Shown: one piece after another, positions 1 through 64,000 of the stretch
Layout of the letters: each line of letters starts with the position of its first letter
Position numbering within the stretch: the first letter of the stretch is position 1
Assembly (NCBI RefSeq): GCF_003990725.2
Contig: NZ_CP030064.1
Location: 1,612,001-1,676,000, forward strand
Direction of reading: 5' to 3'
DNA: 64,000 nucleotides
From: Halorubrum sp. PV6
Lineage (GTDB): Archaea > Halobacteriota > Halobacteria > Halobacteriales > Haloferacaceae
Made by a program: the position numbers and the translations under genes
Notes under the pieces: generated by a model
Databases searched by the model: none
The model's input: only the letters and a program-made list of their open reading frames with translations
What the model was told of the DNA's origin: nothing

Positions 1-630
1 GTCGTCGTGGTCGCCCGCGACGAACCGGCGCATCACTCGCCCTTCGGCGCGGTGGAGGGTCTCGCTACAGGTGGATTTCGCGATGTCGTGAGCGGCTGCG
101 AGCTCCGTGAGCGTACACGCTCGCGGCGTGTCGTAGTAGCCGGCCGCGACGGCGTCGACGACGAGTTCGCACTGTGCGTCGGTGAGGACCGGCGCGTCGC
201 CGGTAGTGCTCCCCTCGATCGCAACCTCCAGGCCCGCGTCCGTGAGTCGCCGCCCGAACGCGGTGAGCCGCGACCGGTCGCCGGCGACAGCGAGGGTCGC
301 CCGCCCGTCCGTCACCGCAGCCGACTCTCCGATGGGGAGCCCGACCGCCCGCGCGGCCGCGACGTGCTGGAGCGGAGCGGACGCGACGACTCGCACCCGC
401 GTCACGGGACCCGTTCGGTCGACGAGGTCCACCCGGTCGACGCGGTCGTGCTCGCGCAGCGTCTCCACCGCCGCTTCGCGGTCGGCACCGGCGACGGAGA
501 GCGCGGTCACCTCGCCGTCTGCGGCCGGCGTGGTCGCGGTCGCTCGAAGCGTCGCGCCGGAGTGCGTTCGCGATACGTCGCCGAGCCACGAGCCGGGAGG
601 AAAATCGAACCGCAGCGATAATCTGGCCAT
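1..630 (-). CDS. HTH-10 family (bacterio-opsin activator-like) transcriptional regulator, partial
   Basis: Open on the minus strand from ATG at 630 to the window edge (210 codons, no stop reached), so the C-terminus is missing. Residues 1 to about 155 form an uncharacterised N-terminal sensor-like half. From about residue 158 the sequence follows the HTH-10 (Bat C-terminal) pattern: LTDAQ, then AGYYDTPR, then LTELAAAHDIAKST and a helix ending RAEGRVMRRF. Proteins of this haloarchaeal family are DNA-binding regulators; the target here is unknown. A TTAAA-type box shared with the divergent gnd gene lies near 680-688. The family call is secure; any regulon is not. Confidence 0.85.
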   Translation of the reverse strand, partial: MARLSLRFDFPPGSWLGDVSRTHSGATLRATATTPAADGEVTALSVAGADREAAVETLREHDRVDRVDLVDRTGPVTRVRVVASAPLQHVAAARAVGLPIGESAAVTDGRATLAVAGDRSRLTAFGRRLTDAGLEVAIEGSTTGDAPVLTDAQCELVVDAVAAGYYDTPRACTLTELAAAHDIAKSTCSETLHRAEGRVMRRFVAGDHDD

Positions 631-752
631 GCACGACGGAAGGCCCTGCCCGTCCCTCCCGCTGCCCCTTCATTCCTTTCGGGTTTAAGTAGGGGTCGTC
701 CCCAGACCACCGAACCGGAACCACTACGGCGGCCGGTCGCCACCCCTCGCGC

Positions 753-1658
753 ATGGAACTCGGCGTCATCGGACTCGGGCGGATGGGGCAGATCGTGGTG
801 AATCGGTCGCTCGACGCGGGCCACGACGTGGTCGCGTTCGACCTCTCGGCGGAGGCGACGGCGACCGCGGCGGAGGCGGGCGCGACGCCCGCTGACTCGG
901 TCGCAGACCTCTGTGACCGGCTGGGCTCCGAGAAGCGCATCTGGCTCATGGTCCCCGCGGGCGACGCGGTCGACGCCACGCTCACGGACCTGGAACCGCA
1001 CCTCGACGGCGACGACGTGGTCGTCGACGGCGGGAACTCGCAGTTTCAGGCGTCGGTGCGGCGCGCCGAGGAGACCGACGCCGCGTACCTCGACTGTGGC
1101 ACGTCCGGCGGCCCCGCCAGCGCCGAGGCGGGCTTCTCGCTGATGGTGGGCGGCCCCGAGTGGGCCTACGAGGCGCTCGTGCCGGTGTTCGACGCGGTCG
1201 CGACCGGTCCCGACGGCCACGACCGGATGGGCGAGTCGGGGTCGGGCCACTACGTGAAGATGGTCCACAACGGCGTCGAGTACGCGCTGATGCAGGCGTA
1301 CGGCGAGGGGTTCGAACTGCTCTCCGAGGGGCGGTACGACCTCGACATGGAGTCGGTCGCGCGGACGTGGAACAACGGCGCCGTGATCCGGTCGTGGCTC
1401 CTCGAACTCTGCGAGGAGGCGTTCCGCGAGGAGGGGTCGGATCTCGGCGACGTGGCCGACCACGTCGCCGGCGGATCGACCGGGACGTGGACGGTCGAGG
1501 AGGCGCTCGAACAGGAGGTCCCGGTGCCGATCATTTATCAGGCGCTCGCGGAGCGGTTCGACTCGCGGAACGAGGGGCGGTTCTCGCGGCGGCTCGCGAA
1601 CCGACTGCGCTACGGGTTCGGTCGCCACGAGGTCGCCAGGCGGTCGGACGACGCGTAA
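753..1658 (+). CDS. gnd: 6-phosphogluconate dehydrogenase, decarboxylating (short type)
   Basis: 301 residues, the length of the short GndA/YqeC-type enzymes rather than the 470-residue classical form. The N-terminal Rossmann domain starts with GLGRMG (7-12). The substrate region holds VDGGNS (about 91-96), the CGTSGG stretch and the catalytic lysine in VKMVHNG (K169). Family role: oxidative decarboxylation of 6-phosphogluconate to ribulose 5-phosphate with reduction of NAD(P)+. In haloarchaea this enzyme serves the oxidative pentose phosphate route to pentoses. The C-terminal all-helical part is complete. It stands alone, divergent from the HTH-10 regulator, and a regulatory link between the two is possible but unproven. 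Confidence 0.9.
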   Translation: MELGVIGLGRMGQIVVNRSLDAGHDVVAFDLSAEATATAAEAGATPADSVADLCDRLGSEKRIWLMVPAGDAVDATLTDLEPHLDGDDVVVDGGNSQFQASVRRAEETDAAYLDCGTSGGPASAEAGFSLMVGGPEWAYEALVPVFDAVATGPDGHDRMGESGSGHYVKMVHNGVEYALMQAYGEGFELLSEGRYDLDMESVARTWNNGAVIRSWLLELCEEAFREEGSDLGDVADHVAGGSTGTWTVEEALEQEVPVPIIYQALAERFDSRNEGRFSRRLANRLRYGFGRHEVARRSDDA

Positions 1659-1749
1659 GCCGCCGCCGAGCGACGGCCAAACGCACTCGCGGAAGGCGAC
1701 AACGGCGGCAGCGTCGCTAATTCTCGGGATTCGTCACACGCGAGAAACG

Positions 1750-1760
1750 CTTATATATTA
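1750..1760 (+). promoter_or_regulatory. TATA box of the DUF5802-like gene
   Basis: The run CTTATATATTA is a strong haloarchaeal TATA element. Transcription would start about 26 bp downstream, near 1780. That favours a leaderless start at ATG 1778 over the upstream in-frame GTG at 1763. Confidence 0.6.
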
Positions 1761-1777
1761 CTGTGACAGACAGTAAC

Positions 1778-2131
1778 ATGCACAGTATGTTTGAGCGATT
1801 CTCGAGCGGATACTACCTGGGGGAACTGTACGTCGAGCCCCACGACGGCGACCGTGCCGTTATCCAGCGGGCCGACCACGAACACGTCAACGAGCAGCTC
1901 TATGCGGTCGGCCGCGGCGTCGAACGGCTCGACGCGCCCCTCGTGATGAAAGTCGACGGCAGCCACATCCCGGTCGCCGGCGACGACGAGGTCCCCAGCG
2001 GGACGCTCGCCATCCCCCGGTCGCTCGCGGACGACGCCCTCCCGGACCGGCGGAACGTGTTGCTGGCAGACGCGGACCGCGCCGAGACCCTGCTGCGGTG
2101 GGAGGGGTGGGAGCCGCACGTGAACGCCTGA
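1778..2131 (+). CDS. DUF5802-like conserved haloarchaeal protein
   Basis: About 117 residues from ATG 1778; another ATG follows at 1787 and a GTG at 1763. It begins MHSMFERFSSGYYLG, contains LDAPLVMKVDGSHIPV and ends WEGWEPHVNA, which I recognise as a small soluble protein family confined to halophilic archaea (DUF5802, from memory). There is no signal peptide, membrane segment or metal motif. The strong TATA box suggests good expression. Function is unknown, and the neighbours (Gnd, Vms1-like hydrolase) do not suggest one. Confidence 0.75.
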   Translation: MHSMFERFSSGYYLGELYVEPHDGDRAVIQRADHEHVNEQLYAVGRGVERLDAPLVMKVDGSHIPVAGDDEVPSGTLAIPRSLADDALPDRRNVLLADADRAETLLRWEGWEPHVNA

Positions 2132-2170
2132 CCGACGACCGACGCACCGACCGGCCGTCGCACGGACGCA

Positions 2171-2181
2171 CCTTTTAGGCC
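2171..2181 (+). promoter_or_regulatory. TATA box of the Vms1-like gene
   Basis: ACCTTTTAGGC lies about 26 bp before ATG 2202 and predicts a leaderless transcript. Confidence 0.45.
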
Positions 2182-2201
2182 GCGGCCGTCACCCTTCGGG
2201 T

Positions 2202-3107
2202 ATGATCGACAGGCTGCTCGGGCGCGCCGAGTTAAAAGAGCGGATCGAGGAACTCGAAGAGGCGAACCACCACCTCGAACGCCGCGCCGAGGCCGAAGAG
2301 GAGCGGCGCTCGGAGGCGGTCGCCGACCGCCAGCGCGCCGAGGAGCGCGTCAACCGCCTCGAACACCGAATCGAGTCGCTGGAAGCCCGCCTCGAACGCG
2401 TCGACGGCGACGACGAGTCGTTCGAGTTCCGCCGCGTGAGCGACGCCCGCGGCCCTCGGCTGGCCGACGCGCTCGGGCGGTTTCGGGCGGTCGAGAGCGC
2501 CGACCCCGAGGGGCTCCTCACCGCTTTCGTCCCCGACGCCGACGCGGTGCCCGAGCGCGTCGCGTCGTGGTTCGGCGACCGGACGGAACTCGTCAGGCGC
2601 GCCGCGCCCGCGGTCGTCATCGCCGACGACACGGGAGCGGTGAGCGCGGCGCTGACGCCCCCGATGCCCCCCGAGCCCTTTGACCGGTGGAGCGACCGCT
2701 TCCGACTCGAAGAGTCGTGGTTCCGTCCGACCGGGCGAGTCGCCTTCGCGCTCGTGCGCTCGGACACCTTCGCGCTCGGCGTCTACGAGGGCGACGAGCG
2801 GGTCGCCTTCGAGGGGTTCACCTCCGAGGTCAAGGAGGCCCACTCGAAAGGCGGGTTCTCGCAGGGGCGGTTCGAGCGCCGGCGCGAGGGACAGATCGAC
2901 GACCATCTTAAAAAGGTGACCGCGGCGCTCACCGACCCCGGCGACGAACCGGTCGACCAGACGATAGTCGTCGGCGAGCGCAGCGTCCTCGGCGACGTGC
3001 GGGCCCACGCCGACGTCACCGACGTCTCCGACGCGACGGGGAAGCCGCGAGCCGCCCTCGACGACGCGTTCCGCGACTTCTGGACGACGCGGATTCGCGC
3101 GCTCTGA
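2202..3107 (+). CDS. Vms1/Ankzf1-type peptidyl-tRNA hydrolase (eRF1-like fold)
   Basis: 301 residues. Residues 5-68 are a charged coiled coil (repeated Glu, Arg and Leu heptads). The rest matches the archaeal VLRF1/Vms1 release-factor-like family. The key loop is HSKGGFSQGRF at about 214-224, where a GxxQ-type glutamine takes the place of the GGQ glutamine of classical release factors, followed by the basic helix RFERRREGQ. Family role: release of stalled nascent chains from peptidyl-tRNA in ribosome quality control. Acting on the ribosome is inferred from homologues. A TATA box at 2171-2181 predicts a leaderless transcript. No partner gene is adjacent. Confidence 0.75.
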   Translation: MIDRLLGRAELKERIEELEEANHHLERRAEAEEERRSEAVADRQRAEERVNRLEHRIESLEARLERVDGDDESFEFRRVSDARGPRLADALGRFRAVESADPEGLLTAFVPDADAVPERVASWFGDRTELVRRAAPAVVIADDTGAVSAALTPPMPPEPFDRWSDRFRLEESWFRPTGRVAFALVRSDTFALGVYEGDERVAFEGFTSEVKEAHSKGGFSQGRFERRREGQIDDHLKKVTAALTDPGDEPVDQTIVVGERSVLGDVRAHADVTDVSDATGKPRAALDDAFRDFWTTRIRAL

Positions 3108-3210
3108 GTCGTTCGCGCGCCGTGGCGAGCCTCGTCGACGCACCGATCCCCTCAGTCCTGTCATCGAACTCACAAAGAGGGCTTAATCCGCGCCGGGCGC
3201 TACGGGGCGC

Positions 3211-5364
3211 ATGACACGGGCGGAATCGGTCGCCGACGGTCGGGCCGTCGTCGCCTTCCTCGTCGTTGCGGCGGTCATCGGGCTGACGGTCGCCGCGGCC
3301 GCGCCGCTTGCGGTCGGCGCGAGTTCCGCCGACGCCGAGACGCACTCGTCCGTCGAGTCGTTCGCGGCGACCGCCGACGGCGACTCGGTCGCCCAGACCG
3401 CCGACGACGACGCCGACGTGATCCGACTGCGAACCGAACTGTCACAGACGGGCACCCCCGGAACCGTCGCCGTCACGACGCGGGCGGAGCTCCCCGACCG
3501 CGTCACGGAGCTCGAAGTGACGCTGCTCAGCGCGAGCCCCGACGCCGAGGTCGAAGCGACCGGGTTCGACCCCGTCGACGGCGCCGATCCGGGCGAGTCG
3601 GTGTGGGCGTGGGACGGCGAGACCGCCGATCCGTCGCTCAGGTACGTCCTCGACGCGAACCAGACCGTCGAGCAGCCCGGCCCGTTCGCCGGCGAGGGCG
3701 CCTACCGCTTCGTCGCCACCGGCGAGTGGGCGCTCGTCCAGACGCCCCGTCTCGGCGCCGGGTGGACGTACACCGGGCAGCGCGAGGGCCAGGTCCGGTT
3801 GGAGCGCGAGCGGGTCGTCGACGGACCGGGGGTCGCCTCGCAGTCGATGGCGTTCCTCGGCGAACACGAGGCGTACACCCGCGAGGCCGCCGGACAGCGG
3901 TACCGCCTGATCGTCCCCGCGGCCGCGACTCTGGTCGCCGCTCCCGACGAGGTGTTCGACGTCTTCGCCGACGCGTCCGTCGCGCTGCCGGTGGGCGCCC
4001 GCGACGAGACGGTCGTCGCGTTCGCCGCCCCCACCGGTGAGGTGTCGTGGGGCGTCCGCGGCCTCCAGACCGGGGAGATGGACCTGTGGGTCCGCGACGT
4101 GGAGCCGGCGGGCACGGCGACGGACGTGTGGACGCACGAGTACGTCCACACCCGGCAGGCGTACCGCGCCGCGCCGAGCGGTCGCTGGATCACCGAGGCG
4201 AGCGCGACGCACTACGCCGCGCTGTTCGCGCTTTCCCGCGGCGCCGCGGACTTCCCGTCGTTCGAGCGCACGCTGGCCAGGGGCGAGCGCGAGCCGGACG
4301 CCTCGGCGGTGCTCGCCGATCCGACCACCTGGCGGGGGAACCCCGACTACACGAAGGGGGCGCTCGTCGCCGGCGAAATCGACAGGCGACTCCGGACCGC
4401 CACCGACGGGGCCGCGTCGCTGGCGACGGTCGTCCGCGAGTTGAACGAGGCCGACGAGCCGATCACCAACGAGGACATACTCAATGCGATCGAGGCGGCC
4501 GCGGCCGAGGGCACGGACGACGCGACCGCGGCCGCGATCCGCGCCGAAGCCGAGCGCCTGACGGCGACCCGAGAGTCTCCCGAGATGTGGGACCGAGAGG
4601 CACACGCGGCGGCGTTCGGCGAGACGCCCGCGCAGGTCGGGTACGCCCTCACAGACGACGGGGTCAGAGCGACCGGCGAGTATCGGAACCGGACGGTGTC
4701 GCGCGCGCCCGTCGAACTCGTCGTCGGAGAGTCGCTCGCGACGGCGGTCGCCGTGTCCAACACGGGCGGCGCGCCGGGGAGTTACGACCTCTCGCTCGCG
4801 GTCGACGGCGAGACGGTCGCGAGTCGTTCGGGGACGCTCGCCGCCGGCGACGAGCGGGTCGAACGGTTCGAGCACACCTTCGACGCGGTCGGCGACTACG
4901 AGGTCCGGGTCGGCGGCGAGGTGGTGGCCGTGTCCGTGACCGAACCCGCGGAGCCGCTCGTCCGCGGTGTGTCGGTGAACCGCGAGCGCGTCGACGCGGG
5001 CGGGCGCGTCGTCGCGACGGCGACCGTCGAGAACGACGCGGGGGTCCCCGCCGCCGGCGACGTCGACTTCCGCGTCGACGGCGAGACGGTCGCGACCGAC
5101 GCGATACGGCTGGACGCCGGGGAGACGACGACGATCGCTCGGTCCGTGCGCGTCGGTGCCGACGGCGGACCGATCGGTGGCGGGTCGGAGAACGCGACGA
5201 TACGCGTCGTCAGCCCCGTCGACGAGGCGTCGTCGACGGTGACCGTGACGTACGAGGCGCCGATCTCGTCCGACGGCGCGCCCGGATTCGGCGTGATCGC
5301 GGCGCTCGTCGCGGTGTTCACCGTCGCGGGCGCGCTCGGACGCGAGCGGAGACGAGAGCGCTGA
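3211..5364 (+). CDS. Secreted gluzincin-like metallopeptidase with CARDB-type repeats and PGF-CTERM-like anchor
   Basis: 717 residues. A hydrophobic N-terminal segment (about 10-36) looks like a Sec signal or signal anchor. The catalytic core has HEYVH (309-313) and a downstream glutamate in WITEASATHYAAL (E329), the two-part zinc site of gluzincin (M1/M61-like, clan MA) peptidases. Two CARDB/Ig-like beta domains follow at about 490-680. The tail has PGF, then a transmembrane stretch, then RERRRER, as in archaeosortase A substrates. It is probably exported, trimmed and lipid-anchored at the cell surface. Substrate is unknown. The HExxH and anchor features are clear; proteolytic activity is inference. 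Confidence 0.75.
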   Translation: MTRAESVADGRAVVAFLVVAAVIGLTVAAAAPLAVGASSADAETHSSVESFAATADGDSVAQTADDDADVIRLRTELSQTGTPGTVAVTTRAELPDRVTELEVTLLSASPDAEVEATGFDPVDGADPGESVWAWDGETADPSLRYVLDANQTVEQPGPFAGEGAYRFVATGEWALVQTPRLGAGWTYTGQREGQVRLERERVVDGPGVASQSMAFLGEHEAYTREAAGQRYRLIVPAAATLVAAPDEVFDVFADASVALPVGARDETVVAFAAPTGEVSWGVRGLQTGEMDLWVRDVEPAGTATDVWTHEYVHTRQAYRAAPSGRWITEASATHYAALFALSRGAADFPSFERTLARGEREPDASAVLADPTTWRGNPDYTKGALVAGEIDRRLRTATDGAASLATVVRELNEADEPITNEDILNAIEAAAAEGTDDATAAAIRAEAERLTATRESPEMWDREAHAAAFGETPAQVGYALTDDGVRATGEYRNRTVSRAPVELVVGESLATAVAVSNTGGAPGSYDLSLAVDGETVASRSGTLAAGDERVERFEHTFDAVGDYEVRVGGEVVAVSVTEPAEPLVRGVSVNRERVDAGGRVVATATVENDAGVPAAGDVDFRVDGETVATDAIRLDAGETTTIARSVRVGADGGPIGGGSENATIRVVSPVDEASSTVTVTYEAPISSDGAPGFGVIAALVAVFTVAGALGRERRRER

Positions 5365-5389
5365 CGGTGACTGATTTAAAAGGCGTACG

Positions 5390-5408
5390 GCGTCAGCGCG
5401 CGCGACGC
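5390..5408. terminator. Hairpin between convergent genes
   Basis: GCGTC, then nine GC-rich bases, then GACGC form a stem-loop in the 51-bp gap where the metallopeptidase and rhodanese genes converge. TTTAAAAG runs lie on both sides, so it could end transcripts from either direction. Read from sequence only. Confidence 0.35.
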
Positions 5409-5415
5409 TGCGTAT

Positions 5416-5859
5416 TTAAAAGGGAGCGTCGGGGCCTTCGTCGGCGTCGCCGGCGGTCGCGTCCGCGCTCTCGGCGTCGTCCGTCGGAACCAACTCGCCC
5501 GCGTCGCGCTGCCACGCCTCGATACCGCCGCGGAGGCTCTCGACGCGCGCCGCTTGGGTTCCCGCGTAGCTGCCGATGAGCTGAGCCGCCTGCTGGCTGG
5601 CGACGCCGTGCGGACAGACGGTGACGATCCGGTCTGCGCCCTCCAACTCCGCGATCCGCGTGGTCAACTCCGGGAAGGGGATACACTCGCTTTCCGGGAG
5701 GTGACCGCGGTCGAAGGCGCGCTGATCGCGGATGTCGACGATTCGGAGGCCGTCTGTCGCCTCGCCGGCATCGGTGCCGCCGTCGGTGCCGTCGCCAGCG
5801 TCGGCGTCCGCCTCGTCGAGGAGGCTCGCCAGCTCCTCGGGGTCGATTTCGCCGTCCAT
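5416..5859 (-). CDS. Rhodanese-like domain protein
   Basis: 147 residues. An acidic N-terminus (EELASLLDEADA) and an Asp/Gly-rich linker precede a single rhodanese domain from about 38 to 128, with IVDIRD, FDRGHLPES and the active-site loop VCPHGVAS (Cys82). Family role: transfer of sulfane sulfur through a cysteine persulfide, or sulfur binding. The start overlaps the stop of the upstream cupin gene (ATG at 5859-5857, TGA at 5861-5859), so the two are translationally coupled. The C-terminal tail after residue 128 is acidic and probably disordered. Physiological acceptor is unknown. Confidence 0.85.
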   Translation of the reverse strand: MDGEIDPEELASLLDEADADAGDGTDGGTDAGEATDGLRIVDIRDQRAFDRGHLPESECIPFPELTTRIAELEGADRIVTVCPHGVASQQAAQLIGSYAGTQAARVESLRGGIEAWQRDAGELVPTDDAESADATAGDADEGPDAPF

Positions 5860-6182
5860 CAGGGGAGCGGACAGAGGCTCGCCGTGATGACGGCGCGTTC
5901 GTCGGTGTCGTTGCGGGCGCCGTGGACGGTGCCGCGTTCGTTCAACACGACCGCGGGGGCCGCGAGCGACTCCTCGTCGTCGCCGCGCACGACCGTCGGC
6001 TCCCCTTCGAGGACGTGAAACACGTTGGTCGCGTCGCCGTGTTCGTGCGGGTCGACGGCGGCGTCCGGGCCGAGGACGAACGCCTTGACGAGCACGTCGT
6101 CGGTGACGACGAGTTCGGCCGTCTCGACGACTCCCGGATCGGGGTCGAGGTCGTCGACGGCGGGGTAGGTGTCGAGCGTCAT
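5859..6182 (-). CDS. Cupin domain protein
   Basis: 107 residues from ATG 6182, a typical single-domain cupin length. Metal-ligand candidates are HEH at 46-48, His56 and His87, placed as in cupin motifs 1 and 2 (PHEHGDATNVFHVLEGE and GTVHGARN). Motif 1 lacks the usual spacing of an enzyme of known function, so catalytic activity cannot be assigned. It is the first gene of a two-gene operon with the overlapping rhodanese gene, which hints at a thiol or sulfur-related role; that is inference. Confidence 0.8.
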   Translation of the reverse strand: MTLDTYPAVDDLDPDPGVVETAELVVTDDVLVKAFVLGPDAAVDPHEHGDATNVFHVLEGEPTVVRGDDEESLAAPAVVLNERGTVHGARNDTDERAVITASLCPLP

Positions 6183-6259
6183 ATCGGTGAGTCGCGGCCG
6201 TCGGTATAAAAGGTGTGTGGCGGCGGATCCGCGCGAGCAGCGCGCGACGGGCGGTCCGG

Positions 6260-7246
6260 CTAGTCTCGCATCCCCGGCGGGAGGGGGTCGGCGTGGTCGG
6301 CGATGGCCTCGGCGACGCGGTGCGGCTCCTCGTGGACCACCCAGTGCGTCGCCGTATCGAGCGTCATCAGCCGGCCGTCGGTACAGCGGTCGACGCTCTC
6401 GCCCGCGAGCCGCGTCGAGAGGAACGGGTCCTCGGCGCCCCAGATCACGAGCGTCGGGACCTCGACGGTATCGGTCGGCGGCGTCGGCCGGTCGCGGACG
6501 ATGGCCCGGTACCAGTTCACCATCGCCTCGAAGGCCCCGTCGCGGTTCCACGCGCGCCGGTAGCGCCTGATGTCGTCGTCACCGAACGTCCCCGGATCGC
6601 TCGTGTCTCTGAGCCCGCGCACGGCGAGCCGCCAGTTCCCGGCGCTGGCGACGGCCTCGGGGAGCTTCGGAAGCTGGAACGCGAGGAAGTACCAGCTCTT
6701 GAGCCGCTGGTCCCACGAGGTCCGGAGCGCGCGCTCGAAGACGGACGGGTGCGGGACGTTGACCGCGACGAACTCCGAGACGCGCTCGGGGTGGGTGAGC
6801 GCGAGCCACCACCCGACCGCGGCGCCCCAGTCGTGGCCGGCCACGGCGGCGGTCTCGCGGTCGTAGGCGTCGATCAACCCGACCACGTCGCGCGCGAGCA
6901 CGTCGATGCGGTAGTCGCGGACGGCCGGCGGCTTCGCCGAGAGGTTGTAGCCGCGCTGGTCGGGGACGACGACGCGGTACCCCGCGTTCGCGAGCGGCGC
7001 GATCACCTCGTGCCACCCGTACCAGAACTCGGGGAAGCCGTGGAGCAAGACGAGCAGTTTCCCGTCTTCGGGGCCGGCCTCGACGACGTGAAGCCGCACG
7101 TCGCCGACGTCGATCGCGCGCGACTCGCCCGGCACCCCCTCGGGGATCTCGTCGGGCGGCACCGGCTCGTCGAGCGCTTCGAGCCCGGCTCGTCGGTCCG
7201 CGGCGGACGCGCCGTCGGGATTCGCTTCGGTGGACGGATCGCTCAT
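6260..7246 (-). CDS. Alpha/beta-fold hydrolase, epoxide hydrolase-like
   Basis: 328 residues from ATG 7246; the frame opens further upstream, but the extension is arginine-rich and lacks a promoter. The oxyanion motif HGFPEFWYGW (69-78) and nucleophile elbow AGHDWGA (Asp139) are those of epoxide hydrolases and haloalkane dehalogenases. The charge relay is completed by Asp273 in WGAEDP and a histidine in the THWVVHEEP segment (His301 or His305). A cap-domain tyrosine candidate lies near 246. HGFP plus a cap tyrosine favours an epoxide hydrolase. Natural substrate is unknown. It is divergent from the sulfatase gene. Confidence 0.85.
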   Translation of the reverse strand: MSDPSTEANPDGASAADRRAGLEALDEPVPPDEIPEGVPGESRAIDVGDVRLHVVEAGPEDGKLLVLLHGFPEFWYGWHEVIAPLANAGYRVVVPDQRGYNLSAKPPAVRDYRIDVLARDVVGLIDAYDRETAAVAGHDWGAAVGWWLALTHPERVSEFVAVNVPHPSVFERALRTSWDQRLKSWYFLAFQLPKLPEAVASAGNWRLAVRGLRDTSDPGTFGDDDIRRYRRAWNRDGAFEAMVNWYRAIVRDRPTPPTDTVEVPTLVIWGAEDPFLSTRLAGESVDRCTDGRLMTLDTATHWVVHEEPHRVAEAIADHADPLPPGMRD

Positions 7247-7512
7247 GGGTGACAGTGGGTTCTCGAAAGTCAAATAGGTACGTTCCCCCCGCATCGCCGC
7301 CCGGATCCCCGGTCGTCCCCGCAACCGGAATCCTCAAGACGCTGGCAGACCGCGGTCAGATAACTAGCGACTCCGACGTTCGGCCCGGCGAGCAGGGAGG
7401 CTCGTCTCGGCCGTTCGGCCCGGCCGACGCCCGCGTCCCGGTTATCGACGGCGCGACGCGTCCAGTCGGGCCACCCTCCGGCGACTGGGCTCAGGACTCG
7501 CTCACGCACAAC

Positions 7513-9048
7513 ATGGAACCGGACACGTCGACCTCGGACACAGCGGCATCGGCCTCGAAGCCGTCGGGCTCAACAGACACCGCGTCGACCGCGGCACCGT
7601 CGGCCGACGGCGCCGTCTCGAACGTCCTTCTCGTCACGATCGACTCGCTCCGTGCGGACTCGATCGCGCCCTACGACGACAGCCGTCGCTCGCCGGTCCT
7701 CTCGTCGCTCGCCGCGGACGGCACCGTCTTCGACCGGGCGTTCGCGAACGGCAACTGGACGCCCTTCTCGTTCCCGTCGATCCTCGCCTCCGAGCCCGTT
7801 TTCGCCAGAAACGCCGATATCGGCGTGAAGGGCTCGCAGACCCTGGCGTCGGTGCTGTCCGAGGCCGGCTTCGCCACCGGCGGCTTCAACGCCGCAAACG
7901 GCTTTCTCACCTCTCACTGGGGGTATCCAGAAGGGTTCGACGAGTTCGAACCGTTCGTCACGAGCGTGGGGTCGAGCCGGTACAGCCGGTACCTCGCGGC
8001 GCACCCGACGGTCGAGGCGTGGATCCAACTCGCCACGTCGCCGTTCCGCCGGCTCGGGTCGAAGATCCGGGGCGACAGCGACGACCGGCCGTTCCTCGAC
8101 GCCTCGCGGATGTTCGACGTCGAGGACGCGGCGACCGACTTCGTCGACGACACCGACGAGCCGTTCTTCCTGTGGGTCCACTACATGGACACGCACACCC
8201 CGTACGTCCCCGCGCCCCGGTACATTCGCGAGGTCTCCGACGGCCTTCTCGGCACCCACCGGATGCTCCACGCGCACACGCGGACGAGCCTCGGGTGGGA
8301 GGTCGGCGAACGGACGCTACGGGAGCTTCGGACCCTGTATCAGGCGACCGTGCGACAGGTGGACGCGAGCGTCGGCCGCCTGCTCGATCAGCTCGAAGCG
8401 GCCGGCATCGCCGACGAGACGGCCATCGTCGTCGCCGGCGATCACGGCGAGGAGTTCCAGGAACACGGCCACCTCGCACACTATCCGAAACTCTACGACG
8501 AGTTGATCCACGTGCCGCTCATCGTGAACGTCCCCGGCGAGGACGGCGGGCGGCGCGTCTCCGAACACGTCGGACTCGACGCGATTCCGCCGACCGTCGC
8601 CGACCTGCTCGGCGTCGACACCCCGTCGGAGTGGCGCGGCGAGTCGGTCGCACCGGCGGTCACCGACGACGAGTCGCCGGACCAGGAGCCGGTCGTCTCC
8701 GTCACCGTCCGTGGCGAGGAGGTGACCGAACAGCCGATCCCGCGGTCGCTGTCCGACGGCGACCTCCTCGTGAGCGTGCGCGACGAGACGTGGACCTACA
8801 TCGAGAACGTCGACGCGGAGACCACCGAGCTATACCGCCGGGACACCGACCCGACCCAGCAGGAAGACCTGTCGGACGACCCTTCCGACGAGGCGCTCGC
8901 CGTCATCGAGCGGTTCGCGCCGGTCGTCGCCGACCACGTCGCCGAACTCCGCGACAAACAGACCGAAGTGGAGGCCGCCGGCGGCGGCGACGACGAGGCG
9001 GTCGACGAGGATCTTGAGGCCCGCCTCGATGCGCTCGGCTATCGGTGA
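7513..9048 (+). CDS. Sulfatase-like hydrolase/transferase
   Basis: 511 residues from ATG 7513; an open upstream extension to 7249 is not convincing coding sequence. The alkaline-phosphatase-superfamily metal motifs are present: VTIDSLRADS (41-50) and AGDHGEEFQEHGHLAHYP. The site that carries formylglycine in true sulfatases (C/S-x-P-x-R) reads NWTPFSFPS (81-89), with no Cys and no Arg. A Thr nucleophile as in phosphoethanolamine-type or other phospho-transferases is therefore as likely as sulfatase activity. The stop overlaps the start of the GtrA gene. Cytoplasmic-looking N-terminus. Role in surface polysaccharide or glycan modification is inference. Confidence 0.8.
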   Translation: MEPDTSTSDTAASASKPSGSTDTASTAAPSADGAVSNVLLVTIDSLRADSIAPYDDSRRSPVLSSLAADGTVFDRAFANGNWTPFSFPSILASEPVFARNADIGVKGSQTLASVLSEAGFATGGFNAANGFLTSHWGYPEGFDEFEPFVTSVGSSRYSRYLAAHPTVEAWIQLATSPFRRLGSKIRGDSDDRPFLDASRMFDVEDAATDFVDDTDEPFFLWVHYMDTHTPYVPAPRYIREVSDGLLGTHRMLHAHTRTSLGWEVGERTLRELRTLYQATVRQVDASVGRLLDQLEAAGIADETAIVVAGDHGEEFQEHGHLAHYPKLYDELIHVPLIVNVPGEDGGRRVSEHVGLDAIPPTVADLLGVDTPSEWRGESVAPAVTDDESPDQEPVVSVTVRGEEVTEQPIPRSLSDGDLLVSVRDETWTYIENVDAETTELYRRDTDPTQQEDLSDDPSDEALAVIERFAPVVADHVAELRDKQTEVEAAGGGDDEAVDEDLEARLDALGYR

Positions 9049-9470
9049 TGCTACGGGCCGTTCTCCGAGACCTGACGAGCGGGCCGATCGCCGTGCAGAT
9101 GCGCCGGTTCGTCCTCGTCGGCGCAGTCACTGCGGGGATACAGATGGGGCTGCTCTGGCTGTTCGTCGACGCGGCCGGCCTGAACTACCTGATCGGCGCG
9201 ACCATCGCCATCGAGATCACGATCATTCTCTCGTACGTGCTCAACAACGCGTGGACCTTTCAGGCGAGCCAGAACACGGGTACCATGGAGTATCTCGAAG
9301 GGTTGGTCAAGACGAATCTCGTCCGGGGAACCGCGATTCCGATCCAACTCGGCGTGTTGTACGCGCTCGTCGAGTGGGCGAGCGTCATGTACCTCGTCGC
9401 CAACGCGGTCGCCATCTTCCTCAGCGGGCTCTACCGGTTCGTCCTCGACAAGCGATGGACGTGGGGGTGA
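9048..9470 (+). CDS. GtrA family membrane protein
   Basis: 140 residues with four predicted membrane segments and the GtrA landmarks RRFVLVGAVTAGIQ at the start, SYVLNNAWTFQA in the middle and RFVLDKRWTWG at the C-terminus. Family role: flipping or presenting polyprenyl-phosphate-linked sugars in cell-surface glycan modification. ATG at 9048 overlaps the TGA of the sulfatase-like gene (9046-9048), so the two are coupled and probably act on the same envelope glycan. A GTG at 9045 is an alternative start. Confidence 0.85.
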   Translation: MLRAVLRDLTSGPIAVQMRRFVLVGAVTAGIQMGLLWLFVDAAGLNYLIGATIAIEITIILSYVLNNAWTFQASQNTGTMEYLEGLVKTNLVRGTAIPIQLGVLYALVEWASVMYLVANAVAIFLSGLYRFVLDKRWTWG

Positions 9471-9498
9471 CTGAGACCCCGCCGATACCTGGCTCCGC

Positions 9499-10200
9499 TT
9501 AAAAAGGTAGGCGCGGCTCGATGCGAGCGATGAGGTTTCTGACCGTCTCTTGTTTGTAGTAGCCGACTATCGACGCGACGACGACAAGCGCGATGAGCGC
9601 GATGGCCGTGAGGAACCGCCCGTTCGCCAGCTCGCCGCCGGCGTACACCGTGAACACGTACGCCGGCAGTCGACCGACGCTGATAACGGCGAGGAACGTC
9701 GGGAGCCGCCACTTCGTGAGACCACTTAAAAAGCAGATGGCGTCGTCCGGGAGGCCGGGGATGATCACGAACGCGAACAGCCCTGGGACGCCGACCGTGT
9801 CGACGAACTCGTCGAACCGCGAGACGACATCTTCGTGGATGACGTCTTCGACGAACGAGCGACCGTATCGCTTCGCGAGCGAGAAGGCGATGGTGCTGCC
9901 GATGAGCACGCCCGTGAGGCTGTAGACGGTCCCCCAGAACGAGCCGAACAGGTAGCCCGCGACGAGCGCGACGACCTGGCCGGGAATCGGCGCGACGACG
10001 ACCTGCAGCGCTTGGATGGCCACGAACACGAGCGGCGCGAGGACGCCGAACTGGCGGAGCCACAGTCGGAGGGCCTCGGCGTCCGTGATGAAACTCGCGT
10101 ACTCACGGACGAACAGGTAGAGCGCGACGAACGCGAGCGCGACGGCGACGGCTGCGAGGAGTCCTCGCCGCCGGTCGGACGCCGAGGCGAAGAGTTTCAT
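9499..10200 (-). CDS. TVP38/TMEM64 (VTT, DedA-like) membrane protein
   Basis: 233 residues from ATG 10200. It has six or so hydrophobic segments and the VTT signature: a re-entrant loop region with PIPGQVVALVAGYLFGSFWGT, the SLAKRYGRSFVEDVI helix and FVIIPGLPDDAICFLSGLTK. Proteins of this superfamily scramble or transport lipids or polyprenyl phosphates. It converges with the GtrA gene, and the two may share a lipid-carrier theme. Substrate is not shown by the sequence. Confidence 0.85.
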   Translation of the reverse strand: MKLFASASDRRRGLLAAVAVALAFVALYLFVREYASFITDAEALRLWLRQFGVLAPLVFVAIQALQVVVAPIPGQVVALVAGYLFGSFWGTVYSLTGVLIGSTIAFSLAKRYGRSFVEDVIHEDVVSRFDEFVDTVGVPGLFAFVIIPGLPDDAICFLSGLTKWRLPTFLAVISVGRLPAYVFTVYAGGELANGRFLTAIALIALVVVASIVGYYKQETVRNLIARIEPRLPF

Positions 10201-10321
10201 TCGTGTAACACGGGGCCAGCGGTGGACTTGAACCTTGTCAAAAACCGGATCGGAGCGGTCGTGGCCGCGTCGCGGAAACGCAGTCGGTCGCACCGCACTC
10301 CGAGAAGACGCGCGCCGGCGA

Positions 10322-11614
10322 TCAGTCGTCGCCGACGGCGTCCCACGCCAGCAGCCCGGCGGCGACGAGCAGACACGCGACGAGACCGCCGAACGCGACG
10401 GCGTAGTTCAGGTACGTCGCCACCACGCCGACGTACGCCGGACCGACCGCGTTGGCCGCGAGGAACAGCGCCCGCGCCGCGCCGAGGTCCGCGCCAAGGT
10501 CGTCGTCGGGGGCGTTATCGAGGATGACGCCGTCGGCGATGGGGAACTCGGTTTTGTAGCCGACCGCCATGACGGCGATGCCGCCGAGCGCGGCGACGCG
10601 GGTGTCCGCGACGACGAGGACCGACAGCGCGAGCGCCGCGACCAGCAGGCCGGCCACCGCGATGGTCTCGCGCGAGAAGCGGTCGCTCAGTCCCCCGGCA
10701 ACCGGTTTCGTCAGCGCGCCGACGATGAACACGAGCGCGAAGGCCGCACTCGCCAGCTCCGCCGAGAACCCCTTCGCCTGCGCGAGGTACGTCGGCAGGA
10801 AGTTGATGAAACCGCCGACCATCAGGTAAAAGAGCCCGAACGCGAGGAGCGTCCGCCGCTGGCGACCAGTCGCCAGCAGCCGGTGTACGGTCCCGACCAC
10901 GTCGAGGGACGGGCTCCCGACGCGGTAGCCGTCGCGAGTCCAGACGACGTACAACAGGAGGAACCCCGCGAGCACGGCCGCCACCGGCAGGAAGGGCGTG
11001 CGCCACGAGGTGAACCCGACTGTCACCGCGGGAAACTGCGTTCCGAGGACCGACAGGGCCGGGAGTCGCCACACCGCACCCGAAAGCACCAGCACGCCGA
11101 GGCCGGCGGCGAGCAGGCCGCCGATATCGGTCCCCGCGGCGTAGACGCCGAGCGCCCGGCCGCGACGCTCGACGAACAGGTCCGAGAGTAACGCTCGCGA
11201 GGGGATGGCAAAGAGCCCCTTTCCGAAGCCGGTGACGACCGCCGCGAGGGCGAACCCCGCGAGGCCGCCGACGAGACCGAAGAGGAGGAACCCGACCACG
11301 AGCGTGGCGAGTCCGGGGACGATGAGCGTCGCCCGCGACCAGCGGTCGGAGTACTCGCCGGAGGGGTACTGCGTCAGGGCGTACACGCCGTTGAACATCG
11401 CGAGGACGACCCCCGCGGTCGCTTCGGTGATGCCGAGATCGGCGATGATAGCCGGCAGCAGCGGCGAGAGGAGGAACCGGCCGGCCTGCAAGACGGCCCA
11501 CGCGAGCGCGACGGCGAGCAGCATCCGGCCGGTGTAGCCGCCGACGAGTCGCTCGACGGGCGCGCCGCTCTCGTCCGTCTGCGCGCCCGACGACGACGCC
11601 GACTCGCCGTTCAC
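10322..11614 (-). CDS. MFS transporter
   Basis: 430 residues with a hydrophilic Ser/Asp-rich N-terminus of about 25 residues and twelve predicted membrane segments. Between TM2 and TM3 it carries the MFS loop pattern YPSGEYSDRWSRATLI, and the second half repeats it as GGLSDRFSRETIAV. The central loop after TM6 (TRDGYRVGSPSLDVVG) is short. No residues point to a particular substrate. It is monocistronic. Drug or metabolite export are both possible. Confidence 0.85.
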   Translation of the reverse strand: MNGESASSSGAQTDESGAPVERLVGGYTGRMLLAVALAWAVLQAGRFLLSPLLPAIIADLGITEATAGVVLAMFNGVYALTQYPSGEYSDRWSRATLIVPGLATLVVGFLLFGLVGGLAGFALAAVVTGFGKGLFAIPSRALLSDLFVERRGRALGVYAAGTDIGGLLAAGLGVLVLSGAVWRLPALSVLGTQFPAVTVGFTSWRTPFLPVAAVLAGFLLLYVVWTRDGYRVGSPSLDVVGTVHRLLATGRQRRTLLAFGLFYLMVGGFINFLPTYLAQAKGFSAELASAAFALVFIVGALTKPVAGGLSDRFSRETIAVAGLLVAALALSVLVVADTRVAALGGIAVMAVGYKTEFPIADGVILDNAPDDDLGADLGAARALFLAANAVGPAYVGVVATYLNYAVAFGGLVACLLVAAGLLAWDAVGDD

Positions 11615-11783
11615 GGCTCAGTTCGGCGACGGGGACTCCAGTGCGTTTCGGTTGCGGACGCGCTCGTCGGGCGTCGGTGTCGACACACGAGGCGGGGGTT
11701 AGGGATCCGAAAGTGGGAACGGCGTCACGGCGCTGTGCTGTCGGAGCCGAGGCTGTGTTGCGGTTTCGTCGGCTCCAAAACGG

Positions 11784-11854
11784 ATGCGGAAGAAGTGGGC
11801 CGGCACGAATATTGAATCACGCGAGACTCGCTCGCGGTGGACGTGGTTACGGCC
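11784..11854 (-). pseudogene. Decayed partial duplicate of the tRNA-Pro 3' half
   Basis: The block at 11784-11818 repeats the 3' end of the intact tRNA-Pro gene plus 13 bp of its 3' flank (11885-11918) almost exactly. About 24 bp of foreign sequence able to fold as CGCGAG/CTCGCG then interrupts the T arm, after which GTGGTTACGGCC resumes (11843-11854). The 5' half is missing. A tRNA 3'-end repeat of this kind is what integrative elements leave as an att site. No integrase gene is nearby. Confidence 0.6.
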
Positions 11855-11896
11855 GTGCGAGGGCAGTCGCTCAGCAGTGTAGAAATGCGGGAGAAG

Positions 11897-11969
11897 TGGG
11901 CCGGCACGAATTTGAATCGTGGTTACGGCCACCCGAAGGCCGAAGGATACCAAGCTACCCCACCGGCCC
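11897..11969 (-). tRNA. tRNA-Pro (anticodon CGG)
   Basis: The minus strand folds as a complete cloverleaf. Acceptor GGGCCGG pairs with CCGGCCC; discriminator A. Anticodon stem CGGCC/GGCCG encloses the loop TTCGGGT, giving anticodon CGG. T stem CACGA/TCGTG encloses TTCAAAT. The D arm has GG at the expected place and the variable loop is TAAC. CCA is not encoded and there is no intron. Its 3' end is duplicated 101 bp away. Confidence 0.93.
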
Positions 11970-11989
11970 GCATGCTCAGGAAGGCCGTT

Positions 11990-12002
11990 CGTTCTTTTAA
12001 CC
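11990..12002 (-). promoter_or_regulatory. Promoter of tRNA-Pro
   Basis: On the minus strand AAGGTTAAAAGAA lies about 27 bp upstream of the first tRNA base, the usual TATA distance. Confidence 0.5.
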
Positions 12003-12278
12003 TTTCCGAAAGCCAGGGCCGGGAGCCTGAGCGTACCCGGACGCTATCGACACCCAGACGACTCGTATAGGGAGACGTGTCGGTGTTGGCCGATGAGTTC
12101 GTCCTGCAGCGCACCCAGTTCCTCACCGAGGCACGGTGACTGACTCGAGGGGCACACGCCGAGCGGCTCTACTGGCACATCGAATCGCGGTTGAAAAAGC
12201 GTGAAATTTCTCGCGGCGAATGCTCGTTTGTCTCGCACACTGACAAAGAATTAACTCAGTATCTGCAGAAGCGCCTGC
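12003..12278. other. Gene-poor stretch beside tRNA-Pro
   Basis: No intact gene seen. The plus-strand frame around 12074-12238 reads like decayed coding sequence (SVLADEFVLQRTQFL, then an in-frame stop, then AERLYWHIESRLKKREI). With the duplicated tRNA end, this fits a scar of an integrated element, but I cannot name the source. Confidence 0.3.
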
Positions 12279-12455
12279 ATGGAAAGCCGAGGGAACCTGT
12301 ATCTCGCATCTTTCGTGGGAGCGTCACTATCGTACATCTTCAACGTCCTCGCGTTCACTGGGACCTTCGACGCCTTCCGTTGGTTCGTGTTCGTGGTCCT
12401 GTTTCTCGGATTCACCTACGGATTCGAGCGGCTCATCGAGTGGCAGACCGGGTAA
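12279..12455 (+). CDS. Small membrane protein (58 aa)
   Basis: ATG 12279 to TAA 12455. The product begins MESRGNLYLASFVG and has two hydrophobic segments (about 8-27 and 34-49) joined by a short FTGTFDAF turn, ending FERLIEWQTG. Composition and the hairpin topology look real although the gene is short. There is no recognised family and no obvious partner. It lies between the tRNA-Pro scar and trmY. Confidence 0.5.
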   Translation: MESRGNLYLASFVGASLSYIFNVLAFTGTFDAFRWFVFVVLFLGFTYGFERLIEWQTG

Positions 12456-12550
12456 CGACTTAAAAGAACGGCGTCACCGAGGCGAAACGGGCGACCTCGG
12501 ACCCCACCGCCGACTCGCCCGAAACCCGTAAGCGCTCGACGCCGGTGTCG

Positions 12551-13162
12551 CTAGTAGTCGGCGTAGCCGCCCGTGTCGAGCCAGTTGTGGACGACGGATA
12601 TCGTGTGGTCGGCGTGGAGGCGCTTCGGCCCGACCCGCACTCGGCGCTCCGCACGCTCCGCGAGCGCGTCGCGTTCGTCGGGGGTGAAGTCGTTGTGATC
12701 GGAGAGCACGAACACCGGGTCGCTCGGCGGGGCGGCGTCGACGAGCGGGTCGCCCTCCTCGTGGAGTTGGACCAGCGTCGGATCGGCAGCGCCCGCACCG
12801 TCGAGGAGTCGGTCGAGCGTCGCGGTAACCCCCATCCGGCGGAGTTCGACGCCGGGTGAGACGTCAGCCGGCATGTGCCCGATGGCGTCGTCCGCGGCGC
12901 CGAGCGCGTCCCGGATCCGGGCGGCGACGTTGCGTTCGTCCGGGTGGAGGTGCCGGAGCGTGTCCGCGTCGAACGTGACCGTGAACGCGTCGGCGACGAC
13001 GAGGTGGACCCGGACCTGCTCGCGAATCCCGTGTGAGAGGAAGACCCCGGCGGAAACGCACCGACAGAGGAGGTCAAGTCGGCCCGCACCGGGAATGTCG
13101 GACAGCGAGACGGCGTCCGGGTCGGTGGGCACGTCGTGAGCGATGACGACGAACTGGCGCAT
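12551..13162 (-). CDS. trmY: tRNA (pseudouridine(54)-N(1))-methyltransferase TrmY
   Basis: 203 residues from ATG 13162. SPOUT-class methyltransferase: MRQFVVIAHDVPTDPD at the start, the C-terminal trefoil-knot region with PVFVLSDHNDFTPDE and VGPKRLHADHTISVVHNWLD. Archaeal TrmY makes N1-methylpseudouridine at position 54 of tRNA using S-adenosylmethionine. The sequence is full length. The divergent neighbour across 50 bp is a small zinc-finger gene. Tsr3, which acts on the N1-methylpseudouridine of 16S rRNA, is encoded 40 kb away in this window. Confidence 0.92.
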   Translation of the reverse strand: MRQFVVIAHDVPTDPDAVSLSDIPGAGRLDLLCRCVSAGVFLSHGIREQVRVHLVVADAFTVTFDADTLRHLHPDERNVAARIRDALGAADDAIGHMPADVSPGVELRRMGVTATLDRLLDGAGAADPTLVQLHEEGDPLVDAAPPSDPVFVLSDHNDFTPDERDALAERAERRVRVGPKRLHADHTISVVHNWLDTGGYADY

Positions 13163-13212
13163 ACTCCGGGGTCGCCCCCGACACTCATAAGCGACCCGAC
13201 CCGAGAGGCCCC

Positions 13213-13356
13213 ATGAGCAGCACCGGGGTCTGTCAGATCTGCGAGGCGGCGCCGGCGCGTCACGGCTGTCCACAGTGCGGCCGCGCCGTCTGCGACCGCC
13301 ACTGGACCGACACTCTCGGAGTGTGTACGTCGTGTGCGAAGGGCCGCCAACAGTGA
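13213..13356 (+). CDS. Small HIT-type zinc-finger protein (47 aa)
   Basis: ATG 13213 to TGA 13356. Eight regularly spaced ligands (Cys7, Cys10, Cys19, Cys22, Cys27, His30, Cys38, Cys41) suit a double zinc site of the HIT or cross-brace kind. The divergent partner is trmY, with a shared 50-bp promoter region. Such tiny zinc-finger proteins are common and mostly uncharacterised in haloarchaea. Role unknown; binding of RNA or protein is inference. Confidence 0.7.
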   Translation: MSSTGVCQICEAAPARHGCPQCGRAVCDRHWTDTLGVCTSCAKGRQQ

Positions 13357-13368
13357 TCAAACCGAAGC

Positions 13369-14199
13369 CTACCGGTGTTGATTCAGCCGCTTTTTAAGCC
13401 GCTTCGCTGAGTCGCCAGCAGCACCAAAGTACGTCCCCTCGTCGTCGGGGCGGCTCGACTCCTCGCCGGCGAAGATGATCCCTCGCGATGAGTTGACGAC
13501 CCCCACGTCGACGGCAGCGTCCGGGCGCTCGGCGAGCCCGTGTTCGACCGCGGCCTCGGCGTCGCCGCCCTGCGCGCCCACGCCGGGGACGAGAAACGGG
13601 ATCTCGGGGACGATATCGCGGACCTCGGCCAGCTCCTCGGGCGCCGTCGCCCCGACGACGAGCCCGACGTTGTCGTTGCCGTTCCAGACGTCCGCGAGCG
13701 CAGCGACGCGCTCGTAGAGGGGCTCGCCGGAGGCGAGTTCGAGGTCCTGCAGGTCGCTGCCGCCGGGGTTCGACGTGCGACAGAGGACGAATACGCCCTT
13801 GTCCGCGCGGTCGAGGAACGGCTGGAGCGAGTCGCGGCCGAGGTACGGGTTCACCGTGATCGCGTCGGCGTCGTCGAGCGCCGCCGCGTACTGCCGGGTC
13901 GTGTTGCCGATGTCGGCGCGCTTGGCGTCGAGGAGGACTGGCACGTCCTTGCCGTGCGCGTAGGCGATGGTCTCGCGGAGGGCCCGCCAGCCGTCGGGGT
14001 CCTCGTAGAAGGCGGCGTTCGGCTTGTAGCAGGCGGCGTGTTCGTGGGTCGCGTCGATGATCCGCCGGTTGAACGCCCACCGTGGCAGGTCGGCGTCGGC
14101 GACGAACTCGGGGAGTCGGCTCGGGTCGGGGTCGAGCCCGACGGAGACGACGCTGTCGGTCGACTCGATCCGGGCCGCGAGCCTCTCGAAGAAGCGCAT
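13369..14199 (-). CDS. pyrF: Orotidine 5'-phosphate decarboxylase
   Basis: 276 residues from ATG 14199; an in-frame GTG at 14208 is less likely. Catalytic motif LLDAKRADIGNT has the Asp-Lys-Asp triad (Asp91, Lys93, Asp96). VGLDPDPSRLP binds near the phosphate and the C-terminal PGVGAQGGD loop closes the barrel. The length and the DAKRADIG form put it in the PyrF type 2 group. It converts OMP to UMP in pyrimidine synthesis. It is convergent with the zinc-finger gene. Confidence 0.93.
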   Translation of the reverse strand: MRFFERLAARIESTDSVVSVGLDPDPSRLPEFVADADLPRWAFNRRIIDATHEHAACYKPNAAFYEDPDGWRALRETIAYAHGKDVPVLLDAKRADIGNTTRQYAAALDDADAITVNPYLGRDSLQPFLDRADKGVFVLCRTSNPGGSDLQDLELASGEPLYERVAALADVWNGNDNVGLVVGATAPEELAEVRDIVPEIPFLVPGVGAQGGDAEAAVEHGLAERPDAAVDVGVVNSSRGIIFAGEESSRPDDEGTYFGAAGDSAKRLKKRLNQHR

Positions 14200-14292
14200 A
14201 CGCGCCACTGCGTCCGGCGGTGCGCTAAACGTTGCGCTCCGCCGCGCGGTCGGGGGCGCCGTCCGAACCGTCGGAAAATACGTACTCTCACG

Positions 14293-14303
14293 TATGAGTA
14301 TAT
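14293..14303 (+). promoter_or_regulatory. Putative TATA box upstream of ppk1
   Basis: TATGAGTATATATC-type sequence in an AT-rich patch. A start near 14325 would leave a leader of about 160 nt before the GTG chosen for ppk1, containing a short open frame at 14361-14486 whose TGA overlaps that GTG. Confidence 0.35.
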
Positions 14304-14482
14304 ATCGAAATGTAGACAGAGTAACAAAGCTATTTGTGCCTACTTGGCCTTCCGATTAGCATGTTCCCTGTCGACCGCTTCCGGTGTCCGTCCCCCGACA
14401 CCACGGCCCCGCTCGCTCCGAACCGGAGCGAGCGACCGACGGGCCGTCGACCGGCCGCGTCCGACCGCCGGACGGTGGTCTC

Positions 14483-16948
14483 GTGAGCGACCGAGACCCC
14501 GCGGCGTCGAAGTACTACCTCAACCGAGAGCTCTCCGAGCTCGCGTTCCAAGAGCGCGTGTTACGCGAGGGGTTAGACGAGCGGAACCCGCCCTTAGAGC
14601 GGCTCCGGTTCCTCGCGTTCTTCACGAAGAACACGGACGAGTTCTTCATGAAGCGGGTCGGCGGTCTCAAACAGCAGATGGACGCCGGCGTGAGCGAGAC
14701 GTCGCCCGACGGGCGGACGCCGGAAGAGCAGTGGCGCGAGGTGCTCGAGGCCGCGCGACCGCTGTTCCGCGAGCAGTCGGACTACTGGGAGGAGGTCCTC
14801 AAGCCGGAGCTCGCGGAGGCGGGCGTCGGCATCCGGCGCCCCGAAGAGCTCGCGGCCGACGACCGCGCCGAACTGCGCTCGTACTTCGAGGAGTCGATCC
14901 TCCCGACGCTGACGCCGCTAGCGTTCGACCCGGCCCATCCGTTCCCGTTCATCTCGAACCTCTCGCTTTCCCTCGCCGTGCTCTCGGTGGACGACGGCGG
15001 CGAGTCGACGTTCACGCGGATCAAGATCCCGCCGAACCGGCCGCGCCTGATCGCGGTCCCCGGCGAGACGAACGACCACGTCCTCATCGAGGACCTGATC
15101 GAGGCGAACATCGATCTCCTCCTGCCCGACCTCGACATCCGCGACGTGTCGAAGTTCAAGGTGACTCGAAACGCCGAGGTGCGACGGAACGAGGAGGTCG
15201 CAGAGGACCTCATCGACATGGTCGAAGACGTCCTCGAACAGCGCCGCTTCGCGACGGTCGTGCGGCTGGAGGTCGACGCCGACATGCCGGACGAGGCGCG
15301 CTCGATCCTCCGCGATCAGCTCGACGTGGACGACCGAGAGGTGTTCCAGCGAACCGGCCCGATCGACTTCGAGGACTTCTTCCATCTCACCGAACTCGAC
15401 CGCCCCGATCTGAAGCGCTCGGCGTGGACCCCCCAGCGACATCCCCGACTGGAGCAGACGGTGAGCGACGACGCGGACGTGCGGACGGACATCTTCGACG
15501 AGATCCGGAGCGGCGACCTCCTCGCGCACCACCCGTACCACTCGTTCGAGGGCACGGTACAGCAGTTCCTCGACGCGGCGGCGAACGACCCGGACGTGCT
15601 CGCCGTGAAGGCGGCCATCTATCGGACGGCCAGCGACTCGAAGGTCATCCAGAGTCTCATCGACGCCGCCGAAAACGGGAAACAGGTGGCGGTGATGGTC
15701 GAGCTCAAGGCCCGCTTCGACGAGAAGAACAACCTCGAATGGGTCCGCCAGCTCGAAGAGGAGGGGATCCACGTCGCCTACGGGACCGTCGGCCTGAAGA
15801 CGCACACCAAGACCGCGCTGGTCGTCAGGCAGGACGACGACGGCGTCAGGCTGTACTCCCACGTCGGCACCGGGAACTACCACTCGGGGACGGCGAAGGG
15901 GTACTCCGATCTCGGGCTCTTGACCGCCAACCGCGACATCGGGCTCGACCTCACGAAGGTGTTCAACTTCTTCACCGGGCCGACGCTCGACGACCGGTTC
16001 CGCAAACTCCTGATCGCGCCCGTGACGATGCGCGAGCGCTTCACGGAGATGGTTCGACGCGAGGCCGACCACGCCCGTGCCGGTCGGCCCGCGCGGATGG
16101 TCGTGAAGGTGAACGGGCTCGAAGACCCGTCGATGGTCGCCGAACTCTACCGCGCCTCGATGGCGGGCGTCGAAATCGACCTCGTCGTCAGGGACATCTG
16201 CCGGCTCCGTCCCGGAATCGAGGGGCTCAGCGACAACATCACGGTCCACTCCATCGTCGGTCGGTTCCTCGAACACGCTCGGATATTCTACTTCGAGAAC
16301 GCCGGGGACCCGGAGTGGTACATCGGGTCGGCCGACTGGATGACGCGGAACCTCGATTACCGGGTCGAGGCCGTCACGCCCGTCGAGGCGACCGACCTGC
16401 GCCGCCAGCTCCGCTTCATCCTCGAGGTGTCGCTGACCGACAACCGGCGACGGTGGGTGATGCAAAGCGACGGGTCGTACGAGCAGGTGTCGCCCGGCGA
16501 CGAGCCGATGCGAGACACCCAGCGGATCCTCATGGACGCGACGAAGGCCGCCGTCGACCGCGGCTATGGCACGGGGATGGTGGTCGACCGAGAGATCATC
16601 CCCGAAGACCTGTTGGTCGAGTCCGCGCCCGGCGGTGGCGCCGGCACCGATTCGACAGACGCGGACGGGGGTGACGGTGACGGCGGAGGTGAGGAGAGCG
16701 ACGACGGCGGAGGTGAGGAGAGCGACGACGGCGGAGGTGAGGAGAGCGACGACGGCGGAGGTGAGGAGAGCGACGACGGCGACCAAACGGACTCCGTGTT
16801 CGACGCGCACGCGGATCGCTGGTACCGACCCGACAGCGAGACGTACGACTGGGCGGTCCGAACCGCGGACGGCGACCGTCGATACTTTAAAACCCGATCG
16901 GGGGCGCGCAAACGCCTCGTCTCCGAGTACGGGGCTGTACAGAAGTGA
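14483..16948 (+). CDS. ppk1: Polyphosphate kinase 1 with C-terminal repeat insert
   Basis: 821 residues from GTG 14483; the frame is open to 14384 but this start places the phospho-histidine of KTHTKTALVV at His441, close to its position in E. coli Ppk (435). The order is N-terminal domain, head domain with FEGTVQQFLDAAANDP, then the two PLD-like catalytic domains, with YSHVGTGNYHSGTAK and WYIGSADWMTRNLD. Family role: reversible synthesis of polyphosphate from ATP. Four perfect copies of GGGEESDD (about 734-765) sit before a short C-terminal module rich in Trp, Tyr and basic residues. The gene converges with a PPP-type phosphatase. Confidence 0.92.
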   Translation: MSDRDPAASKYYLNRELSELAFQERVLREGLDERNPPLERLRFLAFFTKNTDEFFMKRVGGLKQQMDAGVSETSPDGRTPEEQWREVLEAARPLFREQSDYWEEVLKPELAEAGVGIRRPEELAADDRAELRSYFEESILPTLTPLAFDPAHPFPFISNLSLSLAVLSVDDGGESTFTRIKIPPNRPRLIAVPGETNDHVLIEDLIEANIDLLLPDLDIRDVSKFKVTRNAEVRRNEEVAEDLIDMVEDVLEQRRFATVVRLEVDADMPDEARSILRDQLDVDDREVFQRTGPIDFEDFFHLTELDRPDLKRSAWTPQRHPRLEQTVSDDADVRTDIFDEIRSGDLLAHHPYHSFEGTVQQFLDAAANDPDVLAVKAAIYRTASDSKVIQSLIDAAENGKQVAVMVELKARFDEKNNLEWVRQLEEEGIHVAYGTVGLKTHTKTALVVRQDDDGVRLYSHVGTGNYHSGTAKGYSDLGLLTANRDIGLDLTKVFNFFTGPTLDDRFRKLLIAPVTMRERFTEMVRREADHARAGRPARMVVKVNGLEDPSMVAELYRASMAGVEIDLVVRDICRLRPGIEGLSDNITVHSIVGRFLEHARIFYFENAGDPEWYIGSADWMTRNLDYRVEAVTPVEATDLRRQLRFILEVSLTDNRRRWVMQSDGSYEQVSPGDEPMRDTQRILMDATKAAVDRGYGTGMVVDREIIPEDLLVESAPGGGAGTDSTDADGGDGDGGGEESDDGGGEESDDGGGEESDDGGGEESDDGDQTDSVFDAHADRWYRPDSETYDWAVRTADGDRRYFKTRSGARKRLVSEYGAVQK
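16682..16777 (+). repeat. Four perfect 24-bp tandem repeats inside ppk1
   Basis: Four identical copies at 16682-16705, 16706-16729, 16730-16753 and 16754-16777. Each encodes GGGEESDD in frame, so copy-number change would not break the protein. The identity at the DNA level implies recent expansion. Confidence 0.95.
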
Positions 16949-16963
16949 GTCGGAGCGGCCAGG

Positions 16964-17650
16964 TCAGGCGGGGCTGACGACCTTCGAGTCGGATCGCTCC
17001 TGGTGAGTCTCCGTCGGGTCGATAACGACGAAGTCGTCGCGCCGGTAGTCGTACGCCGTGAGCGTCCCGCCGTAGACGCACCCGGTGTCCAGCCCGATTG
17101 CGTGGTCGCGTTCCACGGGCACGTCGTGAACCGTGTGCCCGAAGAACACGCGGTGGGGGCCGTCGTAGTCGTCGTACCAGAACGGACCGTCGTAGCCGTC
17201 ACCGTGGGGCGACCGCATCGTCAACAGCTCTTCGACGGTGTGGCTCTCCAGCGAGCGCTCGGGGTCGACGCCGCCGTGGACGACGAGCGCGTCGTCGAAC
17301 GAGATGGCGACGGGAAGCGACTCGAAGTACTCGCGGTCCGCCTCGCGCAGCCAGTCGGGGTCTTTGTCGCCGCGGACGACCTTCTGTTCGTTGTTGCCGC
17401 GGATCGTCAGGAGCCGCGGGTCGTCGCGGACGATGTCGACGACGCCGGGGCTGTCCGGCCCCTTTCGTACGAGGTCGCCGACGAAGACGACGAGGTCGTC
17501 GTCGGACAGGTCGAGCGTCGCGAGAAGCGTTTCGAGGGCGGACCGGCTCCCGTGGACGTCGCCGACGACGTAGATGTCGTCGTAGCGGTCGGTTTCGAGT
17601 CGCCGGTGGTGCGCTTCGACGTCGTCGCTGAACTGAGGTGTCGTGTTCAT
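16964..17650 (-). CDS. PPP-family metallophosphoesterase (ApaH/PrpE-like)
   Basis: 228 residues. All PPP superfamily motifs are present: GDVHG (30-34), GDLVRKGPDS (58-67), GNNE (85-88), VVHGG and FFGHTVHDVP. The run GLDTGCVYGG near the C-terminus is typical of ApaH, PrpE and related phosphatases. Possible substrates are dinucleoside polyphosphates, phosphoproteins or polyphosphate. Only 15 bp separates its end from that of ppk1 on the other strand, which makes a polyphosphate link attractive but unproven. Confidence 0.85.
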   Translation of the reverse strand: MNTTPQFSDDVEAHHRRLETDRYDDIYVVGDVHGSRSALETLLATLDLSDDDLVVFVGDLVRKGPDSPGVVDIVRDDPRLLTIRGNNEQKVVRGDKDPDWLREADREYFESLPVAISFDDALVVHGGVDPERSLESHTVEELLTMRSPHGDGYDGPFWYDDYDGPHRVFFGHTVHDVPVERDHAIGLDTGCVYGGTLTAYDYRRDDFVVIDPTETHQERSDSKVVSPA

Positions 17651-17764
17651 TGGGGTAGTGGTGACGCGACGTACCGCCGCCGTGTTGTCACCCGTACGAG
17701 GGCGACACTGGGTTTAAGCCGTTTCTAATAGTCGGCTATATGTCTATATAGTTTTGGACAACGG

Positions 17765-17882
17765 GCGATCGACCGCCACGGATGGGCGACAGTCGGTCGC
17801 CACAGACGAGGGGCGGTCGATCGCCACAGACGAGGGGCGGTCGATCGCCACAGACGAGGGGCGGTCGATCGCCACAGACGAG
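17765..17882. repeat. 24-bp tandem repeat array between the phosphatase and aldehyde dehydrogenase genes
   Basis: About three exact 24-bp units (core GGTCGATCGCCACAGACGAG) preceded by two diverged copies. The array lies in the 253-bp gap downstream of the aldehyde dehydrogenase stop. The plus strand would read as an eight-residue repeat GRSIATDE, but no supported gene covers it. The unit contains the palindrome CGATCG. There is no spacer sequence, so it is not a CRISPR array. Confidence 0.9.
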
Positions 17883-17903
17883 AAATCTCGTCGCGGGCGC
17901 CCG

Positions 17904-19553
17904 TCAGCGTCCCCGGAGTCGCCGCTTGATTCCTCTGAGGCCGCGCTTCGCTCTCCGCCCGAGCGAGAGCGCCGCGAAGGCGCCCCCGACGAACCAGTCG
18001 GTCGGAATCCGGTCCGGGAAGGTGAGCGGGCCGACCCGCGAGACGCCGACCGTGCGCGACTCGACGTATCTTCGGATCCCCTCGGGTCCGTGCCGGCGGC
18101 CGAGTCCGGAGTCGCCGAAGCCGCCCATCGGCGCGTCGACGGCGCCCCACGTGGCGAGGAACGCGTCGTTGACGTTGACGGTCCCGCAGTCGATCTGCCG
18201 CGCGACCGCCGCACCGCGCTCGCGGTCCCCGGTCCACACGCTCGCGTTGAGCCCGTACGGCGAGTCGTTCGCGGCCGCTATCGCGGCGTCGGCGTCGGGG
18301 ACCGGGGCCACCGAGACCACCGGGCCGAACGTCTCCTCGCAGGCGACGGTCGTGTCCGGCTCGACGTCGGCGAGAATCGTCGGTTCGTAGCAGTACGGCC
18401 CCACGTCGGGACGAGCGCGGCCGCCGGTGAGGACGGTCGCGCCGCGCTCGCGCGCGTCCTCGACGTGGCTCGTCACGCGGTCGAGCTGGGCGGCGTCGAT
18501 GAGCGACCCCACCGAGGCGTCGTAGTCGTAGCCGGTCCCGAGAGTGAGCCGCTCCGTCTCGCGGACGAACGCCTCGACGAACGCGTCGTAGGCGGGCGCT
18601 TCGACGTAGATCCGCTCGGCCGACAGACAGAGCTGGCCGGCGTTCGAAAAGCAGGCCTGTACCGCGCCGCGGGCCGTCTCGTCGACGTCGGCGTCGTCGA
18701 GGACGACGAGCGGGTTGTTGCCGCCGAGTTCCAGCGAGCAGTCGATGAGGTTGCGGCCCGCCCGCTCGGCCACGACGCGCCCGGTCGCCGTGCTGCCGGT
18801 GAACGCGACGTAGTCGACCGCGTCGACGAGCGCCGGCCCCACCGTCCCGCCGTCGCCGGTGACGACCTGGAAGAGGCCGTCGGGCAGCCCGGCGACCTCA
18901 AGCAGTTCGGCGAGCGCGAGGGCGCCGTACGGCGTCTTCTCGTCGGGTTTGAGCACGACGGCGTTGCCCGCGACGAGGGCGGGCAGGGCGTCTCCCATCG
19001 AGAGCGTCAACGGGTAGTTCCACGGCGAGATCACGCCCACGACGCCCTTCGGCTCGTAGGTGACGGTCGCCGTCGTGGCGCCGGGTGCGACCCCGGACCG
19101 GCGCTCCTCGGAGAGGACGCCGGGCGCGGTCTCGGCGAGGTAGCCGCAGCCGGTGGGGACGTCGAACAGCTCCTCGACCGCGGTCCGGCGCGACTTCCCG
19201 GTCTCGACTTGGAGGAGGTCGAGCAGTTCCTCGCGGCGGTCGACGACGAGGTCGCCGAACCGGTCGATGACTCGCGCGCGCTCGGTCGCGGGGGTCTCGG
19301 CCCACTCGGTCTGGGCCTCCCGCGCTCGCTCGACCGCGGCGTCGACGTCGTCGCCGTCACAGGCCGGGACCGAGCCGATGCGCTCGTCCGTCGCCGGCGC
19401 GTTCACGGTCAGGGTGTCGCGGTCGCCCGTCGTTCGCGACGCGCCGGCGGAGCCGCCTCGGCCGTCGCGAACGCGCTCGGCGAGGGTCTCGAGTCGTCCC
19501 GGAGGGAGGTGTGGCGCGTCGGCGAGCGCCGCGGGTGGGTCGGTCGTCACCAT
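17904..19553 (-). CDS. NAD(P)+-dependent aldehyde dehydrogenase (succinic semialdehyde dehydrogenase-like)
   Basis: 549 residues, longer than the usual 480-500 because of a hydrophilic N-terminus of about 45 residues and a basic C-terminal tail. Catalytic residues are all visible: ISPWNYP (Asn179), LKPDEKTPYG (Lys202), FTGSTATGR (251-259), ELGGNN (Glu275) and NAGQLC (Cys309). The tail after about 515 has a hydrophobic segment (DWFVGGAFAALSLG) followed by RRAKRGLRGIKRRLRGR, which might bind membrane. The fold assignment is secure. Substrate is a guess from general similarity to GabD-type enzymes. Confidence 0.85.
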   Translation of the reverse strand: MVTTDPPAALADAPHLPPGRLETLAERVRDGRGGSAGASRTTGDRDTLTVNAPATDERIGSVPACDGDDVDAAVERAREAQTEWAETPATERARVIDRFGDLVVDRREELLDLLQVETGKSRRTAVEELFDVPTGCGYLAETAPGVLSEERRSGVAPGATTATVTYEPKGVVGVISPWNYPLTLSMGDALPALVAGNAVVLKPDEKTPYGALALAELLEVAGLPDGLFQVVTGDGGTVGPALVDAVDYVAFTGSTATGRVVAERAGRNLIDCSLELGGNNPLVVLDDADVDETARGAVQACFSNAGQLCLSAERIYVEAPAYDAFVEAFVRETERLTLGTGYDYDASVGSLIDAAQLDRVTSHVEDARERGATVLTGGRARPDVGPYCYEPTILADVEPDTTVACEETFGPVVSVAPVPDADAAIAAANDSPYGLNASVWTGDRERGAAVARQIDCGTVNVNDAFLATWGAVDAPMGGFGDSGLGRRHGPEGIRRYVESRTVGVSRVGPLTFPDRIPTDWFVGGAFAALSLGRRAKRGLRGIKRRLRGR

Positions 19554-19631
19554 CGGTTGGTGAGTGGAGGGCCGGGAGCCGGAAAGCGGTGCCGGTGAGC
19601 GCGACGGAGCGGTCGGATCGCGCGGTCGCGT

Positions 19632-20631
19632 TCACCGCGGCGATTCGTCCGGCCCGCTCGGGTCGACTCCCTCGTGTTCGGCGAGCATCCGGAGGACTTC
19701 GAGGAGCAGCGCCACCACCAGCGGACCGACGATGAGGCCGATCGCGCCGAGCGTGAGGATGCCGCCGACGAACCCGACGAGGTAGAGGCCGGGCGATATC
19801 TCGCCCGTCCAGTCGGCCAACTGCGTCCGGGACGAAGGAGACGACGAGGAGCCCGAACACCAACACGAGCGCCGCGCGCGTCGGCTCGCCGATCAACACG
19901 TCGCCCGCGGTCAGCGAGACGACGAGCAGGCTCGGACCGACGACGGGGATGAACTGGAGGAGGCCCGCGATGACCGCGAGCAGGATCGGCGACTCGTAGC
20001 CGAGGGCCGCGAACACCAGGAACCCGAGGACGAAGGTGGCCGCCGCCGTGGCCGCCTGGAGGACGTAAATCGAGTAGAGCGTCGTTCGCGTCCGGGTGTG
20101 CAGCCGCAGGAGGATGTCGCGGTACTCGGCCGGAACAACCCCGAAGACGACGCTCTCGACCGCGTCCGGGCGGAGGAGGAGCCCGTACACGAGGATGGTG
20201 AAGACGATGAGTTCGAGCGCTAACAGCGGCGCCGCGGCGGTGATCGCGAGCGCGAGGTCCCGGACCGCCAGCCGGACCGACGCCACCACCGGCGCGACCT
20301 CGACGGGGACCACGAAGCCGAACCCGTCGAACGTCACCACGTCCGGGATCTGTCCGAGCAGGTCGGTCAGCCGCGACCGCTGTCGGTAGAGGACGTACAG
20401 GAGCGGCACCACGAGGACCGCCGCGGCGACGAACGCGGTGACCGTGGACGCGGCGGCGGCGAGCCGGTGTGAGAGCCCGCGCTCGACGAGTCGGCGGCGG
20501 ACCGGGTAGAGCGCGTACGCGACGGTGATCGCGAAGACGACGGTGCGGAGCACGTCCGCGAGGACGACCGCCGCGAGCGCGGCCACCACGAGCAGCAGCG
20601 CACCGAGAACGCGGGACCGAGAAAGTATCAT
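19632..20631 (-). pseudogene. AI-2E family transporter, frameshifted
   Basis: The gene starts at ATG 20631 (MILSRSRVLGALLL) and encodes a normal AI-2E/PerM-type permease with about six membrane segments up to VVSFVPDAVG. Near 19820-19830 the frame is lost, and the expected C-terminus continues in another frame as LADWTGEISPGLYLVGFVGGI to the stop at 19632-19634. The residues expected between VPDAV and LADW are missing, so a short deletion that is not a multiple of three is the likely cause. Family role: efflux of small organic molecules. Sequencing error cannot be excluded. Confidence 0.8.
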
Positions 20632-20734
20632 GCGAACACATCGCAATGCGGTGGGAAAGCCATTGTGCCTCCGCGTCGACCGACCGCCCTCGCGGGACCG
20701 TAGCATCTAACCTCGCGCCACTCTCACGAGGAGT

Positions 20735-21862
20735 ATGCGCATCGACCCGTTCGGCCTCGAACGCTGGTTCGCGGAGTACGAACACGAGGCCGACATCATG
20801 TTAGCCGAGAGTGGTATCCGGTCGCTCGAGGCGAGCCGGTTCGACCTGGACCCCGGCGAACTCGACTACGTCATCCCCACGAACGGCGAGCCCGAGTTCC
20901 GCGCGTCCGTCGGCGACCGCTACGGCCGGAGCGCCGACGAAGTCCTCTTCACCTGCGGGACACAGGAGGCGAACTTCCTCGCGTTCCTCTCGCTGCTCGG
21001 CGACGACGGCGCCGTCGGCGGGGAATCGGACGCGCCCTCGGCCGTCGGCTCCGGGAGCCACGCGGTCGTCGTCACGCCCACGTACCAAGCGCTCCACGCG
21101 GTCCCAGAGGCGTTCGGCGAGGTCACGCGAGTCGAGTTGACGCCGCCCGAGTGGCGCCTCGACGTCGACGCGGTCGCCGAGGCCGCCCGCGACGACACGG
21201 CCGTGATCGTGGTGAACAACCCGAACAACCCGACCGGGCGGTATCACGACGAGGCGACGATGCGGGCGGTGTACGACGTGGCCGCCGACCACGACGCTTA
21301 CCTCCTCTGTGACGAGGTGTACCGGCTCTTGGCCGAGACGCCGCAGCCGCCGGTCGCGAGCTTCGGCGCTCACGGGATATCGACGACGAGCCTCACGAAG
21401 GCGTACGGGCTCGCCGGCCTCCGGTTCGGCTGGATCGCCGGTCCGGAGCCCGTCGTCGAGCGCGCGTGGCGGTGGAAAGACTACACCACCATCTCGCCGG
21501 CGCTGTTCGGCCAGCACGTCGCAAAGCAGGCGCTCGGCGAGCGGGAGCCCGCCATCCTGCGCGAGAACCGCGAACTGGCGGCGACGAACCGCGCCATCGT
21601 CGCCGACTGGCTGGACCGTCATGGGCTCGACTGGCACGACCCGGTCGGGGTCAACGGGTTCGTCAGCGTCCCCGACGGCTTCGACGACGCCGAGGCGTTC
21701 TGTCGGACGGTCGTCGAGGCGGAGAGCGTCGTCCTCGCACCCGGCACCCTGTTCGGCTTCCCCGACCGCTTCCGTATCGGGTTCGGGCTTCCCACGGATG
21801 AGTTGCGGACCGGACTCGACCGCGTGAGTCGCGTCATCGACGGCGTGGAGGTGAGCGCCTGA
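20735..21862 (+). CDS. Class I/II PLP-dependent aminotransferase
   Basis: 375 residues. Fold type I motifs are complete: CGTQEANFLAF, NNPNNPTGRY (161-170), LLCDEVYRLLAE, the PLP lysine in TTSLTKAYGLAGLR (Lys222) and the C-terminal RFRIGFG with the carboxylate-binding Arg. The family includes aspartate, aromatic and capreomycidine-synthase-like enzymes, so the substrate is open. A small membrane protein gene follows with an ATGA overlap, so the two share a transcript. Confidence 0.88.
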   Translation: MRIDPFGLERWFAEYEHEADIMLAESGIRSLEASRFDLDPGELDYVIPTNGEPEFRASVGDRYGRSADEVLFTCGTQEANFLAFLSLLGDDGAVGGESDAPSAVGSGSHAVVVTPTYQALHAVPEAFGEVTRVELTPPEWRLDVDAVAEAARDDTAVIVVNNPNNPTGRYHDEATMRAVYDVAADHDAYLLCDEVYRLLAETPQPPVASFGAHGISTTSLTKAYGLAGLRFGWIAGPEPVVERAWRWKDYTTISPALFGQHVAKQALGEREPAILRENRELAATNRAIVADWLDRHGLDWHDPVGVNGFVSVPDGFDDAEAFCRTVVEAESVVLAPGTLFGFPDRFRIGFGLPTDELRTGLDRVSRVIDGVEVSA

Positions 21863-22134
21863 TGGGGTTTTTCAGTGATCTTAAAAACGACATCGTCGGG
21901 TTCGTCCGCGACCCGACCGACGAGCAGAAAGCGCTGTTCGCCGCGGTCGTCGTGATGGCGGTCGCCGACCGCGCGCTCTGGTGGATCAACTTCCCGTTCG
22001 TCGTCCGGACGACCGCGGCGGTCGGCATCGGCTTCATCGGGCTGTTCGTCGCCAGTTACCTCATCACCGGAAAGTTCGTTCCGCCGGACGGAAACGCCGA
22101 CGAGGAGGAGTACGTCGACGAGATGGACCCGTAG
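21862..22134 (+). CDS. Small two-TM membrane protein
   Basis: 90 residues; its ATG overlaps the aminotransferase stop (ATGA at 21862). N-terminal amphipathic GFFSDLKNDIVGFVRDPTDEQK, then two membrane segments (about 26-45 and 49-68), then an acidic tail EEEYVDEMDP. No known family. The tight coupling does not by itself explain what a membrane protein would do for the aminotransferase. Confidence 0.7.
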   Translation: MGFFSDLKNDIVGFVRDPTDEQKALFAAVVVMAVADRALWWINFPFVVRTTAAVGIGFIGLFVASYLITGKFVPPDGNADEEEYVDEMDP

Positions 22135-22191
22135 TCGGGCGATGAAGCGTCGCCGGCCAGACTCGTTTCCCCCGCGCACCGCCGTTCCAAA

Positions 22192-22202
22192 CCGTTTATA
22201 CC
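22192..22202 (+). promoter_or_regulatory. TATA box of the eIF5A gene
   Basis: CCGTTTATACC lies 25-28 bp ahead of ATG 22225, predicting a leaderless transcript. Confidence 0.6.
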
Positions 22203-22224
22203 CGCGCCGGGGAAAGTAGCGCTC

Positions 22225-22602
22225 ATGCCGCGAGAGCAGAAGCAGGTTCGCGAACTTCAGGAGGGCAGCTACGTCATGATGGACAGCTCGCCTTGCAAGA
22301 TCAACCACTACAGCACAGCCAAGCCCGGTAAACACGGGAGCGCCAAGGCGCGCGTCGAGGGCAAGGGCGTCTTCGACGAGAAGAAGCGCTCGCTCTCGCA
22401 GCCGGTCGACGCGAAGGTCTGGGTCCCGATCATCCAGCGGAAGCAGGGCCAGGTCGTCTCCGTGTCGGGCAACGACGCGCAGGTCATGGACTTAGACACC
22501 TACGAGACGTTCACCATGCGCATCCCCGAGGGCGAGGACTTCACCTCCGACGACAACATCGAGTACCTCGAGTACGAGGGCCAGCGGAAGGTCGTCGGGT
22601 AG
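22225..22602 (+). CDS. eif5a: Translation initiation factor 5A (aIF5A)
   Basis: 125 residues, full length. The hypusination loop [12 protein letters not shown] places the modified lysine at Lys36; the second half is the OB-fold domain. aIF5A/EF-P relieves ribosome stalling and needs hypusine or deoxyhypusine on that lysine. The agmatinase-family gene follows 8 bp later, which matches published work in Haloferax volcanii linking agmatinase to aIF5A modification through agmatine. Confidence 0.97.
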
Positions 22603-22610
22603 TCGAGGCC

Positions 22611-23438
22611 ATGTTCCCGGGAGCGACGACGGACCGCGACGCTGCTTCGTACGTGGTCGTCGGCGCTCCCTTAGACGCGACGACCACTTTTCAGCCGGGC
22701 ACCCGGTTCGGACCGGACCGCATCCGGCGTTTCGCCGAATCCTACGACGATTACGACCGCCGAACGGAGAGCCGCTTCTCCGCGCTGGGCGTCGCCGACG
22801 CCGGCGACGTGCGCCCCTGGGACGACGTCCGCGAGTACCTCGACCACCTCGCCGCCGAACTGCGGAGCGTCGTCTACGACGGCGCCGTCCCCCTCCTCCT
22901 CGGCGGCGAACACACGGTCACGCACGCCGGCGTCGAGGCCGTCGGTCCGGACGTGCTCGTCGTCTGTGACGCGCATCTCGACTTGCGCGACGCCTACGAC
23001 GGCAACCCGCTGAGCCACGCCTGCGTCACGCGCCGCGCGCTCGACGACCTCGGCGTCGACCGCGCCGTGATCGTCGGGGCGCGGACCGGCTCCGAGGCGG
23101 AGTGGGACCGCGCCGCCGCCGCCGACGTGACGGTCGTTCCGCCGGAGGAGACGCGGGGATGGCTCGACGACTTCGACCCCGACGCCTTCGCCGACGAGTC
23201 GGTGTACTGCTCGGTCGACATCGACGGGCTCGACCCCGGCTTCGCGCCCGGAACCGGGACGAAAGAGCCGTTCGGGCTCACGCCGCGGGAGGCCCGCGAC
23301 CTCGTTCGCGCGGTCGCACCGGTCGCTGACGGGTTCGACGTGGTCGAGGTGAACGACCGCGACGACGGGCAGGCGGCGGCGCTGGCGGGGAAACTGCTCC
23401 GCGAGTTCGTGCGGTCGCACGCGACCCGACCGGAGTAG
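22611..23438 (+). CDS. speB: Agmatinase / ureohydrolase family protein
   Basis: 275 residues. Binuclear manganese site motifs are intact: LGGEHTVTH, CDAHLDLRD and SVDIDGLDP. It is co-transcribed with aIF5A (8-bp gap). In haloarchaea the SpeB-like enzyme is implicated in supplying the aminobutyl group for hypusine by acting on agmatine or on an agmatinylated aIF5A intermediate, rather than for free polyamines. That role is taken from family knowledge plus context; the motifs alone support ureohydrolase activity. Confidence 0.9.
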   Translation: MFPGATTDRDAASYVVVGAPLDATTTFQPGTRFGPDRIRRFAESYDDYDRRTESRFSALGVADAGDVRPWDDVREYLDHLAAELRSVVYDGAVPLLLGGEHTVTHAGVEAVGPDVLVVCDAHLDLRDAYDGNPLSHACVTRRALDDLGVDRAVIVGARTGSEAEWDRAAAADVTVVPPEETRGWLDDFDPDAFADESVYCSVDIDGLDPGFAPGTGTKEPFGLTPREARDLVRAVAPVADGFDVVEVNDRDDGQAAALAGKLLREFVRSHATRPE

Positions 23439-23442
23439 CGCC

Positions 23443-23694
23443 CTACGACAGCTCGGAGAGCCGGCGTCGCGCCGCCGCCACCGCCTCCATGGCGTCGATC
23501 CACTCGCCGGGGTTCGTACACCAGATGCGGTCGCCCTCGACGCTGACGCAGAACACGGAGTCGGCGGAGGGCGAGAGGGTTATCCCGTCGACATCGGAGC
23601 GGTCGCCGAGGTACGAGTCGATCAGGCGTCGGGCGGTCTCCGCCTCGGACCGGAGGCGACTGCCGGCCGCGTACTCGATGGCTATCTCGGCCAT
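23443..23694 (-). CDS. Rdx/SelW-like thioredoxin-fold protein lacking the CxxC motif
   Basis: 83 residues. It opens MAEIAIEYAAGSRLRSEAE, where Rdx (SelT/SelW/SelH) proteins usually read VEIEYCVPCG, so both redox cysteines are replaced. The following helix, the ITLSPSADSVFCVSVEGDRIW hairpin and the C-terminal helix keep the Rdx layout. One isolated Cys remains in VFCV and one in IWCT. The protein is probably not a redox enzyme. The family call rests on pattern similarity and is moderate. Confidence 0.55.
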   Translation of the reverse strand: MAEIAIEYAAGSRLRSEAETARRLIDSYLGDRSDVDGITLSPSADSVFCVSVEGDRIWCTNPGEWIDAMEAVAAARRRLSELS

Positions 23695-23852
23695 ACCCCG
23701 ACCTACGACCTACACGATTAATAATTCGTTTCTTCTGGCAGCGCTTGCGGAAACCGGGTCGCCCCGACATCCGCTTCGTTGTGGTAACACGTGGCGTGAC
23801 AGGGTTTGAGGCGCCGAGCGTCGACCGCGTGATACGGGGGCGAGAAACGGCG

Positions 23853-23865
23853 ACCAATTTATTGG
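23853..23865 (+). promoter_or_regulatory. TATA box of the first UspA gene
   Basis: ACCAATTTATTGG, about 28 bp before ATG 23888. The element is itself an inverted repeat (CCAAT-TTATTGG-like). Confidence 0.5.
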
Positions 23866-23887
23866 ACGACGGGGAGAAGTGTCGGCC

Positions 23888-24337
23888 ATGTACGACCGCA
23901 TCCTCCTGCCGACAGACGGCAGCAAAGGCGTCGACCGCGCGATAGACCACGCCGTCGACGCGGCCAAACGCTACGACGCGACCCTTCACGTGCTGTATAT
24001 CGTCGACAGCGACATCGTCAACGCCTACTCGGGCGACGAGTTCGTCGACGGCTCGGAGGGCGCCAGCGAGACGCTCGAAGAGCGCGGGCGCGAGGCGCTC
24101 GACACGGTGGCGAGCCACGCGGCAGACGCCGGCGTGGAGACGGTGACCGAACTGGTGTACGGGGTCCCCCACGAGGAGATCCTCGCCTACATCGACGACG
24201 AGGACATGGATCTGACGGTGATGGGCTCGAAGACGCGCTCTGGCGACTACCGCCGGATGCTCGGCTCCGTCACCGAACGCGTCTCGCGTCGGTCCACCGC
24301 GCCGGTGAGCATCGTGAAGACGACCGTCTCGGAGTGA
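23888..24337 (+). CDS. Universal stress protein (UspA family)
   Basis: 149 residues from ATG 23888. The UspA alpha/beta fold has MYDRILLPTDGSKG at the start and the ATP-binding pattern MGSKTRSGDYRRMLGSVTERVSRR with the expected glycine and Ser/Thr residues, so it is the ATP-binding subtype. Three UspA proteins occur in the window and this one is followed by a second after 123 bp. Specific role unknown; stress tolerance is family knowledge. Confidence 0.9.
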   Translation: MYDRILLPTDGSKGVDRAIDHAVDAAKRYDATLHVLYIVDSDIVNAYSGDEFVDGSEGASETLEERGREALDTVASHAADAGVETVTELVYGVPHEEILAYIDDEDMDLTVMGSKTRSGDYRRMLGSVTERVSRRSTAPVSIVKTTVSE

Positions 24338-24460
24338 GCCGGTCTCGGCGGCGACGGCCGTCGTCGGGGCGCCCGCAGCCCTACTTTTAAACCCAGTCGC
24401 CCCCCGACGCGCGCCGCGGGCAACCACCGCCGATTTGTGTCCGGGGCCGTAACGCGAGGT

Positions 24461-24892
24461 ATGGCGCCATCGCACGTCCTCGTCCCGCTCGACGGATCGC
24501 CGCTCGCAGACGAGGCGCTCGCCGAGGCGCTCGAGCTGTTCGACTGTCGGATAACCGTCTTAAACGTCGTGACGCCGATCGACGCGGGGATGATCGAGGG
24601 CGGCGTCCTCGACGGCGACGAGGATCGCCGGCGGGCCGCGCGCGACCGCGCCGACCGGCTCGTCGACCGGGCGCTCGAACGCGCCGCCGACGCCGACCGC
24701 GAGATAGAGACGGCGGTCCAGACCGGCGACCCGGCGGAGACCATCATCGAGTACGTCGCCGACCGCGACGTCGACCACGTCGTTATGGGCGGCCACAGCG
24801 GGGAGCGGGGGACCATCGCGCGCCGCCTGCTCGGGACCGTCGCGACGAGCGTCGTCGGCAAGGCTCCGGTGACGGTGACGGTCGTCCGGTAG
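24461..24892 (+). CDS. Universal stress protein (UspA family)
   Basis: 143 residues from ATG 24461; the frame is open upstream to 24437 but lacks conserved residues. Starts SHVLVPLDGSPLADEALA and ends with the nucleotide loop MGGHSGERGTIARRLLGTVATSVV. It is diverged from the preceding UspA, so the pair is not a recent duplication. It converges with the phosphate permease gene, 34 bp away. Confidence 0.88.
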   Translation: MAPSHVLVPLDGSPLADEALAEALELFDCRITVLNVVTPIDAGMIEGGVLDGDEDRRRAARDRADRLVDRALERAADADREIETAVQTGDPAETIIEYVADRDVDHVVMGGHSGERGTIARRLLGTVATSVVGKAPVTVTVVR

Positions 24893-24926
24893 CGGGCCGG
24901 TTCCGCCGTTTACGCCGAGGAGAATG

Positions 24927-26132
24927 TCACCCGCCGAGGACCGCGGCGAGGGCCCGATACAGCCCGAATCCGATCGCCGTCGAAGAGACGAGCGTGATGA
25001 GCCAGAAGGCGAGCGTGATCCCGATTTTCCGGCGCGAGACGCCCGCCGAGCCGCCGGCGAGCCCGCCGCCGATGACGCCGGAGATGATGATGTTGTTAAA
25101 CGAGATCGGGATCCCGAGCGCGATGGCCAACTGCGCGATGATGAATCCGGGGACCAACGCGGCGATCGACCGTCTCACGCCCAGCTGGGCGTACTCGCGG
25201 GAGGTCGCTTGGAGCAGTTTCGGCGCCCCCATCCACGCGCCGGCGAGGATGCCGGCCGCGCCCAGCGCGAGCAGCACGATGCTCGGCAAGCCGAGTTCGA
25301 CCCCGTAGAGGTTCTCTAACGGCCCGGTCGCCAGCCCGACCTGGCTGCCGCCGCTGGAGAACGCGACGACGCTCCCGAGGATGATGAGGAACGACCGGAT
25401 GCCCCCCTCGACCGACGCCTGCGTGCGTCGGCGAATGACCAGGAACCACGCGGCGGCGGCGGCCAGCGTGACGGCCACGGTGACCGGGTCGACGCCGGCG
25501 ACCGCCGGGGCCCCGACCTGTCGCGCGAGGAACCCCGCGATAGAGCTCTGGCTCACGTCGGGCGGCGACGGGATGACGCCCAGTTTGACGTTGGCGACGA
25601 TGCCGCCGACGACCGCCGCGAGCAGGGGAACGCCGACCGTCTCCGGGATGTCGTCGCGCCGGAGGATCGTCGCGGTGAGATAGGCGAGCCCCCCGGAGAC
25701 GGGCGGGACGAGCAGCCAGAAGGTCACGATGCGGCGGTACGTGTCGACCGCGGGGTCGCCGCCGAGCGAGAGGCCGACGCCGACCATCGCGCCCGTGGTC
25801 GCGAACGCCGCCGGGACGGGGTACCCGGAGTAGACGCCGAACGCCATGAACCCGGTCGCCGTCAGCAGGCCGGCCGTCGCCGCCAGCGACGTGATCTGGA
25901 CGCCGTTTATCAGGCCGGCGCCGACCGTCTCGGAGATGGCGCCGCCCTGCGTGAGCGCGCCGAGCGCCGCGAGGATGCCGATCAGGAACGCCGCCCGCAT
26001 CGTCGAGATGGCGTTCGCCCCGATCGCCGGGGCGAACGGCGGCGAGTTGCTGTTGGCGCCGAGCGCCCACGCCGTGGCGAGGCTGGTGAGCGTCGCGACC
26101 ACGACCAGCGCCCAGAAGAGGATACCGGCCAC
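24927..26132 (-). CDS. pit: PiT family inorganic phosphate transporter
   Basis: 401 residues, about eleven hydrophobic segments. The duplicated PiT signature is present: GANSNSPPFAPAIGANAIS with TMRAAFLI near the N-terminus, and SSGGSQVGLATGPLENL with LAGAWMGAPKLLQATSREY in the second half. The first signature reads GANSNSPPF in place of the usual GxNDxxN form, so coupling ion and affinity are uncertain. Substrate is inferred to be phosphate; Ppk1 and a PPP phosphatase lie about 10 kb away. Confidence 0.85.
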   Translation of the reverse strand: MAGILFWALVVVATLTSLATAWALGANSNSPPFAPAIGANAISTMRAAFLIGILAALGALTQGGAISETVGAGLINGVQITSLAATAGLLTATGFMAFGVYSGYPVPAAFATTGAMVGVGLSLGGDPAVDTYRRIVTFWLLVPPVSGGLAYLTATILRRDDIPETVGVPLLAAVVGGIVANVKLGVIPSPPDVSQSSIAGFLARQVGAPAVAGVDPVTVAVTLAAAAAWFLVIRRRTQASVEGGIRSFLIILGSVVAFSSGGSQVGLATGPLENLYGVELGLPSIVLLALGAAGILAGAWMGAPKLLQATSREYAQLGVRRSIAALVPGFIIAQLAIALGIPISFNNIIISGVIGGGLAGGSAGVSRRKIGITLAFWLITLVSSTAIGFGLYRALAAVLGG

Positions 26133-26271
26133 GCTTACCGACCACCGCCGTCGGGAGTCCGAGCCATATCACCCACATCCGCGGAGCCGGTAATTAACCA
26201 TTGCCCAAACGAGCGGCCTCGGGGCGACCGGAGGCGGTGCCCCTTTGTAACTCGGTCGGCAACGTCGGGCG

Positions 26272-27699
26272 ATGGACGTCCGGCTGACCTACGAGGAGGG
26301 GACGATCCGGGTCGCGGCCGGCACCGACGACGCGCGCGAGCGGGACGGCCGGAGCGCGAGCGGGGGCGACGCCGGCGGCTTCGAGACGCTGCCGCCGCTT
26401 CCGGGCGTCGAGCGCGACCCGCGGTCGGCGACCGGCCGCGCTCCCGCCTACCGCTACGCCGCGATCCGCAGAGCGCTGGCGGTCGCCGGCGTGAGCGTCG
26501 ACGACCGCGTGCTGGACGCGAGCGACCGCGCCGCGGCGGCGGCCGGGCTCGACGCCGGTCTCTCGACCGACTACGACCTCAGAGAGTATCAGCGCGAGGC
26601 GCTCGACGCGTGGCGAGACGCCGACGACCGCGGCGTGCTCGAACTCCCCACCGGGGCCGGCAAGACCGTGATCGCGATCCGCGCGATGGTCGAACTGGGC
26701 GTGCCGACGCTCGTCGTGGTGCCCACGGTCGACCTCCTCGATCAGTGGCAGCGGGAGCTCGACGCGGAGTTCGACGTGCCGGTCGGCCGCTTCGGCGGCG
26801 GCGAGCAGCGACAGGAGGCGATCACGGTGTCGACGTACGACTCGGCGTATTTAAAGGCGGAAGACGTGGGCGACGCCTTCGAGTTCGTCGTGTTCGACGA
26901 GGTCCACCACCTCGGCGGCGAGGGGTACCGCGACGTGGCGCGGCTGCTCGCGGCGCCCGCGCGCCTCGGGCTCACGGCCACCTTCGAGCGCCCCGACGGG
27001 GCTCACGAGACCGTCGCGGAGCTGATCGGCGACCGCGTGTACGCGCTCGACGTGGACGACCTGGCCGGCGACCACCTCGCGCCCTACGACATCCGACGGA
27101 TCGAAGTCGAGTTGACCCCCGACGAGCGCGAGCGCTACGAGGAAAAGCAGGGCACGTTCGTCGAGTACGTCCGCGACGCGGGGATCACGTTCTCCAGCGG
27201 GAGCGACTACCTGGAGCTCGTCAAGCGGTCCGGCAACGACCCGGCGGCTCGCGAGGCCCTCTTAGCGAAACAGGACGCCCGCGAGATCATGATGAACGCG
27301 AGCCGGAAGCGCGACCGGCTCGAATCGATCCTCGACCGACACCGCGACGATCGGGTCATCGTCTTCACCGCCCACACCGACCTCGTGTACCGGCTCTCCG
27401 AGCGATTCCTGCTGCCGGCCATCACCGCGGAGACGGGCGCGAAAGAGCGCCGCGAGATACTGGAGCGCTTCCGCGAGGGCACGTACGGGCGGGTCGTCGC
27501 CGCGAACGTCCTCGACGAGGGGGTCGACGTGCCCGACGCGAACGTGGCGGTGATCCTCTCGGGGTCGGGCAGCGAACGCGAGTTCACCCAGCGGCTCGGT
27601 CGAATCCTCCGGCCGAAGGCGGACGACGGCCGCGCGATCCTCTACGAGGTCGTCAGCGCGGAGACGGCCGAAGAGCGGGTGGCGAGCCGGCGGCGATAG
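26272..27699 (+). CDS. XPB/Rad25-type DNA helicase
   Basis: 475 residues, SF2. N-terminal damage-recognition-like domain (1-100), then YDLREYQREALDAW (Q-motif region), Walker A LPTGAGKT, motif II FDEVHH, motif III LTATFER, a thumb-like helical insert, and C-terminal helicase domain with FTAHTDLVYRLSERF, ANVLDEGVDVPDA and QRLGRILRPK. Length and arrangement fit archaeal XPB. Family role: DNA unwinding in nucleotide excision repair, in archaea often with Bax1; no Bax1 gene is adjacent here. Confidence 0.9.
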   Translation: MDVRLTYEEGTIRVAAGTDDARERDGRSASGGDAGGFETLPPLPGVERDPRSATGRAPAYRYAAIRRALAVAGVSVDDRVLDASDRAAAAAGLDAGLSTDYDLREYQREALDAWRDADDRGVLELPTGAGKTVIAIRAMVELGVPTLVVVPTVDLLDQWQRELDAEFDVPVGRFGGGEQRQEAITVSTYDSAYLKAEDVGDAFEFVVFDEVHHLGGEGYRDVARLLAAPARLGLTATFERPDGAHETVAELIGDRVYALDVDDLAGDHLAPYDIRRIEVELTPDERERYEEKQGTFVEYVRDAGITFSSGSDYLELVKRSGNDPAAREALLAKQDAREIMMNASRKRDRLESILDRHRDDRVIVFTAHTDLVYRLSERFLLPAITAETGAKERREILERFREGTYGRVVAANVLDEGVDVPDANVAVILSGSGSEREFTQRLGRILRPKADDGRAILYEVVSAETAEERVASRRR

Positions 27700-27771
27700 G
27701 CGAGTCCGGTCGCGACGGAGCGGATACCTCCTGCCGCGGTTCCGCGGATGGCTTATAAATAGCAGTTCGGC

Positions 27772-28470
27772 TCAGTCGTCGCCGTCGATGTCGAGCGAGC
27801 GCTTTTCGCCCAGTTCCTCCTCTAAACTGCCGCGCTCCCAACTCCGGACGGCGTCGCCCTCGACTTCGGCGCGCAGCTTCTCCTCTAACAGGTTCACCGC
27901 GACGCTGTTGGCGCCCTCGGGGATGATCACGTCGGCGTGCTTTTTCGAGGGTTCGATGAACTGCTCGTGCATCGGTTTCACCGTCGAGAGGTACTGGTCG
28001 ATGACGCCCTCCAGGTCGCGGCCGCGGTCGATCACGTCGCGGCGGATCCGGCGGAGGATCCGGACGTCCGCGTCGGTCTCGACGAACAGCCGCAGGTCCA
28101 TCATGTCGTTTATCTCCTCGTCGTAGAGCGCTAAGATCCCTTCGAGGACGATGACGTCGGTCGGCTCGACGTCGACCGTCTCCGCTTTGCGATTGTGAAC
28201 CTCGAAGTCGTACTGCGGCATCTGGACGGACTGCCCCTGCAGCAGCGACTCGAGGTGCTCGCGGAGCAGCGGCCACTCGAACGCCGAGGGGTGGTCGTAG
28301 TTCACCGACTGACGCTCTTCGAAGTCGAGGTGCGAGAGGTCCTGATAGTAGTTATCGAGGGGAATGCGGGTGACGCTGTCGCCGAGATCACGGGTGACGA
28401 GCCGAGAGACCGTCGTCTTCCCGGCGCCGGTCCCCCCCGCGATCCCGATCACGAACGAGGGAATGGTCAT
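27772..28470 (-). CDS. udk: Uridine kinase
   Basis: 232 residues from ATG 28470. Walker A AGGTGAGKTT (about 11-20), NYYQDLSHLDFEERQSVNYDHPSAFEW (the uridine-site region) and IVLEGILALYDE are all in place. The enzyme phosphorylates uridine or cytidine in pyrimidine salvage. The acidic C-terminal tail (about 15 residues) is a haloarchaeal extension. A long upstream open frame on the same strand is not coding. Confidence 0.93.
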   Translation of the reverse strand: MTIPSFVIGIAGGTGAGKTTVSRLVTRDLGDSVTRIPLDNYYQDLSHLDFEERQSVNYDHPSAFEWPLLREHLESLLQGQSVQMPQYDFEVHNRKAETVDVEPTDVIVLEGILALYDEEINDMMDLRLFVETDADVRILRRIRRDVIDRGRDLEGVIDQYLSTVKPMHEQFIEPSKKHADVIIPEGANSVAVNLLEEKLRAEVEGDAVRSWERGSLEEELGEKRSLDIDGDD

Positions 28471-28673
28471 ACTCCCCGCTGGGGCGTCGGAGGGTTTGAA
28501 GCCTCCTTTTCGTCGGCGGTTGCGGCTCGCGAGCGAATCCGGACGAGCACCGGAAGACGCTCGCCGGGCAAGCGTGGGATTCTCTCCTCGTTTCGAGTGC
28601 AAACCGCGCGATTTTCGCGGTATTTCGACCGATCCGCCGTGTACGCTTGGAATCCATATAATCATGTCGGGGG

Positions 28674-28684
28674 CAGCTTTTAGC
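28674..28684 (+). promoter_or_regulatory. TATA box of the CBS-domain gene
   Basis: GCAGCTTTTAG-type element ending about 24 bp upstream of ATG 28708, predicting a leaderless transcript. Confidence 0.45.
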
Positions 28685-28707
28685 CGGTTGCCGGGGAATC
28701 TCGGCTC

Positions 28708-29328
28708 ATGCGAACAGACACCACGGTTCGCGACGTGATGCATCGTGAGTTCATCGGCGTGAGCGAGTCGGACCCGCTTCGAGACGCCGCGGCGCTTTTG
28801 GTCGACGAGGGGGAGCGCTGCCTCGTCGTCCTTCGCGGCGGCGAGGCCGTCGGTCGCCTGGACTGTCGGAACGCGCTCCAGGTCCTCCTCGACGCTGACG
28901 CCGACGGGGGAGGGGAAGTGACCGTCGGGTCCGTCATGGGGCCGCCGCTTCCGACCGTTGCGCCGGACGACTCGCTGGCCGTCGTGGAAGAGCGGCTCGT
29001 CGCCGAAGGCGTCGACGTGGTCGTCGCCGTCGAGGACGACGAGGCCGTCGGCGTCGTCACCGCGGGCGACGCGCTCGCCGCGGGCGCTCCCCGGACGGGC
29101 GACGCCACCCGCGAGCCCCTCGGCGAGGAGCCGGTCGGTGCCGACCCGCGACGCGGCGACCCCGCGATGCTGGGATCGGACGGCGGCGCCGACCCGACGG
29201 TCGAGGCGGCGGCGACCGACGCGTCCGGCTCGCCGACGCAGGGCGTCTGCGAGAGCTGCGGCGCGCTCGTCCCCGACCTCGTGACCGCGAACGGACAGGC
29301 GGTCTGTCCCGAGTGCCGCGAAGTGTGA
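28708..29328 (+). CDS. CBS-domain pair protein with C-terminal zinc ribbon
   Basis: 206 residues. Two CBS motifs (about 7-60 and 74-128) begin TVRDVMHREFIGVSESDPLRDA and TVGSVMGPPLPTVAPDDSLAVV. A Gly/Asp-rich linker follows and then a zinc ribbon with CESCG and CPEC (about 178-204). CBS pairs bind adenosine nucleotides; the ribbon suggests contact with a nucleic acid or protein partner. Target unknown. Confidence 0.85.
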   Translation: MRTDTTVRDVMHREFIGVSESDPLRDAAALLVDEGERCLVVLRGGEAVGRLDCRNALQVLLDADADGGGEVTVGSVMGPPLPTVAPDDSLAVVEERLVAEGVDVVVAVEDDEAVGVVTAGDALAAGAPRTGDATREPLGEEPVGADPRRGDPAMLGSDGGADPTVEAAATDASGSPTQGVCESCGALVPDLVTANGQAVCPECREV

Positions 29329-29431
29329 CGGCGCGCCGCTCCCGGTCGCGTCGGTCGACACCGGCGCCGTCGCGGGTCGCCCCGCCCGCCGCCGGTAGGC
29401 TCAAACCTCCCGCGCGGTGACACCTTCACAG

Positions 29432-29965
29432 ATGCCCGACAGCGACGAGGTCCGCGTGACGCCCGCCACCGCCGACGACGTGGACGCGGCCACCGACCTG
29501 TGGGTCGCCCTCGCCGAGAGCCAGCGGGACCACGGCTCGACGCTCTTGGCGTCGGGGAACCGCGGCGCGGTCCGCGAGTGGGTCGCCCGGTCGGTGGTCA
29601 CCGGCGAACTCCTCCTCGCGCGCGACGGGGACGAGCCGGTCGGGTTCGTCAGTTTCACCCTCGAACACGGCGGCTACGAGCGCGACCGGACGCTCGGAAC
29701 CGTAAGCAACCTCTTCGTCGTCCCCGAGCGGCGCGGCGAGGGAATCGGTGGCGACCTGTTGGACGCGGCCGAGCGCGCCCTCTGCGAGTCGGGCGCCGAG
29801 ACCGTCGCGCTGGAAGCGCTTGCGGCGAACGAGCGGGCCCGCGAGTTCTACGCGACACACGGGTACGAACTCCATCGCGTCGAGTTACAGAAGCCGCTGC
29901 CGACCGACGGCGACGGAGACGACGACCCGGACGAGTCGGCGTCGCGCGGCGGCCAGGGCGACTGA
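29432..29965 (+). CDS. GNAT family N-acetyltransferase
   Basis: 177 residues from ATG 29432. The acetyl-CoA pyrophosphate loop is VPERRGEGIGGDLLDAAE (R/Q-x-x-G-x-G/A motif A), followed by LEALAANERAREFYATHGYELHRVELQK (motif B). N-terminal VRVTPATADDVDAATDLW is typical. The last 16 residues are acidic. The gene ends 76 bp upstream of tRNA-Thr. Acyl acceptor unknown. Confidence 0.88.
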   Translation: MPDSDEVRVTPATADDVDAATDLWVALAESQRDHGSTLLASGNRGAVREWVARSVVTGELLLARDGDEPVGFVSFTLEHGGYERDRTLGTVSNLFVVPERRGEGIGGDLLDAAERALCESGAETVALEALAANERAREFYATHGYELHRVELQKPLPTDGDGDDDPDESASRGGQGD

Positions 29966-30041
29966 TTGCGATACGGTGACATACCGTCACCTTCGCGGAA
30001 AGCGACACGCACTCATACGAGGACCGAGTACGCCAGTCTGC

Positions 30042-30115
30042 GCCAGGGGAGCATGGGCGGTTCATGCACTCGACTTGTAATCGAGACTTCCGGGGTTCAA
30101 ATCCCTGCCCTGGCT
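30042..30115 (+). tRNA. tRNA-Thr (anticodon UGU)
   Basis: Complete cloverleaf. Acceptor GCCAGGG/CCCTGGC with discriminator T, anticodon stem CTCGA/TCGAG enclosing CTTGTAA (anticodon TGT), T arm with GGTTCAAATCC. CCA is not encoded. A TTTTCT run follows immediately and probably ends transcription. No intron and no integrated element beside it. Confidence 0.93.
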
Positions 30116-30139
30116 TTTCTCGCCGCGCGCGGCGGAGAT

Positions 30140-30150
30140 CCGTTTATATG
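30140..30150 (+). promoter_or_regulatory. TATA box of the 67-aa membrane protein gene
   Basis: CCGTTTATATG centred about 26 bp before ATG 30172; predicts a leaderless transcript and fixes that start. Confidence 0.55.
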
Positions 30151-30171
30151 CGTTCACCGCAGATCCGAGGT

Positions 30172-30375
30172 ATGGATCGGACCGACACGCTGTTGCTCGG
30201 CATCTCCGGCGTGGTCGTCGCGCTCGTGCTCGCCGGCGCCCTCTCGGCCGGCGCGCTGTTCGGGTTCGACGAGTCGGCGGCGCGGCCGATTCGCCTGCTC
30301 GCCGTCGAACCCCTCGCGTGGATCGTCATCGCGGCGCTCATCGTCGCGGTCGTCGGGCACGCGTACATCGAGTGA
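30172..30375 (+). CDS. Small two-TM membrane protein (67 aa)
   Basis: 67 residues from ATG 30172. Two hydrophobic segments (about 6-29 and 43-64) are linked by GFDESAARPIRLLAVEP; the C-terminus is HAYIE. The strong TATA box supports expression. No recognised family and no partner. Confidence 0.65.
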   Translation: MDRTDTLLLGISGVVVALVLAGALSAGALFGFDESAARPIRLLAVEPLAWIVIAALIVAVVGHAYIE

Positions 30376-30459
30376 CGGAGCGGGGCGACGGCGAGGGGGC
30401 GGCGGGGCGACGACGGGGCGACGACGGGGAGACCCCGTGTCGACGACCCCGCATCGGCC

Positions 30460-30987
30460 TCACTCCGCGGCGGCGACCTCGCGAATCGCCCGAACGAGCG
30501 CTTCAAGCGCGACCTCGACGGCTCTCTCCTTTATCTGTCCGCGGTCGCCGTCGAGGACGAAACGCTCCGTCCTGACGAACGACGCTTCGGTCCCCCACGG
30601 CGCGGCGTAGGCCACCCCGACGTACACGAGACCGACCGGCTTCTCGGCGCTCCCGCCGCCGGGTCCGGCGATACCCGTCGTGGCGACCCCCCACGTCGTG
30701 TCGGCGCGGTCGCGGGCGCCGGCCGCCATCTGCTCGGCGACCGTCGCGCTCACGGCGCCCTCGGCGTCGAGCGACTCGCGGGACACCCCGAGCAGTTCGC
30801 GCTTCGCGTCGTACGCGTACGTCACGAACCCGCGGTCGAAGTAGGCGCTCGCGCCCGGCACGTCGGTCACTCGCGACCCGACGAGTCCGCCCGTCAGCGA
30901 CTCGGCGGTCGCGAGCGTCTCCTCGCGCTCGGTCAACAGCGCTCCGAGCGCGGCCTCGACCGGCTCCGACCCGTCGGTGTCGTCCAT
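30460..30987 (-). CDS. CinA-like nicotinamide-nucleotide amidase domain protein
   Basis: 175 residues from ATG 30987 (a second ATG at 30993 adds two residues). This is the stand-alone CinA C-terminal domain: LATAESLTGGLVGSRVTDVPGAS, YFDRGFVTYAYDAKRELLGV, then TTGIAGPGGGSAEKPVGLVYVG. Family role: hydrolysis of nicotinamide mononucleotide to nicotinate mononucleotide in pyridine-nucleotide recycling. The MoaB-like N-terminal domain of full CinA is absent, as in many archaea. Divergent from the methyltransferase gene. Confidence 0.88.
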   Translation of the reverse strand: MDDTDGSEPVEAALGALLTEREETLATAESLTGGLVGSRVTDVPGASAYFDRGFVTYAYDAKRELLGVSRESLDAEGAVSATVAEQMAAGARDRADTTWGVATTGIAGPGGGSAEKPVGLVYVGVAYAAPWGTEASFVRTERFVLDGDRGQIKERAVEVALEALVRAIREVAAAE

Positions 30988-31046
30988 ACGCATACTGCGG
31001 TCTCCACCGTCGTGGGGTTTACGCTCGCCGCGAAGCAATCCCCGGT

Positions 31047-31685
31047 ATGACCGACTGGGACGCCCGCTTCGCGGCCGGCGAGTACCCCCGCGCCCCGGAG
31101 CCGTCGGCCGTGTTACGCTCGTACGAGCCGGCGATACCCGACGGGCGCGCGCTCGACGTCGCGGCCGGCACCGGGCGCAACGCGATCTACCTCGCCGACG
31201 CGGGCTACTCGGTCGACGCGCTCGACGCCTCTCGCGAGGGGCTCGCGATCGTCCGGGAGCGCGCCGAAGAGCGCGGTCTGCGCGACCGGATCGAGACGGT
31301 TCAGGGCGACGTGTCGACGTACGGGTTCCCGACCGAGACGTACGCGCTCGTCACCTTGAGTTTCTTTCACACGCTCGACCGGCTCGCGGACCTGCGGGAG
31401 TCGCTCGCGCCCGGCGGCTACCTGTTCGTGGAGGGCCACCTCCGATCGAGCGACGCGACCCCCTCGGGGCCGAGCGACGACCGCTACCGGTTCGCCGCGA
31501 ACGAACTGCTTCGGGCCGGACTCGGGTTGACCGTCCTCCACTACGACGAGACGACCCAAGAGCGGCCGGACGACCGCCGCCGCGCGACCGCGCGACTGCT
31601 CGCCAGGCGGTCGACCGGCGGCCGGCAGACCTACCCGCCCCGGCCGGACGAGCGCGGGCCGAGCGACGAGCGGACGGATGAGTGA
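31047..31685 (+). CDS. Class I SAM-dependent methyltransferase (TehB-like)
   Basis: 212 residues. Motif I is LDVAAGTGRNAIYLADAGYSV, motif II VDALDASREGL, and motif post-II VTLSFFHTL. The N-terminus DWDARFAAGEYPR is that of TehB-like or thiopurine-like methyltransferases. The C-terminal 40 residues are Arg/Pro-rich. The stop overlaps the next gene by eight bases. Substrate unknown. Confidence 0.85.
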   Translation: MTDWDARFAAGEYPRAPEPSAVLRSYEPAIPDGRALDVAAGTGRNAIYLADAGYSVDALDASREGLAIVRERAEERGLRDRIETVQGDVSTYGFPTETYALVTLSFFHTLDRLADLRESLAPGGYLFVEGHLRSSDATPSGPSDDRYRFAANELLRAGLGLTVLHYDETTQERPDDRRRATARLLARRSTGGRQTYPPRPDERGPSDERTDE

Positions 31686-32220
31686 CGCGGACACGCCCGG
31701 CGCGGTGCTTCGGGAACTGGTCTCGGCGGCGGTCGGCGACGGCGCGGCCGACTCGCTCGCCGTCGAGGTGGCCGAGCGCGGGGACGATCCGGGGCCGGCG
31801 GCCCGCCTGCCCGCGCTCGTCACCGGCGCGGAGAGCGTCGTCGGCGTCCTCCCCCGCGTCGACCGCGGTCTCGCCCGCCGGGTGCTGGGTGACGGCGACG
31901 GAGGGGGGAAGGGCGGAGAACTCCTCGGCGACCGCGACGACGGAGCGACCGCGCGACTCGTCTTCACCGGCGATGCGGCGGACCGGTTCGGCGGTCCCGG
32001 CGGAGCCGTCATCCGGTCGGTCCTCGCCGGCCACGGGGTCGAGGCGTACCGGCACGACGGCAACTCGCCCGTCGGCGTCGTCCTCGCCGACGAGGTGGCG
32101 CTCGTCGGACTGTTCGACGGGGCGGGGCTCGCCGCGCTGCTGTGGTCGGACGCGCCGCCGGTCCGGACGTGGGCGGCCGAGACCTGTCGCCGGTATCTCG
32201 CGGCGGGCGACCCGGCGTGA
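31678..32220 (+). CDS. Hypothetical protein with a ligand-binding-like domain
   Basis: 180 residues; the start overlaps the methyltransferase end. Visible features: an alpha-helical N-terminus (LRELVSAAVGDGAADSLAVEV), a Gly/Asp-rich insert around 78-90, then an alpha/beta region with ARLVFTGDAADRF, VEAYRHDGNSPVGVVLADEVALVGLFDG and a terminal helix (RTWAAETCRRYLAAG). The middle weakly recalls the sensor half of archaeal FilR1-type regulators, but there is no DNA-binding domain. I do not assign a function. Confidence 0.65.
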   Translation: MSDADTPGAVLRELVSAAVGDGAADSLAVEVAERGDDPGPAARLPALVTGAESVVGVLPRVDRGLARRVLGDGDGGGKGGELLGDRDDGATARLVFTGDAADRFGGPGGAVIRSVLAGHGVEAYRHDGNSPVGVVLADEVALVGLFDGAGLAALLWSDAPPVRTWAAETCRRYLAAGDPA

Positions 32221-32263
32221 GACGCGCCGCATCGCTTTTAAATACACCCGGTGAAGGGAGCGT

Positions 32264-32530
32264 ATGAAGGCGTTACTGCTGTTGGTCGCCGGCATCGGAG
32301 GACTGATCGAGACGGTCGCGCCGCGGGCCGTCGTGCGCGTCTGGACGAAAGCGCTGTACCGGAACGCCGGCGAGGCGGAGCCCCGCGAGTGGGTGTACGC
32401 CGTCGCACGCGCCGAGGGAGTCGTCGTCGTGCTCGGCGCGCTCGTCGGCCTGTACGGGCTCGCCACGGCCGACGACGAGGCCCCGGTCGATGAGGTGCCC
32501 GGCGACAGCGGCGCCGCCGAGGACGCCTGA
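32264..32530 (+). CDS. Small membrane protein (88 aa)
   Basis: 88 residues. An N-terminal hydrophobic segment (3-18), a conserved-looking PRAVVRVWTKALYRNAGEAEPREWVY stretch, a second hydrophobic segment (about 52-67), and an acidic tail. TTTTAAATAC about 26 bp upstream acts as TATA box. I recognise the type as common in haloarchaea but cannot name a function. Confidence 0.7.
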   Translation: MKALLLLVAGIGGLIETVAPRAVVRVWTKALYRNAGEAEPREWVYAVARAEGVVVVLGALVGLYGLATADDEAPVDEVPGDSGAAEDA

Positions 32531-32563
32531 GAAGCGAGCCGACGACGCTCGACGGGGAGCCGA

Positions 32564-35500
32564 TCACTCCGCGGGCGGCAACGCGAGCGTCACCGCCGTT
32601 CCCTCGCCGTCGATACCGGTGTCGAAGCGGATCTCACCGCCGTACGCCGTGACGACCCACGCGACGATCCACAGGCCGACGCCGGTGTTGTGACGTAGCT
32701 GGGTCACCTCTCGCTCGCCGGTGATCACTTCGCGAACCGAGACGGGGACCCCCGGTCCGTCGTCGGCGACCGTCACCCGCACGACGCCGGCGTCCGGGTC
32801 GTGGACGGCGGTTATCTCGACCGTCGGGTCGTCGCCGCCGTGGTCGACGGCGTTCTCCACGAGGTGATCGAGCGCCGTCGCGAAGCGGTCGTCGCCGCGG
32901 ACGGAGACCCCCTCGGGGACGTGCGTCCGGATCTCGGCGTCCGGGACCCTCGCCGCGTGTTTTCGGACGACGTCGTCGACCACCGATCGGACGCCGATCG
33001 GCTTCGGATCCGTCACGTACCCTTCTTCGACCACGCGCCGGATCGTCGCGGCGCCCTCGGCCACTTCGACGAGTCGCTTCCCGGTCGCCTCGATCCGCCG
33101 GGCGTGGCTGCGGACCGCTTCGTCGTCGGTCAGCGCGGCTATCTCGCCGGCGAAGCCGAACACGACGTTCAGCTCGTTCCGGAGGTTGTGCCGGAGGATC
33201 CGGTTGACGATCTGGACGTACTGCTCGCGGCGCTTCCGTTCCGTGATGTCGGTGTAGATGCCGAACGCGCGCCGCGTCTCGCCCGCCTCGTAGCTGAACC
33301 CGCGGAAGAGGAAGTCGCGCGGTCCGTCGACGGTTCGCCTTCGCACCTCTCGGGTGACGAACCCCCGCTCGCGGACCAGGTCGTCGAGCGACTCGCCGCC
33401 GGGGTCGCGGCGACGCTCGTCGTCTTCCAGCCGTTGCTCCTGGATTCCGAGCGCGGCGATCGTCTGTCCCCGGAGGGCGGTCGCGTCGGCGCCGAAGCGG
33501 TCCTCGAACGCCGGGTTGATCCCGTCGATGACCGTCTCGTCGTCGCCGAGGACGACGTCCATCACCGGGTCGGGAATCCGGTCGAACAGCCGCTGGAAGC
33601 GGTCGCGCTCCGTGACCAGTTCAGTCCGCGTCCGGTGGAGGTCGGTGACGTCCGACAGCGACGCGACGACGCCGGTGGCGTGTCTCGACAGCGCCGACAG
33701 CCGCAACTCGCCGTGTCTGGGCTGAGAATCGCCCTCGCCGCGGACCGTCAGGTCGATCGTTCGCGTCGCGTCGACCCGGTCGCCGTCGGCCGCCGCACCC
33801 GACAGCGACGCGATCGCGTCGGCGATCTCCTCGCCGTCGCTCTCGGAGAGGAGCGCGTCGAGGCGACGACCCGTGACGCCGTCTTCTCCGGTCGGTTCGG
33901 TCGCGTCGGCGGGATCGCGGTTCCGGTCGTCGGTCGGCCGTCCCCCGGCGCCGAACCACGCCGAGAACGACGCCGTCGCGTACGTGACGACGCCGTCGCC
34001 GTCGAGGACACACACCATGTCGTCGACGTTCTTCAGCGCGTCCTCGTACGTGTGTAGCCGGCGGCGACGCTCGTTCGTGTCCATCGTGGCGACCGCGTTG
34101 GTCGCCAGCAGTTCGAGGACGGTGACGTCCCGCTCGTCGAAGGCGTTCGGCTCGACGGACCCGACGATGAACACGCCGTGGGTCCCGAGCGGGACCGCGA
34201 CCGCCGAGCGCATCCCGTGGTACTCGCGGCGCTCGTCTCCCGCCGTCAACTCGTCTCCCGCGGCGAGGTCGCCGTACACCTGCGTCGCTTCCCGCTCGAA
34301 GGTCCGCCCGCTGATCCCCTCGCCGGGCGGTCGCGGCTGTCGGCTGGCCGCGAACCGCTCGCCGAGCCCCTCGCTCGTGGCGGCGAGTCGGAGCACCCCG
34401 GCGTCCGGGTCGAACAGGCGCACGCCGCTTATCTGGTGGCCGAGGACCTCGTCCGCGGCCTCGACCAGTCGCTCCGTGACCCCCTCGGTGTCGGCCTCGC
34501 GCTGGATGCGCTCGACGGTCGCCAGCAGGCGTTCGAGGGTTCGCTCGCGGCGCTTCCCCTCCGAGGCGTCGGCGAAGAACACCGAGAGCCCGTCCGGAGA
34601 CGGGTAGGCGGCCACCTCGGTCCAGAGGTCCAGCGGCTCGTACCGCGTCTCGAAGGAGACCGACTCCTGAGTCTCCATCGCCCGCCGGTAGTGTGTCTCG
34701 TACTCCTCCCCGACCGCAGCCGGGAACTCCTCCCAGACGCTCTCGCCGAGCAGCGCGTCGGGGTCGCGACCGAGCAGCGCGGCGGCCTTCTCGTTGACGT
34801 AGGTGAACCGCCACTCGGTATCGAGCGCGAAGAACGCGTCGTCGACCCGTTTCAGCGTGTCCTCGAATCGCTCGACTGCGGCCGCCTGTTCCTCGCGGGC
34901 GAGCTCTCGTTCGATCGCGCGCCCGAGCCACGCGGCGAGCAGTTCGACGAACGTCTTCTCGGACTCGTCGAAGGGGCGGTCGCGTCGCTCCGGGTCGAGG
35001 AAGCAGAGCGACCCGAACACCTCGTCGTCGACGACGACGCGCCCGCCGACGTAGCTCCCGAACCCGAACTGCTCGTAGGCCGGGTCGCCGCGCATCCCCG
35101 CCGCCTCGGGGTCGGTGAACGCGAACACGGCGTCGCCCCCGGCGTCGGCAGTACCGTCCTGGGCGACGGCGGGGGCGCTCCCGTCGCCGTCTCGGTTCCC
35201 CTGGACCGTCCGGCGGCAGTACGTCAGCTCCAGCGGAACCGAGCCGTCGCCGTCTGGGTCGTCCGCCGCCAGCGAATCGAGGATGCCGGTGTCGTCCCGG
35301 TACTGCCGGACGTGGAGCTGATCCGCGTCGATCTGCGAGGAGTAGCCCATCGAGAGGCCGAGATGGTCGCGGCCCAAATCGAGCAGCGCGTCGACCTTCG
35401 CTTCGAGGTCGGTGGTCCGGTCCGAGACGATCCGGACGAACGGTTCGAGGAACCCGTCGGCCCGGCCGCCGGCCGGCGAGTCCGCGCGCCGTTCCGCCGC

Positions 35501-35893
35501 CTGGATCCGGTCTGCGAGGGTCTCGCCGTCGGCCGCGAGCCGTCGGCCGGAGACGTACTCGACGCCCAGTCGGCTGGCGTCGATGGCGGCGTCGGGGTCG
35601 TCGCGAACGGAATAGGTGAGAATCGGTGTGTCCGGGTAGCGCGCCCGAATCGCCTCGACCTCGACGGGCGCGGTCGCGCGGTGGCTGTCGGGTCGGGTGC
35701 CGTTGCTGTGGCCGCCTTCGGGGTCGTCGTCCGACTCGGAGCCTCGCAGGCGGACGACGACGACGCTCGGCTCCGCGTCGCCGTCGACGCCTCTCTCCGG
35801 CACCGCTCGGACCGTTCGCGTCCCGTCGGGGAGCGTTCCCCACGCTTCGTCGACGGGGGCGCCGAGGTGAAGCGGTGGCTCCTCAGGTGTCAT
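32564..35893 (-). CDS. Multi-domain PAS/GAF sensor histidine kinase
   Basis: 1109 residues from ATG 35893. Order: receiver-like N-terminal domain (about 40-140) without a clear phospho-acceptor, GAF (about 150-320), PAS (330-450), GAF (460-600), two further PAS domains (620-890), the dimerisation helix with the phospho-histidine in RILRHNLRNELN (His902), and a HATPase domain with HLVENAVDHGG, VADDGPGVP and GVGLWIV. No membrane segment, so a cytoplasmic sensor. The next gene outward is a divergent PAS response regulator, a plausible partner. Signal unknown. Confidence 0.9.
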   Translation of the reverse strand: MTPEEPPLHLGAPVDEAWGTLPDGTRTVRAVPERGVDGDAEPSVVVVRLRGSESDDDPEGGHSNGTRPDSHRATAPVEVEAIRARYPDTPILTYSVRDDPDAAIDASRLGVEYVSGRRLAADGETLADRIQAAERRADSPAGGRADGFLEPFVRIVSDRTTDLEAKVDALLDLGRDHLGLSMGYSSQIDADQLHVRQYRDDTGILDSLAADDPDGDGSVPLELTYCRRTVQGNRDGDGSAPAVAQDGTADAGGDAVFAFTDPEAAGMRGDPAYEQFGFGSYVGGRVVVDDEVFGSLCFLDPERRDRPFDESEKTFVELLAAWLGRAIERELAREEQAAAVERFEDTLKRVDDAFFALDTEWRFTYVNEKAAALLGRDPDALLGESVWEEFPAAVGEEYETHYRRAMETQESVSFETRYEPLDLWTEVAAYPSPDGLSVFFADASEGKRRERTLERLLATVERIQREADTEGVTERLVEAADEVLGHQISGVRLFDPDAGVLRLAATSEGLGERFAASRQPRPPGEGISGRTFEREATQVYGDLAAGDELTAGDERREYHGMRSAVAVPLGTHGVFIVGSVEPNAFDERDVTVLELLATNAVATMDTNERRRRLHTYEDALKNVDDMVCVLDGDGVVTYATASFSAWFGAGGRPTDDRNRDPADATEPTGEDGVTGRRLDALLSESDGEEIADAIASLSGAAADGDRVDATRTIDLTVRGEGDSQPRHGELRLSALSRHATGVVASLSDVTDLHRTRTELVTERDRFQRLFDRIPDPVMDVVLGDDETVIDGINPAFEDRFGADATALRGQTIAALGIQEQRLEDDERRRDPGGESLDDLVRERGFVTREVRRRTVDGPRDFLFRGFSYEAGETRRAFGIYTDITERKRREQYVQIVNRILRHNLRNELNVVFGFAGEIAALTDDEAVRSHARRIEATGKRLVEVAEGAATIRRVVEEGYVTDPKPIGVRSVVDDVVRKHAARVPDAEIRTHVPEGVSVRGDDRFATALDHLVENAVDHGGDDPTVEITAVHDPDAGVVRVTVADDGPGVPVSVREVITGEREVTQLRHNTGVGLWIVAWVVTAYGGEIRFDTGIDGEGTAVTLALPPAE

Positions 35894-36202
35894 CCCTCTC
35901 GCCCGCGGAGTCGTGCGTACGAGCGATCGGCCGTCTGCGGGTCTCACACCCCGGATGCGCCGGATACCTCGGACGCTCGTTCGAATTCGTCACTACGGAA
36001 TTCACGAACGGGAGGAATATAATCGTTCGCTCCCGCTCTCGGCGGGGTTTATGTACGGTAGTTTCACGCGAATACAACAACCGTCGCTGGCTCACTCGTT
36101 CCAACAGTAATATTCTCGATGTAGCGGCCTGCTAGCAGCAAAATCGCGGCCTCAGCAGTAGCACCCAAATGTATTTCCATCACCCTGTGCTAACGCGTTA
36201 CA
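35894..36202. other. Divergent regulatory region between histidine kinase and response regulator
   Basis: 309 bp without a gene and much richer in AT than its surroundings. It contains an inverted repeat at 35978-36010 (CGTTCGAATTC and GAATTCACGAACG arms), a TTTATGTACGG element near 36049 and an AAATGTATTTCC box about 30 bp before ATG 36203. It probably holds both promoters. Confidence 0.45.
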
Positions 36203-37384
36203 ATGTCCGGTCCTGCCCTTCCGCTACACGGAAAGCGTGAGTCGGGAGTCAGGATCCTCCACGTGGACGACGAGCCGGACTTTCTCGACCTCGTGGCCAT
36301 CTACTTAGAGCGGATCGACGACGCGTTCGAGGTCCGGTCGGAGACGGACGTCGACGCGGCGCTCGACGCCGTCGAGTCCGACGCCATCGACTGTATCGTC
36401 AGCGACTACGACATGCCGAAGACGGACGGGCTCGCCTTCCTCGAACGCGTCCGCGACCTCGACTCGACGGTCCCGTTCATCCTCTTCACCGGCAAGGGGA
36501 GCGAGGAGATAGCCAGCGAGGCCATCTCCGCCGGCGTCACCGACTACATTCAAAAGCGCGCGGCGGCCGACCAGTACACGGTGTTGGCGAACCGGGTCCG
36601 AAACGCGGTCGATCAGGCCCGCTCGCGCTCCGCGCTGGAGATGAGCGAGCAGCGGCTCTCGCGGTTCATCGAGCAGTCGCCACTCGGCACCATCGAGTAC
36701 GACGAGTCGTTCCGGATCGTCCGCGTGAACCCGGCGGCCGAATCGATCCTCGGCTTCGACGAGGCGGAACTGATCGGCGAGACGTGGCTCCGCTTCGTCC
36801 CCGAGGAGCTCCACCGTCACGTCGCGGCGGTCGAGCGCGACCTCCTCGCCGACAAGGGCGGCTACCGGACCGTCAACAGGAACGTCCGCGCCGACGGCGA
36901 AGCGATCCGCTGTCGGTGGCACAACCAGGTGGTGACCGACGGCGACGGCGAGGTGATCCGCGTCTTCTCGCAGTTCGAAGACGTGACCGACCGGCTGGAC
37001 CGGAAACGGGAGCTCGAACGGACGAACGCCGTCCTCGCCGCGGTGTTCGACGGCCTTCCGGCGGGGATGCTCGTCGAAGACGCCGACAGGCGCGTCATCC
37101 GCGTCAACGAGCGGCTCTACGACCTGTTCGGGATCGACGACGACCCCGCGACGGCGACCGGCCGCGACTGCGCGCAGCTGGCGGTCGAGATGAGTGGGCT
37201 GTTCGAGGACCCCGAACTGTTCGTCGACCGAATCGAGCGCATCGTCGACGCCGGCACCCCCGTCGACGACGAGCGAGTCACCCTCGCCGACGGCCAGGAC
37301 CTCTTCCTGACGTATCGCCCGGTCGATCTGTCGGAGAGCCACGGGCACCTGTGGGCCTACCGCGAGGCCCCCGAGCACTCGTAG
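36203..37384 (+). CDS. Response regulator with two PAS domains and no output kinase
   Basis: 393 residues. Receiver domain 16-135 with acidic pair VDDEPD, phospho-acceptor Asp68 in CIVSDYDMPKTDG, FTGKGSEE (Thr96 region) and the conserved lysine near 118. PAS 1 spans about 145-270 (FIEQSPLGTIEYDESFRIVRVN, ending VFSQFEDVTDRLDRK) and PAS 2 about 275-390. There is no histidine kinase or DNA-binding domain, so it probably acts through protein contacts. It faces the histidine kinase gene across 309 bp. Confidence 0.88.
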   Translation: MSGPALPLHGKRESGVRILHVDDEPDFLDLVAIYLERIDDAFEVRSETDVDAALDAVESDAIDCIVSDYDMPKTDGLAFLERVRDLDSTVPFILFTGKGSEEIASEAISAGVTDYIQKRAAADQYTVLANRVRNAVDQARSRSALEMSEQRLSRFIEQSPLGTIEYDESFRIVRVNPAAESILGFDEAELIGETWLRFVPEELHRHVAAVERDLLADKGGYRTVNRNVRADGEAIRCRWHNQVVTDGDGEVIRVFSQFEDVTDRLDRKRELERTNAVLAAVFDGLPAGMLVEDADRRVIRVNERLYDLFGIDDDPATATGRDCAQLAVEMSGLFEDPELFVDRIERIVDAGTPVDDERVTLADGQDLFLTYRPVDLSESHGHLWAYREAPEHS

Positions 37385-37401
37385 CCGGCGACGACCGAGG
37401 C

Positions 37402-38028
37402 TCAGTCCTCGGTGAGGTACGCCCGGTCGTCCGCCGAGCGGTCGCCGGTCCGTAACACGTGGCAGTCGCGACACCGCGCCTCGTAGGACTCCTCGGCGCC
37501 GACGAGGATGGTCGGGTCGTCGACGTGCGCCGGCTCGCCCTCGATGAGCCGCTGATTTCGCGAGGCGGGCTCGCCGCACTGCGAGCAGATCGCCTGGAGT
37601 TTGTCGACGTACTCCGCGGTCGCCATCAGTTCGGGAAGGGGTGCGAACGGCTCGCCGCGGAACGTCTGGTCGGTCCCCGAGACGATCACGCGGGTGCCGT
37701 TGTCGGCCAAGGCGTTACACGCCTCGACGAGCGCGTCGGAGAAGAAGTTCGCCTCGTCGATGGCGACCACTTCGGGGAACGGGTCGTCGTCGAGGATCGA
37801 CAGCGGACCGTCGCCCTCGTTGTCGACGACGGTCGCCTTCCACTGGCGGCCGTTGTGGGTCCCGATCGTCGCCTCGCCGTATCGGTCGTCGATGGCGGGC
37901 TTATAAACCGCGACCGACTGGCCGGCTATCTCGGACCGCCGCAAGCGCCGGAGCAACTCCTCCGTCTTCCCCGAAAACATCGACCCCGAAATGACCTCGA
38001 TCCACCCGGATCGAGTGATCGCGTGCAT
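37402..38028 (-). CDS. tdk: Thymidine kinase
   Basis: 208 residues, the type II (TK1-like) form. P-loop SGSMFSGKT (13-21), VVAIDEANFF (the DExx segment), YVDKLQAICSQCGEPASRNQRL and CRDCH, whose four cysteines form the structural zinc site. It phosphorylates thymidine for salvage. It ends 18 bp from the response regulator gene on the other strand. Confidence 0.94.
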   Translation of the reverse strand: MHAITRSGWIEVISGSMFSGKTEELLRRLRRSEIAGQSVAVYKPAIDDRYGEATIGTHNGRQWKATVVDNEGDGPLSILDDDPFPEVVAIDEANFFSDALVEACNALADNGTRVIVSGTDQTFRGEPFAPLPELMATAEYVDKLQAICSQCGEPASRNQRLIEGEPAHVDDPTILVGAEESYEARCRDCHVLRTGDRSADDRAYLTED

Positions 38029-38080
38029 ACCCGTTCGGGCACGAGCCAGCGACTAAACCGTTTCTCTCTGGCGCGGGAGT

Positions 38081-38536
38081 TTACGCCGCGCTGGCGACCG
38101 CGACGAGCAGGGCGGCGGCGACGACGTACGCCGTCGCGGAGAGCGCCCAGTCGCGCCGGACCCGGCCGAGCCGCTGGCGGGGAATCCCCCGCGCACGGGG
38201 GAGCGGGACGACCACGAAGAACCCGACCATCAGCGCGAGCATCACGGGGCTCGCGACCGCGACCGCGACGACCGCCCCGACGCCGAGCGCCGCCTGGATC
38301 GCGGCGACGAGGCCGACGAACAGGAGCCCGGACCCGCCGCCGGCGACGTAGTGGACCCACGTCGCCAGCCGGGGCGGCGCGCGGGTGACGGGGGTGTCCG
38401 TGAGGACGCTCGCGGCGACGCGCGGCGCGGTCGCGCCCTCTTCGAGCCGCGGCATCACGCGATCCATCGCGAGCGTCGCGAGCAGTCCGACGACCGGCCC
38501 GAGCGCGAGCCCGGACAGGAGTGAGAACGTGGCCAT
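38081..38536 (-). CDS. Four-TM membrane protein
   Basis: 151 residues with four hydrophobic segments (about 6-22, 63-83, 86-111 and 130-150). Between the first two is DRVMPRLEEGATAPRVAASVL; before the last is RARGIPRQRLGRVRRDW. It looks like an uncharacterised haloarchaeal integral membrane family. No motifs for catalysis. Neighbours (tdk, HD hydrolase) suggest nothing specific. Confidence 0.7.
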   Translation of the reverse strand: MATFSLLSGLALGPVVGLLATLAMDRVMPRLEEGATAPRVAASVLTDTPVTRAPPRLATWVHYVAGGGSGLLFVGLVAAIQAALGVGAVVAVAVASPVMLALMVGFFVVVPLPRARGIPRQRLGRVRRDWALSATAYVVAAALLVAVASAA

Positions 38537-38602
38537 TGCTGACGCGTACGCGCGCGAGCGGCTTCAGTCCCCCGACACCGCGACCGCCTCGCGACCGCCC
38601 GG

Positions 38603-39847
38603 TTACGCGCCGTCGCCGAACTCGTCGAGCGTCGTCGGCATCGCTCCGCGAACCGCCGTGACGAGCCCCTCGGCGTCGAGTCCGAGAACCTCGGCGGCGG
38701 CGCGCCCCACGCGGTCGGTGGCGGGGCGGGGCGCGTACACGCCGAGCCGCCACTGGTCGCGCTGGGCGGTGCGGAGCGCGGAGACGAGCGGGGACTGTCG
38801 CTCCAACCGACGCACCTCGCCGTTGACCGTGACGCGGGCGGTCGACTCGCGCATCGACGGCTCGGGCGGCACGTCGAGGATCACGTGCTGTCTGGCGACG
38901 CCGGCCTCCTCGGAGATTTCGCGCTCCAGCGCGGTCTCGGCGTCGTGGTCGGCCGTGTGGACGCGCTCGGGCACGTCGTCGTACTCCGCCCACACCGCCA
39001 GCTTGTAGAGGTCGCGCTCGTCGTAGCGTCGAGAGAGTTCGGCGGTCTCGGGGCATCGGCGGATCGCCGCGAGGAAGTCGTGGTCGTCCATCCGGCGCAG
39101 TTCGGCCGCGGTGGTCGGCGTCGCGTCAAGGAGGTCGCTCGCGGCGCGGCGCAACATCGCCTTCGAGATGCGCGCGACGTGGTGGGTGTAGACGACCGGG
39201 TTCATCAGCGCGCGCGCTAAGAGGAGACTCTCCGCCGTCTGGACGTTCCCCTCGTCTAAGACGAGTTCGCGGCTCCCCGTCCCCACGTCGACGAAGGTCA
39301 GTTCGCGAACGAACCGCTCCGTGTCGATGGTGCCGTAGGGGACGCCGGTGTGGTAGGCGTCGCGCACGAGGTAATCCATCCGGTCCACGTCGAGTTCGCC
39401 GGAGACGAGCCCGCCGTACCGCCCCTCGCCGGCGACCAGCCCGGCGATCCGGTCGGGGTCGAGGTCGTGGTCGCGCAACACCTCGCCGACCGCGCCGGAC
39501 GCGAGCAGTTCGTCCACGTCGTCGTGGTACTTCCCGGTGCGGCGGTGCGTGAGCGACTCCAAGTTGTGGCTGAACGGGCCGTGACCAACGTCGTGGAGCA
39601 TGGCCGCGGCCTCGATCCGGTCCGCCCGTTTGCCCTCGATCCCGAGGTGGTCGAGCGACTGGCTGGCGAGGTGGTAGACGCCGAGCGAGTGCTCGAAGCG
39701 CGTGTGGTTCGCGGAGGGGTACGCGAGTTGGACCGTGCCGAGCTGTTTGACGTGTCTGAGCCGCTGGACGGCGGGGGTGTCGACCAGATCCGCGGCGACA
39801 CCGTCGATTTCGATGTGGTCGTGGACGGTGTCTTTGACCGTGATCAT
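38603..39847 (-). CDS. HD-domain phosphohydrolase (dGTPase/SAMHD1-like), copy 1
   Basis: 414 residues from ATG 39847. HD residues are intact: NHTRFEHSLGVYHLA, AAMLHDVGHGPFSHN, then SGELDVDRMDYLVRDAYHTGVPYGTID. The start VKDTVHDHIEID and the PAVQRLRHVKQLG helix are those of dNTP triphosphohydrolase-like enzymes. A paralogue with the same architecture lies at 40455-41654 on the same strand, with a UspA gene between them. Thymidine kinase nearby fits nucleotide-pool control. Exact substrate unknown. Confidence 0.9.
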   Translation of the reverse strand: MITVKDTVHDHIEIDGVAADLVDTPAVQRLRHVKQLGTVQLAYPSANHTRFEHSLGVYHLASQSLDHLGIEGKRADRIEAAAMLHDVGHGPFSHNLESLTHRRTGKYHDDVDELLASGAVGEVLRDHDLDPDRIAGLVAGEGRYGGLVSGELDVDRMDYLVRDAYHTGVPYGTIDTERFVRELTFVDVGTGSRELVLDEGNVQTAESLLLARALMNPVVYTHHVARISKAMLRRAASDLLDATPTTAAELRRMDDHDFLAAIRRCPETAELSRRYDERDLYKLAVWAEYDDVPERVHTADHDAETALEREISEEAGVARQHVILDVPPEPSMRESTARVTVNGEVRRLERQSPLVSALRTAQRDQWRLGVYAPRPATDRVGRAAAEVLGLDAEGLVTAVRGAMPTTLDEFGDGA

Positions 39848-39910
39848 ACGTCGGCGTTCGACCGCGTGGGATAAAAGCGCGTGCGTGTCTGTCGCCCCGC
39901 GCGGGTCGCG

Positions 39911-39977
39911 GACCGTCGCGCGCTCTCGGCCCACCGACCGTCGCGCGCTCTCACTCCGCCGACCGTCGCGCGCTCTC
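39911..39977. repeat. Three 25-bp-period direct repeats upstream of UspA
   Basis: GACCGTCGCGCGCTCTC occurs at 39911-39927, 39936-39952 and 39961-39977, exactly 25 bp apart with partly conserved 8-bp spacers. The array sits between the divergent HD hydrolase and UspA genes, 34-100 bp upstream of the UspA TATA box. Spacers are too short for CRISPR; an operator array is possible. Confidence 0.9.
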
Positions 39978-40012
39978 GCCCCGCCGTTGCCACCCCTCGG
40001 GACCGTTTGGGA

Positions 40013-40023
40013 CGATTTATACG
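40013..40023 (+). promoter_or_regulatory. TATA box of the third UspA gene
   Basis: CGATTTATACG centred about 28 bp before ATG 40046. Confidence 0.55.
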
Positions 40024-40045
40024 TCCAGTACGTCAAAACCAAGGT

Positions 40046-40450
40046 ATGTACGACGTACTCGTAGCCATCGACAACGCGGAAGACGAGCGAGCGGTCGCAC
40101 AGGCGAAGGCGATCACGGATCTGCCGACGACGGACGGCTCCGTCCGCGCGCACCTGTGTCACGTGTTCCAGGAGAACCCCGAAGGCGCGTCGGTCCACCA
40201 GATCTCGGCGGTGCGACGCGCGCGAGAGGCCCTCGAAGCCGCCGGCATCGAGTGCGTCCACCACGAGGCGAGCGGGGAGCCGGCGGACGAGCTGCTCGCG
40301 GCCGCCGACGACGTCGACGCCGACGCGATCTGCGTCTGCGGGCGCCGCCGCCGCCCCACCGGTAAGGCCGTCTTCGGCAGCGTCACGCAGGACGTAATCT
40401 TGGGGACCAACCGCCCGGTGCTTGCCGTTCCGGCGCCGAAAAAGGAGTAA
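40046..40450 (+). CDS. Universal stress protein (UspA family)
   Basis: 134 residues from ATG 40046. MYDVLVAIDNAEDERAVAQA at the start and the nucleotide-binding tail CVCGRRRRPTGKAVFGSVTQDVILGTNRPVLAV. It lies between two same-strand paralogous HD hydrolase genes, converging with copy 2 (4-bp gap). Three direct repeats precede its promoter, so it may have its own regulation. Role not shown. Confidence 0.88.
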   Translation: MYDVLVAIDNAEDERAVAQAKAITDLPTTDGSVRAHLCHVFQENPEGASVHQISAVRRAREALEAAGIECVHHEASGEPADELLAAADDVDADAICVCGRRRRPTGKAVFGSVTQDVILGTNRPVLAVPAPKKE

Positions 40451-40454
40451 CCCG

Positions 40455-41654
40455 CTACGCGCGGGCGCCGGCGGTCCGGAGTCCGAGCACGTCCCGCGCC
40501 GCCTCGCCGACCGCGTCGACGTGTTCGGCCGGGCAGTAGACGCCGAGCGTCCAGCGTCGCCGCTCCGCGCTCCGCAGCCCGGCGACCAGCTCGGACGCGT
40601 CTTCGAGCCGCTGCGGGACGCCGTCGACGACGACCGTCGAGCCGGACTCTTTTAAACCGGGGCGCGAGGGCACGTCGACGACGACCTCGCCGCGATCGAT
40701 ACCGACCGCCGCCGCGATCTCGCGTTCGGCCGCGCGCTCCTCGTCGTGGCCGGCGTCGACGGTGCCCGCCGGCACGTCCTCTAACCCGACCCACACCGCC
40801 CGTTTATAAAGGTCGCGTCGCTCGATCCGCGTCCCGAGCGTCGGCACCGTCTCCCGCAGCGCGACGAGCAGGTCGTGGTCGGCCATTCGGCGGAACGACT
40901 GCACGTCGGTGTCGGTCCGTTCGAGGTAGCGCTCGCAGGCGCGTTCGAGCATCGCACCGGCGACCCGCGAGACGTGGTGGCGGTAGACGACGGCGTTCAT
41001 CAGCGAGCGAGCGACGAGCAGGCTCTCGGCGGTCGGGACGTTCCCTTCGGCGAGGACGAGCGCCGCGTTCGCCGGGTCGCTCGCGTCGCCCGCGAGCCGG
41101 AGTTCGTTGACGAGCCGCCCGGTGTCGACCGTGCCGTAGGGGACGCCGGTGTGGTGGGCGTCGCGCACGAGGTAGTCCATCCGGTCCACGTCGAGCTCGC
41201 CCGAGACGAGCGCGCCGAGCCCGCCCTCGCCCGCGATCAGCGAGGCGACGCGCTCCGGGTCGACCCCGTTGCGTTCGAGGACGCGACACACCTCGCGGTC
41301 GCCGTCGGTGAGGAGCCACGCGATGTCGTCGTGGTCGCGGCCCGTCGCCCGGCGGATGATCCCCTCGGTCTGGTGGCCGTACGGCCCGTGTCCGACGTCG
41401 TGCAGGAGCGCCGCCGCCCGGACGTGCGCGGCGGTGTCGGCGTCGAGCCCCAAGCCGTCTATCGCGCCGCGAGCGAGGTGGTAGACGCCGAGCGAGTGCT
41501 CGAAGCGGGTGTGGTTCGCGGAGGGGTACACCAGCCGAACGGTGGACAGCTGTTTGATGTGTCGCAGCCGCTGAAAGGCGGGCGTATCGACCAGTTCGGC
41601 CGCGAGTTCGCCGAGCCGGACGTGGCCGTGAACGCTGTCCTTTATCGCCTTCAT
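40455..41654 (-). CDS. HD-domain phosphohydrolase (dGTPase/SAMHD1-like), copy 2
   Basis: 399 residues. Same layout as the copy at 38603-39847: VKDSVHGHVRLG-type start (IKDSVHGHV), PSANHTRFEHSLGVYHLA, ALLHDVGHGPYGHQ and SGELDVDRMDYLVRDAHHTGVPYGT. The two share long identical stretches in the HD core but diverge in the C-terminal third. All metal ligands remain, so both copies are likely active. The pair may arise from an old local duplication around the UspA gene. Confidence 0.88.
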   Translation of the reverse strand: MKAIKDSVHGHVRLGELAAELVDTPAFQRLRHIKQLSTVRLVYPSANHTRFEHSLGVYHLARGAIDGLGLDADTAAHVRAAALLHDVGHGPYGHQTEGIIRRATGRDHDDIAWLLTDGDREVCRVLERNGVDPERVASLIAGEGGLGALVSGELDVDRMDYLVRDAHHTGVPYGTVDTGRLVNELRLAGDASDPANAALVLAEGNVPTAESLLVARSLMNAVVYRHHVSRVAGAMLERACERYLERTDTDVQSFRRMADHDLLVALRETVPTLGTRIERRDLYKRAVWVGLEDVPAGTVDAGHDEERAAEREIAAAVGIDRGEVVVDVPSRPGLKESGSTVVVDGVPQRLEDASELVAGLRSAERRRWTLGVYCPAEHVDAVGEAARDVLGLRTAGARA

Positions 41655-41771
41655 TGTGCGGTGGTCGGCCGCCGGGAAATTGGTCGTTTCGGCTCACGAC
41701 CGGACTGGCGGGCGCAGCCGCGAGAGGAATAAAACCGCGAGCGCCGCCGGCGAACGCGCCGCTCCGCCGGG

Positions 41772-42335
41772 CTACTCGTCGACGATTTCGACGCCGAGTC
41801 GCTCCTCTAACGCGCGGACGACGGAGCCGCCGACCCCGGCCGTCGCGGCCCGTCCGTCCTCGACCGCGAAGAGGTCGTCCTCGTCGATCTCCAGTTCCTC
41901 GGCGAGCTGTTCGGTCGTGAGCCCGGCGTCCTGTCGGGCCGCCTCGACGTCGTCGCCGTAGCCGGAGACGAGGTACGGGAGCCGGTCGGACTCGTAGTTG
42001 GTGCCGCCCTCCTCCCAGTGTTTGGAGTCGCCCGTGGCGGAGTCGTACATCTTCGCCTGCTTGCGAGCGATCTCCTTTTTGCGGCTCTCCGTGCCGCCGG
42101 ACCCGGCGCTCGCGCCGCCGGGGCTCCCGCCCGAACTGCCGCCACCGCCGCCGCCGCGGCCGCCCGACCCGCTCGGGGCGTTGCCGGCGTCGTCGTGGGG
42201 GCTACAGGACGAGCAGACGAGGAGCTTCGCTCCGGCGACCGTCGCTCGCTTAAGATCCGTCGTCTCGCGCCCGCAGAGCTCACAGGCGTCGCCGTCGTCG
42301 CCGCCGCCGCCACCGCCCGTCGAGTACTTCGCCAT
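41772..42335 (-). CDS. Multiprotein-bridging factor aMBF1 (TIGR00270 type)
   Basis: 187 residues. N-terminal zinc ribbon (CELCGR and CSSCS, about 18-44), a Gly/Ser-rich linker of about 40 residues, then a helix-turn-helix of the Cro/MBF1 type (GYGDDVEAARQDAGLTTEQLAEELEIDEDDLFAVEDGR). The C-terminal LEERLGVEIVDE is typical. Archaeal MBF1 associates with ribosomes or transcription machinery. The long glycine linker is a haloarchaeal feature. Confidence 0.9.
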   Translation of the reverse strand: MAKYSTGGGGGGDDGDACELCGRETTDLKRATVAGAKLLVCSSCSPHDDAGNAPSGSGGRGGGGGGSSGGSPGGASAGSGGTESRKKEIARKQAKMYDSATGDSKHWEEGGTNYESDRLPYLVSGYGDDVEAARQDAGLTTEQLAEELEIDEDDLFAVEDGRAATAGVGGSVVRALEERLGVEIVDE

Positions 42336-42475
42336 ACCGCATGTGGTGGACCCGGACAGTTAAAAAGTCGTGGAGGGCCGCCGCTCGGTTTCGCAACGAG
42401 GACCGTGCGCGGGGACGGGCTGGCCGCCAGCCGCCGCTCCGCTACCGCCGGCCGCCGCTCCCCGATCCTCGACCG

Positions 42476-43795
42476 TCACTCCGTCTGCGGCCCGAGGTAC
42501 CCCCACGCGAGCAGGCGATCGCCGTCGCCGTCGATCCATCGCTCGCCGATGTCGTCCCGGTAGTAGAGGTTCGGCATCACGATGTCGTCGATCCGGCCGT
42601 ACGCCTGCTCGCGGGCGGCCTGCATCGTCTCACCCTTCCCGGTCGCGACGATCGGCATCCCGCTTTCGCCGGCGACGCGCCACTGGCCGTCCACGTTCTT
42701 GACGTCTTCGAGGTGAATCCCCTCGCGGTGCGCGGTCTCGAACATCACGGCCGCGTTCCGGGAGTTCTCGTCGTACGTCTGCTCGTCGTCGAACGGGAAC
42801 GGCGGCAAGACGACTCGCACGGCGATCTGATACCCGTTGTGAACGGTCACGTCCGGCTCGTTGCCGTGTGCGAGGTCGTAGAAGAATTCGCCAGTGGACG
42901 ACTCGATCGACTCCTCTTGTAGCGCGATGGTCGGGTAGCCAAATCGCGGGGTGAACTCCAGCGGGTAGATCCCGCGTTCGTTGACGATACAGTTGATGTC
43001 GATGCTCCCGACGTACCCCTCGTCGGCGAGCCATCCTTCGACTTTCCCGAGGGTCTCTCCGAAGAGTTTGTTCTGGCCGGCCCAGAACATCGAGGTCCCC
43101 ATCTCGCCGGTCGAGGGACCGATGTTCCCTGGAAACAGCTTCTTGTGCTCGAAGTTGAAGTTGACCTGGTCGATGAACTCCTCGCCGTTGAAGAACCCGC
43201 AGATCGCGATCTCGACGCCCTCGACTTTGCGTTGCAGTTGGAACCCCTTCATCCGATGGCCCCACGCTTTTTTATACGCCTTCAGCACGTCGACGACGTC
43301 GCTCCCGTCGTCTTCGTTCCCGACGTACAGCAAGCGCTTGACGTTCTGGACTTCGCCGAGCGGTTTGATCACGTACGGGGCGGGGTTCGCTTGGACGTGT
43401 TGTATCCCCGCGTCGAAACTGTCGAAGATGTGGTGTTCGACGGTGTTGACGCCGTGGTCTTCGAGGACCTCCATCGCGTAGCCGCGGTCTGCTTCGAGGT
43501 GGTCGGTGTTCGGCGTCCCTCCGACGACGGCGTGCCCCTGTTCGCGGAGTTCCTCGGCGAGGCCTCCGGTCCCGATGTCCGACCCCACCCAGATGTCGTC
43601 GAAGACGACGACGTCGGCCCAGTCGACCTCGGCGCGCCAGTCGTCGGTCTTGGGCACGAACCCGTCACCGATCTCGCGGTCGCTTTCGGCTTCGATGTAG
43701 TACTTCACGTCGTGGCCCTCGCGGTGGACCTGCCACGCGAGGTCGGTGATCAGCGCGGCGTCGGCGGAGACGAACAGGAAGCGAGCGGAGTCCAT
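42476..43795 (-). CDS. ATP-grasp protein, phosphoribosylamine-glycine ligase-like
   Basis: 439 residues from ATG 43795 (an in-frame GTG lies at 43804). An N-terminal Rossmann-like domain (RFLFVSADAALITDLAWQVHREGHDV) precedes an ATP-grasp domain with PYVIKPLGEVQN, EIAICGFFNGEEF, and the metal-binding end SIDINCIVNERGIYPLEFTPRFGYP. The C-terminal region resembles PurD, but the overall match is diverged. PurD activity in purine synthesis is one option, another amide-forming ligase is the other. Confidence 0.75.
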   Translation of the reverse strand: MDSARFLFVSADAALITDLAWQVHREGHDVKYYIEAESDREIGDGFVPKTDDWRAEVDWADVVVFDDIWVGSDIGTGGLAEELREQGHAVVGGTPNTDHLEADRGYAMEVLEDHGVNTVEHHIFDSFDAGIQHVQANPAPYVIKPLGEVQNVKRLLYVGNEDDGSDVVDVLKAYKKAWGHRMKGFQLQRKVEGVEIAICGFFNGEEFIDQVNFNFEHKKLFPGNIGPSTGEMGTSMFWAGQNKLFGETLGKVEGWLADEGYVGSIDINCIVNERGIYPLEFTPRFGYPTIALQEESIESSTGEFFYDLAHGNEPDVTVHNGYQIAVRVVLPPFPFDDEQTYDENSRNAAVMFETAHREGIHLEDVKNVDGQWRVAGESGMPIVATGKGETMQAAREQAYGRIDDIVMPNLYYRDDIGERWIDGDGDRLLAWGYLGPQTE

Positions 43796-43966
43796 GCGTC
43801 CCACTCTAACGCCGGTAACTTAGGTAGTCGGTCCGCGCCACGGCGCCGTCGCGCGGCGTGGTCGCGCCCGCGACCGACCGTCTCCGACGTGAGTCGGCCG
43901 TCTCGGCGCTTCTCTCGGGGAGTCTGGAACACCGGGCGTAACATACCCGGCGGATTTTATAGTGTT

Positions 43967-43980
43967 CAAAAGATATTTTG
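43967..43980. promoter_or_regulatory. Putative operator upstream of katG
   Basis: CAAAA-GATA-TTTTG is a 5-bp inverted repeat with a 4-bp centre in a strongly AT-rich patch about 60 bp ahead of the katG TATA box. The position suits a redox regulator site. No regulator gene is adjacent. Confidence 0.3.
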
Positions 43981-44008
43981 TAAATCGTAAAACGAGAAGT
44001 CGTATTAG

Positions 44009-46231
<2,223 letters not shown>

Positions 46232-46306
46232 GCCCGAAGCCTCCGCGGTGCGATTTTTTGACGCCCAGCGCAACCGACAGCCGCGGCCGTCTCGGTCGCC
46301 GACGAC

Positions 46307-47290
46307 TCACCACACGGGCGCGAGCAGCAGCGCGACCGTGATCGAGATGAAGAGGAGCTTCAACGCGGTGTTGACGGCGATCACCTTCGTCCCGAACTCG
46401 GCGCCCCAGATGCCGTACTGGAAGGGGATCGAGCGCCGGAACGTCGAGACCGCAAACGAGAGGATGCCGCCGATGAGCAGGCTCGCCACGGCGGTCCGAA
46501 CGGTGAAGATTCCCTCGGCCGTGCCGGCCAGCGTCACCGCGCCCGCGGTGGTGTCGAGGGTGAAGACGGCGATCACGGGGACCGCGGCGCCGGGCAGGCC
46601 GAGGACCCCCGTGATCGGCTCGGCGACGCTCGTCAGCGCCTCCACGTCGGCGTTGGTGACGAGCGCGATGACGAGCGTGTAGACGACGGCGAGCCGCGGG
46701 ACGATCCGCCGGAGCGTCTTCCAGGACTTCGTCGCGGCCTCGCTGACGCGCTCGCGGTTCGTCCGGTCGTCGGCGTCCGGACCGGTCGCGTCGACGTCGG
46801 CGAGCGCGGAGCGGTCGACGTTGCGGTCGGAGAGCAGGACGCCGCCGGCGAGGACGCCCGCGACGGTGATCGCCAGCGCGATGCCGGCGCGCGCGGAGAC
46901 GTAGACGACTCCGATCTCGACGCCCAAGATCGGGATCAACACGGGGATGTAGTACGTGAACACGTGCTGGACGAACCCGAAGAACGTGTTTATCGTCACG
47001 GCGACGAGCGTCGCCCGGTCGTCGAGCAGGCCGGCCTCACGGTACTCGGCGAGCGTGGCGTACCCGGCCGTCGTCGACGCCGCGGTCGTGAGGATGGCGG
47101 TGCCGACCTCGTCGGGGAGGTTCGCCGGCCGCGTGAGCCACCCCGCGAGCCCGGCCACGTACCGGACCAACCCGAAGGCGATGGCGACGTTGGCGGCGAA
47201 GACGCCGGCCGCGATGAACGCCGCGATCCGGGTCAGTCGCGGGGCGACCTCGACGAGCACCGCGACGAGTTCGGCGACGACCGATTGCAC
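46307..47290 (-). CDS. Nucleoside-recognition (Gate) domain membrane protein
   Basis: 327 residues with about eight hydrophobic segments and two Gate-type halves: PDEVGTAILTTAASTTAGYATLAEYREAGLL with FFGFVQHVFTYYIPVLIPILG in the first, and GLPGAAVPVIAVFTLDTTAGAVTLAGT in the second. A hydrophilic loop (about 150-180) separates them. Transport substrate unknown; the family name does not prove nucleoside transport. It converges with katG. Confidence 0.85.
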   Translation of the reverse strand: MQSVVAELVAVLVEVAPRLTRIAAFIAAGVFAANVAIAFGLVRYVAGLAGWLTRPANLPDEVGTAILTTAASTTAGYATLAEYREAGLLDDRATLVAVTINTFFGFVQHVFTYYIPVLIPILGVEIGVVYVSARAGIALAITVAGVLAGGVLLSDRNVDRSALADVDATGPDADDRTNRERVSEAATKSWKTLRRIVPRLAVVYTLVIALVTNADVEALTSVAEPITGVLGLPGAAVPVIAVFTLDTTAGAVTLAGTAEGIFTVRTAVASLLIGGILSFAVSTFRRSIPFQYGIWGAEFGTKVIAVNTALKLLFISITVALLLAPVW

Positions 47291-47410
47291 GATCCCCCCT
47301 ACTCGGTCGGCGACCTAATGCGCATCGAAACGAGCGACCGGACGCGGGCGGATTCCGCGTCGCCGAAGCGCCGCGGGGGGCTTATGAGACCCCCGGCCGA
47401 ACGCCCGGTG

Positions 47411-48307
47411 ATGGCACCCTCCGAAGACGACATCTCGATCGAGGAAAAGCGCGTGTACGCCGGGACGGCGGGCCGCACCGACGCGTACGTCGCCACCGAG
47501 AGCGGCGTCGTCAGGGTGGCGCTCTCGGCCGACAAGATCGGCGCGTTCGACATGGTCGCGCGCGACGAGGCCCGCGACGCCGCGGTCCTCCCGCGGCGAG
47601 ACGCCCCGGACATCCTCGGGGTCGCGACCGCCGAGGGCCTCCGAATCGCGCCCGTCGGCGACGAACTCGCCTTCGAGACGGTCGCCGTCGAGCCGGTCGG
47701 CTCCGACCCGCTCGTCGCGGTCGGGGTCGATCGCGGCGCGTTCCTCGTCGCCCGCGAGACCGGCGAAATCGACCGCATCGAACTCGGTGACGGGGACAGT
47801 GAACCGACGGGCGCCTCGGTCGGGACCGTGCCGGAACCCAGCGCGATAGACGGCCCCCTCGTCGCCGCCGGCGACGGCATTTATCAGGTCACCGGGGCCG
47901 ACCGCGCCGAACTCGACGCCGTGGGGCTCGACGACGCCCGCGACGTGGCCGGCACGGGCATGCCGCTCGCGGCGACCGGAGCCGGCGTCTACTGGCTGGG
48001 GAACGGCTGGATGACGGCGCTCTCGGGCGACGCGAACGCGGTCGCCGCCGACGGCGACGGACACGCGATGGCGGTCGTCGACGGCGACCTGTTCGTCCAC
48101 GGCGACGGCGACGACTGGGACGAAGCGACGTGGACCGTCGCGGACCTCCCGGTCGCGGAGACGCCGGTCGCGCTCGGCTACGGGCCGGGCGTCTCCGTGG
48201 CGGTGACCGACGCCGGCACGCTCTGTGTCGACGCCGGCGACGGCTGGCGGCATCAGGTCGTCGGCGTGCGCGGGGTGGCGGGCGTCGCGCTCGCGACGGT
48301 GGAGTGA
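47411..48307 (+). CDS. HVO_0234-family beta-propeller protein
   Basis: 298 residues from ATG 47411; the frame runs far upstream but as a shadow of the Gate gene. Repeating short beta units such as TESGVVRVALSADKIG, ATAEGLRIAPVGD and VAAGDGIYQVTGA end in small-residue turns, as in propellers. This matches the haloarchaea-specific family I know as HVO_0234-like. No signal peptide, so cytoplasmic. Function unknown. Confidence 0.8.
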   Translation: MAPSEDDISIEEKRVYAGTAGRTDAYVATESGVVRVALSADKIGAFDMVARDEARDAAVLPRRDAPDILGVATAEGLRIAPVGDELAFETVAVEPVGSDPLVAVGVDRGAFLVARETGEIDRIELGDGDSEPTGASVGTVPEPSAIDGPLVAAGDGIYQVTGADRAELDAVGLDDARDVAGTGMPLAATGAGVYWLGNGWMTALSGDANAVAADGDGHAMAVVDGDLFVHGDGDDWDEATWTVADLPVAETPVALGYGPGVSVAVTDAGTLCVDAGDGWRHQVVGVRGVAGVALATVE

Positions 48308-48354
48308 CGGCCGTCGCTTATAAACACGTCACGGCCCGAAACCGGAGTCTCGCC

Positions 48355-49305
48355 TTACGCGCCCGGCAGTTCGATCGCCTCGCCGTCGACGTAGACGGTC
48401 GGGTCCCGGAGGATGCCGTCGAGGTGGACCGGGGCGTCGGTGTCGCCGCCGATGCCGGCGTTGTCGCCGATGGCGATGTGGACCGTCCCGGCCGCCTTCT
48501 CGTCTAAGAGGACGGAGCCGACCAGCTCCTCGACGCCGACGTTGGTCCCGATTCCCAGCTCCGCGAGGTTGTACGCGGCGTCGCCGACCGACGCCGCGGC
48601 GGTCGCCAACTCCTCGCGTACCGCCTCGTCGCTGACCGACGTGACGAGACCGTCGTCGACCTCGAACGCGAGTGCTTCGCCCTCTCCGAGCAGGCCGTGG
48701 GGCATCATCGTCCCGTCGACGACGTAGGTGCCGGTGGCGCTCTCCGGGGCGATGAACACCTCGCCGGCGGGGAGATTCGAGAAGTCGCCGGGGGCGTGGA
48801 CCATCCCGGTGTCGGCGAGCCACTCGCGGTCGCCGAGTTCGAACGTGATGTCGGTGCCCGCGGGCGACGTGACCCGTATCTCGTCGGCGTCGCCGACCGC
48901 CGCGAGCGCGTCGTCGCAGGCGTCGTCGATGGCGGCGTAGTCGGCGTCGAGCCCGGTGGTGAACACGGACTCGGTGATGCCGGGCAGCGTCGCCCCGCGC
49001 GCCCCGGCGTCGCAGGCGCGCCCGCGAGCGCGGGTGTGACTCAGGCTCTTCGTCGTCGGCGCGAGGAACGCGTCGCTCGCTTCCATCGCGGCCGCCACCG
49101 GCGCGGGGGGTTCGGTGCCGTGCTGGTCGGCCGGCGGGTAGCGGAGTATCGTCGCGTCCGCCGTGACGGCGCTGGCGGCCTCGTACAGCGCCTCGCCGAT
49201 TGGCTCGCGCTTGTCGTCGGTGACGACGACCACGGACTCTCCCGGCGAAACGTCAAGGCACTGTTCGACGGCGGTTTCGGCCGCGGCGGTGAGGTCGCTC
49301 GGCAT
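48355..49305 (-). CDS. Aminopeptidase-like protein (M29-related family)
   Basis: 316 residues from ATG 49305. Motifs of the M29-related archaeal group: VSPGESVVVVTDDKREPIGEALYEAA, APTTKSLSHTRARGRACDAGARGATLPG, NLPAGEVFIAPES, ELGIGTNVGVEELVGSVLLDEKAAGTVHIAIGDN. The residues around NLPAGEVF, LDEK and the HIAIGDN segment correspond to the metal-site region. Length is shorter than bacterial M29 (about 410). Peptidase activity is inferred. Confidence 0.75.
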   Translation of the reverse strand: MPSDLTAAAETAVEQCLDVSPGESVVVVTDDKREPIGEALYEAASAVTADATILRYPPADQHGTEPPAPVAAAMEASDAFLAPTTKSLSHTRARGRACDAGARGATLPGITESVFTTGLDADYAAIDDACDDALAAVGDADEIRVTSPAGTDITFELGDREWLADTGMVHAPGDFSNLPAGEVFIAPESATGTYVVDGTMMPHGLLGEGEALAFEVDDGLVTSVSDEAVREELATAAASVGDAAYNLAELGIGTNVGVEELVGSVLLDEKAAGTVHIAIGDNAGIGGDTDAPVHLDGILRDPTVYVDGEAIELPGA

Positions 49306-49408
49306 ACGAGTCGATCCGCGACGCCCGGCGTTAGTCCTTCGCATCGCCGGTTATTTACTCTATTTCGGAACTCAGTTTCACGCCCACTGCGGGCGAATTA
49401 ACCGACCG

Positions 49409-49429
49409 ATTACTCTCCGCGTAGTTAAT
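49409..49429. promoter_or_regulatory. Near-palindrome upstream of gapB
   Basis: ATTACT and AGTTAAT arms separated by eight bases, about 25 bp upstream of the gapB TATA box. It resembles the TrmB-type TACT-spacer-GAGTA layout loosely, not exactly. Candidate operator only. Confidence 0.3.
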
Positions 49430-49449
49430 TTCTTGTTGCATCTCTCGAA

Positions 49450-49461
49450 ACAATTATACCC
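49450..49461 (+). promoter_or_regulatory. TATA box of gapB
   Basis: ACAATTATACCC centred about 27 bp before ATG 49483; predicts a leaderless transcript. Confidence 0.6.
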
Positions 49462-49482
49462 CCTGCCGAGCGACCGACACCC

Positions 49483-50556
49483 ATGATACGCGTGGGCGTC
49501 AACGGCTACGGGACGATCGGGAAACGCGTCGCGGACGCGGTCGCGGCCCAGTCCGACATGGAACTCGTCGGCGTGACGAAGACGAGCCCCGACTACGGCG
49601 CCGAGACCGCCGTCCGGCGCGGCTACGATCTGTACGCCGCCACGGGAGACCGGCCGGCCGCGTTCGCGGACGCCGGCTTCGAGATCGCCGGGTCGCTCGG
49701 CGACCTGCTCGACGCCGTCGACCTGGTGGTCGACTGCGCGCCTGCCGGGATCGGCGAGCGCAACCGACCGACCTACGAGGCGCACGACACGCCCGCGATC
49801 TACCAGGGCGGCGAGGACGGCGACATCGCCGACGCGTCGTTCAACGCCCGTGCGAGCGAACCGCTCGACGACCGCGACGACCTGGAGTCGCTTCGCGTCG
49901 TCTCCTGTAACACGACCGGGCTCTCGCGGCTGCTCGCGCCCCTCGACGAGACGTACGGCGTCGAGAAGGCGCGGGTGACGCTCGTCCGTCGCGGCGGGGA
50001 CCCGAGCGAGACGGACCGCGGACCGATCAACGACGTGGTCCCGGACCCCGCGACGGTCCCCTCACACCACGGCCCGGACGTGAACACGATCCTCCCGAGC
50101 GTCGACGTCGACACGGCCGCCCTGCGGGCGCCGGTCACCGGCATGCACACCCACAGCGTCAACGTCACCCTCGAAGCGGCCCCCGACACGGCGGCGGTCC
50201 GGGACCTGCTCCGCGGCGAGTCGCGGCTGTTCCTGATCCCCGAGCGCGCCGGTCTCGACGGCGCGGGCGCCCTGAAAGACTACGCGGCCGACATCGGTCG
50301 CGGCCGCGGCGACCTCTGGGAGAACTGCATCTGGGAGGAGTCGATAAGCGTCGAGGGGCGGGACCTGTACCTGTTCCAGAACGTCCACCAGGAGGCGGAC
50401 GTCGTCCCGGAGAACGTCGACGCTATCCGCGAACTCGCGAGCGACGCGTCTCGCGAGGAGTCGATGGCGCGGACGGACGAGGCGCTCGGGGTCGGACTCG
50501 ACAGTTTACTGTCCGGGCAGGGGCCGTCGCCCGACCAGATCGTCGCCGACGACTGA
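49483..50556 (+). CDS. gapB: Type II glyceraldehyde-3-phosphate dehydrogenase
   Basis: 357 residues. NAD(P)-binding [17 protein letters not shown] (4-20) and catalytic Cys142 in SCNTTGLSR are those of archaeal type [20 protein letters not shown] and [12 protein letters not shown] follow the family pattern. In haloarchaea this isozyme serves gluconeogenesis, with a separate type I enzyme for glycolysis. It has its own AT-rich promoter. Confidence 0.95.
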
Positions 50557-50655
50557 CCGAGGTCCCCGAGCGCCGTCGCCGTCGCTCGGCGTGCATTTAT
50601 AAGCGAACGCTCCGGGGGAGCGGGCGTTCGACGCGGACGCCACCGCCGAGAGCGC

Positions 50656-50832
50656 TCACTCCGTCGGCGTCGTCACGAGGAACGTCCGCCCGCCGCGGCG
50701 TTCGAGGTGGACCTCGCTGCCACGCACGCGGTTTCGTCGCACGCGCTCGGTGATCCGGTCGGTTCGACAGTCGGTCACGTCGACGCGCGTCGCCGTCGCG
50801 TACTGCGGTCGATCGCGGCTTATCGCGCTCAT
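50656..50832 (-). CDS. Small hypothetical protein (58 aa)
   Basis: 58 residues from ATG 50832; an out-of-frame ATG at 50836 overlaps. The product MSAISRDRPQYATATRVDVT ends TFLVTTPTE and is rich in Arg and Thr with alternating beta-type pattern. GGTTATAGG on the minus strand about 26 bp upstream acts as TATA box. No family recognised. Confidence 0.5.
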   Translation of the reverse strand: MSAISRDRPQYATATRVDVTDCRTDRITERVRRNRVRGSEVHLERRGGRTFLVTTPTE

Positions 50833-50955
50833 ACATCGATAGAGGGGCGAAGCGCTCCTATAACCGAGCCATCCGCGGAGTGAAACTGAAAGTAAAGGAG
50901 AGCGGCCCGCACGGCGGAAGATCCCCTCGGCGCACCGACCGCTCACGGGCGACGG

Positions 50956-51255
50956 CTACCGCCTGAGCCCCGGCTGCTCGTCGCCCTCGACGAACCGCAC
51001 GGTGAACTCGTCGTAGCCGCCGTACGCGACGTCGAGCGCGCCCAGCCACCAGTTCCAGCGGTCGACGAGCGAGGAGTCGTCCGGCGCGTCGCCAAGGTGC
51101 TTGATCACGCCGGGGACCGTGAGCCCGTGGCCGCGGTCTCGGGAGGGGCGGCCGGAATCCGCCAGGTCGCGGGCCGCCCGAGCGACCGCCCGGCGCTCGG
51201 GTTCGGTCCCGCCGAACTCCGACTTGAGGGCCGTCTCCAGACGTTGTGAGTCCAT
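50956..51255 (-). CDS. Conserved hypothetical protein (99 aa)
   Basis: 99 residues from ATG 51255. Helical N-terminus (LETALKSEFGGTEPERRAVARAARDLADSG), then RGHGLTVPGVIKHLGDAPDDSSLVDRWNWWLGALDVAYGGY, ending FTVRFVEGDEQPGLRR. The tryptophan-rich middle looks conserved. Minus-strand CATATAC about 24 bp upstream is the TATA box. Haloarchaeal family of unknown function. Confidence 0.65.
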   Translation of the reverse strand: MDSQRLETALKSEFGGTEPERRAVARAARDLADSGRPSRDRGHGLTVPGVIKHLGDAPDDSSLVDRWNWWLGALDVAYGGYDEFTVRFVEGDEQPGLRR

Positions 51256-51320
51256 ATTCGTGCTACGGGCCCACGGTATATGAGTCGCGTGGTAGGGTCT
51301 AACACGTCCGGTGTCGACGG

Positions 51321-52352
51321 TCACAGCCGGGCCGCCAAGGCGAGAAAGAGGAGGCTAAACGGTGCCGTCAACAGCGCCAGCGCCGCTCCAGCGGCCCCCT
51401 CGCCGGCAGCGACGGCCAGGAGGAGGCCGACGACGAGCGAGAACGACCCGACGACCGCCAGCGTGAGCCGTTCCGGAACGCTGGCTCGGTCCGGGCCGTC
51501 GCTGCGTTCGAGCACCCAGTCGAGCCGTCGGTCGACCGCGTCGGCGCGGTCGGTCGGGACGAACAGCCACGGCGTCGAGCGGTACCACGCGTTTCCGCGG
51601 TACGCGAGGAGGAAGACGGTGGTCCACGGGAGGTCGAGTCGCCGCGTTCGGACCACCGAGCCGAGGTCGTCGGTTTGGGTCCGGTCGTGGCTCAGTCGCG
51701 TCCGCGCTATCGACTCGGCGGCCGGGTCGAGTCGCAGTTCGGTGCCCCGCGACCCTGCGAGGAACGGGAAGAGCGTGGCGAACGCGAAGAGCAGCGGGGC
51801 GAGCCCGGAGAACAGCGACAGCGTGGCCGAGAACGCTTCAGACGCGATCGCCGCCGCCGGCACGGCGAGGACGGCTCCCGCCCCGGCGAGCGCCCAACCG
51901 AGCCGGAGCCCAGAGAGATCGAACGAGTAGTCGCCGAACTGCGAACGCAACTCGCTGCGCCGTTCCGGGGAGGTCTGATCGTACGCCACGATCCAGTACA
52001 GCAGCGACACCGGGCCACCGACGAGGAGGAGGACGAGCAGCGCCCACGTCGACGCCGGCGGGCCGCCACCTCCAAACAGGGAGGCACCGCCCCCGAGCAC
52101 CGAGGCGGCGACGCCGGCGGCGATAAAAAGCAGCGCCGCGAGGACGAGCCCGGCGACGGTCACGCTCGCACCGAGCGCGAGCGATCGCAGGCGCTCGAAC
52201 CGCACCGGTCCCCACTCGACCGGGGCGTGTTCGGAGTCGGCGGCGTCACTGTTGGCGGTCGCTGACGCGGCGGCGTCGCTGTCGACGGCGTCGGTCGCGC
52301 GGTCGGCCGAAACCTGCGTCTCACCGGGCGGGCGACCGGATTTGGAGGGCAC
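51321..52352 (-). CDS. Hypothetical multi-spanning membrane protein
   Basis: 343 residues. An Asp/Ala/Ser-rich N-terminus of about 45 residues, two hydrophobic segments (about 58-88 and 103-122), two more around 152-200, a soluble stretch with LRLDPAAESIARTRLSHDRTQ, and a C-terminal hydrophobic pair (about 300-343). No catalytic motif. It may have a PH-like domain between the membrane pairs, judging by alternating hydrophobic residues. Function unknown. Confidence 0.7.
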   Translation of the reverse strand: MPSKSGRPPGETQVSADRATDAVDSDAAASATANSDAADSEHAPVEWGPVRFERLRSLALGASVTVAGLVLAALLFIAAGVAASVLGGGASLFGGGGPPASTWALLVLLLVGGPVSLLYWIVAYDQTSPERRSELRSQFGDYSFDLSGLRLGWALAGAGAVLAVPAAAIASEAFSATLSLFSGLAPLLFAFATLFPFLAGSRGTELRLDPAAESIARTRLSHDRTQTDDLGSVVRTRRLDLPWTTVFLLAYRGNAWYRSTPWLFVPTDRADAVDRRLDWVLERSDGPDRASVPERLTLAVVGSFSLVVGLLLAVAAGEGAAGAALALLTAPFSLLFLALAARL

Positions 52353-52452
52353 GAGCGGGCTTGGACCGCCGGTTACTTAAATATCGTTCGTCCGCAGCGC
52401 CCGAGACGCACGGCGCGTCCCGAGCGCGGCCGTGTGGGTCGCTACCGGCGCG

Positions 52453-52926
52453 TTACGCCGACTGCGCCGCGTCGAGGACCGCCTCGTAGTCGGGCTCGTT
52501 CGTCGGGTCGTCGGCGACCCAGTCGAAGACGACCTCGCCGTCGTCGTCGATGACGAACACGGCTCGGTTGGCGATGCCGTGGAGTCCCAGGTCCGCGATG
52601 TCGATCTCGAGGTCGTACGCGCGGATCGCGTCACCAGCCATGTCGCTCACGAGGTCGAACTCGATACCGTGTTCCTCGCGGAACGCGCCCTGCGAGAACG
52701 GCGAGTCGGCGCTGACGCCGTACACCGTGGCGCCGGCCTCGTCGAAGGCGTCGGCGTGGTCTTGGAACGCCACCATCTCGTTCGTGCAGGGGGGCGTAAA
52801 GGCGCCAGGGAAGAAGGCCAAGACGACCGGGCCGTCGCCGACCGCTTCGGCGAGATCGAACGGTTCGTGGTCGCTCGTTCCGACTGTCGCGGTGAACATG
52901 GGTGCGGCGTCGCCTGTGGATACCAT
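52453..52926 (-). CDS. Peroxiredoxin, 1-Cys type
   Basis: 157 residues, AhpC/TSA fold. The peroxidatic motif is FFPGAFTPPCTNEM with Cys47, and it is the only cysteine in the protein, so a resolving thiol must come from elsewhere. The FTPPCTNEM form belongs to the archaeal AhpE/Bcp-like group. Reduces hydrogen or organic peroxides. Together with katG it gives the window two peroxide-removing enzymes, each with a separate promoter. Confidence 0.9.
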   Translation of the reverse strand: MVSTGDAAPMFTATVGTSDHEPFDLAEAVGDGPVVLAFFPGAFTPPCTNEMVAFQDHADAFDEAGATVYGVSADSPFSQGAFREEHGIEFDLVSDMAGDAIRAYDLEIDIADLGLHGIANRAVFVIDDDGEVVFDWVADDPTNEPDYEAVLDAAQSA

Positions 52927-53027
52927 CGCTCACCAATAGGGCCGATTCAGGCAAAAGCCTTGTCGCGACCCCGGTCAGTGCCGGTATCGAGGCCGGGAAC
53001 CTCTCGCCGGGCCGGTCAGCCCGCACG

Positions 53028-53531
53028 CTACGATCGGTCGAGGTACTCCTGTTGGATCGCGACGATTTCGGCGGAGTCGTCACACGCCGCGTACCGGCGG
53101 AGCGGCTCCTCGTTGAGTTCTAGGAACGTCTCTCCCCAGGTGAACTTCGCCATGATCCGTTCGGCGTGGTCGAGGTCGCCGAGGATGGCGAGCGCGGCCG
53201 CGAACGCCTCGACGGTCGTGAGCTGCATCGGTCGACCGAAGTTCACCGGGTTGCCGGCGACGAGGTACGGCAGCGCGCGGTGCTCGCCGGGCAGCGAGAA
53301 CGTCTTTTCGCCCGCCGACTCCCACGAGCAGTCGAGCGCGACGAGGGCCGTCTCCGCGGCGCGGTCGGCGTCGGCCGGCGAGAGCGCGCGCTCGGCGTGC
53401 GGGTTCAAGACGACGCCGTAGGGCGTGGCCCGGTCGGAGCGGTGCAACTCCGCGAGGTCGAACCGCGCGAGCTTCCGGGCCGTACACTTGTCTGGGTCGT
53501 CGTCGCCCTCGTACCGGACGTGTAAGTCCAC
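53028..53531 (-). CDS. tsr3: rRNA aminocarboxypropyltransferase Tsr3
   Basis: 167 residues from GTG 53531, chosen because [24 protein letters not shown] is the Tsr3 N-terminus and a TATA-like TCTTATCA lies about 26 bp upstream on this strand. Conserved [55 protein letters not shown] and [19 protein letters not shown] follow. It transfers the 3-amino-3-carboxypropyl group from S-adenosylmethionine onto N1-methylpseudouridine of small-subunit rRNA. Confidence 0.93.
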
Positions 53532-54001
53532 GGCTGGAGTTCGACGGTTTCGGTGATAAGACGTGCGGACCGCCACCCGACCGACGGTCGTTCGGGCATC
53601 AGACACGTTGAAACCGCACCGCCTCACCGTTCAACCCGTCTCTGAACACCGCCGCTAAGAGGCCGAGAGAGTAGTTGTCATGAGCATAACACGATTAAGA
53701 TGAGTGCAAACAAGAGTATCGTCGGCCTTCAGGTCTCGATATGAGCAGTAGCTCTGATCAACCTCTTTGGCGAAACAGAGTTCGGATTCCTCGGAGGAAT
53801 CGCGCGCCTGTCGTACGGCTCGTATCTCGTTGGAAATACTGAATTCGACCGTTGAGAAGCCCGATGCGTGGCTCGCATCTGCTGGCAAAACCAACAGATG
53901 AGCGTCGAATGACGCCGCGGGTCGGAGCACCGGCGGTCTGGCACCGTCAGCCGGCGATCGTTTTGCGATTGGTACATTGACGACGGCGGTCCCGTTCGCG
54001 G
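53532..54001. other. Intergenic stretch at the left edge of the accessory region
   Basis: 470 bp with no gene I can support. GC drops compared with the tsr3 side. Open frames here have no recognisable motif, and one of them merely extends from the end of the isomerase gene. This is the junction between core sequence and the hydantoinase cassette. Confidence 0.5.
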
Positions 54002-54703
54002 TCAGTCCACGGTTGTGAGTTTGATGTGCAGATTGGGCTGGATACCGATCCGCTGACACAGATCCCAAATCGTCGCTGCGTTGCTCGAAATGACCGGTAT
54101 GTCGAACGCCGCCTCAAGCGACGCCAGCGCTGGAATCGATCGGTAGTTTGTACACGAGACGAACAGCGCATCCACCTCTGGAGCGTCAGAAAGGACCGCT
54201 CGACCGTGCTGTTCAGCATCGACGGCGTCTAACTCTCCAATCTCGTTGTTCGACACGAGCCCGTGGCCGTCGATGGCAACTACCTCGAAGTCGTTCGCCG
54301 TCAGGTATTTGCGCTCTAATCGATCCAACTCTGCTGCATACGGCGTTGCAACGGCGACTCGGTTCACCGCAAGTGCGTTCAGCGCTCTGACGACCGAAAG
54401 CGCGGTCGCGACCGCCGGGGCGCCCGTAATCTCGGAGAGTTTGGACTCCAGATCTGCATCAAACCCGGGGCCGTGGATGAGGCTCCCGGTCGTGCAGGCG
54501 TACGCGACACCGTCGACTGACGCATGCGACAGCAGCGAGGCGGCGCGTTCGGCGCCGTCGGCCATGGCGTCGAGACCCTCCGCGGTCACGTCTTCGAGCG
54601 GCATCCGCGCGGCGTGGAGCGTGCAGCCGTCGGGAAGCGCCGCACGAAACTCTGGCTCGGCGGTCGTGTTCGAGGAGGGAACGACGATTCCCACACGACT
54701 CAT
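54002..54703 (-). CDS. Maleate cis-trans isomerase / Asp-Glu racemase superfamily protein
   Basis: 233 residues. Two catalytic-type cysteines are placed as in maleate isomerase and arylmalonate decarboxylase: AYACTTGS (Cys70) and FVSCTNYRS (Cys184), with GIVVPSSNTT at the N-terminus. It is the last gene of the cassette; its ATG overlaps the hyuB stop. In this context it may racemise or isomerise the product or substrate of the HyuAB enzyme, like a hydantoin racemase. That role is inferred from operon context. Confidence 0.82.
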   Translation of the reverse strand: MSRVGIVVPSSNTTAEPEFRAALPDGCTLHAARMPLEDVTAEGLDAMADGAERAASLLSHASVDGVAYACTTGSLIHGPGFDADLESKLSEITGAPAVATALSVVRALNALAVNRVAVATPYAAELDRLERKYLTANDFEVVAIDGHGLVSNNEIGELDAVDAEQHGRAVLSDAPEVDALFVSCTNYRSIPALASLEAAFDIPVISSNAATIWDLCQRIGIQPNLHIKLTTVD

Positions 54704-56328
54704 CGGTCGTCCACCTTCTCGTCCTCCCGATCGCGCTCGCGCGCTGCCGCATCGCGTTTCTCAGGGTCGCCGTGTCCGCCGCCCCCAGGCGTGCGGATCG
54801 AGACGGTCGTTCCAGCCTCGACGTCGATAGAGGCCTTCGCGGGGACACGCTCGCCGTCGACGAGGTTCTGCCCAGTTGCGCCATCTTCACCGCCGTTGAC
54901 TCCTGCCGGCGCGGTTCGTCGACGCTCTGTCAGGAGTGACACGGTCGCATCGGTCTCGACGGTGACGGTTCGTTCGAGACCCAGTCCACCGCGGTACCGG
55001 CCGTCACCGCCACTCGACGAGCGCAGCGCATACCGATCGACCCAGAGTGGGTACTCGGTCTCCATCGATTCGACGGGTGTGTTGAGGGTGTTGGTCATCC
55101 CGACCTGTACGCCGTCCATCCCGTCTTTTCCGGGGCGAGCCCCGAACCCGCCGCCGATCGTCTCGTAGTAGGTGAACTCCCCGGTCCGATCGCCAATGAT
55201 GAGGTTGTTCATGGTCCCTTGGCTGCCGGCGGGAACCGCGTCTGGAACCGCCTCGGCGAGCGTCGCCAGCGTGACATCCATGACGCGCTGGCTGGTCTCG
55301 ACGTTACCGCCGACGACCGCTGCTGGCGGCCGCGGGTTGAGTACCGATCCGTCGGGTGCAGACACCGAAACGGGCTCGTAACAGCCGTGATTTGGCGGAA
55401 TCTCGGGGTCGGTGATCGCACGAACCACAAAGTAGACCGCGCTCTTTGCGACAGACAGCGGCGCGTTCAGGTTGCCTGCCACCTGGTCTGCGGTCCCTGC
55501 GAAATCGACGTCGATCGAGGCCCCGTCGATGGTGACCGCCACCGTGATCGGAATGTCGTCATCGGTGACGCCGTCGCCTTCGAGGATGTCCTGTGCCCGG
55601 TAGGTGCCGTCCGGGAGATCCCTCAGTTCCGCCTCGACGCGTTCGCGGGAATACTCGATGACGGCGTCGAAGGCGTCGAGCAGCGTTGACCCGTGTTCAG
55701 CAAGCAACTCACCGATCCGCTCTTCGGCGCGGTCGTTCGCCGCACGTTGCGCTCGGAGATCTGCTTCGCGCTCGTCCGGTGTCCGGACGTTGGCCCGGAT
55801 CAGGTCGTACACCGCCTCGTTCGGTTCGCCGCCATCGACGAGTCGAACCGCCGGCAGTCGGAGTCCCTCCTCGTACACCTCCTGTGCTCCGGGCGGCATG
55901 CTTCCCGGTGCGCTGCCACCCACGTCGGCATGGTGTGCCCGCGACACCGCGAACCCGATGATTTCGTCGTTGGGTGCGATCGTCGAGACGAGTGTGATAT
56001 CGGGGAGGTGTGTCCCCCCAGCAAACGGATCGTTGACAATGAAGACATCGCCCGGTTGCGGATCCTTTCGTAAAACGATATCCACCGCGTCGGGCATCGC
56101 CCCGAGATGAACCGGGATGTGTTCTGCCTGTGCGACCATTCGCCCCGAGGCGTCAAAAAGCGCCGTTGAGCAGTCCTGGCGCTCCTTGATGTTCGGAGAG
56201 TACGCCCCGCGGATGAGGACGTGACCCATCTCGGTTGCGACGCTCTCCAGTTTATTCCGGAGGATCTCCAGGGTCACCGGATCGATCTCTGGGGTCGTTT
56301 CGGTCGTCGCTTCGTGTTCGTCGCTCAT
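54700..56328 (-). CDS. hyuB: Hydantoinase B / oxoprolinase beta-type subunit
   Basis: 542 residues from ATG 56328. Family landmarks: [123 protein letters not shown] and the C-terminal GGGGHGDP. HyuB subunits join HyuA in ATP-dependent opening of hydantoins, 5-oxoproline or related rings, or acetophenone-type carboxylation. Start overlaps the end of hyuA (ATGA) and its end overlaps the isomerase start, so all three are coupled. Confidence 0.92.
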
Positions 56329-58328
56329 GCGTCTCTCACCTCGACGATCAGTGCGCCGTCGTCGCGCACTCGCACGCTCCACGCGGGCGGAATGACGATC
56401 GTACTCTCATCGCCCTCGACGATTGCGGGGCCCTCGATCGAACTGTTCGGAGGCAACCGTTGCCGCTCGTAGACCGGCGTATCGTGAACGCTGTCGGTGA
56501 ACGCCGCCTCGCGGGACCCCGTCTGCGGGCTCCCGCTCCCGGAGTACTCAAGTGGCGGTGCGCTCCGCGGGACTGTGGTCATCACACGACAGTTCACCAG
56601 CTCGACGGGCTCGTCCGCCTGGTAGCCGTATGCTGACTCGTGTGCCGCCGCGAACCGTTCACCGGCGTCTGCGGCGTCGAACGGTCGCTCGATATCGACA
56701 CCGAGTTCGAAGCTCTGTCCGGCGTACCTGAGATCTGCAGCGTACTGTACAGCCGCCGCGTTCCGGTCGCTGACCTCTGTGAGTAGTTGCTCAGCCAGCT
56801 CTTCGTATACGGCCTCAACGTCGTTAGGGTCGACCTCGGCGAGTGAACGCTGGTACGTCCGTACCGCGGTACGCTTCTCGTCGGCTGCGAGCAGACCGTA
56901 TGCAGATAACACGCCAGAGGCGCGTGGGATGACGACTCGCTCGATGTCGAGGCTGTCCGCGATCGAAATCGCGTGCATGGGCCCCGCACCGCCGAACGCA
57001 ACGAGGCCGAATTTACGCGGATCGTACCCTCTCTCCACGGTCACCGAGCGAATCGCCCGAGTCATGTTCGCGTTCGCGACACGGTAGACGCCACGCGCTG
57101 CCTCTAAGGGCCCGTCCATACCCGCTTCGTCGGCGAGATCCGAGAGGACGTCGTACGCGGCCTCCTCATCGAGCGATAGTTCCCCGCCGAGGCTGGTGCT
57201 CCCGCCGATATAGCCTAAGACGAGGTTCGCGTCTGTGACCGTTGGCTCCGTGCCTCCCTTGCCATAGCAGGCCGGACCGGGGTCCGCTCCGGCTGAGCGC
57301 GGACCGATCCGAAGCGCGCCACCCGCGTCGACCCACGCGATAGACCCGCCTCCGGCGCCGACGGTCTCGATGTCCACCATCGGCGTTTTGATCGGTCGTT
57401 CGTTGATCGATCCCTCTGTCGTCTGTTCTACTGCACCGTCACGGACGAGACTTACATCACTCGATGTCCCGCCCATGTCGAAGGTAACCAGCCCTCCCGG
57501 TTCGTCGGTACCGCCGGTCGCCATCGCATTAGCCCCGACAACGCCCGCCGCAGGCCCCGAGAGAACAGTCGTTACGGCATTCTGCCTGACGGTGTCGGCG
57601 TCAGTGATCCCGCCGTTGGCCTGCATGATTCGTGGCTGCGGGACGCCGAGATCGCGTGTGCGCTCGGTGAGGTGACTAACGTATCGATCGATGGCTGGCC
57701 GGACGTACGCATCGACGGCGGTCGTGGACGTCCGCTCGTACTCACGGAATTCGGCGAGCACCTCGTGTGAGGCCGACACCGGCACTGTGAGTTCGTCTCG
57801 CAAGATGGCAGCGGCCCGCTTTTCGTTCTCGGGATGCGCATAGGCGTGCAAAAAGGAGATGGCGACGGCTTCGACGTCCGCGTTGCGGATCTCCTCTGCA
57901 ATCGCCCGGACTTCATCCTCGTCGACACGCCGCTCGATCCCATCAGTTGATGCCCGCTCAGACACCTCGAAACGGCGGCGTCTGGGTACCAGTGGTGTCG
58001 GCTTCTCCGCGTTGAGATCGTACAGCGATGGCCGATCTTGGCGACCGATTTCCAAGACGTCCCGGAACCCTTCGGTCGCGACGAGTGCAGTCTTTGCGCC
58101 GTCTTCTTCGAGGAGTGCATTGACTGAGACGGTCATCGCGTGAGAGAACTCGCTTACGCTCTCGGGTTCGATTCCTGCCTCCTCACACGCTTTCTCGATC
58201 CCGGCAATGACGCCCTCACTTTGATCTTCCGTGCTCGGGACCTTGGCGGTCACGAGCTCACCATCAACTGAGAGTGTCACATCGGTGAATGTGCCACCGA
58301 CGTCAACGCCGATTTTTCTGCGTTCCAT
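56325..58328 (-). CDS. hyuA: Hydantoinase A / oxoprolinase alpha-type subunit
   Basis: 667 residues. Actin/ASKHA-type ATP site: GVDVGGTFTDVTLSVDG (7-23), TFDMGGTSSDVSLVRDG and AFGGAGPMHA, with the family signatures ERGYDPRKFG and PRASGVLSAYGLL. It supplies the phosphorylating half of HyuAB. It begins one base after the permease stop and runs into hyuB, so it sits second in a four-gene operon. GC is lower than in the flanking core genes, fitting acquisition by transfer. The ring substrate is not identifiable from sequence. Confidence 0.93.
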   Translation of the reverse strand: MERRKIGVDVGGTFTDVTLSVDGELVTAKVPSTEDQSEGVIAGIEKACEEAGIEPESVSEFSHAMTVSVNALLEEDGAKTALVATEGFRDVLEIGRQDRPSLYDLNAEKPTPLVPRRRRFEVSERASTDGIERRVDEDEVRAIAEEIRNADVEAVAISFLHAYAHPENEKRAAAILRDELTVPVSASHEVLAEFREYERTSTTAVDAYVRPAIDRYVSHLTERTRDLGVPQPRIMQANGGITDADTVRQNAVTTVLSGPAAGVVGANAMATGGTDEPGGLVTFDMGGTSSDVSLVRDGAVEQTTEGSINERPIKTPMVDIETVGAGGGSIAWVDAGGALRIGPRSAGADPGPACYGKGGTEPTVTDANLVLGYIGGSTSLGGELSLDEEAAYDVLSDLADEAGMDGPLEAARGVYRVANANMTRAIRSVTVERGYDPRKFGLVAFGGAGPMHAISIADSLDIERVVIPRASGVLSAYGLLAADEKRTAVRTYQRSLAEVDPNDVEAVYEELAEQLLTEVSDRNAAAVQYAADLRYAGQSFELGVDIERPFDAADAGERFAAAHESAYGYQADEPVELVNCRVMTTVPRSAPPLEYSGSGSPQTGSREAAFTDSVHDTPVYERQRLPPNSSIEGPAIVEGDESTIVIPPAWSVRVRDDGALIVEVRDA

Positions 58329-59537
58329 TTATAACACCCCAGCCACGCTGAGGATTGTTCGAAGACCGAGCCAAACAACGATAAGCGTCACGATAGCACC
58401 GAGCACGTTTGCCACCGGCCCGTTCGTATACTCCCCGAGGAGATCGTCCTGATTCATCGCGTAAATCAGGAAGAGTGCGACAATCGGGAGGAGAATCCCG
58501 TTCACCACCTGCGCGAACACAATGATCTGCACGGGGCTCCCCCCAAGCACCACTGAGAGGACGCCAACGCCGAGGATCGTGCCCCAGACTGCACGGAATC
58601 GCGAGCTCTGCATGTCGGAGTTCCACCCCAGTGCGCCAGTGGTTGCCCACGCGCCTGCAAGGGGTGCCGTCGTCGCGCTCGTGAACCCAGCAGCGAACAA
58701 TCCGATACTAAAGAACACCTCCGCATACGGGCCTGCCAGCGGGCGCAGCTGTTCGGCCATCTGACCAACATCGTTAATCTGCGTCCCCGGTTCAAACGCC
58801 GCAGCCGCGGTCACCATGATCGTGAGCGTGATCAGTCCACCGACAGCGATAGACAGCACCGTGTCGACGCGAGAGTGACCGAGATCCTCGGGACCACTCC
58901 ATCGCTCCTGGACGTTGCTTGCGTGCAAAAACAGGTTGTACCCGACAATCGTCGTCCCGATGAGGCCAGTGATGAGATACAGCGAGCCGGACGGAATGCT
59001 GGGTACGAACCCTGCTGCGATCGCACCGGGCTCGGGACCGATGAGGATCGCCGATGCAATGAACGAGAGTGCCATGAGGATAACGAGCCCGACGAGCGCC
59101 CGCTCGATCAGCTTGTACCGTCCGGTGTATAGCAGCGCGCCGGCGACGAGTCCCATCAAGACGCCCCATACGGTGGAACTGACTCCCGTGATCGTCGCCA
59201 GCCCTGCTGCCCCGCCGAGAATGTTCCCGGCCTCGTATGCAGCGGTTCCAACGCCGATAGCCCCGACGACGAGAAAGATACTCACGTACTCGACGATCTG
59301 GTTATCGAATCGCTCTCTGAGCGCCTCGCCGAGCCCCTCGCCCGAAACGAGGCCAAGCCGTGCACTCATCTCCTGTAAAACGATCGTTGCGATGATCGAG
59401 AAGGCGATCGTCCACAGGAGTGCGTAGCCAAACTCTGCTCCAGTTACGCTCGCGGTCGTGACCGTGCCCGGACCGATGAACGCCGCTGCGACCATGGCTC
59501 CCGGGCCGATGGCTTTGAGTCGTTGAGTAATGCTCAT
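58329..59537 (-). CDS. Nramp-related permease of the hydantoinase cassette
   Basis: 402 residues, eleven hydrophobic segments, clearly Nramp-related (GPGAMVAAAFIGPGTVTTASVTGAEFGY start, LQEMSARLGLVSGEGLGEALRE after TM2, VGYNLFLHASNVQERW in TM6). The TM1 metal-binding DPGN motif reads GPGT and TM6 lacks the Met-Pro pair, so transport of divalent metals is doubtful. In Bacillus subtilis a similar permease (YcsG) sits in the 5-oxoprolinase operon, so an organic substrate matching HyuAB is more likely. First gene of the operon. Confidence 0.82.
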   Translation of the reverse strand: MSITQRLKAIGPGAMVAAAFIGPGTVTTASVTGAEFGYALLWTIAFSIIATIVLQEMSARLGLVSGEGLGEALRERFDNQIVEYVSIFLVVGAIGVGTAAYEAGNILGGAAGLATITGVSSTVWGVLMGLVAGALLYTGRYKLIERALVGLVILMALSFIASAILIGPEPGAIAAGFVPSIPSGSLYLITGLIGTTIVGYNLFLHASNVQERWSGPEDLGHSRVDTVLSIAVGGLITLTIMVTAAAAFEPGTQINDVGQMAEQLRPLAGPYAEVFFSIGLFAAGFTSATTAPLAGAWATTGALGWNSDMQSSRFRAVWGTILGVGVLSVVLGGSPVQIIVFAQVVNGILLPIVALFLIYAMNQDDLLGEYTNGPVANVLGAIVTLIVVWLGLRTILSVAGVL

Positions 59538-59673
59538 AATTTTTCAACCTGATACGCAGTGTCACGGTTCGATCAGCCCTCAAAAAGCCTTGTTAAGATC
59601 CGTGTGCACATGGCACATCAGTCGTATGCAGACGCCAGCCGAAGTCCGCTGTTCGTATGAATTCATAAGAATC

Positions 59674-59681
59674 GATCACCC
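59674..59681. repeat. Left 8-bp direct repeat GATCACCC (target-site duplication)
   Basis: Directly abuts the left terminus of the element at 59682 and is identical to 62707-62714, which abuts the right terminus. Eight bp is the duplication length made by IS6-family transposases. Confidence 0.8.
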
Positions 59682-59789
59682 GGCTCTGTTGAAATCCTTG
59701 AGAACTCATAGGACTGGCGTGCGAGATACAGAGGGTGGAGTCAGCACGTCTACAAGAACATATCACCTACTGAGGATTTCAACAGAGCC
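59682..59789 (+). mobile_element. Short MITE-like terminal copy A (108 bp)
   Basis: 17-bp perfect terminal inverted repeats (GGCTCTGTTGAAATCCT / AGGATTTCAACAGAGCC) enclose 74 bp. The interior (ACTGGCGTGCGAGATACAGA, then TCAGCACG and AAGAACATATCACC) matches the two ends of copy B in the same orientation, joined at a single CAGCAC (59742-59747). Confidence 0.85.
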
Positions 59790-60030
59790 GAGTCAACCGA
59801 ACAAGTGGTACCTTTTTCAGAATATACTAATCGGGACTATCGCGGGTGTAATTGCTTCTGGAGTTGTGAATAGGGGAGCAATTTACGTATTTGGTTTGGC
59901 GTCTGGTTTCTGGATCGTTTTGATAATGGCACTCAAGGCCTCAAAGCCTATTTTTGACTGGATAGAGAATAAAGAGAATGATGAAGACGCCAAGGACCGA
60001 CCATATCAAAACGCCAAATGCGCCTCTTGA
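59790..60030 (+). pseudogene. 5'-truncated membrane-protein fragment
   Basis: Directly after copy A the plus strand encodes NKWYLFQNILIGTIAGVIAS and a second hydrophobic stretch, then KASKPIFDWIENKENDEDAK and a stop at 60028-60030. There is no good start codon; the frame simply runs in from the mobile-element end, which has probably removed the original N-terminus. Two hydrophobic segments, family unknown. Confidence 0.45.
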
Positions 60031-60146
60031 AATAGCAAATTTTAATCGAATAACCTGTACTGTCCCATCGGTGAGCTCCGGAGATTGACTCTCATCTCCT
60101 GTCACATTCGCGCTCTCAATCTATCTACTCAACAACGGATGTATAA

Positions 60147-60803
60147 TTAGCTGTTCCAGCCGAACCACCCCGCTACAACACCAATAACGAAGCCAACAAG
60201 GTGCCCACCATTGATCCAATTTGGCTCGAAGTATGGACCAATAAATGGATCAACGACGACCGAGAGCATCGCACTAACTCCAAACAACACTACGATCCAC
60301 TGTAAAGAGTCAAATGGCCAGTGACTGCGAGGTAGGTGAATCAGTCCAAATCCAGCCAGCGCGTACACGACTCCACTCACTCCGTAGGATGCTATTTGCT
60401 GATCGGTAAATATGGTGAGAAACACCCCTCCCCCGACTGTTGCCATATATCCTGCCGCAATCAGGAAGACGGCATATCGTTTTTTCGACCAGTGTTTTTC
60501 TAAAGGCACACCAAGGAGAATGAGTCCGGCAATGTTCACGAGGAAATGCGGTATGCTGTTGTGAAGAAACGGCGAGAGCATCCACCCAGCAGAAGGAGCC
60601 ACACCGAATATTCCTTTGGCGACAACCTCGAGATCACCTAGCGAGTTGGTATGCATGATCCATACCTCAACAATGAACATTCCAATGACACAGCCGATGA
60701 GTGCATGAGTAATTGGTGAGCTCTCGGTAGCCAGCTGTTGAATCGCTGCTTTGCCATGTTTGATAACCTGTTCGTCCAACACATCGGTCTTTTTCGACGA
60801 CAT
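60147..60803 (-). CDS. Rhomboid family intramembrane serine protease
   Basis: 218 residues from ATG 60803. Six hydrophobic segments. Catalytic Ser143 in SYGVSGVVYALAGF (GxSG motif), catalytic His201 in NGGHLVGFVIG, and the oxyanion-side pair in IPHFLVNIAG (His86, Asn90), so it should be active. The N-terminal 30 residues are cytosolic and charged. It lies in the transposon-like segment, divergent from a membrane-tethered winged-helix gene with about 100 bp between them. Its substrate is unknown; the neighbour is an obvious candidate. Confidence 0.88.
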   Translation of the reverse strand: MSSKKTDVLDEQVIKHGKAAIQQLATESSPITHALIGCVIGMFIVEVWIMHTNSLGDLEVVAKGIFGVAPSAGWMLSPFLHNSIPHFLVNIAGLILLGVPLEKHWSKKRYAVFLIAAGYMATVGGGVFLTIFTDQQIASYGVSGVVYALAGFGLIHLPRSHWPFDSLQWIVVLFGVSAMLSVVVDPFIGPYFEPNWINGGHLVGFVIGVVAGWFGWNS

Positions 60804-60851
60804 CAATCATCTCGAAGGAAGGTAAATACTTAGTGCAGCGACAAAAACCGA

Positions 60852-60885
60852 CATTCACGGATTGCGGAACGGCATTCAGTGAATG
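60852..60885. promoter_or_regulatory. Putative operator in the rhomboid / winged-helix divergent promoter
   Basis: CATTCA-G-TGAATG (60873-60885) is a perfect dyad about a single base, and a further CATTCA half-site lies at 60852-60857, 21 bp away. Placed between two divergent starts, it is a likely binding site for the winged-helix product. Confidence 0.45.
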
Positions 60886-60905
60886 TAGAACGGGAACTTA
60901 TTACG

Positions 60906-61493
60906 ATGACAACACCAGATGGCGACCTTCCTGAAGATATTGAGTCTCGTATCGATCCGGGGAGTTACGATATGGAACTCACCCAGAGGCATGTCGCTCT
61001 AGAGTTCGTTTTTGGAGATCGTCCCTTCTATACTGTCGCCCAGATGCACGCAGCTCTCGGAAGTGGTGTCAGTCCGGATACGGTCCGATCCCGGTTAGAT
61101 GAACTAGAGGAACGGAACGTGCTCAAGAGTGAGCAAGCGAACAACGGGAACATCTACTGGTTGCTCAGTGAGGATTCTGATTGGCCTCTACCTCCAGACG
61201 TGGAGGTCGAACCAGAGCAGGATAAGATGACGGTCGTTGAGTGGCGTCAACAACTACACGTACAGGTTGCGGCTCTCTCTGTGCTGACCGCCATTATCGG
61301 AACCGCAATAACCCTTATCGGGACTTTTCAAGCAGGAGGGTACTACCAACTCCCGATCAACACGAACAATCTCCTTGCATATGGACTATCAGCAGGTCTC
61401 CTCAGTTACTTTGGCCTGTTTCTTGCTGGAGTCCTTTGGTTTATTGAACTGCCAAGTGTTGACGATATCCGGCAAATCCTACAGTCGAGATAA
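60906..61493 (+). CDS. Winged-helix regulator with C-terminal membrane segments
   Basis: 195 residues from ATG 60906; an upstream GTG at 60879 would lie inside the putative operator. Residues about 20-90 form a winged helix (LTQRHVALEFVFGDRPFYTVAQMHAAL, then SPDTVRSRLDELEERNVLKSEQ and a wing ending IYWLLSEDS). An acidic linker leads to two hydrophobic segments (about 120-141 and 155-180). The regulator is therefore membrane-bound with its DNA-binding part in the cytoplasm. The rhomboid gene next to it suggests release by intramembrane cleavage; this is inference. Confidence 0.75.
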   Translation: MTTPDGDLPEDIESRIDPGSYDMELTQRHVALEFVFGDRPFYTVAQMHAALGSGVSPDTVRSRLDELEERNVLKSEQANNGNIYWLLSEDSDWPLPPDVEVEPEQDKMTVVEWRQQLHVQVAALSVLTAIIGTAITLIGTFQAGGYYQLPINTNNLLAYGLSAGLLSYFGLFLAGVLWFIELPSVDDIRQILQSR

Positions 61494-61522
61494 ACAGCTT
61501 TGTTGAAACCATCTATCAAAGT

Positions 61523-62706
61523 GGCTCTGTTGAAATCCTTAGGAACTGAAAGGACCGGCGTGCGAGATACAGAGGATGAGTACAGCACAACGCCTTCTCT
61601 GCTTCGGTAGGTCTCAGCTGCGTCACTGATCAACAGACGGGCGTATCGGGCGACGTAACATCAATCAAATCTCATGGTAAGGTTGAATCCTGCCCACCGG
61701 TCACAAAGATTATACGGTGCTTCTCGAATCGATAGCTGTCTAATGGATGTTAAAAACACCCGTCTTGTGGCGTTCGCAGTCTTGGTGGCTCTCCTTCTTG
61801 TTGCTCTCCCATTTTATCCCGGAACTTTCAGCCCAGGACACGACCCAAATTCGTATAACTACAAACATCAGATCGAAGAAGGCCCGACAGAGAATGTTAC
61901 CGGCGAGGCTGACAACGTCACCGGTAATCTGGACCTTGGTGAGGAGACCGACGTGGAACAAATCACGTATGAATACGAGGAACTGTCCCCGATAGCACAA
62001 GTGTTGTTTGAGCGGACTCTGAACGCCGAATCGCTGACGCACACTCCAGCCGTGTGTGAAGAATATGTGCTTATTTGTGACGGCTACTACGAACATGACC
62101 TCCCGTCAGAATTCAGATACGGTGCAGGGGGAGAGGACGAACTTCGCTACTCGATTATCGAGTTCAACGGCAGCCAATACCTCCTTCGAACTGGCGTCTT
62201 ATCATCCGGTGCTTGGGAGAACCTTCATATTGCGATTTTGGTGGTTTTATTCCGTGCTCTGATGCTTCTCCTCGGTGGAGCGATCATTACTACGACAGTT
62301 ATTCGGCTCTCAGACCGTTGGACGGGTGTAAACGGGGGTAGATACTCTGCCCTTGTCGGTGCAGGAGCGACGTTTGCCGTCCTCGGCTTCCTTACGCCGT
62401 ATCTCGAAATCTATGGTGGGATCGATTATACCTCGGTCCTATTGGCAAGCGGGGTCATAGCCGCAATCGGTTATATCTCCGTCCAGTATATTTTGCGGAC
62501 TCGTCACTGAAATTGCCTATGGCGGCTGTCGCCACATAAATTTGTGAAATTTATATACGAAAATAACTCCGGTAAAGATGGGTCGGCGATGACGACAAAT
62601 CCCTTGTAGAGAGCATCGTGGACCGACCTCGCCTTGTACCACATTCGCGTCCTCTATTCAGCACGGCTCCAAGAACATATCACCGATTGAGGATTTCAAC
62701 AGAGCC
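61523..62706 (+). mobile_element. Long terminal copy B (1,184 bp) carrying a membrane-protein gene
   Basis: Left end 61523-61588 and right end 62659-62706 are the two halves of copy A in the same orientation, separated by 1,070 bp of other sequence. A CAGCAC hexamer lies at both junctions (61583-61588 and 62659-62664). Copy A could derive from B by deletion between these hexamers, or B could be a copy of A that received an insertion. The only gene inside is a membrane protein, not a transposase. A weaker TIR-like AGCTTTGTTGAAACC lies just outside at 61495-61509. Confidence 0.75.
61743..62510 (+). CDS. Membrane protein carried in terminal copy B
   Basis: 255 residues from ATG 61743, with TTATACGG about 28 bp upstream. 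A signal-anchor segment (about 8-25) is followed by an extracellular domain of about 130 residues with several Asn-x-Thr/Ser sites and the stretch ITYEYEELSPIAQVLFERTL, which I associate with a haloarchaeal domain of unknown function. Three more hydrophobic segments lie in the second half (about 158-182, 198-215, 227-246). Two cysteines in CEEYVLICDG could form a disulfide. Function unknown. Confidence 0.7.
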   Translation: MDVKNTRLVAFAVLVALLLVALPFYPGTFSPGHDPNSYNYKHQIEEGPTENVTGEADNVTGNLDLGEETDVEQITYEYEELSPIAQVLFERTLNAESLTHTPAVCEEYVLICDGYYEHDLPSEFRYGAGGEDELRYSIIEFNGSQYLLRTGVLSSGAWENLHIAILVVLFRALMLLLGGAIITTTVIRLSDRWTGVNGGRYSALVGAGATFAVLGFLTPYLEIYGGIDYTSVLLASGVIAAIGYISVQYILRTRH

Positions 62707-62714
62707 GATCACCC
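62707..62714. repeat. Right 8-bp direct repeat GATCACCC (target-site duplication)
   Basis: Directly abuts the right terminus (62706) and is identical to 59674-59681. Joining the two flanks with one copy would restore an uninterrupted empty site. Confidence 0.8.
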
Positions 62715-62751
62715 CGACTTTGACGAACGCTCACGCTCCAATACGAAGGCC

Positions 62752-63297
62752 TCAGGCCTCTTGCTCCGTCAAAAACACCTTCGAGACACTTTCTTCGATC
62801 TCAATTTCAAACGGAAGGTCCACCACACTACCGCGAATAAATCGGATCATAAACGACCGTATCGACTCGGAGGGAAAGACCACGTGAAAACTCCCTTCTT
62901 CTGTCTGTCGGACGGTTAAGAATCCACAGAGAGAGAGCCAATCGAGGACTTCCTTCAGCGAGTCGAACCGCTCTGCATACTCTTGTGCGTGGTATTGGGC
63001 TACTTGGTCGACCATGTCGGTGAACTCTCCGTTACCGTTCTCGGCGTCGTCAACTTGGCTCAAGAGTGCGTACAGTAGATCGATATCTAAGAGAATGTGC
63101 TCGCCCGTCTAGAGCATCTCATAATACGTCTGAAGATGGTCGCTGTCGCTTGTGTTCGCCGATTCGAAGTTCGCCGCATAGAACGCGATCGCCTTACGGA
63201 TCAGTTCACTTCGGCTTTCGTTGGTCTGGTCGGTCAGTTCTTCTAACGCACTCTTGGTATCTTCATTTAGGGAGACTGTGACTCGATCACTCGCCAT
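62752..63297 (-). pseudogene. Ribbon-helix-helix regulator gene split by an in-frame TAG
   Basis: The RHH product (62 codons from ATG 63297) stops at TAG 63111-63109 after HLQTYYEML. The same frame continues without a break as TGEHILLDIDLLYALLSQ and onward to 62752, where the protein ends FEIEIEESVSKVFLTEQEA. From memory, full-length haloarchaeal CopG-like regulators of about 180 residues read straight through this point, with a Ser or similar in place of the stop. So a single point mutation (for example TCG to TAG) has split one 182-codon gene. The C-terminal part could only be made by read-through or internal initiation (TTG 63063). Confidence 0.7.
63109..63297 (-). CDS. CopG-type ribbon-helix-helix domain, N-terminal part of the split gene
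   Basis: 62 residues: MASDRVTVSLNEDTKSALEEL (ribbon and first helix) then TNESRSELIRKAIAFYAANFE (second helix). This is a complete DNA-binding domain, so a truncated protein could still bind DNA as a dimer. The missing C-terminal domain would normally sense or bind a partner. It lies just right of the composite transposon and left of an IS200/IS605 remnant. Confidence 0.75.
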   Translation of the reverse strand: MASDRVTVSLNEDTKSALEELTDQTNESRSELIRKAIAFYAANFESANTSDSDHLQTYYEML

Positions 63298-63372
63298 TAT
63301 CTCTGCTTCCCTCTCTACTGGATTGACTTAATTTGATCTGCTCCCACGATTTACGGAGAATCGAGCAGAAAG

Positions 63373-63392
63373 CCTCGCGCTTCAGCGCGGGG
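63373..63392 (+). mobile_element. IS200/IS605-like right-end hairpin remnant
   Basis: CCTCGCGC-TTCA-GCGCGGGG followed by AGGATGTC is the imperfect hairpin and tail that, from memory, close haloarchaeal IS200/IS605 (tnpB) elements; this region also forms the guide-RNA scaffold end. No tnpA or tnpB is in the window, so it is a solo relic. Confidence 0.5.
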
Positions 63393-63573
63393 AGGATGTC
63401 AAAAGAGGTTCCACACGCGTCCGAATACTCGCGAGGCGGAACTAGGATATGTAAAATATATGTCTTGTAACGGCCTACAAGACAGATGTTAATTAATTCT
63501 AACAACATTTTTAATGAAAGAAGGTGATGGCGAACTCGCGCGGCGGCGCTGAGCCGCCGACTCTCCACGGACA

Positions 63574-64000
63574 ATGACGGACGACACTCGCCCCTCGATC
63601 GACGTACCGAGTTCGGACATGACCAGACGGAGTTGGCTCAAAGGACTGATCGCGAGCGGCGTGCTCGCGGGCGGTGGAAGCGTCACCGCCGGCGCGGCCG
63701 CCACCGACATCGAGCAGGTCGGCGCGGGCAGCATCGCACGGGTACAGCCGTCGGCGGCGGGCGCGCCGCCGCGAACGATCTACGCCACGGACGATCTTTC
63801 GGCGCCGTACCCGTCGAACGACTGGTGGACGACCCTGCTGTGGCGTCCCCTCTCGGAGAACATCTGGATCCACCCCTTGGCCGCGCGCGTCACCGAGTCG
63901 GGGCTCGCCGTCACCTATCCGGACGAGTGGCAGGTCGGCGACGCGCCGTTCACCTGGGGCGACCGGACGGACGACTTCGCGGAACTCACGGCGTCACCCG
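63574..64000 (+). CDS. Tat-exported GH81-like endo-1,3-beta-glucanase, partial
   Basis: Starts at ATG 63574 and is still open at the window end (142 codons seen). A Tat signal is clear: TRRSWLKGLIASGVLAGG with the twin arginines at 18-19. After a linker, PYPSNDWWTTLLWRP, SENIWIHPLAARVTESGLAVTYP match the N-terminal beta-sandwich of GH81 glucanases. Expected role: secreted cleavage of beta-1,3-glucan. High GC returns here, so the gene is probably outside the low-GC insertion. Catalytic residues lie beyond the window. Confidence 0.78.
   Translation, partial: MTDDTRPSIDVPSSDMTRRSWLKGLIASGVLAGGGSVTAGAAATDIEQVGAGSIARVQPSAAGAPPRTIYATDDLSAPYPSNDWWTTLLWRPLSENIWIHPLAARVTESGLAVTYPDEWQVGDAPFTWGDRTDDFAELTASP

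Follow-up and report, generated by a model that had tools for sequence, protein, structure and literature searches.

A 3,025-bp transposase-less segment with IS5-type ends in Halorubrum sp. PV6 resembles a MITE-flanked composite transposon

Results

A low-GC segment with inverted ends lies within a single target duplication

The window, by which we mean the whole 64,000-nucleotide stretch of Halorubrum sp. PV6 DNA that was analyzed, contains a 3,025-bp segment of foreign DNA inserted upstream of an Nramp gene, with a GC content of 0.489 compared with 0.678 for the window. The following features were found at the locus.

59674..59681 (no strand), left copy of the 8-bp target duplication GATCACCC, an exact match to the right copy
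59682..59789 (+), unit A, a 108-bp MITE with perfect 17-bp TIRs, an alpha-type left end joined to a beta-type right end
59797..60030 (+), small TM ORF where A meets the cargo, probably a fragmentary gene
60147..60803 (−), predicted rhomboid-family intramembrane protease (Pfam PF01694, E 3.6e-17)
60879..61493 (+), predicted winged-helix regulator with C-terminal TM segments and weak HTH matches
61496..61522 (+), relic left end of another family member, TIR-like with 4 mismatches, the probable insertion target of unit B
61523..62706 (+), unit B, a 1,184-bp passenger element with an alpha-type left end and a beta-type right end
61743..62510 (+), passenger gene of B, encoding a 255-aa membrane protein that has a conserved pair of Cys residues; the gene may start further upstream, at 61674
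62658..62706 (+), beta-type right end of B, which is the outer right end of the composite
62707..62714 (no strand), right copy of GATCACCC, an exact match to the left copy

The 3,025 bp are measured between the two copies of GATCACCC (59682-62706), and the outer ends, GGCTCTGTTGAAATCCT at 59682-59698 and AGGATTTCAACAGAGCC at 62690-62706, are perfect 17-bp inverted repeats. A first-pass annotation of this DNA had claimed such ends, an exact 8-bp duplication around them and a low-GC cargo with a protease and a regulator and no transposase, and each of these was borne out. The segment contains no transposase.

The 17-bp end occurs exactly four times in the window, compared with 0.04 copies expected in shuffled sequence, and the four copies delimit two units in direct orientation, A and B. 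The inner flanks of the units are unpaired, as GAGTCAAC follows A, ATCAAAGT precedes B, and neither matches as a duplication. A target duplication is therefore common to the outer pair of ends only, that is, to the composite segment, which indicates that the 3,025-bp segment behaved as a unit. When the 8-bp flanks of all harvested end pairs were compared by register, 115 exact matches were obtained, and shifts from −12 to +12 gave 0 to 3 matches each. Because matches are almost confined to the exact register, the GATCACCC duplication is not due to chance. One alternative is that unrelated elements were nested at this position and share the 8-bp sequence by coincidence. Nested insertions are known in this end family (L112), and B itself sat in a relic end; both pairs of flanks match in L112, however, whereas the inner flanks in the window are unpaired, and the probability that 8-bp flanks agree exactly, in the proper register, by chance is about 1.5e-5. 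We consider coincidental nesting very unlikely.

The cargo genes have relatives in other haloarchaea

The predicted rhomboid protein contains a serine motif (GVSG) and, further along, a histidine motif (NGGHLVG); its nearest relative is 49% identical, and a rhomboid scan of the named genomes gave no match. Divergent from the rhomboid gene is the winged-helix gene, the product of which has relatives with 57 to 58% identity in two Halorubrum genomes (G152 and G110) and on a Haloferax lucentense plasmid. No relatives of the small TM ORF were found in the search. The 255-aa protein of B had no Pfam match, and its AlphaFold model has a mean pLDDT of 66. Relatives of the B protein are present in 28 of the 392 genomes of the order that was searched, and comparison of the B gene with its closest relative, the copy in genome G007, gave a dN/dS of 0.28, indicating that the gene has been kept by selection.

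Units A and B are different kinds of element that share ends

The bounding units had been described in the first-pass annotation as two related terminal copies. Both do bear the same 17-bp ends, and their left ends are about 85% identical, but they are not simple twins, as A is a MITE and B is a separate passenger element with a relative elsewhere. That relative, in G007 (another genus), is a stand-alone element colinear with B that has both ends, the same gene and a duplication matching at 6 of 8 positions. We conclude that B is an independent element. By virtue of the G007 element, B alone also corresponds to a mobile insertion cassette, meaning a passenger between IS ends that lacks a transposase and has moved alone, and it exceeds the classical size of a MITE because it carries a gene.

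Unit A folds as a long end-to-end hairpin (z −5.3). Its left-type and right-type ends are joined at TCAGCAC, and inspection of B revealed copies of CAGCAC near both of its inner edges; A thus looks like what remains of a larger passenger element after a deletion between short repeats. The relic end at the left flank of B points to an older target site, and B had probably landed in another family member's end by the time the composite moved. End doublets like that at 61496-61522 were found 5 times among 361 distinct ends, compared with about 0.2 expected, and members of the end family seem to favor sites just within each other's ends as targets.

We also note that tandem ends in the same orientation, 24 to 32 bp apart, are present both at 61496-61522 in the window and at similar spots in three other loci (L071, L075 and L092).

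The insertion site in related genomes

Both flanks of the segment were present in 2 of 51 other Halorubrum genomes, G139 and G149. In G139 the flanks are about 239 bp apart with no insertion and are too diverged to reveal the bases that preceded insertion. In G149 the intergenic locus between the Nramp and ribbon-helix-helix (RHH) genes holds an unrelated 3.1-kb insert (L207 2956-6085) with a second IS5-type transposase and a glutamate-dehydrogenase-like gene, both named from sequence. The Nramp/RHH intergenic site may be a repeated insertion target. A clean empty site, AGAATC-GATCACCC-CGACTT, had been predicted from the window; the junction is compatible with the un-inserted G139 locus, but with G139 diverged and G149 occupied by another insert, the exact empty site was found in none of the 51 genomes. 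The composite itself was found in this one genome, and no donor locus for it was found.

Beside the insertion, the ribbon-helix-helix gene at 62752-63297 has an in-frame TAG near 63109, and the G149 counterpart is an uninterrupted 181-aa ORF.

Matching ends are paired with an IS5-family transposase

Searching the PV6 genome at up to 2 mismatches gave 52 end sites and none for a reversed-pattern control. Thirty-nine of the 52 lie on the 0.30-Mb second replicon, giving it an end density about 27 times that of the main chromosome. The second replicon also carries the sole transposase found joined to GGCTCTGTTGAAAT ends in this genome, an IS5-family member (NF033579, E 4e-57) that has a stop at codon 254, where relatives read on, and lacks its other end. 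No intact cognate transposase was found in this genome. Relatives of the transposase are present in 47 of 52 Halorubrum genomes, a count that includes more distant IS5 relatives. Moreover, several intact IS5 elements from Halorubrum and many other haloarchaea carry the identical 17-bp end at either terminus and are flanked by perfect 8-bp duplications. Of 80 named loci, 74 have a spacing of exactly 52 bp between the end and the transposase ATG, and 36 scored as complete with a duplication, including two (L341 and L345) whose left flank is at a contig edge, so that the duplication was not truly tested there. In public records the matching transposase lineage is named ISHla2 and ISHxa2, and the window element has the matching TIRs and 8-bp duplication of a derivative of that type. 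We conclude from the shared ends that the cognate transposase is of the IS5 family (ISHla2/ISHxa2 type). Literature searches, which most subscription journals lay outside, returned no paper on ISHla2 or ISHxa2 and none on the end sequence in an archaeal context.

The first-pass annotation had instead attributed the movement to a resident IS6-family element acting in trans. A transposase-less composite that moved as a unit, probably by action in trans, is supported, but the IS6 part of the proposal did not hold. IS6 elements likewise give 8-bp duplications and have ends with a CTGTT-type core (PMC7986276), and IS6 transposases are resident in this genome. An 8-bp duplication, however, fits an IS6 composite without being diagnostic of one, because the IS5-type elements here also give 8 bp. 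Moreover, the ends around the resident IS6 transposases are of the GGCGATGTTAAG or GGYGGTGTTCAGATAAGG type and differ from those of the element, and every transposase found paired with matching ends was of the IS5 family. A composite moved by resident IS6 elements is accordingly a very improbable reading.

Two other origins were rejected. The IS1595/ISH4 group came into question through its 8-bp duplications and the passengers known for it, but its two resident copies lack the 17-bp end. Against a viral origin, a search of 2.9 million viral contigs returned just 7 exact matches to the end, and the element had no match in annotated phages.

Separately, one IS6 element with GGCGATGTTAAG ends (L074, at 217.8-218.5 kb of the second replicon, G000:C2) appears to have inserted in the terminal repeat of a member of the IS5-type family, with CTCTGTTG apparently duplicated.

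The same ends bound many elements that lack a transposase

The end was present in all 52 Halorubrum genomes searched (genus inferred; reversed-pattern control, 0) and on plasmids of many haloarchaeal genera. End pairs harvested from the fetched loci yielded 75 distinct duplication-bounded elements. An IS5 transposase is carried by 37 of them, a share that is enriched because the transposase had been a search target. The other 38 have none, range from 125 to 3,025 bp with a median of 609 bp and indicate that the end has regularly moved without its own transposase; such elements are mostly unannotated in the records viewed. Loci with different cargo between the same ends, which the earlier reading of the window had proposed looking for, do exist, and many of the 38 carry genes, HicBA toxin-antitoxin and membrane-protein genes among them. 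Passengers of the transposase-less elements, in a list that spans end-bounded elements, some of which lack a perfect duplication, include a HicBA-like toxin-antitoxin pair, a glycosyltransferase, a cold-shock protein, a sodium/bile-acid-symporter-like protein and DUF4260.

Some passengers of these sibling elements have been captured or moved. The HicBA segment lacks the ends in most relatives and is end-bounded in a few, with identical inner junctions in PV6 and two other genomes (G108 and G115), a distribution which argues that the HicBA elements are the capture of an ordinary gene. Two further passengers occupy target sites that differ between species or genera. Between two HicBA elements, L071 (G000:C2:156985-157743) and L219 (G108:C56:118529-119287), the interiors are 3.4% different and the subterminal bases 18 to 55 differ by 50% and 37%. 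A Halorubrum/Haloferax pair, L116 and L131, follows the same trend, with ends more diverged than the interior. Judging by these alignments, exchange or conversion of the ends seems to outpace the evolution of the cargo.

A second composite and the probable history of the segment

A second composite was found in Halorubrum sp. GN11_10-6_MGM (L331 1922-3768), with the same + − + − order of ends and one outer duplication. Its layout is GGAAGAGT, 518 bp, GGTTTCCCT, a transposase element and GGAAGAGT; one arm has an IS5 transposase, and the other has a 103-aa passenger that is also present at G000:C1:2031574-2032095.

We think it probable that the 3,025-bp segment is a non-autonomous, MITE-flanked composite transposon in which A and B flanked a gene pair in a donor and were mobilized in trans by an IS5-family transposase. 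In the donor molecule, A (the MITE) and B (the passenger element) would have lain in the same orientation on either side of the rhomboid/regulator pair, and B would itself have been lodged in an end belonging to a third member of the family. Acting in trans, an IS5-family transposase would then have used the two outermost ends, the left one of A and the right one of B, to insert the whole segment upstream of the Nramp gene, duplicating GATCACCC.

Recombination could also build the arrangement, given end exchange between elements. B would first have inserted at GATCACCC alone, and a circle with A and the rhomboid/regulator pair would then have joined the left end of B by homologous recombination, like translocatable units beside IS26. 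This route yields an identical final map with one outer duplication, the similarity of the A and B left ends is in keeping with it, and the subterminal divergence between siblings (37 to 50%, versus 3.4% for interiors) points to frequent recombination at ends. The suggested end exchange keeps the recombination route alive at a lower probability; the route, however, requires an extra circular intermediate, the relic end left of B is a pre-existing insertion site that transposition as a composite predicts directly, and a second composite with the same layout exists. We regard the recombination route as unlikely and favor transposition of the composite in trans.

Discussion

The closest parallels to the window element are TIME-COMPs, bacterial MITE-bounded composites with Tn3-derived MITEs that are moved in trans (Pseudomonas, PMC4133298; Enterobacteriaceae, PMC13367494). 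As in TIME-COMPs, two transposase-less units, MITEs or MITE-derived, surround unrelated genes in direct (in TIME-COMPs, direct or inverted) orientation within one outer duplication, no transposase lies inside, and the transposase is proposed to act in trans. TIME-COMPs, however, are of Tn3-family origin in the strict sense, with Tn3-type ends and 5-bp duplications in bacteria, whereas the window element has IS5-type ends, an IS5-family transposase with the same ends and an 8-bp duplication in a haloarchaeon; unlike in TIME-COMPs, one arm itself carries a gene. By analogy, the window element is best read as an archaeal counterpart of bacterial TIME-COMPs.

Other known systems share some of these features. 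ISHla2 and ISHxa2 have the same 17-bp ends and 8-bp duplications but encode a transposase, which the window element lacks. IS26/IS6 pseudo-compound transposons also have direct repeats around cargo and 8-bp duplications but differ in transposase family and ends, and a review of the IS6 family lists just one member that has a passenger gene (PMC7986276). In Halobacterium salinarum, an ISH2 MITE and a partial ISH8A are reported to have integrated as one cassette with one target duplication (PMC10264941, special case A). That cassette likewise places a haloarchaeal MITE and a related partial IS inside one duplication, but it has ISH8 ends, a 10-bp duplication and adjacent elements with no host genes between them. 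A 2024 review of MITEs mentions haloarchaeal MITEs briefly, and a keyword search of it gave no match for passenger genes (PMC10969869). A composite of the present kind has not been described for haloarchaeal IS5 elements in the literature searched.

Judging from the window element, several ordinary genes can be moved together in archaea by IS5-type ends that lack a transposase, whereas multi-gene movement by such a route has been documented mainly for bacterial resistance genes. If general, it could explain part of the heavy gene exchange among haloarchaea. More tentatively, haloarchaea might share a cassette-like system of gene shuttling in which one IS5 transposase lineage moves a large population of modular ends, more numerous than the transposase copies, that capture ordinary host genes, swap their subterminal 40 bp by recombination and form composites; on this view, the composite in the window would be an intermediate toward new multi-gene cassettes.

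Single passengers between IS ends have been termed mobile insertion cassettes (MICs) when they lack a transposase and transporter ISs (tISs) when they have one (PMC3129680). B and many of its siblings fit the description of MICs, and the window element differs in being a composite of two units. Finally, we note that the ISHxa2 locus on a Halopiger xanaduensis plasmid (L417 1949-4438), which spans 2,490 bp between CACCGTCT duplications, also carries a hypothetical gene and an RDD-family gene and is thus a transporter IS.

Follow-up and report, generated by a model that had tools for sequence, protein, structure and literature searches.

Haloarchaeal genomes carry helix-turn-helix (HTH) regulators that are anchored by a transmembrane (TM) hairpin and encoded divergently from a membrane partner, and we give even weight to the reading that these loci form a modular system in which, at the locus described here, a rhomboid protease cuts the regulator. 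That locus lies in a 64,000-nucleotide window, the whole stretch of DNA analysed (C1:1612001-1676000), in the Halorubrum sp. PV6 genome (G000; 3.04 Mb, two contigs), at 60-62 kb, where GC content drops from about 0.70 to 0.49. The head-to-head pairing of regulator and enzyme recurs in other haloarchaea, assembled several times from unrelated components, which suggests, short of proof, control of the regulator through cleavage by the enzyme.

The rhomboid gene product matches the Pfam Rhomboid family (PF01694, MEROPS S54) with an E value of 3.6e-17 and a score of 63.3 bits against a cut-off of 22.6. Numbered from the ATG at 60803, the serine of its GVSG motif is residue 143 and the catalytic histidine, in a later TM, is residue 201; both are invariant across the eight sequences of alignment A5, and a phmmer comparison with GlpG (2nr9, E = 8e-4) aligns the active site. 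The preliminary description had proposed a Ser143/His201 rhomboid, and with this predicted dyad intact the enzyme is apparently competent for proteolysis. The regulator gene runs in the opposite direction, with 102 bp between the two starts. Its reading frame is open over 60879-61493, as first reported. Alignment A1, in which four homologues all begin at the equivalent ATG, places the start at ATG 60906 and not at GTG 60879. Two hydrophobic C-terminal segments, starting at about residues 121 and 162, are conserved across the family. With two predicted C-terminal TM helices, the protein has the membrane feature of the transmembrane transcription regulators (TTRs), in which at least one TM region is predicted. 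The two membrane segments described earlier are thus confirmed, and the layout described with them, divergent genes with an intramembrane protease encoded beside a membrane-anchored regulator, is borne out. Pfam gave sub-threshold matches of winged-helix (wHTH) type to the regulator (e.g. Penicillinase_R, E = 0.006), and a low-confidence model shows a helix-helix-beta hairpin arrangement followed by long helices at 110-148 and 153-179. The DNA-binding domain is likely, if not proven by sequence, to be a winged helix; the single-sequence AlphaFold models (pLDDT 55 and 48) were too poor for fold searches. Coordinates of all features are collected in the table.

Table. Features of the mobile unit and its borders (positions within the window).
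Feature	Position	Strand	Basis or remark
Left 8-bp target-site duplication GATCACCC	59674-59681		Identical to 62707-62714
110-bp MITE-like element, left boundary of the unit; ends GGCTCTGTTGAAATCCT and complement	59682-59791		Repeat families D1/D2, I3
Open frame entering from the MITE-like element; two hydrophobic stretches, acidic tail	59792-60030	+	ORF reading
Rhomboid intramembrane serine protease, 218 aa	60147-60803	-	Pfam PF01694, GlpG 2nr9 phmmer match, alignment A5
Divergent intergenic region with dyad ACATTCAC-N20-GTGAATGT at 60851-60886	60804-60905		Weak against shuffles
Tethered winged-helix regulator, 195 aa, two C-terminal TM helices	60906-61493	+	Alignment A1, TM scan, low-confidence model
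Second TIR-bounded segment, ends as in the MITE-like element, right boundary of the unit	61523-62706		Repeats D1, D2, I4, I7
Membrane protein, 255 aa; N-terminal TM, external domain, three C-terminal TMs	61743-62510	+	No Pfam family
Right 8-bp target-site duplication GATCACCC	62707-62714		Identical to 59674-59681

The intergenic dyad, which had been put forward as an operator candidate, is present and contains the palindrome CATTCAGTGAATG, but a palindrome with 6-bp arms and a loop of 0-1 occurs in about 4% of simple shuffles, and comparable palindromes in about 4-10%. CATTCA half-sites were looked for as a common operator at the sibling loci and are not conserved there, and a common operator across these loci was rejected on that ground. 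Because shuffles can yield such a palindrome and the half-sites are not conserved, we regard the dyad as a weak operator candidate only. A scan with a sigma-70 promoter model, which is unsuited to archaea, returned nothing.

Both genes are contained in a 3,025-bp mobile unit with IS-like ends (59682-62706). Its end motif, GGCTCTGTTGAAATCCT, is found in 39 copies in the host genome, against none for a reversed-pattern control, and exact 8-bp duplications also flank four more elements of that genome with the same ends (329, 362, 545 and 759 bp). An empty site is present in genome G045: there 238 bp separate the matches to the left and right flanks of the unit, and the counterpart in the window measures 252 bp once the unit and one duplication are removed. 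Given this empty site and the exact duplications, the whole unit with all three of its genes (rhomboid, regulator and membrane protein) was most simply inserted as one piece, and the earlier view of the pair as transposon cargo is confirmed by the TIR-bounded unit, its exact 8-bp repeats and the empty site alike. No transposase was seen within the 3,025 bp, and we therefore take the unit to be non-autonomous. The duplications and end sequence suggest an element of IS6 type; the unit has the inverted ends and 8-bp target duplication that characterize IS6-type composite or pseudo-compound elements. A PADLOC search of the window proteins returned nothing.

Several smaller features of the unit and its relatives were noted. 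Two small overlapping ORFs with TM segments lie 3′ of the rhomboid gene (59941-60105, minus strand; 59792-60030, plus strand); by eye, neither resembles the small two-TM proteins discussed below, and the second is probably a gene fragment cut by the MITE-like element. The 255-residue membrane protein has a relative (26%, E = 9e-7) encoded just 3′ of an unrelated tethered HTH in G144 (L180:2273-2998), and proteins of this type are possibly a further recurring component of these loci. Elsewhere in the host genome, an element at C1:1712060-1712833 (L073:744-1517) has the same terminal repeats, with 7 of 8 duplication bases matching. Its sole gene encodes a 164-residue protein that is winged-helix-like, with weak Pfam matches (E = 0.015-0.04), and has two C-terminal TMs.

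The preliminary description had held that its proposal would fall if homologous pairs were not adjacent elsewhere. For the strict pair this is what is found, and by that measure the idea would be refuted: close relatives of either protein occur without the other, and orthologous synteny of the exact pair was rejected. No rhomboid lies within reach of the close homologues of the regulator in G050 and G033 (about 57%), in G066 (47%) or on a Haloferax lucentense plasmid (57%), whose record begins at this point, so that the upstream side falls outside the sequence checked. Among 11 other full-length relatives of the window wHTH, only the one in G240 has a rhomboid next door. From the protease side, the closest relatives are in G387 (49%) and G301 (43%), followed by others at about 28-38%; none of the best 24 or so has a tethered HTH neighbour, and the absence of any paired relative outside the window locus counts against cleavage. 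Scans of viral contigs with the window wHTH, the window rhomboid and A1, A2 and A3, and of phages with the window wHTH, found no homologues; scans of genome contigs with single proteins found none.

What does recur, non-orthologously, is the pairing itself. Tethered HTH proteins of four unrelated families are encoded divergently from rhomboids of three lineages at eight further loci, and one HTH family is divergent from DUF3267 zincin peptidases at two. The G240 wHTH-2TM protein, from another genus, is 35% identical to that of the window and its gene diverges from a rhomboid gene whose product shares about 24% identity with the window rhomboid over the core. Relatives of the G240 rhomboid are found on plasmids of Haloarcula sinaiiensis (52%) and H. 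pelagica (48%), where the divergent gene encodes a second tethered HTH family, HTH_11 (which passes Pfam) followed by two C-terminal TMs, with no detectable kinship to the first family; one and the same rhomboid lineage is therefore paired with two kinds of tethered HTH protein. A profile comparison of the A1 and A3 HTH families gave a probability of 1.4%, and homology between them was rejected. Searches with the second HTH family located a rhomboid-like protease of a third lineage as the divergent gene in G123 and G218, and a putative DUF3267 zincin peptidase with an HExxH motif in G209 contig 9 and Haloplanus rubicundus (E = 1e-16 and 1e-17). Searches from the third protease lineage located a third HTH-2TM family in G359 and G049 and a fourth HTH family in G209 contig 18. 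Pfam is silent on the third and fourth families, whose HTH nature comes from reading the sequences. Against Pfam Rhomboid, G359 and G049 exceed the cut-off and G123 falls slightly short of it; the proteins of G218, G209 contig 18 and Haloplanus go undetected and were assigned as rhomboid-like solely from homology and motifs; profile alignment of the A4 rhomboid-like lineage with that of the window is weak (E = 5e-4, probability 32%). Catalytic residues, Ser and His in the rhomboids and HExxH in the DUF3267 proteins, are present in the paired proteases. A protease encoded with a membrane-anchored regulator, as in systems of regulated intramembrane proteolysis, is thus found in the window and again in other haloarchaea.

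Elsewhere, the divergent upstream gene at loci of the first and second HTH families nearly always encodes a conserved small two-TM protein. That of the first family is mostly about 55-70 residues long (about nine loci), and the second type has about 90 residues (ten sequences in the alignment, two of them from loci of the third HTH family). At three loci, in G359, G049 and H. sinaiiensis, the small protein and a rhomboid occur together: in the first two, the 90-residue gene directly precedes and overlaps the rhomboid gene, opposite the HTH, and in H. sinaiiensis the two are separated by a DUF7344-type gene. From the loci with replacement and these three with both, we conclude that the place of the small partner is either taken over by the protease or used by both. 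In G142, a locus closely related to that of H. sinaiiensis retains the HTH and the small two-TM gene, with the rhomboid reduced to a short remnant (L174:2768-2938, E = 5e-6); loss of the protease thus need not take the other genes with it. Most family members have the small partner and no adjacent protease, which counts against universal proteolysis by a neighbour.

In the system that we envisage, the regulator would bind the shared intergenic region, its presumed DNA target, and control both genes. Its partner is an intramembrane protease of rhomboid or DUF3267 zincin type, a small two-TM protein, or the latter together with a rhomboid. A membrane signal would lead the rhomboid to cut in or near the TM hairpin, the signal, the cleavage and its direction all being putative, and the cut would release the regulator, inactivate it or prime it for degradation. 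If the N-terminus is inside, cleavage by a rhomboid close to the outer face would not free the wHTH from TM1, and a further cut, dislocation or degradation may then be required; a DUF3267 enzyme would escape this difficulty if it acts like a site-2 protease. Conservation of the TM hairpin is equal in the window regulator and in relatives that lack a rhomboid, and nothing therefore marks it as adapted for cleavage in the former. The rhomboid may have substrates other than the regulator. More tentatively, and with somewhat less than even confidence, we suggest that the pairs are a mobile SREBP-like system, in which hairpin-tethered HTH proteins of several unrelated families would be cleaved by interchangeable rhomboid or DUF3267 enzymes, with the two-TM protein as gatekeeper.

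The scarcity of adjacent proteases among family members makes a non-proteolytic mode a serious rival, if one that we consider rather unlikely. Here the tethered HTH would act from the membrane, as a TTR stabilised or tuned through binding by the divergent membrane protein, in the manner of ToxR/ToxS; the rhomboid would be a regulated target gene or would stand in for the small partner by binding. About nine A1-type and ten A3-type loci have the small two-TM partner and usually no protease, and TTRs with a co-component have been described in bacteria (PMC10269533). Archaeal ArnR and ArnR1, with two C-terminal TMs, are known membrane-bound regulators, and the paper on them does not contain the words protease or proteolysis (PMC6396743). 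Such a mode would not lead one to expect what is found at the paired loci, where two mechanistically different protease classes with intact catalytic motifs replace the partner.

Divergent regulator-target pairs are common, and the HTH could simply sense a membrane signal and control the rhomboid gene, with the rhomboid cleaving other surface substrates. We find this local regulation improbable: it leaves unexplained the near-constant TM-hairpin tether of the regulator and the small two-TM partner beside the rhomboid at three loci, although deletion of a haloarchaeal rhomboid does alter motility, adhesion and glycosylation (PMC11985538 and PMC4343526).

With the window and all loci located through the protease excluded, the gene immediately upstream and divergent encodes a rhomboid or DUF3267 protein at 5 of 22 HTH loci (G240, G123, G218, G209 and Haloplanus), for which P is 6e-9 at a base rate of 0.003 and 2e-6 at 0.01. 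Conversely, a tethered HTH is encoded divergently at 3 of 26 loci of the third protease lineage, its two seeds found from the HTH side having been left out (P = 1e-4 and 2e-3 at the same rates). These P values were calculated after the pattern had emerged during exploration, with base rates that are estimates, from about 2-7 rhomboids and 0-2 DUF3267 proteins per genome and about four TTRs per archaeal genome, the last from PMC10269533. As a control, a broader group of tethered-wHTH proteins with a related DNA-binding part (about 35 loci) was found to have other conserved neighbours and no protease next door; nor do the haloarchaeal rhomboids beside EF-1alpha/S10 genes have a tethered HTH neighbour. 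A widespread haloarchaeal tethered-wHTH group with two C-terminal TMs (L009-L020, L143-L162) has a conserved membrane protein, DUF4870-like in appearance, encoded downstream on the same strand. That the two genes are functionally unlinked neighbours brought together by chance on a mobile unit would fit the IS-type insertion and the lack of a conserved strict pair, but is highly implausible given that the same divergent layout recurs independently. Chance adjacency of regulator and intramembrane protease is very unlikely because that layout recurs from unrelated parts, and for a functional link such non-orthologous recurrence is stronger support than synteny by inheritance would be.

A two-TM hairpin with the N-terminal DNA-binding domain inside, as envisaged here for the regulator, is also the topology of SREBP. 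In bacterial regulated intramembrane proteolysis, too, an intramembrane protease (e.g. SpoIVFB) is tied to transcription control; there the substrates are pro-sigma or anti-sigma factors, the proteases are mostly S2P, and to our knowledge divergent tethered HTH-rhomboid pairs are not involved. Activation of fungal SREBP, a transcription factor anchored in the membrane until its N-terminal DNA-binding part is set free, requires a rhomboid, Rbd2 in S. pombe and RbdB in A. fumigatus (PMC4863583). This requirement makes cleavage of the window regulator plausible. In contrast to SREBP, a eukaryotic bHLH protein acting with the Dsc complex and SCAP or SppA, the present pairs are prokaryotic, unrelated in sequence and encoded by adjacent genes. 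TTRs combine an N-terminal HTH with membrane segments, and some bacterial ones use a partner protein (PMC10269533). ArnR and ArnR1 resemble the window regulator in being HTH proteins with two C-terminal TMs, and ArnR differs in its HAMP and sensor domains and kinase input (PMC6396743). In the available parts of these two papers, no rhomboid or DUF3267 partner of TTRs or ArnR was found. Rhomboids have been described in haloarchaea, and their natural substrates await identification (PMC11985538; also PMC4343526, PMC9263693); Rho1 and Rho2 of Haloferax volcanii are likewise haloarchaeal rhomboids, but chromosomal, and in the 2025 paper on them the words transcription, HTH and neighbor are absent (PMC11985538). 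The preliminary description knew of no archaeal system of this form, and the partly accessible literature, with subscription journals mostly outside its coverage, likewise yielded no description of paired archaeal tethered HTH and rhomboid genes. Neither the parts nor the principle is new; what appears to be new is their combination and its recurrence in modular form.

If cleavage takes place, this would be the first archaeal pathway of regulated intramembrane proteolysis with both substrate and protease identified. Archaeal rhomboids are widespread and their natural substrates are not known; the loci described here provide candidate pairs of protease and substrate in haloarchaea amenable to genetics, which makes archaeal regulated intramembrane proteolysis directly testable. 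Repeated swaps of HTH family, protease family and two-TM partner at one slot point to a general design for signalling from membrane to DNA, spread in part by plasmids and IS-type units.

Further proteases and other genes adjoin some of these loci. In Haloplanus, a rhomboid-like gene (GFSA, with a later His; L173:4591-5424) is convergent with the tethered HTH gene, and the DUF3267 gene lies on the opposite side. Truncated copies of the second-family HTH in G076 and G204 (L182:396-1908 and L186:1444-2743) adjoin Rce1-like (CPBP) proteases (PF02517, E about 1e-14); Rce1/CPBP is a possible third protease class, and these loci were left out of the counts because their HTH genes are broken. The G240 pair (L163) adjoins defence-type genes, HmaC/DUF499 and HmaB-like, and the Haloplanus rubicundus plasmid pair (L173) adjoins a HamB (Hachiman-type) helicase gene.
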